Assembly: GCA_018902385.1 (NCBI GenBank)
Contig: JABSSW010000003.1
Span: 310,001-374,000 of the forward strand
Length of the DNA: 64,000 bases
Reading direction: 5' to 3'
Source: Physcia stellaris
Lineage: Eukaryota; Ascomycota; Lecanoromycetes; Caliciales; Physciaceae
Positions 1 to 64,000 of the stretch are shown here, piece after piece. Made by a program: the position numbers and the translations under genes. Within the stretch, counting starts at the first letter, position 1. Each line of letters starts with the position of its first letter. A model generated the notes under the pieces. The model had not been told where the DNA came from. It searched no databases and was given only the letters and a program-made list of their open reading frames with translations.

Positions 1-163
1 CCCTCATCAGTAACATTCTCGAGTGGGAAGCCGATCAATTTAGCCTTTATAAGTCTATCCGAGCGGATGGCATGAGTGCCTCCTCTGCATCCTTCCAGTC
101 TCGTTATGTTCAAGCTTCCCGCTGACAATTTGAGACGAGGCACCCGGTTCTTTGCACAATTCT
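1..163. other. Window edge, downstream of PGM2-like gene
   Basis: I see no gene here. It lies just downstream of the stop codon of the minus-strand phosphomutase and probably holds its 3' untranslated region. Confidence 0.4.
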
Positions 164-2078
164 TTAAAAACTTGTATACTTCTCTTCCATGGTCAACTTA
201 GGATGATTGAACCATTCCCGAGCTACTACCCCCAGAACTTGTGTGGCTCCATTCCTAGCATTGTCAGCATCATTGCCCCGGCATTCTAGGTAGACTGGAA
301 CCCTTGTCAGCAAGCATAGACATAAATCATTTGGGAGACTGACTTTTGATCTTCGGCTCGGTTCCTGAGGCTCTGATCGTAAAACGGACGCCTTGGTCAT
401 TTGATGTCTCATTCAGCCAGCAGGTAATCATCTGCGAGTCTGAAGACACTGGAAGCTCGGGCACGTGGTTTTCGGTGGCGGAATCGTAACCAACAGTCAG
501 GTCCCGCCAGCGCAGAACCAGTCTGTTCCCGACCGCCATGGGAGCGGGAGATCCAAGAGTTCGTATTCCATCAAACACTTGCTGCGTAACGCCAACTTCG
601 CTAGATTTCCAGTAGGTGTTCATTGTCTCGAAATAGCCATACCGCTGATAGAGCTGCTGCATCATCGCATACGGGCTTCCCCATGAAGATACTGCGTGGA
701 GAAAGGTGATTGCAGCTGCAATACCATCTTTATCAAGGACAACATCAGGTAACATGTAACCCAAAGCTTCTTCGTAGGCAAAGTGCACTCGCTTGTTTTC
801 CTTTCTTAGTTCCAAGGTACGGTTTCCCAACCATTTGAAGCCAGTAAGGGTTTCTGAGACAGCGAACCCTTCTTCGGCCGCGATACAAGAAAGCATTTGC
901 GACGAGACAGCAGTCGTGAGCATGAAATCTTCGTCTTCCTCAGCGAATTCCAACCTCTGGAAGCAATAGTACGCGATAAGGACTCCAACTTGGTCACCCG
1001 TAAACTGGTGCCACGTTCCACCAACCCGTTCAGCTACAGCAAGCCTATCCGCATCAGGATCATTTGCGAGAATCAAGCAAATGTCATCTTTGTTTGCTGT
1101 AGTGATAGCAATATCGAGCGCACCTTTCTCTTCCGGATTGGGGAAATTCACGGTAGGAAAGTCAGGATCCGGAAACGCCTGCTCTGCAACGATCGTCATT
1201 GAACCAATCATTCCAATTTTTGTCAAAGCTTCGCGCATAAATCCTAGACCTACTCCATGCATTGGAGTATAGACGAATCTGGGAACGTCATCAGGCGCAT
1301 CTTGAAAGCCAACCACTTGGTTGATAGTGTCGTAGTACTTTGTCTTCATCGCTGTTAGTATAGGCTGCTTGGTTGGATGCATATCCACGGAGCCCCAAGA
1401 CATAGGCTCAAGATTTCCCAGAATGGAAGCAGCGATCTCGACATCGGCTGGAGTGTTTATTTGGCATCCGTTAGAGCCGTATACCTTGTAGCCATTGTCC
1501 TGGGCTGGGTTGTGGCTCGCAGTGATCATTACACCTGCGACTGCTCCTAACTGAACGACGGCAAAGGGAATTAACGGCGTATGCACAATGTGCTCGTACC
1601 ACCAGACCTTCATTCCCTTCGCACCAAAAGCAGCTCCAGCAAGTTCGGCGAACTTTTGAGAATTATGCCTCGCATCATGACCAATAACAATTCCGGCTGC
1701 CATAGCATTTGGATGATGATGTATCAGCCACTCAGCAAGACCTTGAGAAGCTTGTATAACCGTCAAGCTATTCATCCGTGATGACCCAGAACCCATCTTT
1801 GCCCTTAGGCCAGCAGTTCCAAAAGTCATTCCTGTCCACGTTCAGCAGCTTCCTATATTCAACAGTCTCTGATACTCACGTGTGCCAAGACGGCTCCTAA
1901 GTTCAGTAAAGTCTTTATCCGCAAGAAGTGATTCCATCTCGGATCTTGTCTCCGGATCCTTGGAGGTGTTAAACAAATAGCGTAGTAAAGTCAGAGTAGG
2001 GAAAAGAGCAAGACCCACCTTATCCAGCCGCAGCCAGGCTTGGGCTCTGGCTGTCAGCTCGTCCATCTCGATGAGCAT
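164..2078 (-). CDS. PGM3: Phosphopentomutase / phosphoglucomutase 2-like (alpha-D-phosphohexomutase)
   Basis: The enzyme interconverts ribose-1-phosphate and ribose-5-phosphate, with some glucose-phosphate activity, in the cytosol. Four exons join in frame: 2078-2019, 1958-1880, 1831-344 and 294-164, giving 585 aa, a normal length for the PGM2/YMR278w branch. Visible motifs are the phosphoserine loop TASHNP (Ser about residue 152), the Mg2+ loop DPDADR (about 304-309), GFKWLGNR, EEALGY and the phosphate-binding RASGTEPK near the C-terminus. The last intron follows EPKIK and the final exon supplies YLECRG. The start is the ATG at 2078; a second Met lies four codons later. The gene is divergent from the desaturase at 2706. 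The family is certain; the symbol follows yeast PGM3/PRM15. Confidence 0.93.
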
Positions 2079-2705
2079 ATTGCCTGCTTCCAAGTATCCG
2101 ACCAGGTACAGAAAGACCCTGACGGGCCCTGAACTACCCAAATATCACAACGAGGTAGTACTCATAGCTGTGAGAAGGAAGTACATATGGAGCGCTTGAA
2201 GTGACGAGGCCCACAAATGCAACTAGATTGACGGTGCGAAAAGACGCATGGTTCGCAGCCCGATGCTTGGACAGTAAATCCCACCACAGCTGTCAAAATA
2301 TGCATTTGGATATTAGTCATTTGTTGGGAGAGTGTATCCGAATCCCATCGGCGATGGGTCGGCAATAGAACCGGGAGGCATTTCTTTCATTGCTGCTTAT
2401 GGGAGAAGCTTATTACCAACCCCGAGCGTCTCCAACCGACTCTAAGCGAAAAGCGTGAGCGGAGATGTCTCCGTTATCAGATGATCTTATCTGCTTGTCG
2501 CTCAATGCCAGCCTTGGCAGGGTCCAGGTCTCAGGCCCACACTACCCGCCGCTACCGAGTTTCAATTTCAATTCAATTCGCCCTTGCATGTACTTGTTTC
2601 CAATTGAATTGACCTTCGAATTTCTGTTTATACCGCGAAAGGTCTCTCGTTCTTTGCCAGATTACTCATGAACACTCATTGATGAACACGGTGTGAATAT
2701 AGAAA
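2079..2705. promoter_or_regulatory. Divergent intergenic region PGM3-like / sphingolipid desaturase
   Basis: A 627-bp spacer separates two divergent starts and must hold both promoters. I see no convincing gene and no motif I would name. The part next to the desaturase start is T- and C-rich, as fungal promoters often are. Confidence 0.5.
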
Positions 2706-4476
2706 ATGACCCTTGGTGGCAGGCCCATAATGACAGCGTCGAGGACGGATGGTCTCTTGACGCGACGACAAATTGAAGGCATGATTGCCGACGGAAGGAC
2801 TGTCCTTATTGTGGATGGATATGTACTGAAGTTGGATGCATGGCTTAAGTATCATCCAGGCGGTGATAAGTCTATCATGCATATGGTGGGAAGGGATGCT
2901 ACGGATGAAGTCAATGCGTAAGACCTTCACACACTGATACTATCTCCAGTTTCGAAAGCTGACATAAAACGTGTCCCGAAGTCTACATTCTGTGGATGCC
3001 CGGACTCGAATGGCTAAATTCCGGATAGGTCGAGTAGACGGACGATGGGATAATTTCCTGCCACCTATTCAGGGTGGCTCGTTTAAACCGTACACTGATC
3101 AGGAAGACCTACCTACTGATGTATCGGATTCAATTGATGGCGAATGCTCCAGTCAAGACGAGTCGCCTCCTCGTTCGCCATTATTTGATCCAGTTGACCA
3201 GCCAACTGATGTTCTGCCTCGAAGTCGTAATGTCGTACCCATCGATCTGGAGACCTCTTCGATCTCCTCAGTCTCATCAGCAGATTCTGAACAGGCCCAC
3301 AATAAGCCCAAGCTAGCGCTAAAGGATGCACTCACCCAGAAAGAGATAGACTTCGATTTGGATAGGTACCCTCCAGTGGATGCTGTGATTCAAGAGGAGA
3401 TTGTCCGCCGTTACCGCATGCTGTATAGCCGAATCATTGCTGAAGGTCTCTTTGAATGTAATTACAAAGCCTACCTGATTGAGCTGTGTCGGTATAGTGC
3501 CCTCTTCGGCATAAGCCTTGTCTGTCTACACTGCGGTTGGTATGGTACTAGTGGACTTTTCCTCGGGTTTTTCTGGCACCAGCTGGTCTTCACCGCCCAT
3601 GATGCAGGACATATGGGCATCACTCACGACTTCGCAACGGACACGATCATTGGTATCATAATCGCAGATTTCCTAGGAGGCCTCAGTTTAGGGTGGTGGA
3701 AGCGAAGTCATAACGTGCATCACATTGTTACTAATTCCCCAGAGCATGATCCGGACATAGAGCACATGCCTTTCTTTGCGATCTCGCACCGCTTTTTTGA
3801 CTCTTTAAGAAGTACATATTATAACCGCATCATGAGTTATGACGCGTTTGCAAAATTTACGATACGATACCAGAACTATCTGTACTATCCGATTCTCACA
3901 CTAGGAAGATTCAACCTCTACCGATTGAGCTGGGAATATCTTTTCTTGGGTCTTGGACCTCGGAAGGGCCCAGCGTGGTGGCATCGATGGTTTGAGATTG
4001 CGGGTCAGGTTTTTTTCTGGACCTGGTTCGGCTACGGCGTCTTGTACAGAAGCATACCCACCGCTGGCGATAGGGTTTTGTTTCTCATGGTTAGTCATAT
4101 GTTTACAGGTATCTTGCATCTTCAGATCACTCTAAGCCATTTTGCCATGAGTACAGCCGATCTCGGGATACAAGAGTCTTTTCCTCAAAGAATGCTAAGA
4201 ACGACCATGGATGTGGATTGTCCTGAGTGGCTCGACTTTTTCCATGGAGGTCTTCAATTCCAGGCTGTACACCACCTGTTCCCTCGTATTCCAAGACATA
4301 ATCTTCGTCAGACACAGAAGCTTGTTCAGCAATTTTGCCTCGAGGTTGAGATACCCTACGCTTTGTATGGTTTTGTGGACGGCAATAAGGAAGTAATCGG
4401 CAAATTGAGAGATGTCGGACGTCAAGCGGCCATCCTTGCTGAATGTCAGAAACAGGTTGCGGCAACAGGCTTTTAG
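2706..4476 (+). CDS. Delta-8 sphingolipid desaturase (cytochrome b5 fusion)
   Basis: The protein should introduce the delta-8 double bond into the sphingoid base of ceramide on the way to fungal glucosylceramide, at the ER membrane. Two exons, 2706-2917 and 2982-4476, with a 64-nt phase-2 intron, give 568 aa. An N-terminal cytochrome b5 domain carries the heme motif HPGG at residues 50-53. The desaturase part has the three histidine boxes HDAGH (about 277), HNVHH (about 314) and QAVHH (about 498); the Gln that opens the third box is typical of front-end desaturases. Several hydrophobic spans surround the boxes. A Ser/Asp-rich linker joins the two domains. A second in-frame Met at residue 9 could also be the start. 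Confidence 0.93.
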
Positions 4477-5265
4477 GACTCATGGTTGCCCAGTGCAAGT
4501 AGATGACTGCGAGACGGTCGCAGGTAACCGGGTGAAAGAAAGCCGCATCAAAGGACCAACGAATCCAAATATCAAGTGCGCGAGGATACCTTCTCGGAAG
4601 CGACATGTACAGCATCTACAGCAAATCTCCTGCTTCACCAAGTATTGAGAAACTCATCCAAATACCATTTGGTTAACCGAACGATCCTCTTATTCTCATT
4701 CTACCGGGTATTTGAATTGGCCAACCATACAATGATCTCTTTCTGAGAAATTCTTGCTGGTTCCTGCGTCTCATCGCACAGCGCAACGACCCCAAAAAGC
4801 AAAATCATGATATTAAAGACTTAATTACCCTGTGTATATAGGCGAACGGCTCTTGTATATAGCTTCGATAGATCATAGTCAGATTAGGGTTCATCCCGTA
4901 GCAGTTGATTATACCAAATCTCGATGAACTCGATCCTCATCAAGGGCATTTCGGTCACGTGCCTGATCCGTTAGCTCCCCGAAGAAGGTGTGGCGCTAAG
5001 CCGAAGCTACCTGTTGATGAACAAATAGACTCCCAGATCGTCAAGCTTGGTACAAATCATCTTGCGATCCGATACATCCAGCTGACAGCTAATTATGTTT
5101 TGAAGAAGCCGATGTGACCCTTATTATACCCAGGCATCTACGCGCCTTGTACTTGGAAGCCATGTCTCACATAGAACTCTTCACAGCTTCTTCCAAACGA
5201 AAGGTTGACTCCCAGTTTTGACCCTGTATCAGGCGGGAGGTTGCATCGGCCCCTGCCATCGTCGA
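4477..5265. other. Intergenic region with an E-box
   Basis: A 0.8-kb spacer lies between two plus-strand genes and should hold the desaturase 3' end and the promoter of the NYN gene. An E-box palindrome GTCACGTG sits at 4954-4961. No gene is supported. Confidence 0.45.
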
Positions 5266-6818
5266 ATGAGCTTTCGGGATGCAGAGGACGCGTGGGACTT
5301 CACGCCCGTGATTGACCTCAATTATTCTTTGTCCTCGAGGCGAGAAGCTCATGCTACCTCATCAAGCCCTTCGTCGGAAGATATCCTTACGCCAGACTCC
5401 AATGGCACTTATCATGATCACGGAGGAGAGCTCGGCAACTTCGACAAGATCTGGGAGTTTCTCGGTCAGCCGAACGACTTAGCACCTCCGGTCATACCGT
5501 CTCGAGTCAACGGCGAGCTAGGTGACCTTGGCGAGGGTGAGATTGAGCAGGAGGAGATCATCTTCGAGCTTTCCACCAGCAAAGGTGTTAGGTGGCGGGA
5601 CGAAGATGGAGAAAGAGGACTCGTAGATGGAGCCGAGAACTTAGCGCTTGACAGTACTCTACAACTTTCAAAGGCCCGCAGAAAAAAGCTAAGAGCCAAG
5701 AAGGCGGCAAACGCAAAATCTCGGGACAGGTCTGGTCCGAATGTGCTCACAAGCAGCAGCGAGAATGAGAACGACTCTCATAGCAGGGTGGCGATCTCAG
5801 TACAAGATAGAACTTCAATTATCCACCAGCTCACCCACGGAACTACATTACGCAGTAGGGGCACCACACACAATAATCTCGAATCTGCTGAATTGGCAGT
5901 TTCTACACATCGTTATCCATTGAGATCTCTCTTCAAGTCTCCAGAAGCACCTTTGAAGAATGATACAATACACCGGGAAGTCTACAGTGGAGATATTGCA
6001 GCAAAGACAAAGAAGTTGATTGCCATGTTGCATGACCGATTTGTGAGCGAGAGGGTATACCTTGGCAATCTAGGACTTAGTCCTTTCGCCAGAGGCATGG
6101 ATGTCAGCCCGGAATCGGGTCTGCACGTTTTTATTGATGCGTCCAACGTAGGAAGAGCGCCTTTGACAATAATGCTGCGGTGTAGCTAACAGGATGGCAG
6201 ATCATGATTGGCCTTCACGATTCACTTAAAATATCACGCGGATTGTCAATAGCAAGCCGTATCCGCCGGCAGCCCATTTCCTTTCACAATCTGTCAATCG
6301 TCCTCGAGCGAGGACGTCCAACAGCCAAACGAGTGCTCGTCGGCTCCGATAATTTTCCAGCGATACAAGAAGCCAAACTCTTGGGCTACGAAACCAATAT
6401 TCTTGATAGAGTGCATAAGGCGAAGGAGCTTACTCCTCGACAAAGAAAGTATCACAACGCGAACGGGGCCACTTCTAGCGGGTCGGAAACGACCGCAGCG
6501 GTGTATGCCCCCGAAAAATGGGTCGAGCAGGCTGTGGACGAAATTCTGCACCTCAAGATCCTGGAAAGCGTGGTTGATGCCGAGAAGCCTTCCACTATCG
6601 TGCTTGCCACTGGGGACGCCGCTGAGGCCGAATATTCCCAGGGCTTTCTGAAAATGGTGGAACGGGCCCTCGGCAAGGGCTGGAAGGTTGAAGTTTGCAG
6701 CTTCAAAAAGAATATCAGTGGCGCCTATCGGAAGAAAGAGTTTCGGTCCAGATGGACCTCACAATTTAAGATCATCGAAATGGATGACTTTGTCGAAGAG
6801 CTCATAGGCGTGGAGTGA
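5266..6818 (+). CDS. NYN-domain protein, putative RNase
   Basis: Two exons, 5266-6147 and 6201-6818 (53-nt intron with GCTAACAG branch and GGCAG acceptor), give 499 aa. The N-terminal half is low-complexity, acidic or basic, with a Lys/Arg patch around residues 145-165. The C-terminal half is a NYN (PIN-like) nuclease fold: it opens with VFIDASNIMIGL (first catalytic Asp), continues with LVGSDNFPAIQEAKLLGY and has LATGDAAEAEYSQGF (second acidic site), then GWKVEVCSF. The intron falls directly after the VFIDASN motif. NYN proteins are usually metal-dependent RNases; the substrate here is unknown. The start at 5266 is chosen because the sequence before it looks non-coding. Confidence 0.85.
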
Positions 6819-7284
6819 TGCCTACGGGCGAGCATGCCATATTTACGACCAAGACACGGTCGAATATCTGGGGAGAATGCGATCATGTCTGGTCCACCTT
6901 TCTTTTTCTGGTTCACACCTGTCTATGTGGAGGACAGTCTCGCGGTTCGCTCGGTAGAGCTCTCTGGTCACACAGAAACTGGAAGTATGCTATTGTTCTG
7001 GCTTTCTAGCTTCCAGCTGTGTGTTCATTATATTCGTTACGATGTTCTAATGCTATTTTCCGACTGTTCGACGTCCAAGAGCGTCTTTCCTTCCCACAAC
7101 TGTTGCGAATTCAAGAGACTAGAGCGCAACCTGTTGCTGTTCATTATATTTCCTTCTAGGACATGACCGATGCTAGCGTTACATAGGACTAGTCTCTATC
7201 AATCATTTTACATCTAAAGGCTTTTCCCTGGGTAAAGAGCCGCAACATTCTCGCAGGCCCAGCGTTCACTAGCAGATCCTAGTT
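6819..7284. other. Intergenic region after the NYN gene
   Basis: This holds the 3' end of the NYN gene and the 3' side of the hypothetical minus-strand gene. Short open frames are present but none resembles a protein family. Confidence 0.4.
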
Positions 7285-8060
7285 CTAGGATAAGCTATCC
7301 TCCCTAAACCAACATCCTCCCATAAACTCCCAGCATTCATCTCCCTCCCCAATGGTACTCCCACACAGCCTCGTATACGGATTCGTTACTCTCGCCGCGG
7401 CTCTATTCCCATACCTCCCTTCCCGCTCAAAATCCCTCGAAGCCCATTCCTCCAACTTTACCTGAATTTCCGCCATTGCTTGCCTATCCTTTCTGGCTTT
7501 GCTTTCCCCTCGCCCAACCGACCTTGCTTCAGAAGCCGCCCCCCTAACCAACCCCCTCCCCCTCTGCGTACACGCCTGACTCAGCACTCTTTCCTCCTCC
7601 TCATCTGCTTCTCCCGTCCCTTCTCCAGCCTCAGCCCCAGTCCCAGCAAACTCAATCGTCCCGTCCCAAATACCCGCCTGCATCCCTCAGATCGTCACCG
7701 TACGGCATCCGGCTCGCTTGCGTAAGCGGGGTGGGAGGTTAGTAGGCTTGTGAGGTTTGTGATGGTGGGGTGGAGGCTGTTTGTGGAGGCGAGGGAGGGT
7801 GGATTGGGGGTGCTGGTGCGAGGGCGGGGAGTTAAGGAGGGGATGGGAGGGAGAAGGGAGAGGAAGTGGGGGTGAGGTGGGGAGCTGGGACTGTCATGGT
7901 GGTAAAGGTGTTGGGTTTTCGTTTTGGTTGTTGGTGGTTTGGTTTGGGGAGGGGGTTTCGAGTGCTCATACGATGAGTGGGCTACGAAAAGAGAGCAGGG
8001 AATGGAAATGGGAATGGGGAGGGAGATGGCTTGCAGGACGATATCGGGAAGCGGATCCAT
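7285..8060 (-). CDS. Hypothetical protein, gene model unresolved
   Basis: Two open frames follow one another on the minus strand: 8060-7695 (Pro/Ser-rich, ending in a region containing TNLTSLLTSHPAYASEPD) and 7683-7285 (charged, ending in a Cys/Trp-rich segment with NPYTRLCGSTIGEGDECWEF). The coding strand is C-rich in the first part and G-rich in the second, the same switch seen in three better-supported genes of the window. The join is not clear: the nearest GT..AG pair would make an intron of only 26 nt, so either the acceptor lies further in or there is a frameshift. I do not recognise the family. The ATG at 8060 is only one possible start. Confidence 0.4.
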
Positions 8061-9175
8061 TTCGCTAATTAGGAGTTTGTATCATCAGAGTCTCAACCTA
8101 GAGATAGTCCTGGGGTTGAAGCATGTGGATTGAAACGCCCGAAAGGGAGGGAAATCCGATTCACGTGGTGGCATTGGGACTGAGATCAGATCAGAGACTG
8201 TGTAGTCTTGGGATGTATGTTGTTATGTATGTCATTATGTATGAGAGGAGGGAGAGGACATCTACAATCTGCCTTGTTGGTCAAACATGGTCCCAAAAGC
8301 TTCAGGGATGATGTCATGCGAAGAAAAAGAAAGAGAAGTCTCGTGACTATACCTCGATGCTCGATGGAAGATAAATCTTATTTCAATTCTTGTCGCCTCA
8401 CAATAGCCATATCCCTGAGTATCAAGACAGCAGTCAACCTACAAGATGTTGAACGAGGCACATTTAGTCGGACTGTAGGCTGTGACGCGCCTCAGCTTGC
8501 TATTTGCGTTTTCCAATCTCGAGGATTCCCAAGGGCAAGAAGAAGCGACTGCAGGTTACTTCCCAAGGTGATTGGTTGGTCGACCTGAGGCATCCCAAAA
8601 AGAGAACATGCATGCTTCGATGCAGCGTTGCGTTATCTCACCGATGGAGGAACGCACCAAAAGTCAATCGATATCCTTTAATCAAGAACCATGGTCGCGT
8701 GTCACCCCAGAATTCCCAGAAGGGGATCATCATATGGTGCCATAAAGTCTAGACACAGGTGAGTAGGTGGTGCTACCGACCCGTATCCGCAGGCGCGATT
8801 CGAGAAGCGCTCCTGTGAAGGCTCTGCGCGTCATCTGTACATGGATCTGCTTTGCTTGCAGATGCACCATGCACCTGGATTGGGAAGCACACTCTTGGGT
8901 CTAGACCTCGATCGCCATTTACGCACGGTGAGCTTTTGGATCGAGGGTGGTGGAAGCGCCGCGCCGTGCTAATAATCTGGAGGAGGGCAGTAGTGAATAT
9001 ACCTAGAGTTAAGATAATGGTACCAAGCGAGCAAGGACTATCCAGCCTTTATTCTCTATGATAAGCAGCCGAACCAAGATCATTTTAACCAGTATAGAAT
9101 CCATATATAGTGAATAGTAATGGTTATATACTGAACATGCACAAAGAGATTAGGAACGTATTCTGATGACACGTA
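8061..9175. other. Gene-poor spacer
   Basis: About 1.1 kb without a protein or RNA gene I can support. A CACGTG E-box core lies near 8164. The sequence is not repetitive at a scale I can see. Confidence 0.4.
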
Positions 9176-10795
9176 TCATACTATCGCTCCTGGCGGCGTA
9201 TAATCTGGCAGAGGTCGATTTCGTTCGGGTACGTTCCAAGCGGTTGGCGGTTTAGGGAGTTGTGTGAATTCAATGTCGGTTTCGGTACTCATTCGCAACT
9301 CAGTAGTTTTCGTAATATCCTTATCGTTCATCCTTAAAGTCTTGCGGCTGTTGTTTCCGCCATTTACCAGGGACGAAATTTGCACCTGGACGCCTCTTTC
9401 GCGGGCATTGATCTTTTGGAAGGTGCGCCCACTTGAATTCGATCGTTGACTGGCGATATCAAAGATGCGATTGAATAACGGTTTTAGAGACGGGATCGAG
9501 GCAATAGTTATCCCTACAAGATGCTCTGTGCTTTCAGGGTATTAGTGAACATGAACCTATTTCGGAAGGCATCAAACCTACACAGTCCATACTGCGGGCT
9601 CGGTGATGGCATCTAGGAACAGATGTCAGTCAAGAGAGAGACAGCGTTTACATGGGCAACTCACATGTGTAGTCTTTAGCAAATACACCTCTGAGGAACA
9701 CAGCTTTCGCGATGGCGCAGGCAGCAGTGCTAGGAAAAGATTAGCCACGTTCTCTGCACAGAAATAGAGGATGCTCACAAGACACCCAGTCCCATAAGGA
9801 TGCAAATCAATACCTTAGTACGCGTGTTCATTTGCAGGCGTAAGATCACGAATGCAGGTATCCCAGCGCACACCAAATCAGTGATTGCATCGAGGCCTAT
9901 ATCCCTGTCAAATATCCTTCTTCCTGGGAAGAGCATCAACATTACCGAATCCAATATATCCCGCGAGGTATGTAACATGGGACGAGAAACATTGACCATG
10001 GCTCTGAGGATTCCAAATGGCGGACATGGGTCTGCATTGAACTAGGAAAAGTACGATCTTGGGCTTATTAGTACGTCTGACAGGCTATCTGAACACTTTG
10101 TCAAGGCTCCCTCACCTGGGATATATGGCTGACTGAGACAAATACGATGATAAGGTAAAGGAATCGTGACAGCATCTTCCCAACGCGGTCGATGACTCTC
10201 AGCACGCAGAGGCAGACCGATATCTTGACAAGTCCAATACCAAGGATGTTGGCAATTTGGGCATAAATGCTCTGTAGGTATTTCGGAGTCAGCACTTCCA
10301 ATACCGGCCAAGCGATGAATCCCAAGACGTGTCTTTTTGGGAAAGCTCTCTCAGAATATCTCTTGGGATGCCGAAGGTCTAGACAAGAAAAGAGGTGCCT
10401 ACGAATTGGACCGCATCTGATACGTTTGCAGTCGGTAAACAATAGATATGTTGACCAACACCAGAGACAATCATTTTTGTAAGAAATCCTACACCAATGA
10501 TAGCATCAATCTGTCCACGATTAGCTTCTCTCGAAAACACGCACCATTTTCATACGGAAAAAACTTGTATAAGATTCCTTTTCACAATATACAGGGTGAG
10601 GCTAAAGTTAGGACATACCAAACTTGCTACTATAAAGTAATCATCCCAGCTGATACCGTGTCTCAGATTTCGTCTGAACCAGATTCGCAGAGCCACGGCA
10701 GTAACAGACAAAGAAAGTAGAGTATATGAGAGAACTAGGAGCGACGTCCCGCGATTTTCTTTGCACAACGGTGACTTGTTTAGTGCTGTTGCCAT
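9176..10795 (-). CDS. SAT4/rhodopsin-type integral membrane protein (PTH11-like superfamily)
   Basis: This is a multi-exon gene on the minus strand. Exon 1 (10795-10619) encodes a start with one membrane span and the family motif SWDDYF. The next exons read GVGQHIY, then a span with LGIGLVKISVCLCVLRV, then ITDLVCAGIPAFVILRLQM and the hallmark KVLICILMGLGVLTAACAIAKAV, followed by ITEPAVW and ASIPSLKPLF before a polar tail ending at 9176. These are the conserved positions of the fungal SAT4 (rhodopsin-like) family, seven-span proteins of the cell surface of which Pth11 is the best known. No CFEM domain precedes it. Exact boundaries of the middle introns (about 10618-10270 and 10100-10050) are not settled. 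Ligand and role are unknown. Confidence 0.82.
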
Positions 10796-12952
10796 GACGA
10801 GATGGAAACAAACGATCTCTCACTCTTCAATTAGAATCTGATCGAAGCAGCATTCAATGGTGGGGTTCAGCTTTGCGAGCTACTCGAGTAGTAGAGACAA
10901 TAAAGCATTGGCATTGTTGAGAGGAGTCAATGGAGTAGCTTTTAACCCTATCCTCATATAGACTTTGCTAATTGCAGCACGGACACATTGTCGGTTATCG
11001 TGCGTCTAGCTCAACCTCGAGCAAGTCCCAGAGATGGGCACAGGCGGGATGCCGAGATTATCAAGTAACAAGTAGATAAGTGCGACCAACGGAGGTTTCT
11101 TGTGCATATCGGCATTGACGTACAGGACCCGACAAATGTCCGTGGAATTACCTGTAAGAAAGCAGGTGAAAAACTCCGAAAAACAAGGGACAAATGCTAA
11201 TCCCATTGGACGTGACAGGACTGAATGAGGAGTACGAAAGAGGAAACTGTTTTCTCGAAGGATGCAATTCGAATTCCAGACTGGAATTGCCGGTACGGCC
11301 CGAAAAAGCAAAGACAGCCACTACGCACCATCGAGCACCAATGGCCGATTAGAGAGCGCTGCGCGTCTCGAGATAGCAGGATGATGACATCTATTGGGTA
11401 GCCAGAAAGCCTTCAGTAAGTTCAGTTTCAGGTAGGTACTCCGTACTACTGTGACGTGCAGGGTGAAGGACATCAAACGAAGGGCCACACCTTTTGACGA
11501 AACGGGGTTGCCACAAAGCCACGCGGTGACTAGCCGAACCATCCACAACGTTACGCTTGTCATCACTCGCATATGTGCGTCGCGGAGTGCTGACTGTGCG
11601 GCTTTCTGCAGGAGGAAATCTGTCTCTGTGAATCCGTGGACCAGCAGAGCCAGAATTTTCGCACCGAGCAAAGCAGTCCAACCAACAGAATCGCGGAATC
11701 ATGACATCTTGAAGGCTTCTGCCGAGACGATAATAAGGATTGCTCTGCTTTTTTCTATAGAGTTTAGAGTGAGATTATCCCGGCCTAGCTCTAACTTTGA
11801 GAGTCAGTAGCCTTGCACAACGCGTGGGATTGCACGCAATAATTAATAGTGCCGAGAAGTCCACGAGGTGCTCGTTAAATCCATCCATGCAAAAGCTGGA
11901 AGCATGAGCCGTCGACCACCGTCTGCAGATGCCGGAAATAATGAGTAAGCTTAGAGCAAGGGGGCGCGAGTTGCACCAAAAAGGCAATTTAGCGGTGGCG
12001 AAACGGCGACAAGATTCTGCAGTGCTCAGGAGGTTGTTCGTGTCGGCCAGCAAGGGTAGAACTAGGTAGACGTACGATGAGATAATGGCGCCCACATTCC
12101 CTTGCCAGTTCTGGGCGTCGATCGTTCAGCATCCACGAAATGCATTGGGGCATAAGAATTGAGGTCGTGTGCCCACGCAACGAGCATTACCCACAGTGGG
12201 TTCGAACTCCTTGTCAATACTGCAGAAGAGCCAATCAGAATGAAAGAACCAACAGGAAGATCGCATCGTCATTTCTCGAGATCATAGCAATATGGAAGCC
12301 TGCTTCAACAAGACTCCGAAAAGCACATGTCGGTTGTACGAGTACTCGTAGGTCTGGCACGACTGCGAGCACAGTGCAGACATTTGCGCCGTGCCACTCG
12401 TTCACTCTTGAAGGTGAGAGAACAGGCCATGTTGCTCAACCGACGAAGGCGGCCGTTGTATCTTGATCCAATCGTCTCAATGTGTTCGTCGTCGTATCAC
12501 AGGATTCGCTATAGCCAGTGCCTGGCTATAACATTCGATTCAGGACGTAGTGATACATCAATGATACTTGTGTTCGTGTAGCAGAGATTTTATCTGGATA
12601 TGCTGCCAGGACTGGAATTTGATTCATGTTGTCGCAACACCGAATCTCGCATCGTGAAATTGGTGCTTGTGAAGCAACGATCGGAGATAGAGTGCTAGGT
12701 AATGATGAAAAAGTGTCAGTACTGCCTAGTGGGATACGAAAGGCCCTGCGGCGACGGGATGCCCGCAAGTAATTCGCTCACGTGACATCGCGGAGTGGCA
12801 ATCCAAGGAACAACGCGTTCAGCACTTGACGTGCCAGACAACTGAGACAACGCGAATACCAAACTGACGAGGCAAGAAACCTTCTAGTTCGATTTGGCCT
12901 TCACGTACGCTTTTTCCTAGCACATTTAGTGAGCTAGACAACGCTGCGCTCG
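10796..12952. other. Long gene-poor region upstream of RAD54
   Basis: About 2.1 kb separate the SAT4-type gene and RAD54. Several open frames of 80-120 codons occur on both strands (for example 11671-11321 and 12095-11775 on minus) but they overlap each other and match no family I know. A perfect CTACTCGAGTAG palindrome is near 10881 and an extended E-box TCACGTGA at 12778-12785. I see no transposon domain or terminal repeats. Confidence 0.4.
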
Positions 12953-15439
12953 ATGTCCGTGAAGATCCTCCCCCGCAATTCTTTTACTCACGTTTGATAC
13001 AGGCACCGGCCCAAGACCTTACCGCCGTCTACAGAGAAAGAGAATACCCCATCATCACAGAAAGCGTCTAGACTATATGGAGGGACACCGCAGTCCGTTG
13101 ATAGGCTTGTAAGGCCTTTTCGATGTCCGGGCAGCGCTACGCCCACGCGGGCTTCCGAGAAGCCTACCAGGAAGAAGCGAAGAGTTAATTACGCCGGTGA
13201 TGATGGCGAAGCTGAAGATGGGGACAAACCTTGGACGAATGAGGATCGACTTGCTTTGGCGAACCGAGACGCCAACAAGTTTCCCATTTACAAGGTGAAG
13301 GACAAGGAGACTCTATTTCGACAACGATTCGCAGTCCCATTGATAAATAAAGGCGCCGGTGGCTATAATCCTTTTCGTCCAGCACCGACGCTTGGAATGA
13401 GGAAAGGAGCGGTGTTCGTGGCGAAACCTCTACATGACCCAAGTGGAGAATTCGCCATTGTTTTGTATGACCCCACTATTGACGACAAGCCAAAGACGAT
13501 TGAGGAGGCGGAAAAGGTCAGTGAAGATGGTGAAAAGCCGAAGCTGGATGAACCCATTATGCACAAAAGCCTAGCAGACATCCTGGGATTGAAGAAACAA
13601 GTGGAAGATCATCCAAAGATTCCTGTTGTGATAGATCCTCGCCTCGCCAAGGTTCTGAGACCTCATCAAGTGGAAGGGGTTAAGTTCCTGTACCGTTGTA
13701 CGACAGGTCTGATCGACGAAAAAGCCAATGGCTGTATCATGGCAGACGAGATGGGTCTAGGCAAGACTCTGCAATGTATCACGTTGATGTGGACACTCCT
13801 CAAACAGTCTCCCGAAGCCGGCAAATCCATAATCCAGAAATGTGTCATTGCCTGCCCATCGAGCTTGGTTCGAAATTGGGCTAACGAGCTCGTGAAATGG
13901 CTGGGGAAAGATGCTGTCACTCCTTTCGCAGTGGACGGGAAAGCTACTAAAGACGAGCTCACAAGCCAGCTGCGTCAATGGTCAATTGCTAGCGGTAGAG
14001 CAGTTGTCCGTCCCGTTCTCATAGTGTCTTACGAGACACTTCGGCTCAACGTCGATGAATTGAAGAATACGCCAATTGGCCTCCTGCTCTGTGACGAAGG
14101 GCATCGACTTAAAAACGGAGAAAGCCAAACCTTTACAGCACTCAATGGGCTTAATGTTGATCGGCGTGTCATTCTGTCAGGCACACCCATCCAAAATGAC
14201 CTGTCTGAGTACTTCTCATTGCTCAACTTCGCTAATCCTAGCCTGCTTGGGACACGAATGGAGTTCCGCAAGAAGTACGAACTTCCCATCCTGCGAGGAC
14301 GCGATGCAGCAGGGACAGACACCGACCGTAAGAAAGGAGATGAGTGCCTTGCGGAGCTTCTTACTCTTGTCAATAAGTTCATCATCCGCCGTACGAACGA
14401 CATTTTGTCTAAATACCTCCCCGTCAAATATGAGCACGTCGTCTTCTGCAACCTCGCACCCTTCCAGATGGATCTCTACAACTACTTCATTCAGAGTCCC
14501 GACATCAAGTCCCTCCTCCGCGGCAAAGGTTCCCAGCCTCTAAAAGCAATCGGTATGCTCAAGAAACTCTGTAATCATCCAGACCTCCTCGACCTTTCTG
14601 CCGACCTTCCCGGCTCCGAGAAATTCTTCCCTGACGATTACGTCCCGAAAGACGCTCGTGGTCGTGACCGCGATGTCAAATCATGGTACTCGGGCAAGAT
14701 GCAAGTCCTTGACAGGATGCTAGCCCGAATTCGTCAAGACACAAACGACAAGATCGTCCTCATCAGCAACTATACTCAAACACTCGACATCTTCGACAAG
14801 CTGTGTCGCTCGCGCGGCTACGGTTGTCTCCGCCTTGACGGCACCATGAATGTCAACAAGCGCCAGAAGCTGGTCGATAAATTCAACGACCCCGAAGGCG
14901 AAGAGTTCGTCTTTCTCCTCAGCTCCAAAGCTGGAGGCTGCGGTCTGAACCTCATCGGCGCCAACCGCCTCGTGCTCTTCGATCCAGACTGGAATCCTGC
15001 CGCTGACCAACAGGCGCTTGCGCGAGTTTGGCGAGACGGCCAGAAGAAAGACTGCTTCGTCTACCGCTTCATTGCGACAGGAACCATTGAAGAGAAGATC
15101 TTTCAAAGACAGTCCCACAAGCAGTCCCTTTCCTCCTGCGTCGTTGACTCGGCAGAAGATGTTGAGCGGCACTTTACCCTTGACTCACTGAGAGAGCTGT
15201 TTCAATTCAAGCCGGGAACAACCAGTGACACGCATGATACTTTTAAGTGCAAGCGGTGCAAACCGGATGGGAAACAGTACATCAAGGCGCCAGCGATGCT
15301 GTATGGCGATACAAGCAGCTGGAACCACTTTGTCAATGATGGCGAGGCGGGTCCATTAGGGAAGATCCAGGATTTATTGTTGAGGCAGGAGACGAGCGAT
15401 GAGGCTGTCAGTGCTGTCTTCCAATATATCAGTCACTAG
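12953..15439 (+). CDS. RAD54: DNA repair and recombination ATPase Rad54
   Basis: This is a Swi2/Snf2 double-stranded DNA translocase that works with Rad51 in homologous recombination. The coding frame is open from about 13000 and contains the family N-terminal motif RPFRCPG. Further on are Walker A MGLGKT (about 13752), DEGH (about 14095), SGTPIQNDLSEYFSL, the helicase C region with LDGTMN and LSSKAGGCGLNLIGANRL, and RVWRDGQKKDCFVYRF. A C-terminal Cys pair (CKRC) matches the Rad54 zinc-like tail. No ATG lies in frame before the conserved part, so a first exon is needed. My best model uses ATG 12953 with only six coding bases, then an intron 12959-13060, giving 794 aa. The start is tentative; the gene identity is not. 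Confidence 0.92.
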
Positions 15440-16128
15440 AGCCGGTGATCTAAAATCTGGCACTGTTTGGCGCGAAGCATTGCTGTGGAGCTAAGGATGG
15501 AGCTACTTAGGTTCGAGCGTTTGGGCATGGCGATGTGTGGTACTGTCAGTTGCTCTCAGTATGTCTTGTAAACCCTCTTTGGCACTCCTATATTACTTCG
15601 ATGAATAGTCACGCTGTATGAGCTACGAAGTACATAAGCAGCCTACTACTGGTAACCACAGAATCATAAGCTTTCCATGCATCGTCATCAACCCCAAACC
15701 AACGAGCCCAGCCAGACAAGAAGCGGTCCCTGAGTTCTAACCATCAGCTCTACGTAGGTCTGACCATACAATGTGGGAGGATAGCAAGATTGGAAAGACG
15801 GACCTAACTGAGATTACGTCCAACTACTTCAGTGCGCACCAAAAGGCATAGCAGTTTCCGTCACCGTAAAAAACTTCCTCAGTTGATGTGGAGCAAAGCT
15901 AGTGCTAGAGACCTTTCTCGATTAACATCCTCTTTGCTGCGGAGCTATGGCGGTAATCCGCATCAAAGGGCGATACTTCCCTGGCATACGCTATTCAATC
16001 ATTGATTTCACTATTTCTTCTATCATCTCGCCGTCGAAGTGATTCTCCAATGATGACTTACGCTATCTGCTACCTCCCTGCAACCATGGTCCTATTATTA
16101 CGCTGTCGAAATCGAGCTCCCTCACTCC
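15440..16128. other. Convergent intergenic region RAD54 / F-box-like gene
   Basis: A 0.7-kb spacer lies between the stops of two convergent genes. It should contain both 3' ends. Nothing else is supported. Confidence 0.4.
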
Positions 16129-16974
16129 TTACCATCTGCATGCTTGCTCCGACACAGGTAACTCCCAGCGTTCCACCGAGTTCTGATAGCAACCAACTCG
16201 CCTTTCCAGGACCGCCAGCAGCGAGGCTGGCAAAAAGTCCAGGATCACAGACTCCGACGCCTCCCCGCCTCCCTCGTTAGCAAGCACCGGAATGGGATAG
16301 CACCGATGTCCGCGCCACCGAAACGTATTCCACTCCAACAGCACACGATAGAGCGTCTCCCTATCGAGACGCAGTCCAGGCCTGGCTCTCCGGACATACG
16401 CAAGCACCAGAGCGCAAAGCCGCTCGTACTCGGCGCGGTAGCATGCCAGGAAACGGACGTAGTCCGCTCCCATGCATTTGTAGCTCTGGGCCCGATCGGG
16501 ACAGTCTGGGAAGAAGTCCGTTTTTTGGGCCGGCTGGACTTTGATATCGCGGTCCATGGTCGCTTTGTGGGGCATGAGCCAGCCGTCGAGCTTGTAGGAG
16601 CCGAAGTAGGAGGCTTCGAGGGCGTATTTGCGCTTGACGAGGCGGTTGTGGTGCTGCTTGAGGGCCTCGATGGCTAGAGACCAGCTTCTGGATACGCGTT
16701 CCATGCGTTTCAGGTCCGTGTAGCTGAGGTTTCGGAGCACGTTTTGCTTTAGCTCTGAGGCTAGTTTGTCGGTCCTGTTGTTGGGGGTTTTTACATGCGA
16801 TTTGAATTTCGGACGGGTGGTGGTTGAAGGTCGTGACTGAGGCGTACAATCTGAGGCTTCATTAGCCATGTTGGGTGGTTCTATTTGAATATCAATATGA
16901 CGACCGAAACCTGGCGTTGAAGACGGCTGGCCACATGAGTGGACTTTCTTCGTGCATCTTGGTAGCTTGTCCAT
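16129..16974 (-). CDS. F-box-like domain protein, hypothetical
   Basis: A single exon of 281 codons; a shorter form could start at the Met at 16869. Around residues 70-110 there is a helical, F-box-like segment (LKQNVLRNLSYTDLKRMERVSRSWSLAIE), the site that would bind Skp1 in an SCF ubiquitin ligase. The rest has no domain I can name, although the aromatic, Arg-rich C-terminal half (YVRFLACYRAEYERL, WNTFRWRGHRCYPIP) looks like a genuine folded protein. The N-terminal 60 residues are polar and probably disordered. F-box degrader function is an inference from the short motif only. Confidence 0.65.
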   Translation of the reverse strand: MDKLPRCTKKVHSCGQPSSTPGFGRHIDIQIEPPNMANEASDCTPQSRPSTTTRPKFKSHVKTPNNRTDKLASELKQNVLRNLSYTDLKRMERVSRSWSLAIEALKQHHNRLVKRKYALEASYFGSYKLDGWLMPHKATMDRDIKVQPAQKTDFFPDCPDRAQSYKCMGADYVRFLACYRAEYERLCALVLAYVRRARPGLRLDRETLYRVLLEWNTFRWRGHRCYPIPVLANEGGGEASESVILDFLPASLLAVLERRVGCYQNSVERWELPVSEQACRW

Positions 16975-17937
16975 CCTGACTCTATCTGCAGATGGCTAAT
17001 CTATTAGTCAATCACGAAGCTAGATGCCCGACTTGTGATCCTCTAAAACGTTAGATATCGTCCAATGTCTTCCTGATATCAGACGGTTAGCTGTTGAGCA
17101 AGTTTTTCCGAGGAGAAGCTGGAGGAGGTCCCAAGTTGATCTTAAATAGTGTAGTTGAGAGTGAATGTGGTGTTTTGGTATATTAGCGTAAAGTATATAA
17201 TATATCTGAATAAATTTCGTGGTTATGAGTCAGATCCCTCAAGTCACCATGCTAATATCTGAAAACAAAAGGGAACGAGAATGCAGTCCAAGTCACGCGA
17301 ATTTGGAACACTCAATTCATCAAGCCCCTCTCAAACAGGAAATAGAAGAAGTAATGCTGGTTGTTGCTTGAGGGAGCATACTTGATTCGAATGCTCGAGA
17401 GGTAAAGCCACAAAGTCTCGTTGAGTGAACAAATTTTGACTTTGGTCCGATCATTACACGACATACGCCACCATGTCCAATCATGTATTATACGGTTGAT
17501 TTGAGGAGGAAGCGACAGTAGAAAAAGACAGAGAAATGGTATTTCATGACCTGGTGTGGCTCTTAAGTCCAAAGGAATGTCAGATACATACGCCAAAAGC
17601 AACGTATCATATGATACTGTAAATTTCGAAGATGAGAACTATAAACAAAGTATGAAAAAGGCAATAAAATAATGAGAAAACGGTCAACCAGGGAAGCTTA
17701 GAAATGAAATGCCCTCTGGAGGTATTTAGTGGATTGTGTATTCAAGTCCAGAAGCTGTCTATCACATGGCGTCACATGCTGCCGTATTCAAAGGGTTCGA
17801 AATCCGATCGCAGTATGAACAGTTGGGGATATGGCTTCCGAGGCCATTCAGTTGCGAAAGTTCAACTCTGCTCACATTCACATTCCTTACTGAGTACGGG
17901 TAACCTTACCTTTCTAACAGTGGCTCCTTTAGTGATA
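16975..17937. other. AT-rich intergenic region
   Basis: This holds the upstream region of the 16.1-kb F-box-like gene and the 3' side of the next minus-strand gene. A 96-codon frame at 17602-17312 has no family resemblance and unusual composition; I do not call it a gene. Confidence 0.4.
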
Positions 17938-19444
17938 CTAGACAACCGATTCTTCGTCGACCAAATCCTTAGCGTCAACCACGAGCCCAGTTGGAAGCTT
18001 CTCCGACCAGGGCTCGTCCTTGCACACATAATCATTCAATATTGACGACAAGGCTGAACGGTCTTCGCTGTCGAGGTACGCTGTCCAAAAGCCATCAGCG
18101 TTTTGAAGTATCAAAAACGTCGCTGAGAGTTCCTTAGGTCCTCCGCGAATGGCTGTGAAAACATTGAACCAACTATCACTGACCAAAGTGACACAAGTCA
18201 ATTCGAGCCGTGCGAGAGTCGCCCTATTGGCAAATTTCAGTCAGCATTCCGGTTTCAGGTCTAGCCTGAGTCAAAGTTAAATTCTCACTTGTGTCGCTGC
18301 ACCACCCCGACCAGGTCTTTGCCATCAACATTGACCCCGTGTAGCCCTAAAGAGTGGAGCTGTCCAAAATGACATTCTCGTAAAGATTTCGTGAAGTCTC
18401 CAGGCCGACTGATTGAACTTCCATATAAATCAAGATATCTGAGATTGCTCGCGCTTCGGAGAATTTGAAATGGTTGGTTTTCCGTGGTATTGTAGTGATG
18501 ATAGCCGGCTATAACTTCGCTCGGTGTTGTAAAAGCTATTGTCGAGATATTCCTAAGTAGACCCGTCACTATTGTTAGGTCCTCATCTGAAAGGTTAAGC
18601 ATGTCGAAATCCAATCCTCTGGGCCAGGTGTAGAGATTGAGACAATCGATCTTGGGTCGGCACAAGGAGGCTGCTCGTATCACATGCATGTCTGCCGGGA
18701 CAGGGTGATACAAGTACGGTATACCGCCTCCGTAGAAAGGTAAGAGGGTCTTTCTAAAGAATTGAAGAACAGGGGGAGACAGGTAAGGTAGCTCCATGCC
18801 TTCCTCGAAAAATGCTTGATCGTCGTAATAGCCAAGAGTGACCATGTCCAATCTTTCAAACGAAGTAAACGCACGTTTCCACATCTCCGGAATTGTCGGT
18901 TCCAGACTCTGATATTCACTCAGAAGTTCTTTATAGCCTACGAAACCGTCGTCGACCTGTTTTGCGGAGAATACTGGCTTCCGGCCTTCCTAATGTAGAA
19001 CCGAAGTCAGCACCGTTTCGGGTAAGCGCTGAATTACAGGACAGGTTGCCCTACGTCGTCGAAAGTGTCATGATAGCGCTTATATACGCTTCCGTACGAC
19101 GCATGTTCCAGCTTAAACTGGTAATCCTCTTTATCGAGTGTAGCATTCTGAAAATGCCCCGGAAAAACATTCACATGCCGAACGAGTCGACACGGCTCGG
19201 CTTGGTTAGCAATGGCCAGCAGCTTCTTGAAGCTCGCGAGGTTCATGAAAACGAGCAGGTCAGCGAAGAGAAGTGGGGTGGCGGCCAGGGCTAACGCCTT
19301 GCTGCAGAGGCGTACGGCTTTCAGATCTGCATTTGGATACATATTTGTCCTTTCACGAAGACCATACTCTCGTATATGCTCACCCTTGGGAGATGCAACA
19401 TTGTACACAATCAGATCGACAACCTCAGCCGGACTCTGGTCCAT
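17938..19444 (-). CDS. F-box/LRR-like hypothetical protein
   Basis: Three exons join cleanly: 19444-19055, 18989-18289 and 18223-17938 (two 65-nt introns), giving 458 aa. The start MDQSPAEVVDLIVYNVA followed by LKAVRLCSKALALAATPLLFADL is the usual fungal F-box-like opening: a short helix, then the R/K-LCSK-L segment. The middle has spaced leucine-rich segments (SNLRYLDLYGSS, LHSLGLHGVNVDGKDL, ATLARLELTCVTL) that resemble irregular LRRs. Such proteins are very numerous in filamentous ascomycetes and mostly uncharacterised; a role as substrate adaptor of an SCF ligase is an inference. A longer upstream extension to 19693 is open, but I prefer the ATG at 19444. Confidence 0.8.
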
Positions 19445-20292
19445 GTTGATAGGACTAATGTTGTATCTTTGATCAGGTGTGTTGAGGGGCGATGAGGAGA
19501 AATAGCACGAGAACTGTGATCGCAAGGTATAGCACTGCCTTTGAGATACCGCAGGTTGGTAGATTAAAAGAGAGCGGACCGGGAGACTGATAGATGAGGT
19601 TTGGTTGCGGCGAAAGTGTTTGATGTGGGTAAGTGAATTTAAAGATAATGTGTCATAGCCTAGCCTGGCGTACAGAAATGAATCCAAATTCAATAATTTA
19701 AGCTACCGGTGGGTCCACCATGGACCATTATGGCGATTCGCAAGTGTTATAATATTTGTAGAGGATGCTCTAGTCAATCTGGGTAGCGGTAATTGATATC
19801 ACATACACGACACTGTTTGAGTTCGAGTCTGTTTGCCGGATGGACATTTAACATATCAATAATTGGTTCGAGCAACCGTGAGGTATCGCAGGTAGTATCA
19901 GTGGTGCATGATCTGACAACACATTTGCTGTTTCGCTGGCCTGGTGGTGATCCAATGCCAGCCCGGTCATCTCTGCTTACATTGGATACAAACATCATAG
20001 CACTGGTCCTGGATATGAATGATCGCCAAGGAGTGATGGATCCCTTTCCAAATCTCGGTCACTCGCTTTTCGAATATATATCTTGATGTGATGTAGTTGG
20101 CGCTTGTGGCTCGATGCTTTCCCGAGTCAGGCCACCATATCTTCGTTCTAAGACTGGCACTCGATTTTGTGAGAAGCGAATGTAGTCAAACCCAAGATAG
20201 CTTGCGACTTGGATGTTTCAACTTTATGATCTCTTCTTACAAGTTTAGTCCCTTATGCAACGATATTTCGAAGACGTCAGCTAGGACTCAGC
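19445..20292. other. Intergenic region upstream of the F-box/LRR gene
   Basis: About 0.85 kb. It contains the promoter of the gene starting at 19444 and the 3' region of COQ9. Nothing else is supported. Confidence 0.4.
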
Positions 20293-21071
20293 CTATATCC
20301 TGATGCCTTTGCTCCTCAGACCATTGACGAAGCCGATGCCTTGCACACCTAGCCAGACTCCCGTGTCTCGCAAGCTAATGCCCAAATTCCTTGACTCGTT
20401 TAGTCTTCTTGACAAAAAAGCCTCCGTTGCTGCAAAGTTGGTGGAGTTATCAACTGTCATGAAAAGCTCACTACTGGCGTAGATGGTACTCAAAGCAAGG
20501 CGTTTGGTATACCACGACGTATCAACGCTCTTATCGCCAGCCAAGAACAGTATCTCGTCCGCAAGGAGCCCAAGCTCTCTGACACTGAAAGGGACATGGG
20601 AGGGTGCAGCCATGAGCGCAAGTGCCTATGTATATCATTAACATAGGAAGTATGATCCTGTGCTGGATCGCATACCTCTTGCCATTTGTGGATGACCCTT
20701 GTATTAGCCCGAAGCCTCTCCAAGGTAAGAGCTTTGATCTTCAGGTCGACACTGAGATATTGCTCAACCTGCTTGCTGCTAAGAGCTAAACGCTGATTTA
20801 CCAGATGATAACGAACAAGTGCAAAGGGGCCAGCCGGAAAGAGATTTACAGAGATGTCAGGGTATCGGGCGTCTCGAGCACCTTGAATCAAGGCATCGAC
20901 GGTAAATCCTAGCTCTGGGACATGGGCAAGGCTTGCGGAGAGGATAGCATCTTCAGGAGGCGTGAAGAGCGGAGTTCTCTCGTGCTCATAGGAATGATAA
21001 TGAGATTGCACGAATTTAGAACAACTTGAGCGTAGAGACGCAGGCCTGCGTAGAGCTTGCCGAATGATCAT
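20293..21071 (-). CDS. COQ9: Ubiquinone biosynthesis protein Coq9
   Basis: Coq9 is a lipid-binding protein of the mitochondrial inner-membrane CoQ synthome; it presents substrate to the Coq7 hydroxylase. Exons 21071-20676 and 20625-20293, with a 50-nt phase-0 intron after WQE, give 242 aa. The first 30 residues are Arg/Ser-rich without acids, a typical mitochondrial presequence. Conserved family segments follow: HVPELGFTVDALIQGARDARYPDIS early on, VNQRLAL, then DTSWYTKRLALSTIYASSELFMT, which is the most diagnostic part, and a C-terminal amphipathic segment. A second CoQ gene, COQ1, lies 30 kb away; I attach no meaning to that distance. Confidence 0.95.
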
Positions 21072-23432
21072 CTGGTTTGCCGAAGGACATCCAATGTTAA
21101 CCTTGGAAGGTCAATATCGTTATTCTCATACTACTACTTTACTTAGCGAGTCCGGCGTGTCCGGGTACCTTCAACGGCCCGGATTCCCGGCAACTTGACT
21201 GGCGAAGATAGCTAGTTCTAAGGTACTTGGCGTGGAATAAGATGACAGCAGAGAAGCATTGGCCATTTCATGGACAATTGTCATCGATTTATTATTGTTG
21301 CTTTCACGAGCTTCTATTCAATTGCCATATTCCATGTTAGAAGAGCCAAATCTAAGCTTTCCTGAGAGAGTGCTATTTTGCCCCTGAAAGACATGAGGGA
21401 GTCGCGGCAAGCGATTGGTGGCCAACCAAGCGACGGCTGTTCTAATTGATCTTTGATATTTCGATTATACTGCTCTACCAGGAAAATTATTCACCTCCAG
21501 TTCATGTTGGCGGCTGATAGATTATATGCAAGAGCGGAAGGAACATGCACGTTCTTCTCAGCCCTAGACAAGGACGGCGGATGTTCATCTGATTGGGTAC
21601 CCGATCTGCATTAATCACCGCCAGAACAGATGACGAACTGAAAAGGTTGCAAACCGAGTGGAATGACCTGCAGCGGCATGATTTATAACGTGATCCGTAA
21701 GTTCTGCGGCTGCCCTTCCAGCACCCTGCGAATCGCCTGTGATTTGGACGGTCAAGGTACGATGTATTGGCTGTCCGAGCGTCTGGACTCGCTAAAGATC
21801 ATGTCGGCCTCTGATGCGGTGAACCTTTCAATGACCTCTTGACTGCCAAACCTCAGCCTTGTGAACACGCTCTGTCCAAATCATGCCCAATCAGATGACG
21901 GAAGAGCACCCTCCTTCAAGAACCTCCCCTCCCGGTGTTTGACTCAGGAATAGGCATTGAATTACTTTGATCGCGAGGTCAAGCCCGCAGCTTTCCCTGT
22001 TTTTGGGTCTGATAGGCATTGTGTCGAGTCGTATGATCGTATCGATGCAGAGAGCCTAAAAGGGATTTGTTCAGCTCGCCGGGTCAAGCCACATGCACCG
22101 ATTATTTTGGTAGACTCGAGAAGCGAGTACGGTCTGCAAGTGCTGTGCATGATCACTCTGGTGAAGAGAAGTCCGTGGCGATACAGACTCCAAGTGCCAG
22201 CTTGTGGAACTCGCGTTGAATCGGTAAGCGGAGCGCTTGAGGATTGCATTCGCTTTGACTCTGCAAGAACATGTTCAGAGACACGTGGAGCGTCCCGAGG
22301 TAAAAAAGATGTATGCAAGAGCAATAATCATAGAGGATTTTCATGATGACAGAGTGGGAGCCAAGGTGCCGGCCGTCAAGCTAATTCTCATGGGCCCGCG
22401 GTTTGGCGATTTTGGGCGGGTTTGATGCCAAGAAACGCGCTAAATTCACGCCTTACAGTCTGGTGTTCCTTTCCAGCTTCGCAACCACACACCTTCTTCG
22501 CCTCTCACTGCACCACCCAACTCTCTTCTCACCCTGTACGCTCCCTTACCCATCACCGCTTCAGGCCGATCCGAAGCAGCGATTGGCAGTCAGCCACCTG
22601 CACCATTCGCTCGGTTCCAGTGAATCTTAACCTGGTAAGTCTTCCATTTTGCACCCGCCTGTCACATCATCACCAAGAGCTTCTCGTGTGCGGCCAGAGC
22701 CGCCGTGCCTAGGTCAGGAGGCTTGTCCTGGCGGTAACTGGTGTGGGCTTTGTGGGTGTCTTCCGAAGGAATTGAGGCTGATCGGAACCCCAATCTCTGC
22801 TAGGTACAAATTTTTACCAACAGCACCACAAGGCAAAAACTAGGCAACTTGGAGTTTGCAACCCCTCACCCCACACCTCGTCAATCATACTATCTCGTTG
22901 AACGGTATTGTCAAGCAGACCGCCTTCATCGAGCCATTTGACTGGTCGGGGTCAGATTGCACTTGATCCGAAGAGCTCTTGGGATCGAGTAGTTGCAGAT
23001 ATCGCGGCCCTGTCCACGGCATCCTTGCTTACGCCTCCTCCAGCTCGTGCTTTTCGTGCACGAATCTCGGTCACAGTCACCGTCTTGACCAAAGGTCCAC
23101 TCGGCAGCCATACATCACTGAAATTACCATGGGTCCGTTGTTCCTCCTTTCCCATTCCCTCCTGCATTAAACTAGCAGTCTTCGGGCGCCTTATGAGCCT
23201 TTGTCCTCCACAGCAGCTGTCAGATGCTTGATCCGTCCGTACCGTTTTTTGTCCTAGCTTCCAGATACTCTCTGGAGACTCTCTGATTGCTCACATTCTG
23301 ACTCTAGACTCAGCAGACGTTTATCGACCTCACGCAGTAAGTACTTAGCCTTCACCATTGTTTACTATCATTATTCGATGATGCAATTTCCGCATCTCTC
23401 GAAAAGCCGAGAATTGACTCATCGGCGAATCT
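21072..23432. other. Long gene-poor region between COQ9 and the Gbp2-like gene
   Basis: About 2.3 kb. It must hold the promoters of both divergent genes. Overlapping open frames near 21960-22350 exist on both strands with no family match. From about 22450 the plus strand is pyrimidine-rich and looks like promoter plus 5' untranslated sequence. A strong donor (GTAAGTAC) at 23337 suggests that at least one 5' exon of the RNA-binding protein gene ends there. Confidence 0.45.
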
Positions 23433-25558
23433 TTGCATCATAATTACCCCCCATTTCTGCACGAAAGAATTCTTCGTCAACAGGATACCTTCAAAGATCT
23501 TATCATCACACATTTTAACCCTTGCTTACATTTGGCTGTTAAAACGCCTTATCTTTGGCTTCCTACTTTGAAGAGTAATCCTTGTTCTGACGAGAATCTG
23601 CAGCGGGAGAGGTCAAGATCGCCGCGACGTCGCTCTCGAAGCCAACGCCGTAGCCGTCGCTCGTATTCTCCTCGAAGCCGCTCGAGGAGCCGTGACGACT
23701 ATCGTAGAAGTGACCGCCGATCTCGTTCGCCCATGAGTGGTGCAGCAGGAGGCTATTCTGGGTCAGGCTACGGTCGTGGAGCACCACCACCTCCTCGAAG
23801 CTTCGAGGAACGAGCTCAAGCTAAGGAGCAAATGATGGCTTCGGTGCGGGAATCGTCACAGCAAGACCGCCGTGTCTACGTTGGCAATCTCTCTTACGAT
23901 GTTAAATGGCATCATCTTAAAGACTTCATGAGACAAGGTCCGTCATGCAAGAATCTAGTGCTTTCGCGTTTGTTCTGAGCTTATCGTGTATAGCGGGGGA
24001 GGTTCTCTTTGCCGATGTGCTATTACTTCCGAATGGAATGTCGAAGGTGGGCGCCTATACGTAGATGGCTGGTCTTTCTTGGTTTATTCTGGTTGTTGGA
24101 CGTTGGATTGACGGGTTGGGACATTGTCCGCGGGTTATGTAGGGATGCGGGTAGGTGGCGACCCGACTTGTCCGACCGTTCTTAACTAATCGTCCTCAGG
24201 ATTGTGGAATACGCAACAAGAGATCAAGCCCAACAAGCCGTGAACACCCTCAGTAACCAAAACTTGATGGGTAGACTTGTCTACGTTCGCGAAGTAAGCC
24301 ATCCTTGACCTGCTTAATCCTGCAACATGAAGAGCCTTGCAGGAACTTGTATCTTACCGCTGTGTCACAGGATCGCGAAGCCGAACCCCGTTTCACCGGA
24401 CCGCCAGCAGCTCGTGGAGGATACGAAGGAGGCCCACCCCGTGGTGGTGGCGGCTTTGGGGGCGGATATGGAGGACCTCCTGCCTCCGGCGGAGGACGTC
24501 AGATCTTCGTCAACAACGTTTGTCACATCTTCTTTCCTTGGGAGCCTGCGTAGTGAACGATATTGTTGACAAATTCTCCTAGTTGCCGTACACCGTCGGC
24601 TGGCAAGATCTGAAGGACTTGTTCCGGCAAGCTGGTATGTACATCTGTTGACTAACGTTAACAACTTCCCAAACACTTTGACGGGATTTGGTATTGACTC
24701 ACATTGAAAAATAGCACAGCAAGGAGCTGTTATTCGCGCCGATGTTCACATAGGTCACGATGGGCGGCCCAAAGGCTCCGGCATAGTTGCTTTCGAGAGT
24801 GCAGATGATGCGCGAAACGCTATCGCACAGTTCAATGGCTATGACTGGCAGGGACGTATGCTAGAGGTCCGGGAAGATCGCTTTGCTGGTCCTCCGGCCG
24901 GAGGTTATGGCGGACGTGGTGGCTTCGGCGGGGGCTTCGGTGCTCGTGGCGGCTTTGGCGGTCGAGGTGGGTTTGCCGGCGGCCGCGGAGGGTTCGGAGG
25001 AGGATATGGCCGCGGAGGCTACGGCGGAGGAGGCTACGCTGGTCCTCCTGCCGCTGCTGCCGCCGGTGCCGGTGGTTACGATGCTGGTGCTGCCGCAGCT
25101 CCACCAAATCCATTCACTGACTACGCTACCTCCGGCGGTGAGCGTAGCGAAATAATCTACGTCCGCAACGTAAGTCATCCTTGTCACCCGCGTGCTACCG
25201 TATGGCTAAATGGCGCAGCTGCCCTGGTCCACTAGCAACGAAGATCTGGTTGAGCTATTTACGACCATTGGTAAAGTCGAGCGTGCTGAGATCCAGTACG
25301 AACCCAATGGCCGCTCTCGTGGAACTGGAGTTGTGCAATTTGATAATGCTGAAAATGCCGAGACAGCAATCTGTACGATCCTCACCCTTATTATAGAATG
25401 ATCTTTCAAGCTAACGCACGACAGCCAAGTTCACCGGCTACCAGTACGGAGGACGGCCTCTTGGACTGACTTACGTCAAGTATCAGAGTGCAAACGGTGG
25501 CGATGCGATGGAAGGCGAAGAGGCAACTGGTGGCCTAACACAAGATCAGATCATGTAA
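23433..25558 (+). CDS. GBP2: Gbp2/Hrb1-like three-RRM SR/RGG protein
   Basis: This should be a shuttling poly(A)+ RNA-binding protein linking transcription, splicing quality control and mRNA export. After an Arg/Ser repeat region come RRM1 ([14 protein letters not shown]), an RGG linker, RRM2 (RQIFVNNLPYTVGW), a long Gly/Arg-rich linker (24890-25060) and RRM3 ([18 protein letters not shown]). Exons: up to 23937, 23994-24046, microexon 24143-24150, 24200-24293, 24371-24517, 24583-24634, 24716-25169, 25219-25372 and 25425-25558. The 8-nt microexon restores the conserved SKGCGIVEYA of RRM1. The start is unresolved: there is no ATG in frame before the SR repeats, so the first coding exon lies upstream, or the protein starts at ATG 23733 and lacks the SR region. 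Symbol by similarity of architecture. Confidence 0.88.
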
Positions 25559-26160
25559 TGATCTCGAGGCAACTGGCGCCTACAATCAGCGTGCATGCAG
25601 ACCTACCTGTTCCTTTCAAAAGTTATCCTTCAACTCCAGTCCTCCTTGACTCCTAGTCACATTGTTGGGCCGGACAATAAGCGACATGGCCTTCCAAGGT
25701 GGAGAAACGGCACCATTTCTGTACTTTTAGCTTCTGCTTCTCGCATGTACACCAAAATCTTGACTGGCTCTGCTCATCTTCTAGATAGTGCGGGATAGAA
25801 TGGAAACAAAAGCGTTTTATGCCTGTCTGTGTCAGCATTGCTGGACGTGGTCGTGCGCTCTTCATATGATTCAAGAACGAAGGCTCAGCCCGACCACCGA
25901 ATTCCTGCCGTCCTGACAGGCTAATATGACCATTCGATATCTTACTATCATTTGGCAGGCATTACCTATACTGAAATAACACTGATCGAATACGTTAAGG
26001 TGCCGATCAGAGATATACCAATGAAGTTTTCATTATGAACAAGCCAGCCCACCATGTCCCGACGAAGCTATAGAGGACCTATCCCATTAAGGACAGTCTC
26101 GATCGTTCATGATTTTTGGCCAAATCCTATATACAACTTTTCACAATTCACCTCTCCGGC
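25559..26160. other. Convergent intergenic region
   Basis: A 0.6-kb spacer lies between the stops of the Gbp2-like gene and CMR1. It holds the 3' ends only, as far as I can see. Confidence 0.4.
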
Positions 26161-27818
26161 TCACATCCAGAGACACAATTTCCCACTCGCTGACCCTGCG
26201 GCCACCCAATCGTTGCTTGGATGGAACTGCGCAACAGCTGGCACAGCCGTTATACCATCTCCACCCAATTGCGCAAGCTGCTCGCCTTTGAGGTATAAAT
26301 ATCCACAAAGCGGTTCATATTCCCAATCACGAACCGCTGGACCGAGTCTGAAGGGTTCAGTTGCCACTGCGCTCTCAGACTACGTCACCCATCAGCCAAG
26401 CCGTCAAAACTCAAGCCAGAAACGAGAAACAGCAGCAATACTCACATGGTAACCCATCGTCCAGTCTGATTGTTGTGCCTCACAATCGTACTCGGCTCCA
26501 TCTCCCTCTCTCCCAATTTATGCCCCGCACTCCACCCTCCCATCCCCTCAAAAGTATGTATCTTGATCGTATCATCGTAGCTCGCCGTCGCGACCTGGCC
26601 CGCACTGTTAAACGCCGCGTGGCTGACACTGAGCCGCGACTCGTGCTCGCCCACCAGCGCCGGCAACTGCGCTCCCTTCCTCCCACCCAGTTTCCGCAGA
26701 TCCCACACCCGCATGAACCGATCCAAGCTCGCCGTAGCCACGAAATGCGGATTCCCCGGGTGCAGACTGAAGCCGCCTATCTTCTTCTCGGATAGCTCCC
26801 AGATCTCCGTGTCTTTGGAGCGGGTATCCGTGCGCCCGACATGCCCGTCGAGGCGCGAGAAGTAAAGCATATGCGGATTCGAAGGGTCGACCTCAACGCC
26901 TGAGAGGGGTTCGTCGAGGGAGGTGTCTGTGGGGGCGTAGATCTCGGTGGAGGTGGATGTGTGCAGGTCGAGGAGGCGGAGGGAGGAGTCGTAGGAGGAA
27001 GTGTACAGATGAGATGGATTGATGGGGGAGAACTGGAAGGAAGAGATGGTGCGCGTGTGCAGATGAAAGGAGGTGATGTTCGGTTGGGGGTCTTCTTCCT
27101 CTTCATCCTCGTCAGGCTCCTCTTCTTTCTTGACGCCATTCTCGGACTTGGTGGTTACGTTTTGTTGCGAGCCGTCGAAGATGCCGAGATTACCCATCTT
27201 GTCGCCTGCGAAGACGAGGGGCTTTTCGACGACGGGATGGAAGCCCAGGGAATAAATTCGCTCCGGGGTGATTTTGATCCGGTTGGGCTCGAAGCCGTCG
27301 TAGAGCTCTAATCCGCTCATCTTCTCGCGCAATGATCGGAGCTCTTTATCCGTCGTCTCTTTGACCTCTTGCTCCCCGAATGTCCGATTGTATGGCTCTG
27401 CGCCTCGATTGACGACGTCCACAAGGAAATTCTCGCTCTTGTCCCAATCTTTCCCTGCAACGACCGCGTCACTCAGGTTCAGATCGCCTGAGAATCTTTG
27501 TCGTTTCGCTCTCGCCGCTTCCTGAACGGCGACATACTCGTCCTCTGCTTTTCTTTTGGCGACCTCGCTGTCCGCGGTCAAGCCGGCAAGTCGTGAGGAT
27601 GTTCTTCGGGGCAGGATCTCCTCTTTGACTTTCGCGGCAGGGGCTTTCCTTTTGTGTGTCGTCGCGGGTTTGCTGGGCGGCTTAGAGACGGGCTTTGGGC
27701 CCAGGCCGGCGGAGCGCGCATCGAGGGCGAGTTGCTTGAGGAGGTTGTCACGTTGGGCGATGTTCGCTTGTCGCTGCTTTTCGTATTCGCTGAGTTCAGT
27801 AGGCTCTTTCTTCGCCAT
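26161..27818 (-). CDS. CMR1: DNA damage-binding WD40 protein Cmr1
   Basis: Cmr1 (WDR76 family) binds UV-damaged and nucleosomal DNA and gathers in the intranuclear quality-control compartment. Exon 1 is 27818-26446, exon 2 26379-26161, with a 66-nt intron. The N-terminus has the family opening [16 protein letters not shown] and [11 protein letters not shown]; the WD repeats follow, including [32 protein letters not shown] and [12 protein letters not shown]. Across the intron the frame continues as WVTILRAQW and [13 protein letters not shown], but the last blade ([18 protein letters not shown] through LCLWM) lies one base out of frame, near 26295. One missing G would explain it, giving 530 aa; otherwise the protein ends about 12 residues later. 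The start is the ATG at 27818; the open frame further upstream has no ATG. Confidence 0.92.
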
Positions 27819-28029
27819 TGTTGAGATACCGTAAAGGAGCCTGGAGGGTGTTGGTGCAGAGCTAGATAGGATACTCGAGGACAATTGATTTTTATAGATT
27901 TCGTCACGTCAAGGCGCGTTCCAGATCCAGATCTCGCGATGGGCGGGAGCGAACCGTGATGGGCTTGGCGCTAATTCTCGAAACTGCCCGGTATCTAAAT
28001 AATCGTTTGCAGATTTGTCCTCTGTAGCG
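27819..28029. promoter_or_regulatory. Short bidirectional promoter CMR1 / Mtf2-like
   Basis: Only 211 bp separate the two divergent start codons, so the two genes must share a compact promoter. I name no factor site. Confidence 0.6.
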
Positions 28030-29469
28030 ATGGTATCTAAGGCCAATGTACTGGTCCATCAGCCTATCCTTGTCCCTTTCCTCTATCAAACACGCACATT
28101 ACGCTCCCAGACTCTGCAAAGACCGCAGAGACAGCGCTGCCAACAGCAAGCCCGTCGCCTTTTCTCCACATCAAGATGCCGACTTGCAGGCTTCGACCCG
28201 ATACCCTTCGAGTCCCTCACCGACGAGCCTCGTGCCGGAGATGAAGAAGAAAACCATCGCCGCCCCGGCCACTTCAATTCCTCCACTCCTCCTTCCCGCT
28301 CCTCTCGCGACAGCACGATAACGGCCTCCGAGCAAGCCATCTTCGACCGCATCTTCGCCGACATAGCCTCCTCAAAACGAAGCTCCTCGGAAGCTGTCGT
28401 AGACGAAGAGAGCGAAAATGCCGCCGAATCCTTCGAAGATCTTAATACCATCTTCAACAAAGCGATCGACGACCAAAAGCGTCCCGAGCGCCGCGAGAAG
28501 CCGGGTTCTACTCCCAAGAACGTGCCCTGGACGCCCTTCGTCAAAGACATCCCCGGCCTCGGGTCCTACACCGGCGATGCGCATGACAAGACCGGCTGGG
28601 GCCAGCCAGGGAAGATCGGCTCCGACGACGTGAGCGATCTGGCCGAGGCACACAAGCAGTACCGCACGCGGATCGAGCGCATGCTAAGCGCAGCGAAGAC
28701 CGACGTGGAAGTATGGGCAGTTCTTGAAAGCGAAGTCTTCAGCCTCGTGCACGAGCTCAACGCCCGCATCAAAGAAGCCGAGAAAGCGAAAAAGAAGAAG
28801 AGAAAGCCGCGCAAAGAAGCTCCAGATCCAGCGTCCCCGAAGAACCCAACAGCAGAAGAAGAACCCAGCAAACCACCCACCCTGAAACCTTCCCTCCGCG
28901 CCTCCCTCACCCCGCAATCCCTCCCCCGCACCGCCCTCCTCTCCCTCCTCAGCACCGAATACCCCCTCTACCTAACCCACGCCTCCCGCCTCCTCCGCAA
29001 CTCCTTCCCGACCTCGCCCTACGCGCTGCACCTCCTCGCGCACGTCCGGCGTCTCGGTCCCATCTCTTACGTCCTCGGCGCCTCCACCGCCCTCTTCAAC
29101 GAGACCTTACTCTCGCTCTGGAGACAGGAGGCAGATCTGCACGGGATGGCGGATCTGTTGGACGAGATGGGCAAGCAGGGCGTTGAGAGTAACGAGGTCA
29201 CGGTGCGGTTCCTCACGTGGCTGAGGATTGTTAGGCAGGAGGAGATGGAGGGGGCGGCTGGGGAATGGAGGAGGATGTGGTGGCGGATGGGGCCTGTGGA
29301 TGAGGGGTGGAGGAGGGTGGCGGATGGGTTGGAGAAGTGCGTCCGCGAGGTGAGTGCTAGGGAGGTGGAGAGGGGCGAGGTGATGGAAGAGGAGGGGGAA
29401 GAGGATGAAGGGGGTAAGGGCTCGGTGAAGGTGAGGAAGGTCCTGCTAAGGGAAAAAGGGGTTCTATAG
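28030..29469 (+). CDS. Mtf2-like mitochondrial protein
   Basis: A single exon of 479 aa starts at ATG 28030. Residues 1-55 are Arg/Gln-rich and hydroxylated with few acids (ARRLFSTSRC), a clear mitochondrial presequence. A Ser/Glu-rich stretch follows, then WTPFVKDIPGLGSYTG and a helical region with MLSAAKTDVEVWAVLESEVFSLV, which I recognise from the fungal Mtf2-like C-terminal family; yeast Mtf2/Nam1 couples mitochondrial transcription to translation. A Lys-rich segment (EAEKAKKKKRKPRK) separates it from a helical C-terminal half with PPR-like leucine spacing. The tail from about residue 440 is Glu/Gly-rich. The coding strand is C-rich from 28850 to 29100 and G-rich from 29150 to 29450. The family is inferred from one motif region; the organelle is well supported. 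Confidence 0.75.
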   Translation: MVSKANVLVHQPILVPFLYQTRTLRSQTLQRPQRQRCQQQARRLFSTSRCRLAGFDPIPFESLTDEPRAGDEEENHRRPGHFNSSTPPSRSSRDSTITASEQAIFDRIFADIASSKRSSSEAVVDEESENAAESFEDLNTIFNKAIDDQKRPERREKPGSTPKNVPWTPFVKDIPGLGSYTGDAHDKTGWGQPGKIGSDDVSDLAEAHKQYRTRIERMLSAAKTDVEVWAVLESEVFSLVHELNARIKEAEKAKKKKRKPRKEAPDPASPKNPTAEEEPSKPPTLKPSLRASLTPQSLPRTALLSLLSTEYPLYLTHASRLLRNSFPTSPYALHLLAHVRRLGPISYVLGASTALFNETLLSLWRQEADLHGMADLLDEMGKQGVESNEVTVRFLTWLRIVRQEEMEGAAGEWRRMWWRMGPVDEGWRRVADGLEKCVREVSAREVERGEVMEEEGEEDEGGKGSVKVRKVLLREKGVL

Positions 29470-29968
29470 GGAGGCGTAGAACTAGAATTGTACTATGTCA
29501 GTACGTAAGATTACAAATTGAAGTGAACATATACCGTTCTTTGGTGCATTACCCTTCATTCAGAAGCAGTGTTTTCTACTGTAGATCTCACGGAACAACG
29601 TAGGATAGAGGTAAGGAGGTAAATGTTTCACACAAGACGGTTCTATTATATCAACTTCTCAAATCGAAAATGCGCTATCGATGCAGGAACCTTGATTCCT
29701 CCCCGTTACACACTTGTCCTGACGCCTTCGCTATGCACAAAGCCTCTGAACACATAGCGCGATGTTAACCACAATTGTTGAACAAGTCTCTCGCACTCGC
29801 CGCTGCGCGAAATGTCTTCCACCTTCTTGCTCGGAATTTTCATTTCTGGTCTGCAGCGACGTATCATACTCCGTGACCCTACTTCTCTAGAATTCGTACA
29901 TCTGTTAAAGAATGATGCAGTACAACAGTCTTATGCGAATTTTGCCTCTTTTAAGGATGTAGAAAGAG
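29470..29968. other. Convergent intergenic region
   Basis: A 0.5-kb spacer lies between the stops of the Mtf2-like gene and the DNA methyltransferase. No feature is supported. Confidence 0.4.
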
Positions 29969-32900
29969 CTATGGGTATTCATCACCACTCTGTGCTCTTT
30001 CTTTTCGTATTTCGATAATCGTATCAGTCCTTCTAACAGTTACTTCCGAGGTTGTAGTCGTTTCGCGTGTGACAACCCTACTGAAGGATGAGCTGCCGGA
30101 TTTCTCGTCCGGATCAGACTGTTCCGTCTCGGAGATACCAAGAGGATCCGGGGTATCCGTGACATCTCTGGTCCTAGATGAAGTCTCTATCGTCCGGGGT
30201 GCCACTTTTGGAATAACCACAGCTAGAGTCGTGGTACGACGGGGAATTTCTAAATCGTGCGCAAATTGCTTCCCAGCTTCTTTTACAACATCGTCTGAAT
30301 TATCCAACCAGGCCTTGCGAAGCGCTACGCCCAAAGCCAGAGCGACGGGACGAGCAACACTGTTGCCTATAATTTTCCATTGCATCATAGGGGCCCCGAC
30401 TATGACTTCATGATCCGGAAATCCCTGGGCTCTTCGTGCTTCCATGATGGTTATTGGCCGGTCGGCCTCCCAGTGAACCCATTGGCCAGAAATCCCATCC
30501 TCTGGCGCGCATGCTGTTGTTACTGTCGGTAAAAGGCCATCAGGGAAGACTCTTTTCCAGGCTCTCGACTTCTCCGTTCCGCGAAATGATTGCTCCCAGC
30601 TCCAGGCCTTCATCTGCGTTTCCGCTTGCCAGCCCAGGTTCGCGGACTTAACAAAGGCCATACCTCGAGGGTGTTTGGGAATATTGCATATCCGCGTCTG
30701 ATTGATAGAGGAAATATGTCGCGTGTTTCGATGATCGGGGAATGGAATACAATCCACCTTGCCATCTATATTGAAAGGAAGATCTCTTGTGGCTTCTTTG
30801 ATGGACACGTACTTGAAAGGCGTTGCGCCCCAGTATCGCTCGCCAAGGGGTAACCCATTGGCCGTCTTACCTAGCGCCCTGCTTTTGACGTGTCCCGGAT
30901 GTGAATGGGATTGAGGTGGATCTGGCATAGGCGCTAGGCCTGGCGCAGCGATGGATATGAATATCCTGGTACGACTTTGGGGACATCCGAAACTCCAAGC
31001 ATCTAGAATGAATGGGCGAGCTTGATACCCTAATCCAACAAGAGCGCAGAGCACCTGGGCAAAGACATTTGCATTCTTATCTTTCGGTCCACACTTAGCC
31101 ATTCCCAAAACATTCTCGAGCAAAGCGTACTTCGGTCTGTAAAAATCGACGAAAGATACGACGGACGCGACCATAGAGATGTTGATCAGACTTTTATCGG
31201 TGCCCTTTTTGAGATTGGACTGAGAGAAGCCTTGACAAGGAGAGCCGGCTGCTATAAATTCGACTTCGCCTGACTGAGCTATGAGATTGCCCTTGGTATC
31301 TTTGCCTCTCATAGCCTGGCTCAGATAATCGTTGACGGATCCGTAATAAAGTTTGATGTCATCATGAGGATCGGCGTTGGCGTTATAAGTGTGGATTGCT
31401 TGTGGGAAATAATCTACGGCCCATTTCATTTCAAGTGCGCCTCCTTCTTCTAGACCTCGTCCGAAGCTTCCTCCACCACAGAAGATGTCGAGGCCTCTTA
31501 GTTTTGGACGCGGAGTTATTGATGAAGGGTCATAGCCTTGCTTCAGAGACAGTGACCACGGCGTTGTCAGTGGCACAAGATCAGCCTCGATTGTTTCGGA
31601 GTTTTCACATGAAGTGATGTAGTAGAAGTCGCCAACTCCATCTCTACAATATGGCACAGGAATCCTGCCCCCTTTGCGATCCTCTATGGTATAGAAACGG
31701 ACATGACACGGTCGACAAACAACTGATGTCGAAACTCTTTCGATTCTTGAGGTGTAGACGAGCTCGTTGGGGGCGGCATCTTGATCTCCATAGCTGGTTC
31801 GCCGTGCTAATCTTCGAATGCGGATTTCGTGACTTGATTCAAGATGCTCAACAATCTCAACAGGCTCCAGTGTGCTATTAGATTTCGAATGGGCGTTCCC
31901 CACAAGATAAGTCGTTCCGATAGAGTAATCCTCAGTCTTTCTACTTTTAGGGGCAGTGCAAATACAGTCAAAGTCGGAAGTTTTCAGGGTGACCCAAGCC
32001 GAGTCCGCCTCCTTGTATTTCTGCCGTACAAAAAAGTCGGCGTTTGGGGTATCGGCGCTGCCGAAGAATGCAACTCTAGGCTTAGAAACGATCTCATGGG
32101 CGTAGATCGGCTTGTCGCCGCAATTGCAATGATCGCTCAGAAAAAGCTCATTCTCGAACGGATATCTCATGCTCTGGCACGCGGTATCCGATGCACGATA
32201 AAGCCAGATCAAGCTCATTTGAACGCCTCGTTTCGACTGTCTTGCGCCTTGCACAAAGCCGTACCATAGAGATTGCGTTGATTTCCATTCGGTCTGACTA
32301 TCGCTCTTGATAGCAACGACGTCACCAATCTGGACCGTTTGTCGCTCTTCTCCGGACGGGCTATGTGGATCTTCTACCTCACTGACTTCTCGCCCAAATT
32401 GACTGACAGGTCGAAAGCTTGTTGAGGGGCTGCTTATTGAGTATGAACGCTTTTGACTTGAAGTCGAAGGATGCTGTACGTCAAGAAATTTGGCCCAAGG
32501 TAAGTGTCTAAAACACTCGTAAACAAACGGTGTGACCACGGTTTTCGGACGCGAGGTTGATTCCAAAAGTTTTGCATGATTAGTAGTAGCGATTGCCTCG
32601 AACGTCTTGATTTGCTTTGTCTGCCTGGGTACTGCGTTCATGGCGAACGGATCAATCTCACCCCAAAGAGGATGCAGAGTGTATTTGTTTCCCAACAGCG
32701 CTGCCTGATTGTACAGAAATTCGGCATGCGCTGCAACGATGCGCCGAAAGTCATTATCACCGTAGGTCTTGAGCCATTGCTGAAAAACCATGTCCGGGTC
32801 GTGAGTGCGTTTTAACCATATACAAAATTGTTCTCGGAGCTGGATCAAGGATACTTGATTGTGCTTGTTCATGTAATCAACCAGATGCTTAGCGAGATCC

Positions 32901-33676
32901 GCGATCCAGAGAAATGGTTCGTGGTATCGTTTATATTCCGCCGAAGGTCGACGTAAGCAATACCAAAGATTCAACTTTTCACTAGCTTTTGACTGGATCC
33001 AGACTGAGGAGCCCACCGTATGCCAATTGATATCCTCAAATCCGCCAATGGAGAAATTAGTGCATGGAACTTTCTCAACGTATTCTCTATGCTGTCCATG
33101 GCAGACAAACCCGTCAAAAACCCATTGGGAACTTCCTCTACGGTCAACTTCATGGATTGACATAAGCTCATTCGCCCTGACTTTTTCTTCGAGCCCATCA
33201 AGTCGAAAGTTTTTTACGGCCGTATGACGACGGTAAATGCTGAAATCGTCCAGGTCTAGGGCGAGAAATTCTTCTCCTTGGAAAGACTGTCGAGCACTAT
33301 CCTGCGCTTCACTTCCAGCCTGTTCCTATGAGCTAAATCCAAATTTACTCGAAATGTAAGTCATTTTACTTACCAGGCCATTTTCCAAGACGTCTTTTTC
33401 CGAGTTGACTTTGGGGCCAGCTTGCTCATCATAAGTCTTGTACAGAGAGCTCGGGTAAATCAAGCCAGGCAATCTGACTCCAATTACAACCTGAGGCTTC
33501 AGTGTCTTCTTGGTACTGTCAAGGAGGCCTGCGTCGTCACAGATAAGATTAGGACATTCCTCGTCGCTGCTCGATCCATCCTTCGAAGAATGAGAACGCT
33601 TTCTCTTTCGCGGATTTAATACTGAGGTGGACCCGTCGTCTCGAATACAGTTGTTGAAGCTCGGGTGCGAAGTCAT
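29969..33676 (-). CDS. dim-2: DIM-2-like DNA (cytosine-5) methyltransferase
   Basis: The protein should be a maintenance and de novo 5-methylcytosine writer of the fungal DIM-2/DNMT1-related class, acting in heterochromatin. Exon 1 is 33676-33374; the main exon runs to 29969; about 1213 aa if the in-frame acceptor at 33308 is used. The order is: basic Ser-rich N-terminus, a region before the BAH domains, BAH modules (VQIGDVVAIKSD, then TTYLVGNAHSKSN), and the catalytic domain. Catalytic motifs are motif I DIFCGGGSFGRGLE, motif IV GSPCQGFSQSN (nucleophile Cys about residue 792, codon 31237-31235), motif VI ENVLGM, motif VIII QSRTRIF, motif IX with LPTVTTACAPEDG and motif X GNSVARPVALALG. All key residues are present. 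A Ser/Thr/Glu-rich tail of about 110 residues follows motif X. The N-terminal splice is the weak point. Confidence 0.92.
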
Positions 33677-34211
33677 TGCTCGAAAGAAGTTGGTTCACAA
33701 TTTTGAGACTCAAGTGCTCAATGCCATGTAGCTGCTGATCATGCTGTAGAAATATGCTAGCGCATTCGAGTTGTCATGTCTTAAGCTTCTTTTGAATCTT
33801 GAAATCGAATAGCGATGCAGCAAGTCATTACAAAGGAGGGTAAGTATTGAAAGAGTGTGCGATGCAAAGGCAAAAGCGAAGAATGCGAAGTGATTTCTGA
33901 ATTGGTAAGTGAAAGTTCGCGATCCAAGGCAACGCGTTCTGGCACGGGAACCTGTAGCTCCTCGGGTACTCCGGCCCGAGTGTTTCTCCGAGGCGCACCC
34001 TCTTCGTTAGACAGGGATAGAAGCCGCAGTAGATGGCTGTAGCATTATTGCGAGCATGAGATGGGAGTTGATTGCTCCTACCCGCTTGTCAGGATGATTG
34101 TAGAGGCAGTAAACCAATAGAAGGGAAGTCCCCAAGCACTAGGAAGGAGATTCTGGACCTACCCCCATGGCTTTCCTCAATCACTCGATAAATAAAACAG
34201 TAAAGTCGTCA
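33677..34211. promoter_or_regulatory. Upstream region of the DIM-2-like gene
   Basis: This 0.5-kb stretch separates the methyltransferase start from the VAC14 stop, both minus strand, so it should hold the methyltransferase promoter and the VAC14 3' end. No gene is supported in it. Confidence 0.45.
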
Positions 34212-37200
34212 TCATTTCTTAGTCTTTTGCCGGCCCACCCCACCTGTGAGTCTGCCAAAATTACCAAGACTTGACTTTGGTTTATGCAAAGGCCCACTTG
34301 GAGGAGGTGCTCGCTGTGTCGTACTTCCCGCGCTCGATGGGCGAAGACTTTGTTTCGAGACATCCTGGAGAGTCTTGTCTTTGCTGGCATCAGCACTGGC
34401 AGTAGGAGCTGACGTGCCATCGTCCTGGTTTTGAACACGATGGAGTCGCTTGGCTTTTTCTTGCACACTCTTAAATTTCTCTAGCAGTTCGCCCCATCTT
34501 ATCGTTCCCTCTTCCCTTGCTTTCAGGCGGTTTGGTCGATCGAATGCAGCCGTCGGCGCTGGCGGTGGGCTAGCAAGTTGAGCCTCAGTGCTCTTCTGGC
34601 GAAAGTGGAGGGAAGGGGTGAGATTGGATGAAACGTACGCTCGTGGGGCGATATGAAGATACCCTATAGCGCTAACACTGTTCAAACGATTCTTCAATGC
34701 TGCAAAGGCAGACGACTGAGGCAACAGCATCAAGACTCCGTACAGGCACTTGTACAAATGAGGGTATTTTTCGGGCTCGAGAAGTTGAAGTCGAAGGTCT
34801 GATTAAAGTGAGCCGACTGTTCTAGGACCGGGGTTGATACTTACAAGTAAAAACAGGCGACTCGAGCAGTTGCACAAGCTTGTCAATTTGAATGAGCATA
34901 TTCACAGTCATTTCCAACTCGGCACTGGGTGTATTAGCTCCTCACAGTAACATTCAGACAGTCAATGCAACGCACAATATCTGGAGCAAATTGTATGCCT
35001 GCTCGTAGGCTTGAGCGAGCAGGCACAAGGAAAATGTTGCGACTGCATTGTGGCACCATGATCGGAACAAGGCCACAAAGAACGTCTGGCCGTCCTGCAG
35101 CGGTGTCAGTAACGGAGATCATAGGTTGACGGTATACCATTCACCTTTGACTCCAAATTCCTTAGCCGCTTTCGTAGATCGGCTAGTTCTGGTGCCGTGA
35201 TCAAGTTGTTGTTAAGATTTTGAACCATGATGCTAGCGAATTCGACATCCTGCAAAACTCAATCATACGGTATGGGGCAATCTAGGATAGTCACTGACCT
35301 CATCTTTCTCAAGGCAGTCTGCCAGAGTGCGATAGATGCGTTCAGCACTCAGACTGACACAAAGCTGACGTATGATCAGGTTTCCCCTAGTTTCTAAAAG
35401 TTTTCTATCTGTACAGAACAGCTGTAGTAAGTTGACCATGAACGACGTAAAGTAGCTATCTTCACTGTTCCTTGATATTTGAGATAGCAATTGAAGGTCT
35501 CGGGTGACAACGGCTTCCGCAGGATCTGATAGCGTCTTGAGCAGCGCAGGAAATGTCCCATCGTTCGTGGCAAGTACTTTCCGTGGCGCTTTTCGGTGCA
35601 GCATAATGAGCCAGGACAGAGCCGCGACCCTCGTAGCCTCATGTTCGTTCAGAAAGTGTAAGGTCAGTGCGCCTACAGCGGCGGCATAGTCTAGATCTAT
35701 TGCAACTTTAGTCGGGGTTGACGGCGTGAGTGATGGAGAATTCTCGATTGGTGGCTCCTCGTCCTTCTTCGATTCGCCTTCGGTATCCGCTGCCTGAGCT
35801 AATTTCGGAGTGGGCGTTGAAGCTCGCCTGGACTTACCATCGGCCTCCTTCAACGTGTTCGTGGGTATTCGTGAAGGAGGCGCTGGCCGAGTCTCTTCAG
35901 CTACTGGAGGCTGCTCATCAGGTAAGGAAACAATATGATCCATTAGAGAGTTGTTGACTTTGTTCGCAGCCTGCCGCACGATGTCTACACCACTTGCCAT
36001 TGCTGGCAGGACCTGCGATAGCAAGCGTGGCACAAAGGCAAGGACGTCCTCAGGGCAGATCTCGAAAAAATTGTCGATCCAGCGCAATGCGGTAAGCTGA
36101 ATTTCTTCCTCTATACGATTGTCAGTACAGCGAGAGAGGCAGATGCAGAATTGATCCGAACCTGATGAGGAATTCAGGAAAGCCACCATTATTTCAAGTA
36201 TCTTGGGATGATCGACGTGGACGTCCTGACCAGGAACCCAATCGCCATCAACATGACTATCTTGACCATCCATATCTCCGTCCGCCGTGTCAGACTTCTC
36301 ATTCAGTGTGCTTTGATCTGTGCGGACACTCGCGCTATCACTTGAGTCGGAATGTTTGAGCTTCCCGTCCTTTTGACTTTTGCGACTTTCTGCTATTCCA
36401 CGCTTAACTCTGGCAATCTTCTTGATTTCGGTCAGGAAGCGTTCGAGTGCTCCCTGAGTGGCAACATGTACATCTCTATTTGGGTCGCTAAGAAATTTGA
36501 ACAGCCCTCCCAGAAATGCGGGCAAATAGGAAACGAGTTCCAGATCCGGTATGGTATCTAGCAAAGTAACCCATGACACAAGGAAGGTGCGAGTGAAAGG
36601 ATTGATGACGTGAATTCGTTCTTGGAGAAGCGGAATAAATCTTGCAAGCGAGAACGCGGTAGGTAATTCCAGGGACGCAGATTCAGCAGACTCTTTGTTC
36701 GACTCATGATCTGAAGTAACTTCGTCTGGAGACCGCAACACAGAGACGTAGGTTGCAGCTGACTCTGATACAATGTCTTTGACGAGGCGATCAAGCAGCT
36801 CGGCACCATTCTTCACCGATAATTCCGAGTCAGCGGCAAGCTTGTGGCATGGTCAGCGCCGCTCGTAGATCTGTCTTTTGATAATCGACCTACTTTGCAA
36901 AGAGCGTCGAACACGTCGTTAAAGAAGAGCAGAACCTCCCCTTTCGCAACCTTAGCAATGTTGTACATGCTCTCGCATGCGTAGTATCGCACTCGTGCAT
37001 CTTGGTCGGTGAAACAAGCCAATACCGGGGGAACAATCTCCTTGAGGTATTGAGCAACTTCCTCCTAGGCCTTGGTCAGATTTGCATAGAATATCTGAGT
37101 CCGCAATACGCTACCGAGCCCAAAGCGATTGAAGCAGCTGCTAAGCCTATTAATCCGCCATTCCTAGCGTGTGGCTGATGAACAGCGTATGCATAGTCAT

Positions 37201-37395
37201 GACAGAGCTGGTCGACGATTTTGGCGATCTTGTCATGTTCTCGATTGGCACTCGCTTCTCGGACGATGCGTTCTAGGCTGCCCAACGATCAGTGTCCAGG
37301 CATGTAAGAATTTCACAGCGTACTTACTCGAGAGCACCCTGCTTTCTTTTATCATACAGCTTGTCATTCAATAGGCGCTGGACAGAGGAGTCCAT
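34212..37395 (-). CDS. VAC14: Vacuole morphology scaffold Vac14
   Basis: Vac14 is the HEAT-repeat scaffold of the Fab1-Fig4 complex that makes and turns over PI(3,5)P2 on the vacuole and endosome. Eight exons join by phase: 37395-37328, 37277-37115, 37064-36894, 36840-35299, 35249-35145, 35094-34976, 34924-34845 and 34798-34212; all introns are 46-53 nt and the total is 944 aa. Diagnostic segments are the start [18 protein letters not shown], then [40 protein letters not shown] and [19 protein letters not shown]. The C-terminal part has [44 protein letters not shown] and ALKNRLNSV. The last 90 residues are Ser/Pro/Lys-rich and variable. A Ser/Asp-rich insert lies between HEAT blocks near 36300. 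Confidence 0.97.
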
Positions 37396-37820
37396 TGCGG
37401 GGAAATTGCTAGTTACAGTCTCATGTTTGGGTTGGGTACGCCTTCCAAAATGGCCCTGGCTGATTCGTTACCATTAGAGGCCAGGCACGGATGCAGAACT
37501 TGGTGTCACTATATTCACTGGAGAAGAAGACAAAGTGACGCATGTTCCGGAAGGTACTTTAGGACCTTCTCGCCAAGACGATAAGCAGGGCAATGCGCAG
37601 GAAAATGAAAAATCACGCGTCACTGAGTTGAAGCTCGCTGGCTGGGTGATGCTTTTCAGGGTCTCCTTATCTTACATATCGCCTTCTCTTCCCTTCACAT
37701 GCAAATTCATCTGGCAACAGCAGAGCAAGTCTCTACAAGTAATGTACAGAATCTTTCCACCAAATGATTACCATTAATCCATGCGATGGCGCTTTGACTC
37801 TTCGCTTTCTGGCGAGACTT
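37396..37820. promoter_or_regulatory. Upstream region of VAC14
   Basis: A 0.4-kb spacer holds the VAC14 promoter and the 3' end of TMA16. No other feature is supported. Confidence 0.4.
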
Positions 37821-38466
37821 TCATGACTGTCCCTTGGGTGGGAAGCTAGACTCAGTCTTCCTGCCCCCTTTAGTCAATCTCACAAACTTCAGCGTATTCA
37901 GATTCTCCCAATCTCCGCTCCACTCCCTCAGCGCTGCTAGACTCTGGTCATCTTGCAGATCTGGGATCCAGTAGCCTGCGTTGAATTCTCGCTCCTCCCT
38001 CTGCATCCGCTGCTTCAACAGGTCCTCCCTATTGCTTGAAGGCCGGCCGGGTCTTCGCTCTGCCTTGAGCTGAGAAAGCTCCTCTTCATCATTCGCTAGG
38101 TAGCTAGCCAGAGTCAGAATATATCTTCTACTAGCTTGATCAGGCGGCAAACCTCTGTATCAAATTGTGCGTATTTTCGACAGATATTGGGCCTGTTGCT
38201 GCCCTTGCTGCACCCTGGAAGAACGATATCCGCTTTACTATGTACGATAACCAGATTAGTGAACCAATAGAGAATAGTCAAAAAATAAACCACATACAGA
38301 GAGGTTCATTCGCTTTTGATCGTGCAGTGGCAAGCTTCTCTAGCTTTTCAGACCGTGCCGAAGCTCGTCGCAACTTCTGTGCATCCCTGCTGTTTTCATG
38401 TAAACTCGTGATACGGCCTTTCTTCTTGGTGATTTTTTTCTGGACTTTGTGTAGATTCAAAGGCAT
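37821..38466 (-). CDS. TMA16: Translation machinery-associated protein 16 (Tma16)
   Basis: Tma16 binds late pre-60S ribosomal particles. Three exons, 38466-38298, 38237-38153 and 38103-37821, with introns of 60 and 49 nt, give 178 aa. The start MPLNLHKVQKKITKKKGR followed by LHENSRDAQKLRRA is the family hallmark. Later come ISFFQ, then LIQSYLANDEEELSQLKAERRPGRP, then a GYWIPDLQDD segment and the C-terminal SSFPPKG. The second intron was chosen with care: the closest acceptor would leave a 25-nt intron and extra residues, whereas the one ending at 38104 has a CTGAC branch and restores the conserved LIQ-Y-L spacing. Confidence 0.94.
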
Positions 38467-38973
38467 CTGAGCTGATACGATTTCTCGGATAATGGGTAGT
38501 ATCTGTGTGAGATGTTGACGAATAGAGAGCTCTATGCTGCAAAGCTTGGTTTACAATCGAGAAAGCCAAAAGAAAGGACAGTGATCTTGGCTACGAGATT
38601 GTGCGTGAAACCCACAGAAACTGTAAAATTTGACGGGCAGCTGCTCAACGTAAAAATGCTGGCGTTACCTAAAGTCTTGGCGTGAAGTCGTTCTCAAATC
38701 ATCATTGTCGAAAAGGGGTGGTTTATAGAAAAATTCCTGTTGGTGAAGTATGCATGTTGATAGCTCTATTCTATTCTGTTATCAGCCCCCTTGGGTAGGA
38801 TTGAGCGACGTCTAAATCATATACAATGATTTTTGACTAACTACTTTTTAGGGTTGTAAGGTAAGACACAGTTCAAAGCTCCACCTGCTCTAAGAGTAAA
38901 AGAACATCTGCCAGTCATCGCGGGAACCACTCGCTTCCACATAATCTACAACGCATCGACGTGTACATTCTCT
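38467..38973. promoter_or_regulatory. Upstream region of TMA16
   Basis: A 0.5-kb spacer between two minus-strand genes, with the TMA16 promoter and the 3' end of the REB1-like gene. Nothing else is supported. Confidence 0.4.
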
Positions 38974-41895
38974 TTAAGCCAGACTCTGCTTCAATTGACT
39001 TGCCAGGTTGTTGCTGAAGCGCTGATCAATCGAGCGGTCGTCCCCAGACTCGTCGACCGTCGTGTTTTCGGTCTCTGCTGCCTCTTGGCTAGCATACTGA
39101 TTGAGATTCCCAGTCACCGAAAGTCCGGATTCGTTGCTTGATCGTCTGGACTGATTGCTAGAGCGGGCGATCGAAGCATGTTCGTCTGGGTTTCCAACGT
39201 CCCATCCGTCGTCCTCGTCATCCGTGGCTGCTACGTATAGGTTGCTCTTGACTTTGTTGCGGTAATCTTTGGGTCCGAGCGCGGCCACTTTGCCCTTCCT
39301 CTTCTCCTTCTGCCTTTGCAGTTTTTCTTGCCGTCTCTTCTCCTTTTCCTCTGAGCGTCGTTGAATGACTGTCTGTGGGGGCAGGGCTTGGCCGTATCCA
39401 TGAGTTTCTGGATCCCATCTTTCATCTAGCATATCTCCTTTGTTAGCTAGAAGATTGTTCAATAGATGATTGACAATTTCCTGATAGTGGAATCCTTCAG
39501 CGCCGAGCACGCTGCCCTTGAACATTGCCCATGCAGCCCTCCGATCCGCTGCAGTCCATCGGTTTCGGAAGTCTTTATCACCAAGCGACTTCCACGGGAT
39601 AGTTTCCTCGTCTGCTGCTTGACAGGTCGATACAGCATGCAAGAAATCATATACGTCTCCAGGTCGCATTTCCTGAACCCTTCTCTCAGCTCTTCTCTGT
39701 CGCCAAGGATTCTTTTTCACAGGCGCTGCCTCTCGGTCTGGGGCCTGCAAACCCTTCTGAGCTGCCTCAATCTGTTTCAAGACCTCCACTCGAGCATTGT
39801 TCTTCAATTTCCCCCATTTGAAGCTACATTGCAATCTTGACCTAGATCCTCCCATGCGATCGCTCACTACCTGCCAGTTCACTAGCTTGGCATCAGCTGC
39901 CTCTTGATCTGACTCGGCCTCTGACTCAGGAACGTCTCTTCCTTCGTACTTCGCAAGCTTTGCAGTTTTCCGTGCGTCCTTCATTATCCGTATGCACTCA
40001 TGGACCGCCATTACAAGGTTTCTGATTTCCTCGTCGGTCCAATGTTCCTTGTTTCGATTTTCTGCATTGACGTGATAATTCCTCCAACGGTCTCTCACAT
40101 CTTCTGGGTGACGTTCCATGATGTGGCCAACAGCTACCCACGAATTCCCCTTTTCCTGAACGGCTCTCGCTAAAGCTCTGTCGTCCTCCTCGGTCCACGC
40201 ACCGCGAACTTCATAATTGTGGAAGCGGCGGCGACAGAAACGCTGAATAGTCGTCTTCTTACGATATGGAATAATCGCATATATGTCTTGCCACATTTCT
40301 TTGGCCTTGGGTCTCTCGCGCACAGTGGCCTGGATCAAGTCGTTGAACTGCCAAATACTAATGTTTTTGTCGGCGCAATAGCTGTCCCGGAAATTCTCCA
40401 ATTTGGAAATCTCAGCACCAGTAAATTTACCTTCAGTTCTAGCTTCTTCTTCTGGACTGGCTGCTTTGGGATCCTTGCGAGAACGGGAGCTCTTACTTGA
40501 CCGTCTATCCGCATTTTCCCTGGTAGGAGAAGGGACATTTGACTCGCGGGGATCACTCAAGGATATAGACTGAGGAGCACTGACGCCTCTCGGGATAAAC
40601 TCCTGCGATGACAACCTCTGGATATCTTCAAGACCTAGCAGCACGTGATCTGACTGCTCGTCGTTTAGTAAGTACGGTTCATGAGTTAGAGTATCGCTAA
40701 CCAGGGTATCCTCTGTCGGCATGTTCTCCTGCCTGCTCGATCTTGAAGCCCTTCGCCTCGGGTTCCGCTGACGTGGGGTCGTACTCCCCTCAGAGTCTGC
40801 CACTGTGATTTGCCTGCAGAGAGTAGGTGTCACATGAGCTGCCATCGATCCAGCATTGATGACTGGACTCTGCTCTGAAGGATCATCAAAGACGTCAGCC
40901 GAGCCCAAACCGTAGGCCGCACAATAGTCGTCAAACGCTTCAAAATCAATGCTAGAGTCAGGGTCAAGTGTATGCTGACCTGTGCCGCTTAGTAAATCAT
41001 TATTTCCTTCGACATTGAGGTCCAAATGTTGCTGTTGCAGCCCCGAATTAGCCTCTTCAGCCTCTAAATTCGGCGTATATGCAGAGAATGTCTCTCCAAA
41101 TCGGTCTCCAAGAGGAATTGCTGAGGCAGATGGGATAGAAGGTAGTAAGCCAGAGTCGCTCACCTTGGCACGCTTCTTCTTCCTATGAGATATCGGAGAT
41201 GATAATGGCATGGAGGACCGCAGGACTTCATCATGCTCCTCCTCTAGTAGCTGAGCCACTGTGTCTAGAGAGCGTGAATTCCTTTCTCTTCCCTGCTCCT
41301 GAAAATCTCGCAGAAAAGGGGCGACATCCTCATCATCACTAGGTATTTGGTCAAGGGTGGTATGAGGCACGTCGTTGACTTCCGCAAATCCAAGATTAGC
41401 GTCGATATCCAGACCCATGTAATCCTTGAGCCAGACGTGTAACTCACCCAAATCATCAGTTGCTGGAAGTTCTTTATTTTCATCCCGAGGTAGAACATCA
41501 CTGCTTCCATCTTCTTGTAATACGATGCTGTTGTTTGACTTTTGTCTCTTGCTTCTCTTCTTGTCCCCGTGGTCTTTACGTTTACGTTTACGCTTCTTCC
41601 CAGCTTCCTCGTCGCCGGAAAGATCAAGTGTTTGGCTAGCTGTATTCTCGTCGCGTATTAATTGACTCGATGCTGCCATGTCATACTCTACCGAGTCTCG
41701 GCGAACGTGATTCACGTCCTCGTCTCTCAACCGCATCAGAGCGCGAGCGCTATCCTCCTCTGTGGTATAGTTGGCCATGAGGTCCCTGCTCTTTCTCTTC
41801 GACTTCTTCAATTTGCGCTTCTTGCCTCGGCGGACACTGTCCACTGGTTTACTTTGCTTCCCACTCTCCACTGGTTGTGAAGAGTTCTGGCCCAT
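38974..41895 (-). CDS. REB1: REB1/DTTF-like Myb DNA-binding protein
   Basis: A single exon of 973 aa. The N-terminal half is charged and low-complexity with basic nuclear-localisation-type clusters (KKRKRKRKD) and many Ser/Asp stretches. From about residue 530 lies the conserved block: GAEISKLENFRDSYC, then IIPYRKKTTIQRFCRRRFHNYEVRGAWTEEDD, the first Myb repeat (WVAVGHIMERHPEDVRDRWRNY), and further SANT-like helices (HWTDEEIRNLV, NWQVVSDRMGGSRSRLQCSFKW). This is the arrangement of Reb1/Rtf1-type factors, which bind rDNA terminators and nucleosome-free promoters and block forks or RNA polymerase I. Whether this copy ends rRNA transcription is inference. The C-terminus is Lys/Glu-rich, probably coiled coil. 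The start is the ATG at 41895. Confidence 0.88.
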   Translation of the reverse strand: MGQNSSQPVESGKQSKPVDSVRRGKKRKLKKSKRKSRDLMANYTTEEDSARALMRLRDEDVNHVRRDSVEYDMAASSQLIRDENTASQTLDLSGDEEAGKKRKRKRKDHGDKKRSKRQKSNNSIVLQEDGSSDVLPRDENKELPATDDLGELHVWLKDYMGLDIDANLGFAEVNDVPHTTLDQIPSDDEDVAPFLRDFQEQGRERNSRSLDTVAQLLEEEHDEVLRSSMPLSSPISHRKKKRAKVSDSGLLPSIPSASAIPLGDRFGETFSAYTPNLEAEEANSGLQQQHLDLNVEGNNDLLSGTGQHTLDPDSSIDFEAFDDYCAAYGLGSADVFDDPSEQSPVINAGSMAAHVTPTLCRQITVADSEGSTTPRQRNPRRRASRSSRQENMPTEDTLVSDTLTHEPYLLNDEQSDHVLLGLEDIQRLSSQEFIPRGVSAPQSISLSDPRESNVPSPTRENADRRSSKSSRSRKDPKAASPEEEARTEGKFTGAEISKLENFRDSYCADKNISIWQFNDLIQATVRERPKAKEMWQDIYAIIPYRKKTTIQRFCRRRFHNYEVRGAWTEEDDRALARAVQEKGNSWVAVGHIMERHPEDVRDRWRNYHVNAENRNKEHWTDEEIRNLVMAVHECIRIMKDARKTAKLAKYEGRDVPESEAESDQEAADAKLVNWQVVSDRMGGSRSRLQCSFKWGKLKNNARVEVLKQIEAAQKGLQAPDREAAPVKKNPWRQRRAERRVQEMRPGDVYDFLHAVSTCQAADEETIPWKSLGDKDFRNRWTAADRRAAWAMFKGSVLGAEGFHYQEIVNHLLNNLLANKGDMLDERWDPETHGYGQALPPQTVIQRRSEEKEKRRQEKLQRQKEKRKGKVAALGPKDYRNKVKSNLYVAATDDEDDGWDVGNPDEHASIARSSNQSRRSSNESGLSVTGNLNQYASQEAAETENTTVDESGDDRSIDQRFSNNLASQLKQSLA

Positions 41896-42502
41896 CACAG
41901 TGTTTGTGACAAAACTTAGACATTAGTGCTTAAGCCTTAACCTATGGTAACAGCGACGTGGGATTGAATCAAGGAGAGCCGAGTATGGAGACCCGCACCC
42001 AAAGTCCTGATGTGCGCTAAAAACAGGGGGTAATCAGAGGGGGCAGAAATAAGCACCTATCAATGTTGTAGGGGTATGCCTAAGCTGCCAAAGGCAGGCT
42101 GGTGGGGGCAGCTGCTACTTTTCTAACCCTAAAAATTCAATAAGGTAATCTTGGCACAACAGGACTTTTGGTGTGGATCTCCGTTAGGGTTAACAATGTT
42201 TCTTGATGCTTGACATGTTTTATGTACACATCGAACTGTGTTTACATCTCTGTCTAGCACCGAGTGGATAGCACGGACTATTTTATGCTCTACACTTTGG
42301 ACTGGCTCCAGTAGCAAAATATGGCTCCAGTAGCAAAACATGAGCCAGCAGATAAACACATTAGACTGGGATTAAAACTATCATACAACGCTTTGAAGCA
42401 GAAGAGCCCAATGTCTCGAAGCTACCTTAAGCTTATATTCATTTTCTAGCTCCAGCAGCGTGGCTCTAGAGCGCACAACTGACCAACCACTGTCCCGAAG
42501 TC
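41896..42502. promoter_or_regulatory. Upstream region of the REB1-like gene with a short tandem repeat
   Basis: A 0.6-kb spacer. A 16-bp unit (GGCTCCAGTAGCAAAA) occurs twice at 42304-42319 and 42323-42338, 19 bp apart. Otherwise I see only the 3' end of the dehydrogenase gene and presumed promoter sequence. Confidence 0.45.
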
Positions 42503-44495
42503 TTAAATACCAAGGTTCCTGTGTCTTTTGCTTGCCTTACCGATAGCTTCGACTCTGAAACCCAAATATTCCAGCTTCTCGTGATCCAGCATGTTTCGTC
42601 CATCGAACACAAACCGCGGTTTCCTCATCCCTTGAGCAATACGGGCCCAATCCAGGCGTCCAGTCTCTTGAGTGGTGGAGGCCATATCGATGTGAAAGTC
42701 GCGCACCGTAGTGGTACCGCCAGTCTTGTTCTCCCATTCATCTTTGCCAATGGATGTTAGATGGATTTCTCGAGGCTTGTCGAAGCCTTTTGGGCTTTCA
42801 CCCCGATTAGGATCGATCTCGGTGAGAATAGCCTGCTCGTCTGGCGTGGTCCTGTTGCTGAACTCATCCCACTCTGTGACAATAACGACTGCGTCGGCGC
42901 CTTCGCAGGCAGCGTATGCAGTTGGGCTGACTTCCACGTTTGACTTGAGTCTTTCCAAGCTGCCGCCATAATCAACGAGTTCTCTCCAGATTTGCTGTTC
43001 GTTAACTTTGGGGTCATAGATTGCAACGCGTGCCTGTTCCGCGACGAAATTACTGACTAGTGTAATGGCGGGTGACTCCCGGGTATCACTAGTATTCTTC
43101 TTGAATGCAAAGCCAAGGACTGCAATTCTTTTGTTGGTAAGGTTGTTGTAAAGACATGAAATGATTCGTCGAGTAAAGCGGTCCTTTTGATGCTCGTTCA
43201 TGTTGATGATCGCTCGCCAGTAGTCCGCCACCTCCTTTAGATTGAGGGACTCTGAAAGATATACGATGTTGAATATATCCTTCTGGAAGCAACTGCCCAG
43301 TACGTAAGCTTCTAGTACTTGATTAGCGAAGGAAATGTACTGACCTTCCGCCAAACCCAGGACCAGCCTTCAACATCTGAGGACCGATTCTTGAGTCCAA
43401 GCCGCAGGCATAGCTGACTTCGTCCACATCAGCACCCGTAACTTCGCATATGGCACTCAAAGCATTGACACTGCTTATTCTTTGAGCAAGCATAGCATTG
43501 GCAGCGAGCTTGCATAGCTCGGACGACCAGAGGTTCATCGTGATAATTCGATCCTTTGGCACCCACTGGCTGTAAACGTCTACTAAAGACGCAGCAGCAG
43601 CATAGCCTTCAGCAGTCGGCATGGAACCTATAATGACTCGATCCGGTTGGAGTAGGTCTCGTATAGCTGTCCCTTCTGCAAGGAACTCGGGATTGGACAA
43701 GACGTCAAAGTGGACTCCAGGTCGAGCATTCTCAAAAAGCTGAGTGATGCTTATCAGCAACTAGATACGTCCGTCGTCCAACATCACTCACTATGGTCCG
43801 TATGGATTCAGCTGTCTTGCAAGGTACCGTAGACTTCTCAACGACGATCTTGTCACTCGTCGCCACTCTCGCTATAGTGCGGGTTGCATTCTCCACGAAA
43901 CCAATATCTGCTGCAGCGCCTTTGCCGACACCCGTTGACTTGGTAGGAGTGTTGACACAGACAAATATCAGGTCAGCCTCTTCGATTGCTTTTTCTATAT
44001 CTGTAGAGAAAGTGAGCTTTCCGTGCGCAGGAAGCTTTACGGTTGGTGTAGTTGTATTGGGGATGCCGTTGGATCCAAGCACTGAATCTGCAAGACGGTT
44101 GTCGAAGGCCGCGGTGACGCCGTCTCGAGCAGCGCATACTATCTCTTGTAGACCAGGTTCATAGATGGGCAAGTCTTTGGATTTCCATGCCTGGATGCGC
44201 TGCTCGTTGATATCAACGACTGTAACCTCAACATTGGACTTGTAGGCAGTAACAGCAGAGGTTGGTCCTTGAGCGCCAGCCACAATTTAGTATTTGAAAA
44301 CATGGGGAGCAAAGTCCTAGTAGGCTTACCTCCAACAAATCCAGAACCCAAGCACGTTATCTTCTTGATTGTTTTACTATCTTCGTAGATCCGGCCAATG
44401 GGTCTTGTCAGGCGTTCATGTGCCGGAGTCACGGTTCGTTCCAGCTTGAGCCCCAGCAGAGCTTGGTCAACCGAGGGGTGGAATTTGCCGTTCAT
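42503..44495 (-). CDS. UDP-glucose 6-dehydrogenase
   Basis: The enzyme oxidises UDP-glucose to UDP-glucuronate with two NAD+, feeding UDP-xylose and glucuronate-containing glycans. Four exons, 44495-44330, 44267-43792, 43739-43345 and 43292-42503, with introns of 52-62 nt, give 608 aa, the long fungal form. The Rossmann start is [21 protein letters not shown] with VTVVDIN. Then come [40 protein letters not shown] and the catalytic GFGGSCFQKD (Cys about residue 347). The C-terminal NAD-binding domain has [17 protein letters not shown] and [13 protein letters not shown]. The intron 3 junction falls inside the catalytic motif. The N-terminal extension of about 45 residues is typical of fungal copies. 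Confidence 0.96.
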
Positions 44496-45189
44496 GGTGG
44501 GTTAGCCTGTAGCAGCTTGAATGATGAGGGGATGGAAACAAAAGTAGTTTGGGTAAGCTAATCAGAGCATCAAAGTAAATGGCAATTGCTCAACACGCGC
44601 TTCGTGGTGGTTAAATGAAGCAAACCTTTATGCTAGTATTCTGATCTCTGGACTGTCCGCAATGAAGCGAGTGATACAAACAAATTCTGTCGGTGACCAG
44701 GTTCGCGTAGCACATCATTTTAGAGAAATCCGACCGGCCCGAGTGTGTCAAACAGTGGAGTACATTGATACCTCAGATCGGGCCCAAAGCGGCATACCGT
44801 GATGCTGAATCCCTACCACTGCTACTCGACCGTCAATCTCCCACCATACATCACTCGTTTCGCTAGAGGCCACACAGAACTACCACGGTATGTCAGCTTA
44901 AAGCTTTGGTGACACATTCCTTCGCACGTGCTTAAGGGACCAAAAACTTACATGATGAGCCATCCTACACTGAGAACACAGGAACTGGGCTTCCTCACCA
45001 GGCGATGGCAAGAGGCCTATTATGCCAGCTTATCCCTGAACACTCGCTGTGGGCAGAATTCGCTGTTCAAACGGTAAGAAGTCAATATTGGCAACTACAA
45101 AAACTTCTTGAAGGTGGTATAAGGCTCTTCCTGAAAAATGCGGCTTCTCATCGCTTGAGTCATTCACGCCGTTCAGGCATTGATCGATC
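44496..45189. promoter_or_regulatory. Upstream region of UDP-glucose dehydrogenase
   Basis: A 0.7-kb spacer between two minus-strand genes; it holds the dehydrogenase promoter and the SPC34 3' end. Short frames here have no family match. Confidence 0.4.
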
Positions 45190-46046
45190 TCATCTGAGCA
45201 AACCGCCTAGATCTCTCTCCATCCCGCTAACTCTGTCTTCTAGGGCACGCTTCTTCTTTTCCAGTTCCCGAATCTCTTCCTCCTCCCGTAGGAAATCCTC
45301 CGCGGTGATTTGCGGCTGCTCGAAAGTGCTGTGCGGCGCTGCTTCCTCGTCGCCCACCTCGTTTAGATCGCTGTCGTAATCACCGCTTGAAGACTTTTCC
45401 CTGTTCATTTGTGCGAGCTGCCCTGTTTGCTTGGATACTCGAGCTTCGAAACGAGCAACGGATGAGGTGATTTGACCGTGCCGTGTACGCAAGGAAGCGA
45501 TCTTCTCGAGTGCGCCTGGTATTGGACTGACTGGCGTTAGTATGTATATTGTTTAGACATCCCTTCGTGATTTACTATATGGCACATAGCTTCTCGGCGC
45601 CTTTGAGGAGCGTCTCCACGTCTACTTCACCCCGCTCTCGGGAGTCTTGTCCGGCATCATTCGGAATGCGGTCTGCTAATTCTCGGCTCAGAAGAGCAGC
45701 AGCGGCAGATCCATACCTGGGGTGTCTATTTTCACCCAAACCGTTCACTGCATTTTGGCCTTTAGACGGGTGAATAGTGCTTCTTCGAGGCGCCGCTGAA
45801 TCCGAGCTTGTAGGGACTAAGCTGAATAACGCGCGTTCATGTGACTCAGTGTCTCGAATAAGGGATGTGATATCGTGAGAATGTAGCAAAGCATTAGTGA
45901 ATATCTTGGGCGCTGGAAACCTGAGATAGGACGGCTGTTAGTCGTCACCCGAAGCAAATAACCTGTCGAACGAAGACGCACGGAAGTTCGGCAATGGCCG
46001 TCGACGATAGTTGTATCTGCTCTAGATGGTTGTCAAGCAGGGTCAT
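45190..46046 (-). CDS. SPC34: DASH/Dam1 complex subunit Spc34
   Basis: Spc34 is one of the ten subunits of the fungal DASH ring that couples kinetochores to microtubule ends. Three exons, 46046-45982, 45920-45576 and 45526-45190 (introns 61 and 49 nt), give 248 aa, the family length. The start MTLLDNHLEQIQLSSTAIAELPF is conserved. It is followed by PAPKIFTNALLHSHDITSLIRDTE-HERALF, a Ser/Pro-rich linker with RRST, then GEVDVETLLKGAEKLCAIYPIPGA. The C-terminus is a coiled coil with FEARVSKQTGQLAQMNR and EEEEIRELEKKKRALEDRV. The gene is divergent from RPN3, with 442 bp between the starts. Confidence 0.95.
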
Positions 46047-46488
46047 GGCTGGTTGGCGCGATCAAAAGACTCGCAAAAGTCGTACTGCGTACAGGTAAAT
46101 TGCTCATCAAGCAGTGCGTCTCGATGCTACCCACATGTGATGGGGAAAAATGAGTGTCATCACTCATGATCTTCGGATCAAGGTGGTTTGTGATCTGTTT
46201 CAGCGCGGTGAAGGAATCGCGATTGTCCGAGGTACGAGTACTGTAGCGTGCCAAGGCCAGCTTCGCAATTGCAACCTGAAAGCGATCTTTCACCTTCCTA
46301 GCTTCTTTCTACTCTATTTCCACATCCACGTAATCCAACGACAATCAGTAGCTGCTATCTTGATCTCCACTGCCCGTGAAGCTGCAGTCCATCGGTCCAT
46401 GTGCCCTTGACAATTCGAAGGTACTCTGCAAAAAAGTCTGTTCTCCGTTGCCGCCAAGGACGTCTACTATATCTTAAGCCACTCCGAC
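46047..46488. promoter_or_regulatory. Divergent promoter region SPC34 / RPN3
   Basis: The 442-bp interval between the two start codons holds both promoters. I could not identify a proteasome-associated control element by eye. Confidence 0.5.
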
Positions 46489-48482
46489 ATGCCTGGAGAG
46501 CGGCGTACTTTACGATCTACTAAAGAGAATCCATCACGAACAACCTCATCGAAAGGGAAGGTCGCATCGTCTCAGAAAGGTGGTGTAAACGGATCGGCGA
46601 AGGATGGAAACAGCGATAGGCCTCAGACTAATGGCACTGAGTCCGTTGAGAACGGCGTTAACGGGACAGAGGACGTCGAGATGGTGGAGGATGAATCGGA
46701 GCAGGTGAAGATCGGTTCAACAAAGGATGCCGATGAAGAGATGACGGTCGTGGTCCCGCCGCCCAAGAGCTCGAAACTTAATGGGGAGCCTGGGTAGGTC
46801 TTCTCTGTTCACGCGGACAAGCATCTGGCCTTGCAGATCCCTACGTGGTCCGCAACAGAAATACTGACTCACAACTAGCAAAGATCCCGAGGGAGACACA
46901 GTCATGGCGAGTTCTGAAAAGACCATGGACGACGTGGAGGCTGATAAGGTTGACCCAATCACGAAAGCAATAACGGGTTTGTATTGAACGTGTCCTCCAT
47001 GAACCTGCGCTAATGTCCGGTCTGATAGATATCAAGGCCAATTTCACGCTTTTGGAGCGTGCTGTATCTCAATTTGACGCTCGATTTACCCTCAGAGTCC
47101 TACGTTCAATGTCCTCCATCCGCAAGCAACTCTCTCCAGACCTTCTGGCGCAAATTATCACAGAGACATATGCTTCGACTAGTCCAGTAGCAAAAACACT
47201 TGTAGCAGCGATCGGCAAAGAAGACGCTTCCTTCGAGACCTCGTCTGGTGCTAAGGACGTCCTGCCTGAAGTTGACTTCTACCTGTCTATTCTGGTGCAG
47301 ATATATCTTTACGATACGAAGGCCATCGAATACGGCGCCAAATTTTCAAGCAACGTCGTCGATCGGCTACGCACGTTCAATCGCCGAACGTTGGATGCGC
47401 TCTCTGCCCGGGTATACTTCTATTACTCACTTTTCTACGAGAAATTGACACCTTTACCACCTTCGCCACAAGCGTCAGTTCTTTCTATCCAACAAAATCT
47501 CCTGGCAGCACTTCGTACATCTGTCCTTCGTAAAGATCAAGATACCCGATCTACCGTCACGACTTTACTCCTCCGAAACTACCTTTCCACATCCCACATC
47601 TCGCAAGCCGACCTCCTTATATCACACTCCGAATTTCCACCTGCAGCCTCCAACAACCAGATTGCGAGATATCTTTACTATCTTGGTCGAATACGGGCAA
47701 TTCAGCTTTCATATACCGAAGCTCATGAGCATTTGACTGGCGCAACTCGAAAATCGCCTGCGACACCAAGTGCTGGAGGATTTTACCAGGCAGCTTCCAA
47801 GCTACTGGTCGTGGTGGAGCTGTTGATGGGGGACATCCCCGACCGAGCCATCTTCCGGCAGCAAAGCCTGGAGCACGCGATGGAGCCGTATCTGAATTTA
47901 GTACAAGCCGTGCGAGTTGGTAAAATGGAAGGGTTTCTGGCTGTCGTGCAGGAGCACAGCGCTCTTTTCCGTCGTGACGGCACTTACACCCTGATCCTTC
48001 GTCTAAGACAGAACGTTATCAAAACCGGGATTCGCATGATGTCGCTCTCATACGCTCGAATCTCATTAAGGGACATCTGTTTGAAGTTGGACCTCGAGAG
48101 CGAAGAGTCCGCAGAGTATATCGTTGCAAAGGCGATAAGAGATGGTGTTATCGAAGCGACCCTCGATCACGAACATGGGTTCATGAAATCGAAAGACGTT
48201 GGAGATATATACGCAACAAGGGAACCAGGCGAAGCCTTCCACGACCGGATTCGAGCATGTCTGGACCTACATGACGAGAGTGTGAAGGCAAGTAGAATGT
48301 ATACAACTATGGGTTTCTCTTTGCTAACCCGCAGATAGGCAATGAGGTTCCCGATGAACCAACATCGACTCGAGCTTAAGAATGCACAAGAGGCTCGCGA
48401 ACGCGAACGAGAATTGGCAAAAGAGATCGTGGAGGGCGATATGGACGATGACGATGCAGGTGCCGATTATGAAGGCATGTGA
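46489..48482 (+). CDS. RPN3: 26S proteasome regulatory subunit Rpn3
   Basis: Rpn3 (PSMD3) is a PCI-domain subunit of the proteasome lid. Four exons, 46489-46793, 46879-46976, 47029-48287 and 48339-48482, give 601 aa. The first 130 residues are acidic and low-complexity. The family body starts at ITDIKANFTLLERAVSQFDARFTLRVLRSM. Later come VYFYYSLFYEK, LLRNYLSTSHISQADLLISHSEFP, ARYLYYLGRIRAIQLSYTEAH, the PCI region (TGIRMMSLSYARISLRDICLKL, YIVAKAIRDGVIEA) and the tail AMRFPMNQHRLELKNAQEAR ending in an acidic patch. The last intron (48288-48338) begins with GC rather than GT (AAG|GCAAGT) and ends in TAG; protein conservation leaves no other choice. Confidence 0.97.
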
Positions 48483-48826
48483 GCGTCGAGGGAAAGTGGA
48501 ATCAAGCATTGGACGGTGGAGGGTCCCAAACTTCTGTATCACTACCATCGTGGTCAATCAGCGAGGGTCGGAGCACGGTTAGGGACTTCTACGCTGCAAC
48601 AGCGGCAGCTTTGAGGTTGCTTCTTTGTGGCTTTTTGTCACCTTGTATTTCATAATTACAGTGTCGCGGTGGAACACCATGACATGCAAATAGAGGCTTG
48701 AATTTATCTTCTGGCTCATTGAGACGCGTGCACGGTTTACCGTGAATGGAAATGCTTTTCTGACGCTTCAACGACCTTGGAAGTTTTTCCTTGTGCTCGC
48801 CCGATATATTAATTGCCAACAAAAAG
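48483..48826. other. Intergenic region RPN3 / ankyrin gene
   Basis: A 0.34-kb spacer with the 3' end of RPN3 and the promoter of the ankyrin gene. Nothing else is supported. Confidence 0.4.
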
Positions 48827-49819
48827 ATGACAGTCGAGGTACCCATCCGAATCCGCCGCGCAATCCACCTCGGCGACCTCATTCTCCTCAAACGCATCAT
48901 AAAGAACAATCCGCGGCACCTCCAAAGCCCAGACTTCGAAAACAATGGCAATACCTCCCTCCACCTGGCCGCCCAGCTCGGGCTGCTTGAGATCGCTGTA
49001 TGCTCCAACCCCACTTCTGTTCCCGCCCTCCACTTCCCCCTCCTCTCCCCCCACCCCAATGCCTCCTGTTCTAACGCCAGGGGTGAGTTACTGATTAAGT
49101 ATGATCTAATATCAGGAATTCCTCATCGAATCCGGCCACGAAGACGCCGGCATCAGCAAAAACGGCGACTGGAACACACCGCTGCACCTAGCGGTCGAGA
49201 CCTCGGAGCTCGTGGCCGCGCTGCTGGCGACGAGGTTCCCGAGATGTATACCGTGGCGGAACCGGGAGGGGGCTGATGCTGTATTTCACCCCTTTTCCCT
49301 TCCCCTCTCCCTTGCCGTGGCCGAGCGCTCACGTCCAAGTCTAATTCAAGAATGTTCGAAAATTCATGTACCGAAGAGCACTAAAGCTAACACAACGACA
49401 AACAGCTCATGCTCGCCGCCCGCACGCCCCTCCTGCCCCCCCTCCTCCCCACCCTCCTCTCCCTCTCCCCCACCACCACAACTCAGCACCCTCACCCGCA
49501 CCCCCTCCTCTCAGCAGCAGACGCCCAAGGCAACACAGCACTGCACCACGCCTCCGCCTACGGCCAGCTGAAATCCGTGCGCGCGCTCCTCGCCGCGGGC
49601 GCGAACCCGGGCGCTAGGAACGCGTGGAGCTGGCAGCCTGTCAGCTACAGCCTTACCGTGCAGGCGGAGGTGTATTTCCGTGGACTGGTGGGGGATAGGA
49701 GTGGCGGGGAGGGGGTGGGGAAGAGGAGGCATGAGGGGAGGGGGCGGGAGGGGCTAGGTCGGGGAATGCGGTTGGGAGGGGGAGCGCGGAGGAGAGGAGG
49801 GGTGGTGGGGGTGGGTTGA
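48827..49819 (+). CDS. Ankyrin-repeat protein, conserved fungal
   Basis: Three exons, 48827-48997, 49116-49280 and 49406-49819, give 249 aa. The protein starts MTVEVPIRIRRAIHLGDLILLKRIIKNNP and continues with ankyrin repeats: GNTSLHLAAQLGLLEIAEFLIESGHED, then WNTPLHLAVETSELVAALLATRFP, then ALMLAARTPLLP and GNTALHHASAYGQLKSVRALLAAGANPGARN. It belongs to a short conserved family in filamentous ascomycetes; function unknown, presumably protein binding. Its introns (118 and 125 nt) are about twice the local norm. The coding strand is C-rich around 49410-49560 and very G-rich from 49670 on, where the protein becomes a Gly/Arg tail of about 45 residues that is probably disordered. Confidence 0.85.
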
Positions 49820-50079
49820 GGCTTGTGAGTTCTGAGGATGTGGAGGGGGTTGGGGGATCGGGGGTCGGTGGCAGGAGGAGGGCTGGGAGTGCGGAGTAGT
49901 GGTGGTTTGGGAGTGTGGAGCGTGGGAGCGGACAAATTCATTGGTTGGGTTTTGTCTATGTATGAGTGGGCTTCTATGATTTGTCCCGAGGTATAGCTCT
50001 AAAGATGACCCCAGTCTATGCTGAAGGTCTAAAACTGAGTGGTTCCAAAATATGTACAATCAGATAACGAGTAGGTCGG

Positions 50080-51492
50080 TCATTTTCTTCTTTTCGTCGC
50101 CTTCGTACACATCTCCAACAGACCTTCCTTTGCCTCGGAGTCCGGAAAGCCGCTGATAGCTTGGGCCGCTTTGGATGAATACTCCTCTGCTAGAGCCCGT
50201 GTTTGCTCAAGGCCGTCGCTACGTGAAACAATGTCTCTGGCCTATGGGTTGTCAGAAACAGGGGAGACAGCGGAAGTAGGGTATTCCAAACATACCATCT
50301 GCACATCGCCGTCACCTGCGAACTTCCGGCCAACAAGGACCCCAAGCTCCTTGTGCTTCCTCCATGCAAAGAGGAGAGGCGCCGTCGCTAGACCAAGCTC
50401 GAGATCTGCTCCGGCTGGCTTCCCGAGCTCTTCTCCACTTATGGTGTAATCGAGCATATCATCCACTAACTGGAAAGCTAGGCCGATGTTCCTGCCGTAA
50501 AGATAGGCTGCGTCGACAACGTCGGGCGAGCATTGCCCTAGGAGTGCAGTCGCTCGACATGACTTGCTTATCAAACTTGCGGATTTGAGGTAGGTTTTCT
50601 GGAGGTAGTAGGTGATTGTGTCTTCCGTCCACGTCGGCTTCGCCTCGTCTTGTGCGGTGTTCTTGAGCTGCATGAACTCCCCTTCGACGAGATTTGCGAT
50701 AACTGTCGCGAGGAGCTCTATGACTTCAGCATCCCTTAGTCGCGCCAATGCTACAGATGCCCGCCCAAGCAGGAAATCTCCCGCCAGCACGGCCATTTTG
50801 TTCCCGAAAGAAATATTAGCAGAGGGAGAGGATCTTCTTGAGGTGGAGTTGTCAATCACATCGTCGTGTAAGAGCGAGGCTGTGTGTATAAGCTCCGTTA
50901 TTTCTGCAAGTCGCCGTTGTGAGGGTAATATGTCCGAATTATCGAACGTATCAAAACCGGATGGAGAGAGTGGATTGGAATTCGAGGAAGGGTTCGTGTC
51001 TGACAGGATACTTGGAGGTGATATTGGATCATCTATCATCCGGGCTGTGGGCGCCGAAGCTGGTCTTGGTGCTCTGGGTGTCGTAGAGATTGCTCTGGAC
51101 ATGAGAAGGACGATCAGAGGCCGCACATGTTTTCCTTCCGACTTCGTGTAGTACTTTGCAACGGTGTCCAGCATCGGATGCCCTGAGCCTAAGAGCTGAC
51201 GTATGTTCTTGGTAAGGAATTTCATCTCTTTCCCAACCACTCGAAGCGGATCCACGGAAAGCCCTTGAAGTCGACTGTCTGTTCCGCTCCCATTGCTGAC
51301 GATATGCTGGGCAGTAGACACAGCTTGGGCCCATGTTGACTGAGTTCGCCTGCGCGCAGGGTGGTAGTAGATAGTCGGCGCTTCGAGATCGCGGCCGACT
51401 CGAGCAACGGGACGAAAACAGCCGGGGCATCTTTTCTGAGTATTGATTGAGCTTGACGAGAACGCCCTGACTCTTACTTGGCGGCCTGTCAT
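50080..51492 (-). CDS. COQ1: Polyprenyl diphosphate synthase Coq1 (ubiquinone side chain)
   Basis: Coq1 is a trans-polyprenyl diphosphate synthase of the mitochondrial matrix side that builds the isoprenoid tail of coenzyme Q. Exons 51492-50296 and 50241-50080, with a 54-nt intron, give 452 aa. The first 60 residues are Arg/Ser-rich, a mitochondrial presequence. Motifs: GKHVRPLIVLLMSRA, first Asp-rich region LLHDDVID (Asp 210-214), NKMAVLAGDFLLGRA, second Asp-rich region QLVDDMLDY (about 344-348) and GKPAGADLELGLATAPLLFA. The last exon has the family ending around ARDIVSRSDGLEQTRALAEEY. A 45-residue Ser/Pro insert before the first Asp-rich region is common in filamentous fungi. Confidence 0.96.
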
Positions 51493-51776
51493 GATAGGAG
51501 GCTGGTATTAAGACTTCGTTGTCGGCAGACCATTTTAAATCCTAGCAGGTGAATGACGGATTCGACCACGCGTAGTTGTGAGTGGTAGCGTTGCGAAAAA
51601 AGTTCATCGCATTATCGTGAAGTTTGGGTCAGGAAGTCAAACATGAAGATCGTCGGCAGGGGTTGACGGAAATATTTCCGGGCAATAGAGTAATGCGTTT
51701 CCCAAATCACGACAATCTGTGCTAAATGAGGCAACAGGACCAGATGCCAAAGCAATGACCGCTTCTTAACACCATC
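51493..51776. promoter_or_regulatory. Divergent promoter COQ1 / VMA12
   Basis: The 284 bp between two divergent start codons must carry both promoters. No specific site is named. Confidence 0.5.
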
Positions 51777-52618
51777 ATGGTTCGACTGACAATAACACCA
51801 GCTCTCATTGCTGCCATTAACGCTACGCGCAATACGGTAATCAACGAGGACAATGATATTGATCCTTCACTTGAAGATCCCCAGATTGGAGATCCAATCA
51901 CACATACCCAAGTCCTTGCGATTTTCAAGGCCTTGAGGACGCAGGATCGCTTACCGAAATCCGCATCGCCTCATCTGGACGACCTCCTAAGGGGCTCCAT
52001 GATTTACCATGAGGCCCCGAAGCCCAAAGCAGAGCCTGTACGTGTCATTTCAGCTTCATGCCTCCTCCAACACTAATCTTCCCGTAGACCTCTGAATATA
52101 AATCTCTCATGGCCCGCCTCCGTCGCGAAGAGGAAGCTCGAGCGTACGAGCGTATGATCAACCCACCTGTGCCGATTGAGACATTCCAGCAGCGCTTTCC
52201 TGGCGCTGCCAGTCCTCAGCTTTTTTCGCCCTCTGAAGCTGATATCGGCGAGGATGAAGAAACGACGTACGCAGACATCAATCGCCAGATGGCTTTGATC
52301 ATCAATGTCCTCGTGTCAATAGTCGCTTGCAGCGTCGCTATTTGGCTCGCGGCCAGGCACTGGAGTACCCCGTCACGGCTAGGGTTGAGCATGGGAGGTA
52401 GCGGTATGGTTGGTGTGGCGGAAGTCGCTGTCTATGCAGGTTATATTCGGAGACTAAAGGAGGCCCGCGAGAAAGGCAAGAAGCAGATCGAGATCAAGGA
52501 AATTGTCAAGACATGGGTTATTGGGGCCGAAGACCAGGACGATAGTGCACACATACTCCTGAGTGAGAAGAAAGAGCCGGATCAAGAGATGCGGAAACGA
52601 GCTGCTCGGAAGAGATGA
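51777..52618 (+). CDS. VMA12: V-ATPase ER assembly factor Vma12/Vph2
   Basis: Vma12 is an ER membrane protein that, with Vma21 and Vma22, assembles the Vo sector of the vacuolar proton pump. Exons 51777-52037 and 52088-52618 (50-nt phase-0 intron) give 263 aa. After a polar N-terminus come EYKSLMARLRREEEARAYERMI and TYADINRQMALIINVLVSIVACSVAIWLAARHW, the first membrane span, then a second span (GMVGVAEVAVYAGYI) and a Lys/Glu-rich cytosolic tail. The YKSLMARL block, followed by a pair of closely spaced spans, is typical of the family (TMEM199 in animals). Confidence 0.9.
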
Positions 52619-52834
52619 CCCACGCTGGAATGGCCATGGACTACCATTTCCAGGATATCCAGGGAATGGCTTTGGTCTGTGCACAGACTGCACAGTTTCG
52701 CCGACTCACATGTCCACACTTCCCGAAGGTTCAGCACGTCACTCCACGAACACTCAGCGAAGGCTCACACGAAATTGATTAGTATATTGCAGCCAAGGTG
52801 GGTGCACGCTAACAGGATATGGGACGCCAGGTGT

Positions 52835-52865
52835 AGTTTATCGAGTAATCATTACTCGATAAACT
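52835..52865. repeat. Perfect 14-bp inverted repeat with 3-nt loop
   Basis: AGTTTATCGAGTAA at 52835-52848 is followed by TCA and then by its exact reverse complement to 52865. It lies about 215 bp after the VMA12 stop. It could be a factor-binding palindrome, an mRNA 3'-end hairpin or the end of a small element. Confidence 0.75.
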
Positions 52866-53206
52866 GAACTAGGTTTCTTCTCGGCAACTGGGAAGATGGA
52901 CTTTCCGGATTGCGACACTCGGCGTCACCCACGTTGTGGAAGAGCGACGATAGAGCTGTGCATGATTTGCTACTCCTATCGAAGCACTAATACAGTTGCG
53001 ACAATACGAGTGCAACCTGCAAGATGCTTGGATGAGCACTCTGGAAGGCCTTATCGAGCTTATCTACGAGCACAATTCCTCGACCTTATCTGGCGCTAAT
53101 TTAGTGTGCGGATAGGAAGAACGTTGCAGCGGAACCCCCTGATCACCGGTGCTGTCTCCGACTACTACTGTCTTGGACCATCATCAGCTTTGCCTCTCAG
53201 TTCTTG

Positions 53207-53236
53207 TTACTCGATAAGCTCGATAGCATCGAGTAA
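53207..53236. repeat. Second TTACTCGAT inverted repeat
   Basis: TTACTCGAT at 53207-53215 and its reverse complement ATCGAGTAA at 53228-53236 flank 12 bp. The arm is the same 9-mer as in the palindrome 340 bp upstream. Confidence 0.7.
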
Positions 53237-53637
53237 GAATAAAAGCGCATCTGGTTAGCGTCCACCGCCGTGACCAGACCGCTGCCACTCGCTGACGCAA
53301 CCTTGCAACACTCACACTCCCTCCAAATGTTCTCAATGGCTGTTCAGGAAAGAGGCCGGGCCTTGTCGCATATGACTGCGAGCTGTATGGCGGTGCTCGG
53401 AAGGGCCTGGTGGAATTGTAGGAGAGATAAGAGTCCGGGGTACCCCACAAAAACTAGCGGTCCTTGACCCCTTTGTTCTTCAACATCACCTATCTTTTCC
53501 GCTTCGTCAGCCTTAGGTTCATTACAAACCTTCTTTCCGTAATCTCCGGCTTTTTTTGACGAGGCCATCGACTTTTGGCCTGGCCTGTGAAGCTTCCCTC
53601 TACTGCTTTACTCCGTGTCTTGAAGCGAGCAGCGACC

Positions 53638-55237
53638 ATGGCAGCATCAAATGCCTTACACCCTTATCCTACTCCCGCGGCAACCCCTCCCGATGCAGGG
53701 GCGCCGACAACATATCCCCCCATCACTGTTCTTGCTTCCTCACGGGTCGTCATTGAGGGCGGACTCACCGCTGCTACCATAGTAATATCACATCACACCG
53801 GGAAAATCACCTCCATCTTTCATTCAGTTTTGCCTGCTTCAGACTTTCCGCCCGGCACAGATTATACGGATCACTCACCTCTGGTACTTCTTCCAGGGCT
53901 CGTCGACGCCCATGTTCACTTGAATGAGCCTGGAAGAACCGAATGGGAGGGCTTCTGGACAGGTACCCAAGCCGCGGCTTTTGGAGGAGTCACCACTGTG
54001 GTTGACATGCCGTTGAACGCCATTCCACCGACAACAACCGTGAATGGCCTGAGAGAAAAGGTCAGAGCAGCACAGGGTAAATGCTGGGTTGACGTAGGCT
54101 TCTACGGCGGCATCATCCCCGGGAATGCATGCGAATTAAAGGAGCTCGTTCGAGAAGGAGTGAGGGGATTCAAAGGCTTCCTGATTGACAGTGGAGTATG
54201 AGATGATCCACCTCCGGTTGCTTACCCATCTAACAAATGCTCAGGTGAAGGAGTTCCCGGCTGTATCATCGACCGACATAGCCATAGCCATGAGTGAACT
54301 GGCTGACGAGCCTACAATATTGATGTTCCATGCTGAGATGATTCCACCAATCTCAGATTCCGTTGGGGACGATGTTCAGTGGTCCTTACCGCCCTTGGCA
54401 CCAATAGGTCCGTTGAATGAATACAAGACTTTTCTTGCTTCACGACCAGCATCATTCGAGACCTACGCAATATCCGAAATTTTGTCTCTCGCTCCATTTG
54501 CCCCCAAGCTCCCTTTACACATAGTCCACCTATCAGCCATCGAAGCCATACCACTAATCAGAGAAGCGCGAGCACAAGGAATTAAGATAACTACCGAGAC
54601 TTGTTTCCACTACCTTTCATTGGCTGCGGAGGAGATTAGGAATGGCGACACACGACACAAGTGCTGCCCTCCGATCCGGACGCAGTCTAACCGAGAAGGG
54701 CTTTGGGACGAGCTCCTCCAAGACACTGACAGCGTCATCCAGACGGTAGTCTCGGACCACTCGCCATGTACACCAAATCTGAAGCTGCTACCTTTAGGCA
54801 TCGATAAGAAGAACTCGACGGAGCCGGAAGCCACAGGAGACTTTTTCGCAGCTTGGGGTGGAGTCAGCTCCGTCGGGCTTGGTCTCAGTATCCTGTGGAC
54901 CGAAGGCCAGAAGCATGGAATTACCGTTGAGGATGTGGTCAAATGGTGCTGCATGAACACGGCGAAGCAGGTCGGTCTCGAGCGCAAGAAGGGAGATTTA
55001 AGCGTTGGCTTCGACGGTGATGTCGTAGTTTTCGATGACGAGGCAACATTCGAAGTTGGATCCAGCTCGATGCTTTTCAGGAACAAGTGCTCTCCATATC
55101 AAGGCAAGACTCTCCAAGGTGTAGTCAAGGAGACGTGGTTGAGGGGTCAGAAGATATTCAGTAGGGGTAATGGTTTTGGCCAGGAGAGTTGCCCTCAAGG
55201 ACAGTTGCTATTAGAACCTAGGAGACTCACCAGGTAG
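53638..55237 (+). CDS. DAL1: Allantoinase
   Basis: Allantoinase opens the allantoin ring to allantoate in purine degradation, giving nitrogen. Exons 53638-54195 and 54245-55237, with a 49-nt intron, give 516 aa. It is a cyclic amidohydrolase: [19 protein letters not shown] (metal His about 92 and 94), [25 protein letters not shown] with the lysine expected to be carbamylated (about 179), then [13 protein letters not shown] and VVSDHSPC with the further metal and catalytic residues. All expected ligands are present. The C-terminus ([10 protein letters not shown]) is normal for the family. The chosen start is the first ATG in frame, at 53638. No other purine-catabolic gene is adjacent; nitrogen-catabolite control is likely but I did not find clear paired GATA sites. 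Confidence 0.95.
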
Positions 55238-55673
55238 AGTAGCAAGTAAAGTAGGCAGTATGTGTCTTTAAAAGTCTGTTTACACCTCCCGGCTTTTCCG
55301 AGCTCCAAGCCAATCATTGTGATCATTCATTGGTGATCCCATTTCCAAATGTAGTACACCAATGTCTATATAATACATATGATATAGCACTTGGCGATCT
55401 TTTGTTGAAGAAATGAGGATTATCCTTGAAGACCATGCTTTGGAGATGACTAGTGGCTCTTGGCTTCCAGAGCCCCGCCGATTGAACAATCGAGTGTTTT
55501 ATTAACCTCCGTGCCTCTCCATTCTTTTGACTTTGCCTGCCTTCTTTCTTCCCTTCAACATTGCCAGAAATCTTCTTGTTCTTTGAACCAGCCTTCGACG
55601 ATGGCAGTAAACAACCAGTATACAAGTTCCCAGTTTTGAGACAGCCGGCGAACCCGGATTTCTTCGAATAGCC
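55238..55673. promoter_or_regulatory. Intergenic region allantoinase / TAF12
   Basis: A 0.44-kb spacer with the allantoinase 3' end and the TAF12 promoter. No gene is supported. Confidence 0.4.
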
Positions 55674-57625
55674 ATGAATGCTCCAAACGGAGCAACAGCT
55701 CCCCCTCCCCAACCACTGCTTCCCCTCAACAATCTAATAAAGCCAGATGACGTGCCAAAGATACCCAATTTCAGCGATGATACCAGGGCTAAATATCTTG
55801 AAGGAGTCTCAAAGCTATGGGCCCAGATACGAAATCTCCCGCCAGAGCACGAATCTTACCAAGCAGCTCATAGAAAATTATCCGAGGTGACAAATCAGAT
55901 ACGGATTCACCTAGGGAGGAATAGAGCTCAGGTGAATGCTGGAGGTCAGGCCTCTGCTGCACAGGCCTCGATCACCCAAGATGCCCGCCCCCAAAGCCAG
56001 CAACCCATGCTCCCCAACGGTCAACTAAAGATTTCTCAGAAGGTCGCTCAAAGTGCCATGAACCTCTCCCTTTTGGCACCTCCAAATCTTGTCGCTCAGG
56101 GTCCAGAGATTGCCCAGAAATGGGTCAACGATGCAAGGCAGAAATATGCCCAACAACTGCAAAGGCATGAGACGTACCAGGCACAGATTGTTGAAATAGC
56201 CAATTTGGTAGAAACGCGACGTCGCGAAGGAAAAGCAATATCAGAACAAGAGAAACAAGATCTCTCCAAGCAGAAGGCGAACGCCGAAGCCATTCGACTA
56301 CAGGCCAAAGATTATATCATGAAGTTCAAACAACAGCAAGAGTCGTTCAAGTCTGCCATGGCTGGAGCCAGTCGTGGAGGACCACCGCCAGACGGATCAT
56401 CGAACAATGACAATCAAGGACCAAACGCAGGGAACGGAGAGGGTAGACCTCCTCCTCCTCAAGAGCCCCAATCGCGGCAGCACCCAGAGCACCAAGGCCA
56501 AGCACACACCGTCAGCTCGGCCTTGGATGCAGCTAGGCAGCACGCAGGCTCGTTGGAACGTAACGCTACAAGTCCTACCAATGCACAGTCGAATCAGGCT
56601 TCCGCAACCCAAGTTCCGGGTCTACAAAATCCTCAGATCAAAAAGGAACCATCGACTTCGCAAATGGCCTTGAACATTAGTACAGACGGAGCAACCCAAA
56701 ATTCACAACACAATTCACCCCAAGTGGGGCAACCTTCAGTGTCTTCATCTCAAGGCCCACACCCTCTTTCACACCAAGCCGCCATGGCCAGCGCAGCCCA
56801 GAAGTACGCACAGCACAACCTCCAACAACAATCAAACCCTCCATCTGCCACCCACGCCCATCCGCCAATGCCCAACCGTCCTGATCCACAGAACAATAAC
56901 GTCAAGTTTCCTATACCAAAGGATCTGAAAGTGGGAGCGCCTCAGCCCGTCACCATGGGTCCCGCACGCCCAACGCTTTCTGGTGGCCCTTCTAATGGTG
57001 CCCCCGGTCAGATGGGACTGCCTGCTATCCCACGGCACCCTGGGTTCGTGCTTGAAGGGGAAGGTGATAGGGTTCTGAGTAAGAAACGATTGCAGCAACT
57101 GATGAGAGAGGTGACCGGTGCGAGCGAGGCCGATGATGCTGAGGTTATGACGCCTGATGTTGAAGAGGTACGTAGTGCTCAAACCCGTTCTAATCCTGTT
57201 TCCCCTTCTCTCGCGAATATAAGTCGATTCATCTGAAAGATTGGCTAACGCTCAGCTACAGACCCTCCTTCAAGTAGCAGATGACTTCGTTGACCAAGTC
57301 ATCACGAGCGCTTGCAAACTCGCTAAGCTGCGTCAGTCGTCCCAGCTCGATATTCGTGATTTGCAGATCATCCTTGAACGCAATTACAATATCCGCGTTC
57401 CTGGCTACGCGTCTGATGAGCTCCGCACGGTGAAGAAAATCCAGCCGACTCAGGCTTGGACCCAGAAGCTGAGTGCTGTTCAGGTACGTATTCCACGACC
57501 TTCTTATTGAGAGGTTCTTGGGCTCCAGTAACGACGCTCTTGATAACTGTTCTGTTGATGCTCGAAATCGCTGACTCGCTATTGATTAGGCTGCTAAAGT
57601 CACAGGTGGAAAGACCGATCTTTGA
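55674..57625 (+). CDS. TAF12: TFIID/SAGA subunit Taf12
   Basis: Taf12 is a histone-fold subunit shared by TFIID and SAGA, pairing with Taf4 or Ada1. Exons 55674-57167, 57262-57483 and 57590-57625 (introns 94 and 106 nt) give 583 aa. The N-terminal part has a short conserved helical region (YLEGVSKLWAQIRNLPPEH) and then about 350 residues rich in Gln, Asn, Pro and Ser. The histone fold starts in exon 1 (LSKKRLQQLMREV) and continues in exon 2 (TLLQVADDFVDQVITSACKLAKLR, LDIRDLQIILERNYNIRVPGY). The last exon adds only 11 residues, AAKVTGGKTDL. The exon 1/exon 2 junction lies between the first helix and the long second helix of the fold. Confidence 0.95.
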
Positions 57626-58698
57626 GTCGCCTTGCAGTGACAGACGTGACGAAAATGAGGCATGCATACATGGGGAGTTCGGCAAAGAACACGACAGGGA
57701 CGCTCGTGGAGCACAGTACCGGACAGGGGGGGAGCATAAACGATACCATAGATTTCATGATTTGCAAGACCGAGAAATTTTTGCGGACCCTATTTGAAAA
57801 GGGTCTCCTGTAACTTGATAGATGGCATTATGTCGGTAGATGTAAGCTAGCTAGGGGTTCATCAATGGTTGCTTGCTTGCTTGATTATCTAGATCTTCCT
57901 TTGCTAATGTTCATCCATGTCAGTGGGAAGATATCACTGGACGCTTGCATCAACCTCCTTTTTCGCATTTTTCTCTCTCATGCCACTGCAAATGCCTTCT
58001 ATGTTTTCACCATCGAAGATGAGGCCTTCGTCAAGTGAATTCGTTTGATCACTTCACTCACCCTACGCTGATCCACTGCTGAACATTATACAAACACCCA
58101 CCTCTGAATCAGGGACTTATGCTCTGACTAGCTTACCTACAAGACCTCATAGATACTATTGCCCATACGCCTCTGACGAATCCTCGAGGTCTTGACAACC
58201 TCTTAGGCATTTTGGTTGAACAATGAAAAGAGGATCGACGGGAAAGCACGGAAGGGAATAGAGTGATTGCGCAACGTTTACGATATCCCTTGATGCTTTC
58301 TTCCACTCGCCTGTGGAACACGGCAAGCAGAAGGGGGTTCCTGTGTTGTTAAGATGTTATGCGAGTGGAAGGCAAGTGGTTGTTGGATTGCCTACCGAAG
58401 CTGCTGAGCATCGCGACTCGAACGAACGAAGATTGTGGTGCTAGCAGTGCGGTGGAAGTACTCGAACCCTGTTACTAATAGCCGTAGGCACTGGGGTGGC
58501 AATATGCAAAAAAGTCAAACGGGAGAAGTCCGCATCTGTTCTAAGTACCTACAGAGATCCTACGCAGATGGAAGCAATTATTACGAGCCTCGCATATTCC
58601 CATGGATTCCAAAGCGGTGAAATTTGATATAACCGAAAGCCGAAAGTAATGGACGGTTTGCTCCCTTCCTGGTCCAGAGCTTCATTCTTTTGATTGTT
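57626..58698. other. Convergent intergenic region, 1.1 kb
   Basis: This lies between the TAF12 stop and the stop of the unknown membrane protein. I see no gene; small frames around 58133-58321 and 58435-58620 are unconvincing. Confidence 0.4.
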
Positions 58699-59426
58699 TC
58701 ATATTCGGAATTGGCGGTAAATCTCATGATTCACACAGTTCATGATAGACCCTGAAAATATGGTGAAGCCAATGAACATCGGTACAGGCCGAACGAGAGC
58801 TATTGTTGCCATTTCCCGAGCCATCATTGATCCAGCGATGGCCCCGACGACGAGTCCGTTCCTTGTCCATTTCTCTGCTCTATGTTCACTCCTACCCTCC
58901 CAGTCTTTCAGGTATTCCACCACCTTGGGATTGGTCGAGGCATCGGAGCCATAACGGCGGTAGTCATATCCGGACATTGAGAGTGGAATTAGCATGAGGA
59001 GAATGGGACCAGACAGGCTGAAAGACCTGAGGATAGACCATGATAATCGATGAGAGAAGACCTTGGTTTCACCTTGTAGCACCGTGGACGGACAGCGGTA
59101 GAAATAATACGGTACGCTCAGCGCTGATATTTCAGCAGCATCGTTGACCTCTCCAAGGAAGTAGTTCTGAGACCCTTTCGCGTAAGGTAACATGCAGTGC
59201 CAAACGCCCTTATAACGAGACCGTGCAGCTGAGTTGGATCGCGGAGCTGTGTCTGAGGATGTAGCTGGGGGCATGGAGGCAGCATCGTCTGGCACAAAGC
59301 CGTCTGATGAAATTGGCCATTCTCCTGTAAGTCATCAGCTGCCAATTCCGGCGCTCCGGCGCTCTTATTCTTACCAGAAGATGCTTCCTCATCCTCCATT
59401 TGTTGCAACGCTGCAAAGAAATCCAC
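58699..59426 (-). CDS. Unknown protein with two membrane spans
   Basis: Two exons, about 59426-59375 and 59324-58699, with a 50-nt intron (TTACAG acceptor), join as QQMEDEEASSGEWPISSDG. If the ATG at 59399 is the start, the product has 216 aa. However, the same frame is open further upstream to about 59530 (reading DVDFFAALQQM just before) without an ATG, so another first exon is possible. The middle has RYKGVWHCMLPYAKGSQNYF; two hydrophobic stretches follow (SLSGPILLMLIPLSM and a Met/Ala-rich span GLVVGAIAGSMMAREMATIAL merging into MFIGFTIFSGSIMN). The C-terminus HEIYRQFRI is basic. I do not recognise the family; a small organelle membrane protein is only a guess. Confidence 0.6.
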
Positions 59427-59825
59427 GTCACTGTATCTCGGGCATTTATCTTCTCGAGACAGCTGGCGAGGCTGGAAAGTGAGCCGCTCGAAGATGGAGG
59501 GTGGATGCTTTTCAAGACATGCAACGATGGAAAATCATTGCCCGAGCAAGGGAGATGGAATGGGGGGGGGGCCCACTCAAACATTGGGCTAAACCGAATG
59601 TAGTCGAGAGCTCTAATCACACGTGACGACGCTCTCCGGCCGGTGAAAGGAAAGCTGAATCATAAAGAACGCTGTGCCGCTTTACGCGTCATAGCTTTGT
59701 GAGGAAATCATGATGCTCTTAAGCAGTTTCTTCTACCGATCTTTGTTTCCCCCTCCTGAAAAGTGTCAAGGCCGGCGTTCAAGTCAGTCTGAAGGCCTTG
59801 AGACCTTGTACGAGTACGCTGTAGC
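59427..59825. promoter_or_regulatory. Divergent region unknown membrane protein / CorA-like
   Basis: About 0.4 kb between divergent genes; part may be coding for the unknown protein (see its entry). A run of ten G lies near 59562-59571. Confidence 0.4.
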
Positions 59826-62800
59826 ATGAGCCAACCAGAGGTCCCTATCACTTCTACGACCATTCCTCGCGTTCCTGATGGTCAGCGTCCTCACGATGGA
59901 GACCGTCCGCAAAGCAAAGGTAAGACTGAAGGTCTCTATCCACTACAGTATGTGCATGCTAATCGTGTTCGAGGGTCGGAATCCGCGAAGAGTGCAGGGA
60001 AATCCGTAGTGATTGAGGATACCTTTCATGAAGGACCACATGCACACCCGCGTTCGCGGAGCCATCGTAAGGAGCTTCCGTAACATCCTCGTCCTTTGCT
60101 GACACTTTCAGCTTGGACCAAGAGGCCCACAAGCCCAGGATTGAGATGGTATCGTGATTTCGACAAACCGGAGAGCTGTAAGAATGGAAGAGTCTTCATG
60201 GTCGATTATGTCAAGCAGAGTATGAACATTTTTCCTCCACGAACTAGCCAAGTTAATCAACTACAGATAAATCCAAGGAGGGGATGCGCAAGGTTGCCGC
60301 CCAAGAAATCACTGAGCTCGGGGCTTTGCGCAGGGTTTACACCAACGTATTCCGACCTTTTGACACATACTGTTAATGGGCAACAGACTGATTTGTAGGT
60401 AGCCGGATCGGGGCGAGGAGGCAGTTCTGAGAGTTTTCCATGTGCAAAACGCTCCATGGGCTACCCACTTTCTCCTCCGAAAATTCAACATCAACAACCG
60501 TGACGACTTGATAGGCACCGATTTTGGAAAGTACGTGAAATATAAGCGTCCGGAGAGCCGTGGTGGCAAGCCATTCACAAGTGGGAAGACCTGGAAGACA
60601 GTTCGAGATCCGTGGAGGGGGATCAGTCGAACCTCATTTGGGTTGGATTATTTCAAGCCCATGAAGGTGTCGCGCGATTCAGGTGTTGAGGTCCGCAAAG
60701 ATTGGACAGGGAAGATGATGGAGCTTAGTTGCTACGACGACAACGATAATCCCATCTACGGTTTTGATGGTGAGAGAGACTCTTGTGTTCTAGATGTTGA
60801 CAAAGCTGACAGTACACCTGCTAGTGTTTGTTCAGAGAATTGTAAGCCCTCCCTTGCTCATTATTATCCTCAAAGTCCACCGATAGAAACTGTGCAATGC
60901 CTTGTTACCACACCAGCCTGATATATGGATCAGCGCTTCCAATGACAGTATCAGATAAGGCGAGAAACCTGCGAGATGAAGCGACTACCCCTTCGCCAAT
61001 GGCCAAGGTCTTCTGCTTCTCATATCAAGACAGAACGTACAACTAATCACTATCAACCGTCGGCTAACCCAACCTATAGAGCTGCTACATTCAACGCAAA
61101 ACGCCTGCCGATGTCCCCGACTATCCAGACATTGAAAATCCTTACAAAGAGCACCCTGAAACCCAAGAGCCTCATGAATATGTACCTCACCTTGAAACAC
61201 TAGATAACGGAAATACTATCATTATATTTGAGAATTCAGAATCAGGTTCCATCGATGACACTTTGATTACAGCACGTCAACAGTGGGAATCGCGCTGGCG
61301 GAGACTTCCCTTCTACATGGCCTACGAAAGTCATGATATCTCTAATGATGACGAGATGGCTGCCGAATGCATGAAAGTGATCTTGAGAGACATATTTAAG
61401 AGTCTTGCGGAAAGCTGGGAAAGTCTATTGTGAGCATCAATCTGCCCTCCATGTCGACCGCTGGGAGCTCGATAGCCCAAAGTCTTCTTCTGAAGAGATC
61501 GCTGACTTTCCGCCTTTGCTAGGGACATTTGCAATAATCACGTCAGCATCCTGGAAGACAAAATCTATGAACGTGAGCATGGCCTTGTTACTCCCTTTAA
61601 TGCTCGAGGGAATTTGCGCATACTTTTCACGTCAGATACTTGAGTGATCTATACAAGTCTGATTGGCTTTCAATACATGGACTAATTCACTATGTCTCTA
61701 GAGCCTGCGGACGAGTCCCGAGCGCCTGAACTGTGGACCAATTCCAGTCAGTGGTTGAAGGTCGAAAGACTGATCTCCATTCACTCCAATGTAGCCAAGG
61801 AAATGCAACTCAATCTTCATGACCTCTCAATAGACCAAAATGACGAAGAATGGCTTGAGTCGAGCAACGCTGATATGGAAAGGATTAGTGGCCTCATCCA
61901 AGAAGATCTAGTCAAACCGACAGCAACTCTAGCAGATTTGATGTACAAGTCTGTTGAGATCAGAGACTCACGGCATGGACTACAGCTTAACACCAGTTTG
62001 TGGCGGCTCAGCTGGATTACCTTCATTTTCCTGCCCTTGACGTTCATCGTTGGCTTTTTTGGTATGGTAAGTAACAGGTGCACGCCCTTACCGGGGACCA
62101 GCAGCTTACATATGCCAGAATGTTGATACCTTCTCTGACAATCCAAGCATCAAATGGTACTTTATCGTTGCGGTACCGATGATGGTTCTTGTCTTTTTTG
62201 GGTGGTACTTTTTCAAGCACTCACTCGCCCGTCAACGACAAACGCCTTACTCACGGGGTGTCTATGATCAGCTTTTTCATGAGATGGCGATTCAGTATCC
62301 CTCGCTTTGGTCTCGTGCTGGGCCACGCCAAAGCATCAAGCCCGAAGGATTTTTTGATCGTATCAGGTGGCGATTGGTTCTTTTCTGGAATCGCCCGGAA
62401 CGCACGACTAGAATGGGAACAATGAACGAAGATGCCGAATTCGACGATTTAGGGTCTTGGGCACGCTTAAAACGAGTGATAACACGACGTTGGACTTTAC
62501 AGCTCAGGCGGACGAACAAGTTCAGTGTCAACGAGTCCGCTATATCACTTGAAGATGCTGATGATGCCACTGAGCTGATTGGGAGCGCTATCAGTAAAGC
62601 AACCAACATGCTCGCCCTGCCTGTTACAGAACATGCCGAAAACTTGCCTGGCGGTATGCTGAGCATTCATGTACCCCCGGAGCTTCAGATACAGCAACGT
62701 ACGGCGTCCTCCCGACAAAGCAGTGCAGAAAGGCCAACAAGCCAAGGTAGTAGCAAAGAGGGCAACAATGCAGTCATGGTGGAAGAGGAAAGACTTAGTT

Positions 62801-62940
62801 GGCTTCAGGATCTCAGTAGAGGTATCCACTTCCCTAACATGGGTGGATCGAAAGAGGCAGACAGCGAAAGTCGGCGGCCTGCTCATGCTGGTGCTGCACC
62901 GGCTAGCGACACGTTTCATGATGGACACAATGGTGCGTAA
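59826..62940 (+). CDS. CorA-like Mg2+ transporter
   Basis: A CorA/Alr-superfamily divalent cation transporter with a long cytosolic N-terminal part. Exons I can join: 59826-60066, 60112-60219, 60267-60346, 60403 to about 60780, about 61085-61429, 61523-61572, 61702-62066 and 62119-62940. Landmarks are LRRVYTNPDRGEEAVLRVFHVQNAPWA, FGKYVKYKRPESRGGKPF, MELSCYDDNDNPIYGFD, TARQQWESRWRRLPFYMAYESHD, ILEDKIYEQPADESRAPELW and LVKPTATLADLMYKSVEIRDSRHGLQL. The first span WITFIFLPLTFIVGFFGM leads into the GMN signature (Asn is in the last exon) and a second span YFIVAVPMMVLVFFGWYFF. The exon join between 60780 and 61085 is not settled. The C-terminal 230 residues are cytosolic and variable. The true ion is inferred from the family. 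Confidence 0.88.
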
Positions 62941-63718
62941 TCACAAATGCATTGAGGATGATTAAACGGTCTGGAGTCAACCAGGGCGAGGGTGAAGGTG
63001 ATGCCTCCATAGACATGCAATACTGGAGCACCTCATCGCTCGGACTTTCGGGGCGTCGGTATCTCGAAATGCGCGTAGTAAGAGGCGTCATCAAGATCTC
63101 GCAGTTCCGAATTGGGGAGATGTATGTAAAATCCATGCAGTGGATGGCTAGTCTGTATATAGAGTCGTCCTATTACGGTCGACCATTATAACATAGGTCA
63201 ATCAAAGCAAAACGTGCATATTCTAAGTATGAGATACGCAGTGTCCGAGCACGATCTTGAAGCTTGACATAGTCGCATGCATGCTTGCTCCAGGGTCGTT
63301 TATCTGGGCCGATGATTTCATCCCATTGGTATCTACATCGGCGCTGTCGATACTACGACTACTATCTAAATCTACTTACAGGGAGGTCTTTCCGGAGTTT
63401 CGGGCTAGAGTTCGGCGATGGACGCCGATGGTGCCCCGCTGTCGGCCTTGTTTGCCGATCCCCCACATGCTGAAGCCTTCACCAACTCTTGGCTCAAGTG
63501 AGTTGGGGTCCGAGGATCGCATGTGCATAATCATGAATGCTAATCCTTTCTACTCAGCTCCCTATTAATAAGGTAAGGTGACATCGACTTCTACTTACTG
63601 TTGTCTTTCTCTACCTCTTGCCAGACCATCTCAAAAACCATCCTTCCGTTCGACTTTTCCTTCCCTTGTCACATAGCTTCAAGACTTTACAGTATTTGAC
63701 AATATCACAAATTTACCA
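62941..63718. promoter_or_regulatory. Intergenic region CorA-like / EMG1
   Basis: A 0.8-kb spacer with the 3' end of the transporter gene and the EMG1 promoter. A 103-codon frame at 63257-63568 shows no family resemblance. Confidence 0.4.
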
Positions 63719-64000
63719 ATGGCCGTCATTGAAGATAGACCTCGGAAACGACCCAGTAAGAATCCTACCGCCTGTATCATCGGGCTGCAGTGCTCACCAC
63801 CCAACCCTTAGGAATCACACAGTCTTGCCCTCCACCCGAACTCCCACAATTGGTCGCCGAGCAGCATGTTCCTATTGCATCGAATGACAAGGATACCCAA
63901 AGACTCGTAGTCGTCCTCTCCCACGCTAGTCTAGAGACATACAAAGCCTCTCACGCCGGACGGGGTGGCATAGCGAGGGACGAAAAATACTCGTTGCTAA
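63719..64000 (+). CDS. EMG1: Ribosome biogenesis methyltransferase Emg1/Nep1, 5' part
   Basis: Emg1/Nep1 is the SPOUT methyltransferase that N1-methylates a pseudouridine of 18S rRNA and is needed for 40S assembly. Only the start lies in the window. Exon 1 is 63719-63755 (MAVIEDRPRKRP), intron 63756-63811 (56 nt, acceptor CTTAG), and exon 2 runs from 63812 past the window end. Exon 2 reads LPQLVAEQHVPIASNDKDTQ, then RLVVVLSHASLETYKASHAG and DEKYSLL, the conserved opening of the family. The gene is cut by the window edge, not damaged. Confidence 0.9.

Follow-up and report, generated by a model that had tools for sequence, protein, structure and literature searches.

The window, a stretch of 64,000 nucleotides belonging to a 44-Mb assembly of 147 contigs, contains a plus-strand gene whose predicted exons encode three RRM domains, with an RS-rich stretch in frame upstream of RRM1 and Gly/RGG-rich linkers between the domains (Table 1). 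Scored with the Pfam profile RRM_1, the three domains reach 59.9, 60.0 (69.3 with an alternative acceptor) and 70.8 bits. Among solved structures, RRM2 has its best match in HRB1 (2mzs, 57.5 bits), and for RRM3 the chains of HRB1 (2mzt, 73.8 bits) and GBP2 (2mzq, 61.6 bits) rank next, in that order, below the four-RRM chain 6r5k, which leads with 86.2 bits and has 26.3 bits in its best single stretch. RRM1 aligns with HRB1 (2mzr) at 40.0 bits, behind hnRNP M (58.3 bits), hnRNP A1 and others among the best 60 of 91 matches. The name Gbp2-like, given to the gene in a preliminary description, thus appears reasonable, given the three RRMs, the RS region, the RGG linkers and the closeness of RRM2 and RRM3, not of RRM1, to Hrb1/Gbp2. 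Together with gene layout and intron size, these matches point to a fungus as the source. Searching the organism's own genome with RRM1 returned five matches, of which three fall within this gene and two, with weaker scores, on other contigs.

The introns at 24518 (RRM2, FVNN|LPY) and 25170 (RRM3, YVRN|LPW) interrupt the domain at the same place and in the same phase, which suggests that the intron is older than the domain duplication. For the RRM2 intron 24635-24723 two acceptors keep the frame, TAG at 24714 (RQAAQQGAV) and AAG at 24723 (RQAGAV). Here the RRM_1 profile favours AAG over TAG by 9.3 bits (69.3 versus 60.0), so that domain bits alone are no proof of a splice site. The search for a first coding exon, which took in ATG codons from 22501 on, +5 G donors and introns of up to 500 nt, gave 20 joins, none of them decisive; in candidate joins within 23193-23604 the first exon has only 11 or 26 nt and the intron more than 340 nt. 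On the minus strand, a long open frame at 26442-27908 matches WD40 repeats over part of its length (PF00400, 40.6 bits, cut-off 27) and presumably resembles a CMR1/WDR76-type protein.

Table 1. Predicted exons and introns of the Gbp2/Hrb1-like gene, with one rival intron (positions in the window).
Feature	Positions	Strand	Basis
RS-rich N-terminal coding exon and RRM1 start (VYVGNL)	23604..23937	+	open frame, GT donor 23938 giving MRQ-AGEV; 5' end approximate (after CTGCAG)
Intron of 56 nt inside RRM1	23938..23993	+	join enumeration, splice scoring
Exon of RRM1 (starts within Ala codon)	23994..24046	+	join enumeration
Intron of 96 nt	24047..24142	+	donor GTGGGC, acceptor TATGTAG, candidate branch site GATTGAC
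Putative 8-nt microexon GGATGCGG, G-C-(G) of RNP1	24143..24150	+	sequence, frame, domain fit, splice scores, shuffles
Intron of 49 nt	24151..24199	+	donor GTAGGT, candidate branch site AACTAAT, acceptor CCTCAG
Exon from (G) to end of RRM1	24200..24293	+	join, translation, genome RRM1 search
Rival single intron of 139 nt, donor GTAGAT; VGAYT in place of GCG	24061..24199	+	
Exon: Gly-rich linker and RRM2 start (QIFVNN)	24371..24517	+	translation
Exon: RRM2	24583..24634	+	translation
Exon: rest of RRM2, RGG/Gly-rich linker, RRM3 start	24715..25169	+	acceptor 24714 (TAG) or 24723 (AAG)
Exon: RRM3	25219..25372	+	translation, solved-RRM matches
Last exon: RRM3 end and stop codon	25425..25558	+	open frame, translation

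Eight bases between two RRM1 exons

The upstream exon ends at 24046 (..ATGTCGAAG) and is followed by the donor GTGGGC, and the downstream exon starts at 24200, after CCTCAG, with GATTGTGGAATAC (GATTGTGG..). Between them the bases GGATGCGG are preceded by an AG at 24141-24142 (TATGTAG) and followed at 24151 by the donor GTAGGT, leaving introns of 96 and 49 nt on the two sides, just as the preliminary description had it. The length of eight nucleotides is far below that of ordinary exons. When spliced in, these bases keep the frame and complete the conserved motif SKGCGIVEYA, the RNP1 core of RRM1. Their codons read gga/tgc/gg, the upstream intron lying in phase 0 (AAG|GGA) and the downstream one in phase 2 (GG|G). 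RNP1 is the RNA-contacting core of the RRM, and the equivalent position elsewhere in the gene reads KGSG in RRM2 and RGTG in RRM3. A GTAGG repeat, its copies 12 nt apart, brackets the eight bases (24139-24155, GTAGGGATGCGGGTAGG) and could be due to chance or be a trace of the origin of the splice sites.

For donors between 24002 and 24192, the GT-AG joins that span the interval were enumerated. Joining 24046 directly to 24200 shifts the frame, as had been claimed, and leads to a stop after 18 codons; this join is not the sole alternative to the microexon, since the enumeration yielded two stop-free in-frame models with a single intron, besides 13 with two introns. One of the single-intron models removes 24061-24199 (139 nt) and gives SKVGAYTIVEYA, and the other removes 24040-24199 (160 nt), so that SKGCG is lost and NGM is followed directly by IVEYA. 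SKGCGIVEYA is given by one enumerated model only, the 8-nt exon used with donor 24047, and the remaining 12 two-intron models delete or alter conserved residues.

Dinucleotide-preserving shuffles of the interval, with six bases fixed at each end and both introns of at least 40 nt, produced an internal exon of 2-29 nt that keeps the frame and has no stop in 3069 of 5000 cases and one of exactly 8 nt in 2597 of 20000. Restoration of [KR]-G-x-[GA]-IVEY by an in-frame internal exon was far rarer (23 of 5000 shuffles), and when the exon length was fixed at 8 nt, GxG or GxA appeared in 92 and GCG exactly in 7 of the 20000 shuffles. Restoration of the frame alone is weak evidence, and the restored residues are the unusual part. 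As frame rescue comes so cheaply, the case for the microexon rests on these residues together with the splice signals.

Splice signals and competing readings

Splice-site scores were derived from 21 introns. Fifteen are anchored in genes of the TCP-1 and actin families, with joins that are length-exact to the Pfam profile and consensus-free beyond GT/AG; these 15 were used out of 17 anchored junctions, L035 (no length-exact join) and L048 (146-nt join, judged unsafe) having been dropped before scoring. The other six are the further introns of the Gbp2-like gene itself, one of which has its acceptor at 24714 or 24723. Mito_carr genes were also searched for anchors and were left out of the splice matrix. 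Unsupervised matrices from 264 kb (the window and 20 stretches) gave 9 introns by hexamer and 29 by codon, without a clear consensus, and a seeded one swelled to 934 calls and had a profile that was flat. Because even the +5 G had faded (0.35), the unsupervised matrices were discarded and the homology-anchored introns used instead; the discarded seeded matrix had placed donors 24047, 24151, 24061 and 24040 in the 70th, 2nd, 7th and 94th percentiles, respectively.

The 21 anchored introns are 47-80 nt long, except for one of 107 nt, and 19 of them have a G at +5. A candidate for YTRAY, the branch-site pattern, lies 10-17 nt from the end in 13 of these introns and only at 36 nt in one, and seven have none within 8-50 nt. 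Their leave-one-out donor scores range from 0.8 to 10.4. Donor 24047 scores 6.4, the highest of the 17 GTs in 24035-24194, and donor 24151 scores 4.4, tied for second place with 24139; both have the +5 G, which neither rival donor (24061, 24040) has. Acceptor 24142 scores 4.93 over five bases, tied with 24154, and acceptor 24199, common to all models, has the lowest score among the four AGs (3.0). The branch-site candidate AACTAAT of the 49-nt intron has a typical position, 10 nt before the intron ends. At 96 nt the upstream intron exceeds all but one of the 21 anchored introns, and its sole YTRAY candidate, GATTGAC, lies 31 nt from the acceptor. The signals of the flanking introns are thus genome-like in their donors (6.4, 4.4, +5 G) and their TAG and CAG acceptors and weaker in the branch-site candidate of the longer intron, whose poor placing is the chief weakness of the microexon model.

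This poorly placed candidate would suit a reading, compatible with a genuine microexon, in which the eight bases act as a regulated switch and are skipped, or donor 24061 is used, under some condition. Either the transcript would be frameshifted and exposed to decay or the RRM1 of the protein would be damaged, by which means a splicing-related protein would tune its own amount. Skipping shifts the frame, with the early stop noted above, and so makes regulation possible; the weak in-frame donor at 24061 and the precedent of the Xlr2 microexon in Trichoderma (PMC11121469) point the same way. However, the seven anchored introns without a YTRAY site 8-50 nt from their end indicate that a weak branch site need not mean regulation, and nothing in the sequence tells regulated from constitutive use; we consider such a switch unlikely. 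In yeast, proteins of the Gbp2/Hrb1 type rank as guard proteins in the quality control of mRNA (PMC11476243). The 8-nt exon might accordingly be imagined as a built-in sensor of splicing quality, with a working RRM1 made only if one of the cell's hardest exons is spliced correctly, and with weak inclusion leading to transcript decay or to an RRM1-damaged form through donor 24061; taken together, these propositions strike us as distinctly unlikely.

If there were no microexon, exon 2 could extend to 24060 and be followed by the single 139-nt intron, leaving the RNP1 region altered and two residues longer. This intron is a canonical GT-AG one and uses the same AACTAAT branch site as the 49-nt intron, and its product is still an RRM, with 46.1 bits on RRM_1 against a cut-off of 20.7. 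The fit is nevertheless 13.8 bits worse than that of the microexon model, at 59.9 bits (Pfam scoring covered the microexon model and the two single-intron rivals). Likewise, the SKGCG of hnRNP M (2dgv, which we take to be the human protein) is identical and aligns ungapped with the microexon version (NGKSKGCGVVKF versus NGMSKGCGIVEY, 58.3 bits), whereas the 24061 model reaches 41.0 bits with a two-residue gap at RNP1, a loss of about 17 bits. In the search of solved structures, with E up to 0.001, the microexon version retrieved 91 sequences and the 24061 version 52. Comparing by eye the best 60 of the 91 with the 52, we found the microexon version higher in all 48 PDB sequences common to both, the other 4 of the 52 being absent from those best 60. 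At least one RRM tells the two models apart less well: against domain 2 of the chloroplast protein cS22 (5x8p) the 24061 model loses just 1.7 bits (33.4 to 31.7), part of its additional residues lying in the loop that precedes RNP1. Its donor GTAGAT, without the +5 G, scores 0.24, under the lowest of the 21 leave-one-out donors, and 139 nt is longer than all 21 anchored introns. We hold this model to be very unlikely.

The single 160-nt intron is extremely improbable: it keeps an open frame and its donor GTCGAA (1.56) outscores two of the 21 leave-one-out donors, but the donor is without the +5 G, the Lys-Gly of the RNP1 consensus is lost and the RRM_1 score of 42.4 bits is the lowest of the three. 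A twin intron (stwintron), in which nested introns are excised in two successive steps and no exon separates them, is of a kind described in fungi (PMC12403724, PMC8469720), but can be given next to no credence because its product would equal a single-intron product already scored, the join 24046/24200 being out of frame and the two in-frame joins disfavoured.

The microexon model surpasses both in-frame single-intron models in RRM_1 fit, in alignment with solved RRMs and in donor strength, which upholds the proposal that the eight bases restore SKGCGIVEYA of RRM1. We regard 24143-24150 as very probably a real internal exon, coding and 8 nt long, in a gene for a Gbp2/Hrb1-type SR-like RNA-binding protein.

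Proposed splicing and comparison with known microexons

With the microexon in place, two introns would lie 8 nt apart inside the RNP1 codons of RRM1. Introns of about 50 nt suggest intron definition, in which splice sites are paired across the intron. Given such short introns, pairing of the sites by the spliceosome probably takes place across each of them, so that the 8-nt exon would not have to be defined. Of the two introns, that of 49 nt, which has the better branch site (AACTAAT), would probably be removed first and the 96-nt intron second, and we infer that the transcript is spliced with the microexon included near-constitutively. Inclusion would yield KGCGIVEY, and skipping the frameshifted product that stops after 18 codons.

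Such a microexon alone changes no accepted idea. Tiny coding exons are already known, so this one, which is probably real, would be a well-supported further example. It also makes a practical case, as gene predictors may miss the exon or cover it with an in-frame longer intron; the 24061 model might well be chosen, and a splicing-related protein would then be given a wrong RNP1. That small exons are often missed in annotation, as the preliminary description held, is backed by accounts from Fusarium (PMC12940212) and from plants (PMC8831610). If conserved or regulated, the exon would lend itself to a simple test of the way in which very small exons are recognised among short introns. Pattern searches for relatives gave five matches in viral_contigs and 43 in genome_contigs, neither of them a fungal gene collection, and none was confirmed. 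In the open-licence PubMed Central literature, the peptide in its three versions had no text match, and titles and the starts of abstracts mentioned no microexon for a Gbp2/Hrb1 gene; in PMC3990503 the word microexon is used in a single passage, of read mapping.

The gene as a whole resembles Fusarium Sgh1, described as a Gbp2/Hrb1 orthologue (PMC9605648), in its N-terminal RS region, three RRMs and RGG repeats. For the microexon, the likeness is closest in size to the 8-nt micro-exon gg/cac/gag of CYP5141A1 from Phanerochaete chrysosporium, located in a conserved P450 motif (PMC12940212): both are fungal, 8 nt long, start with GG, end with G and lie inside a highly conserved protein motif. 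In contrast to that exon, which belongs to the P450 I-helix, starts within a codon and ends on a boundary, the present one would belong to RNP1 of an RRM and has the reverse arrangement, gga/tgc/gg. Coding microexons, the shortest of 6 bp, are also described among the P. chrysosporium P450 genes, with introns often of 45-55 bp (PMC1184071), and here too a coding microexon would sit among short introns of a fungus, in a different gene family. The microexon of Xlr2 in Trichoderma virens (PMC11121469) likewise lies in a fungal regulatory gene, and there, as would be the case here, production of a nucleic-acid-binding domain depends on including the microexon; in Xlr2 this inclusion follows glucose.

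A transcript-supported exon of one nucleotide is described in the Fusarium P450 gene CYP621A (PMC12940212). As here, it was inferred from the frame and a conserved motif, and its interval in F. graminearum, 139 nt, is unusually long for one intron. That exon is backed by 20-24 genes and by transcript reads, whereas the eight nucleotides considered here are a prediction from genomic DNA. Another exon of one nucleotide has been published from Arabidopsis (PMC4674806). The two 1-nt exons run counter to the earlier statement that 8 nt is near the lower limit for recognition, and with published exons of 1 nt, 6 bp and 8 nt, an exon of eight bases is small, not extreme.
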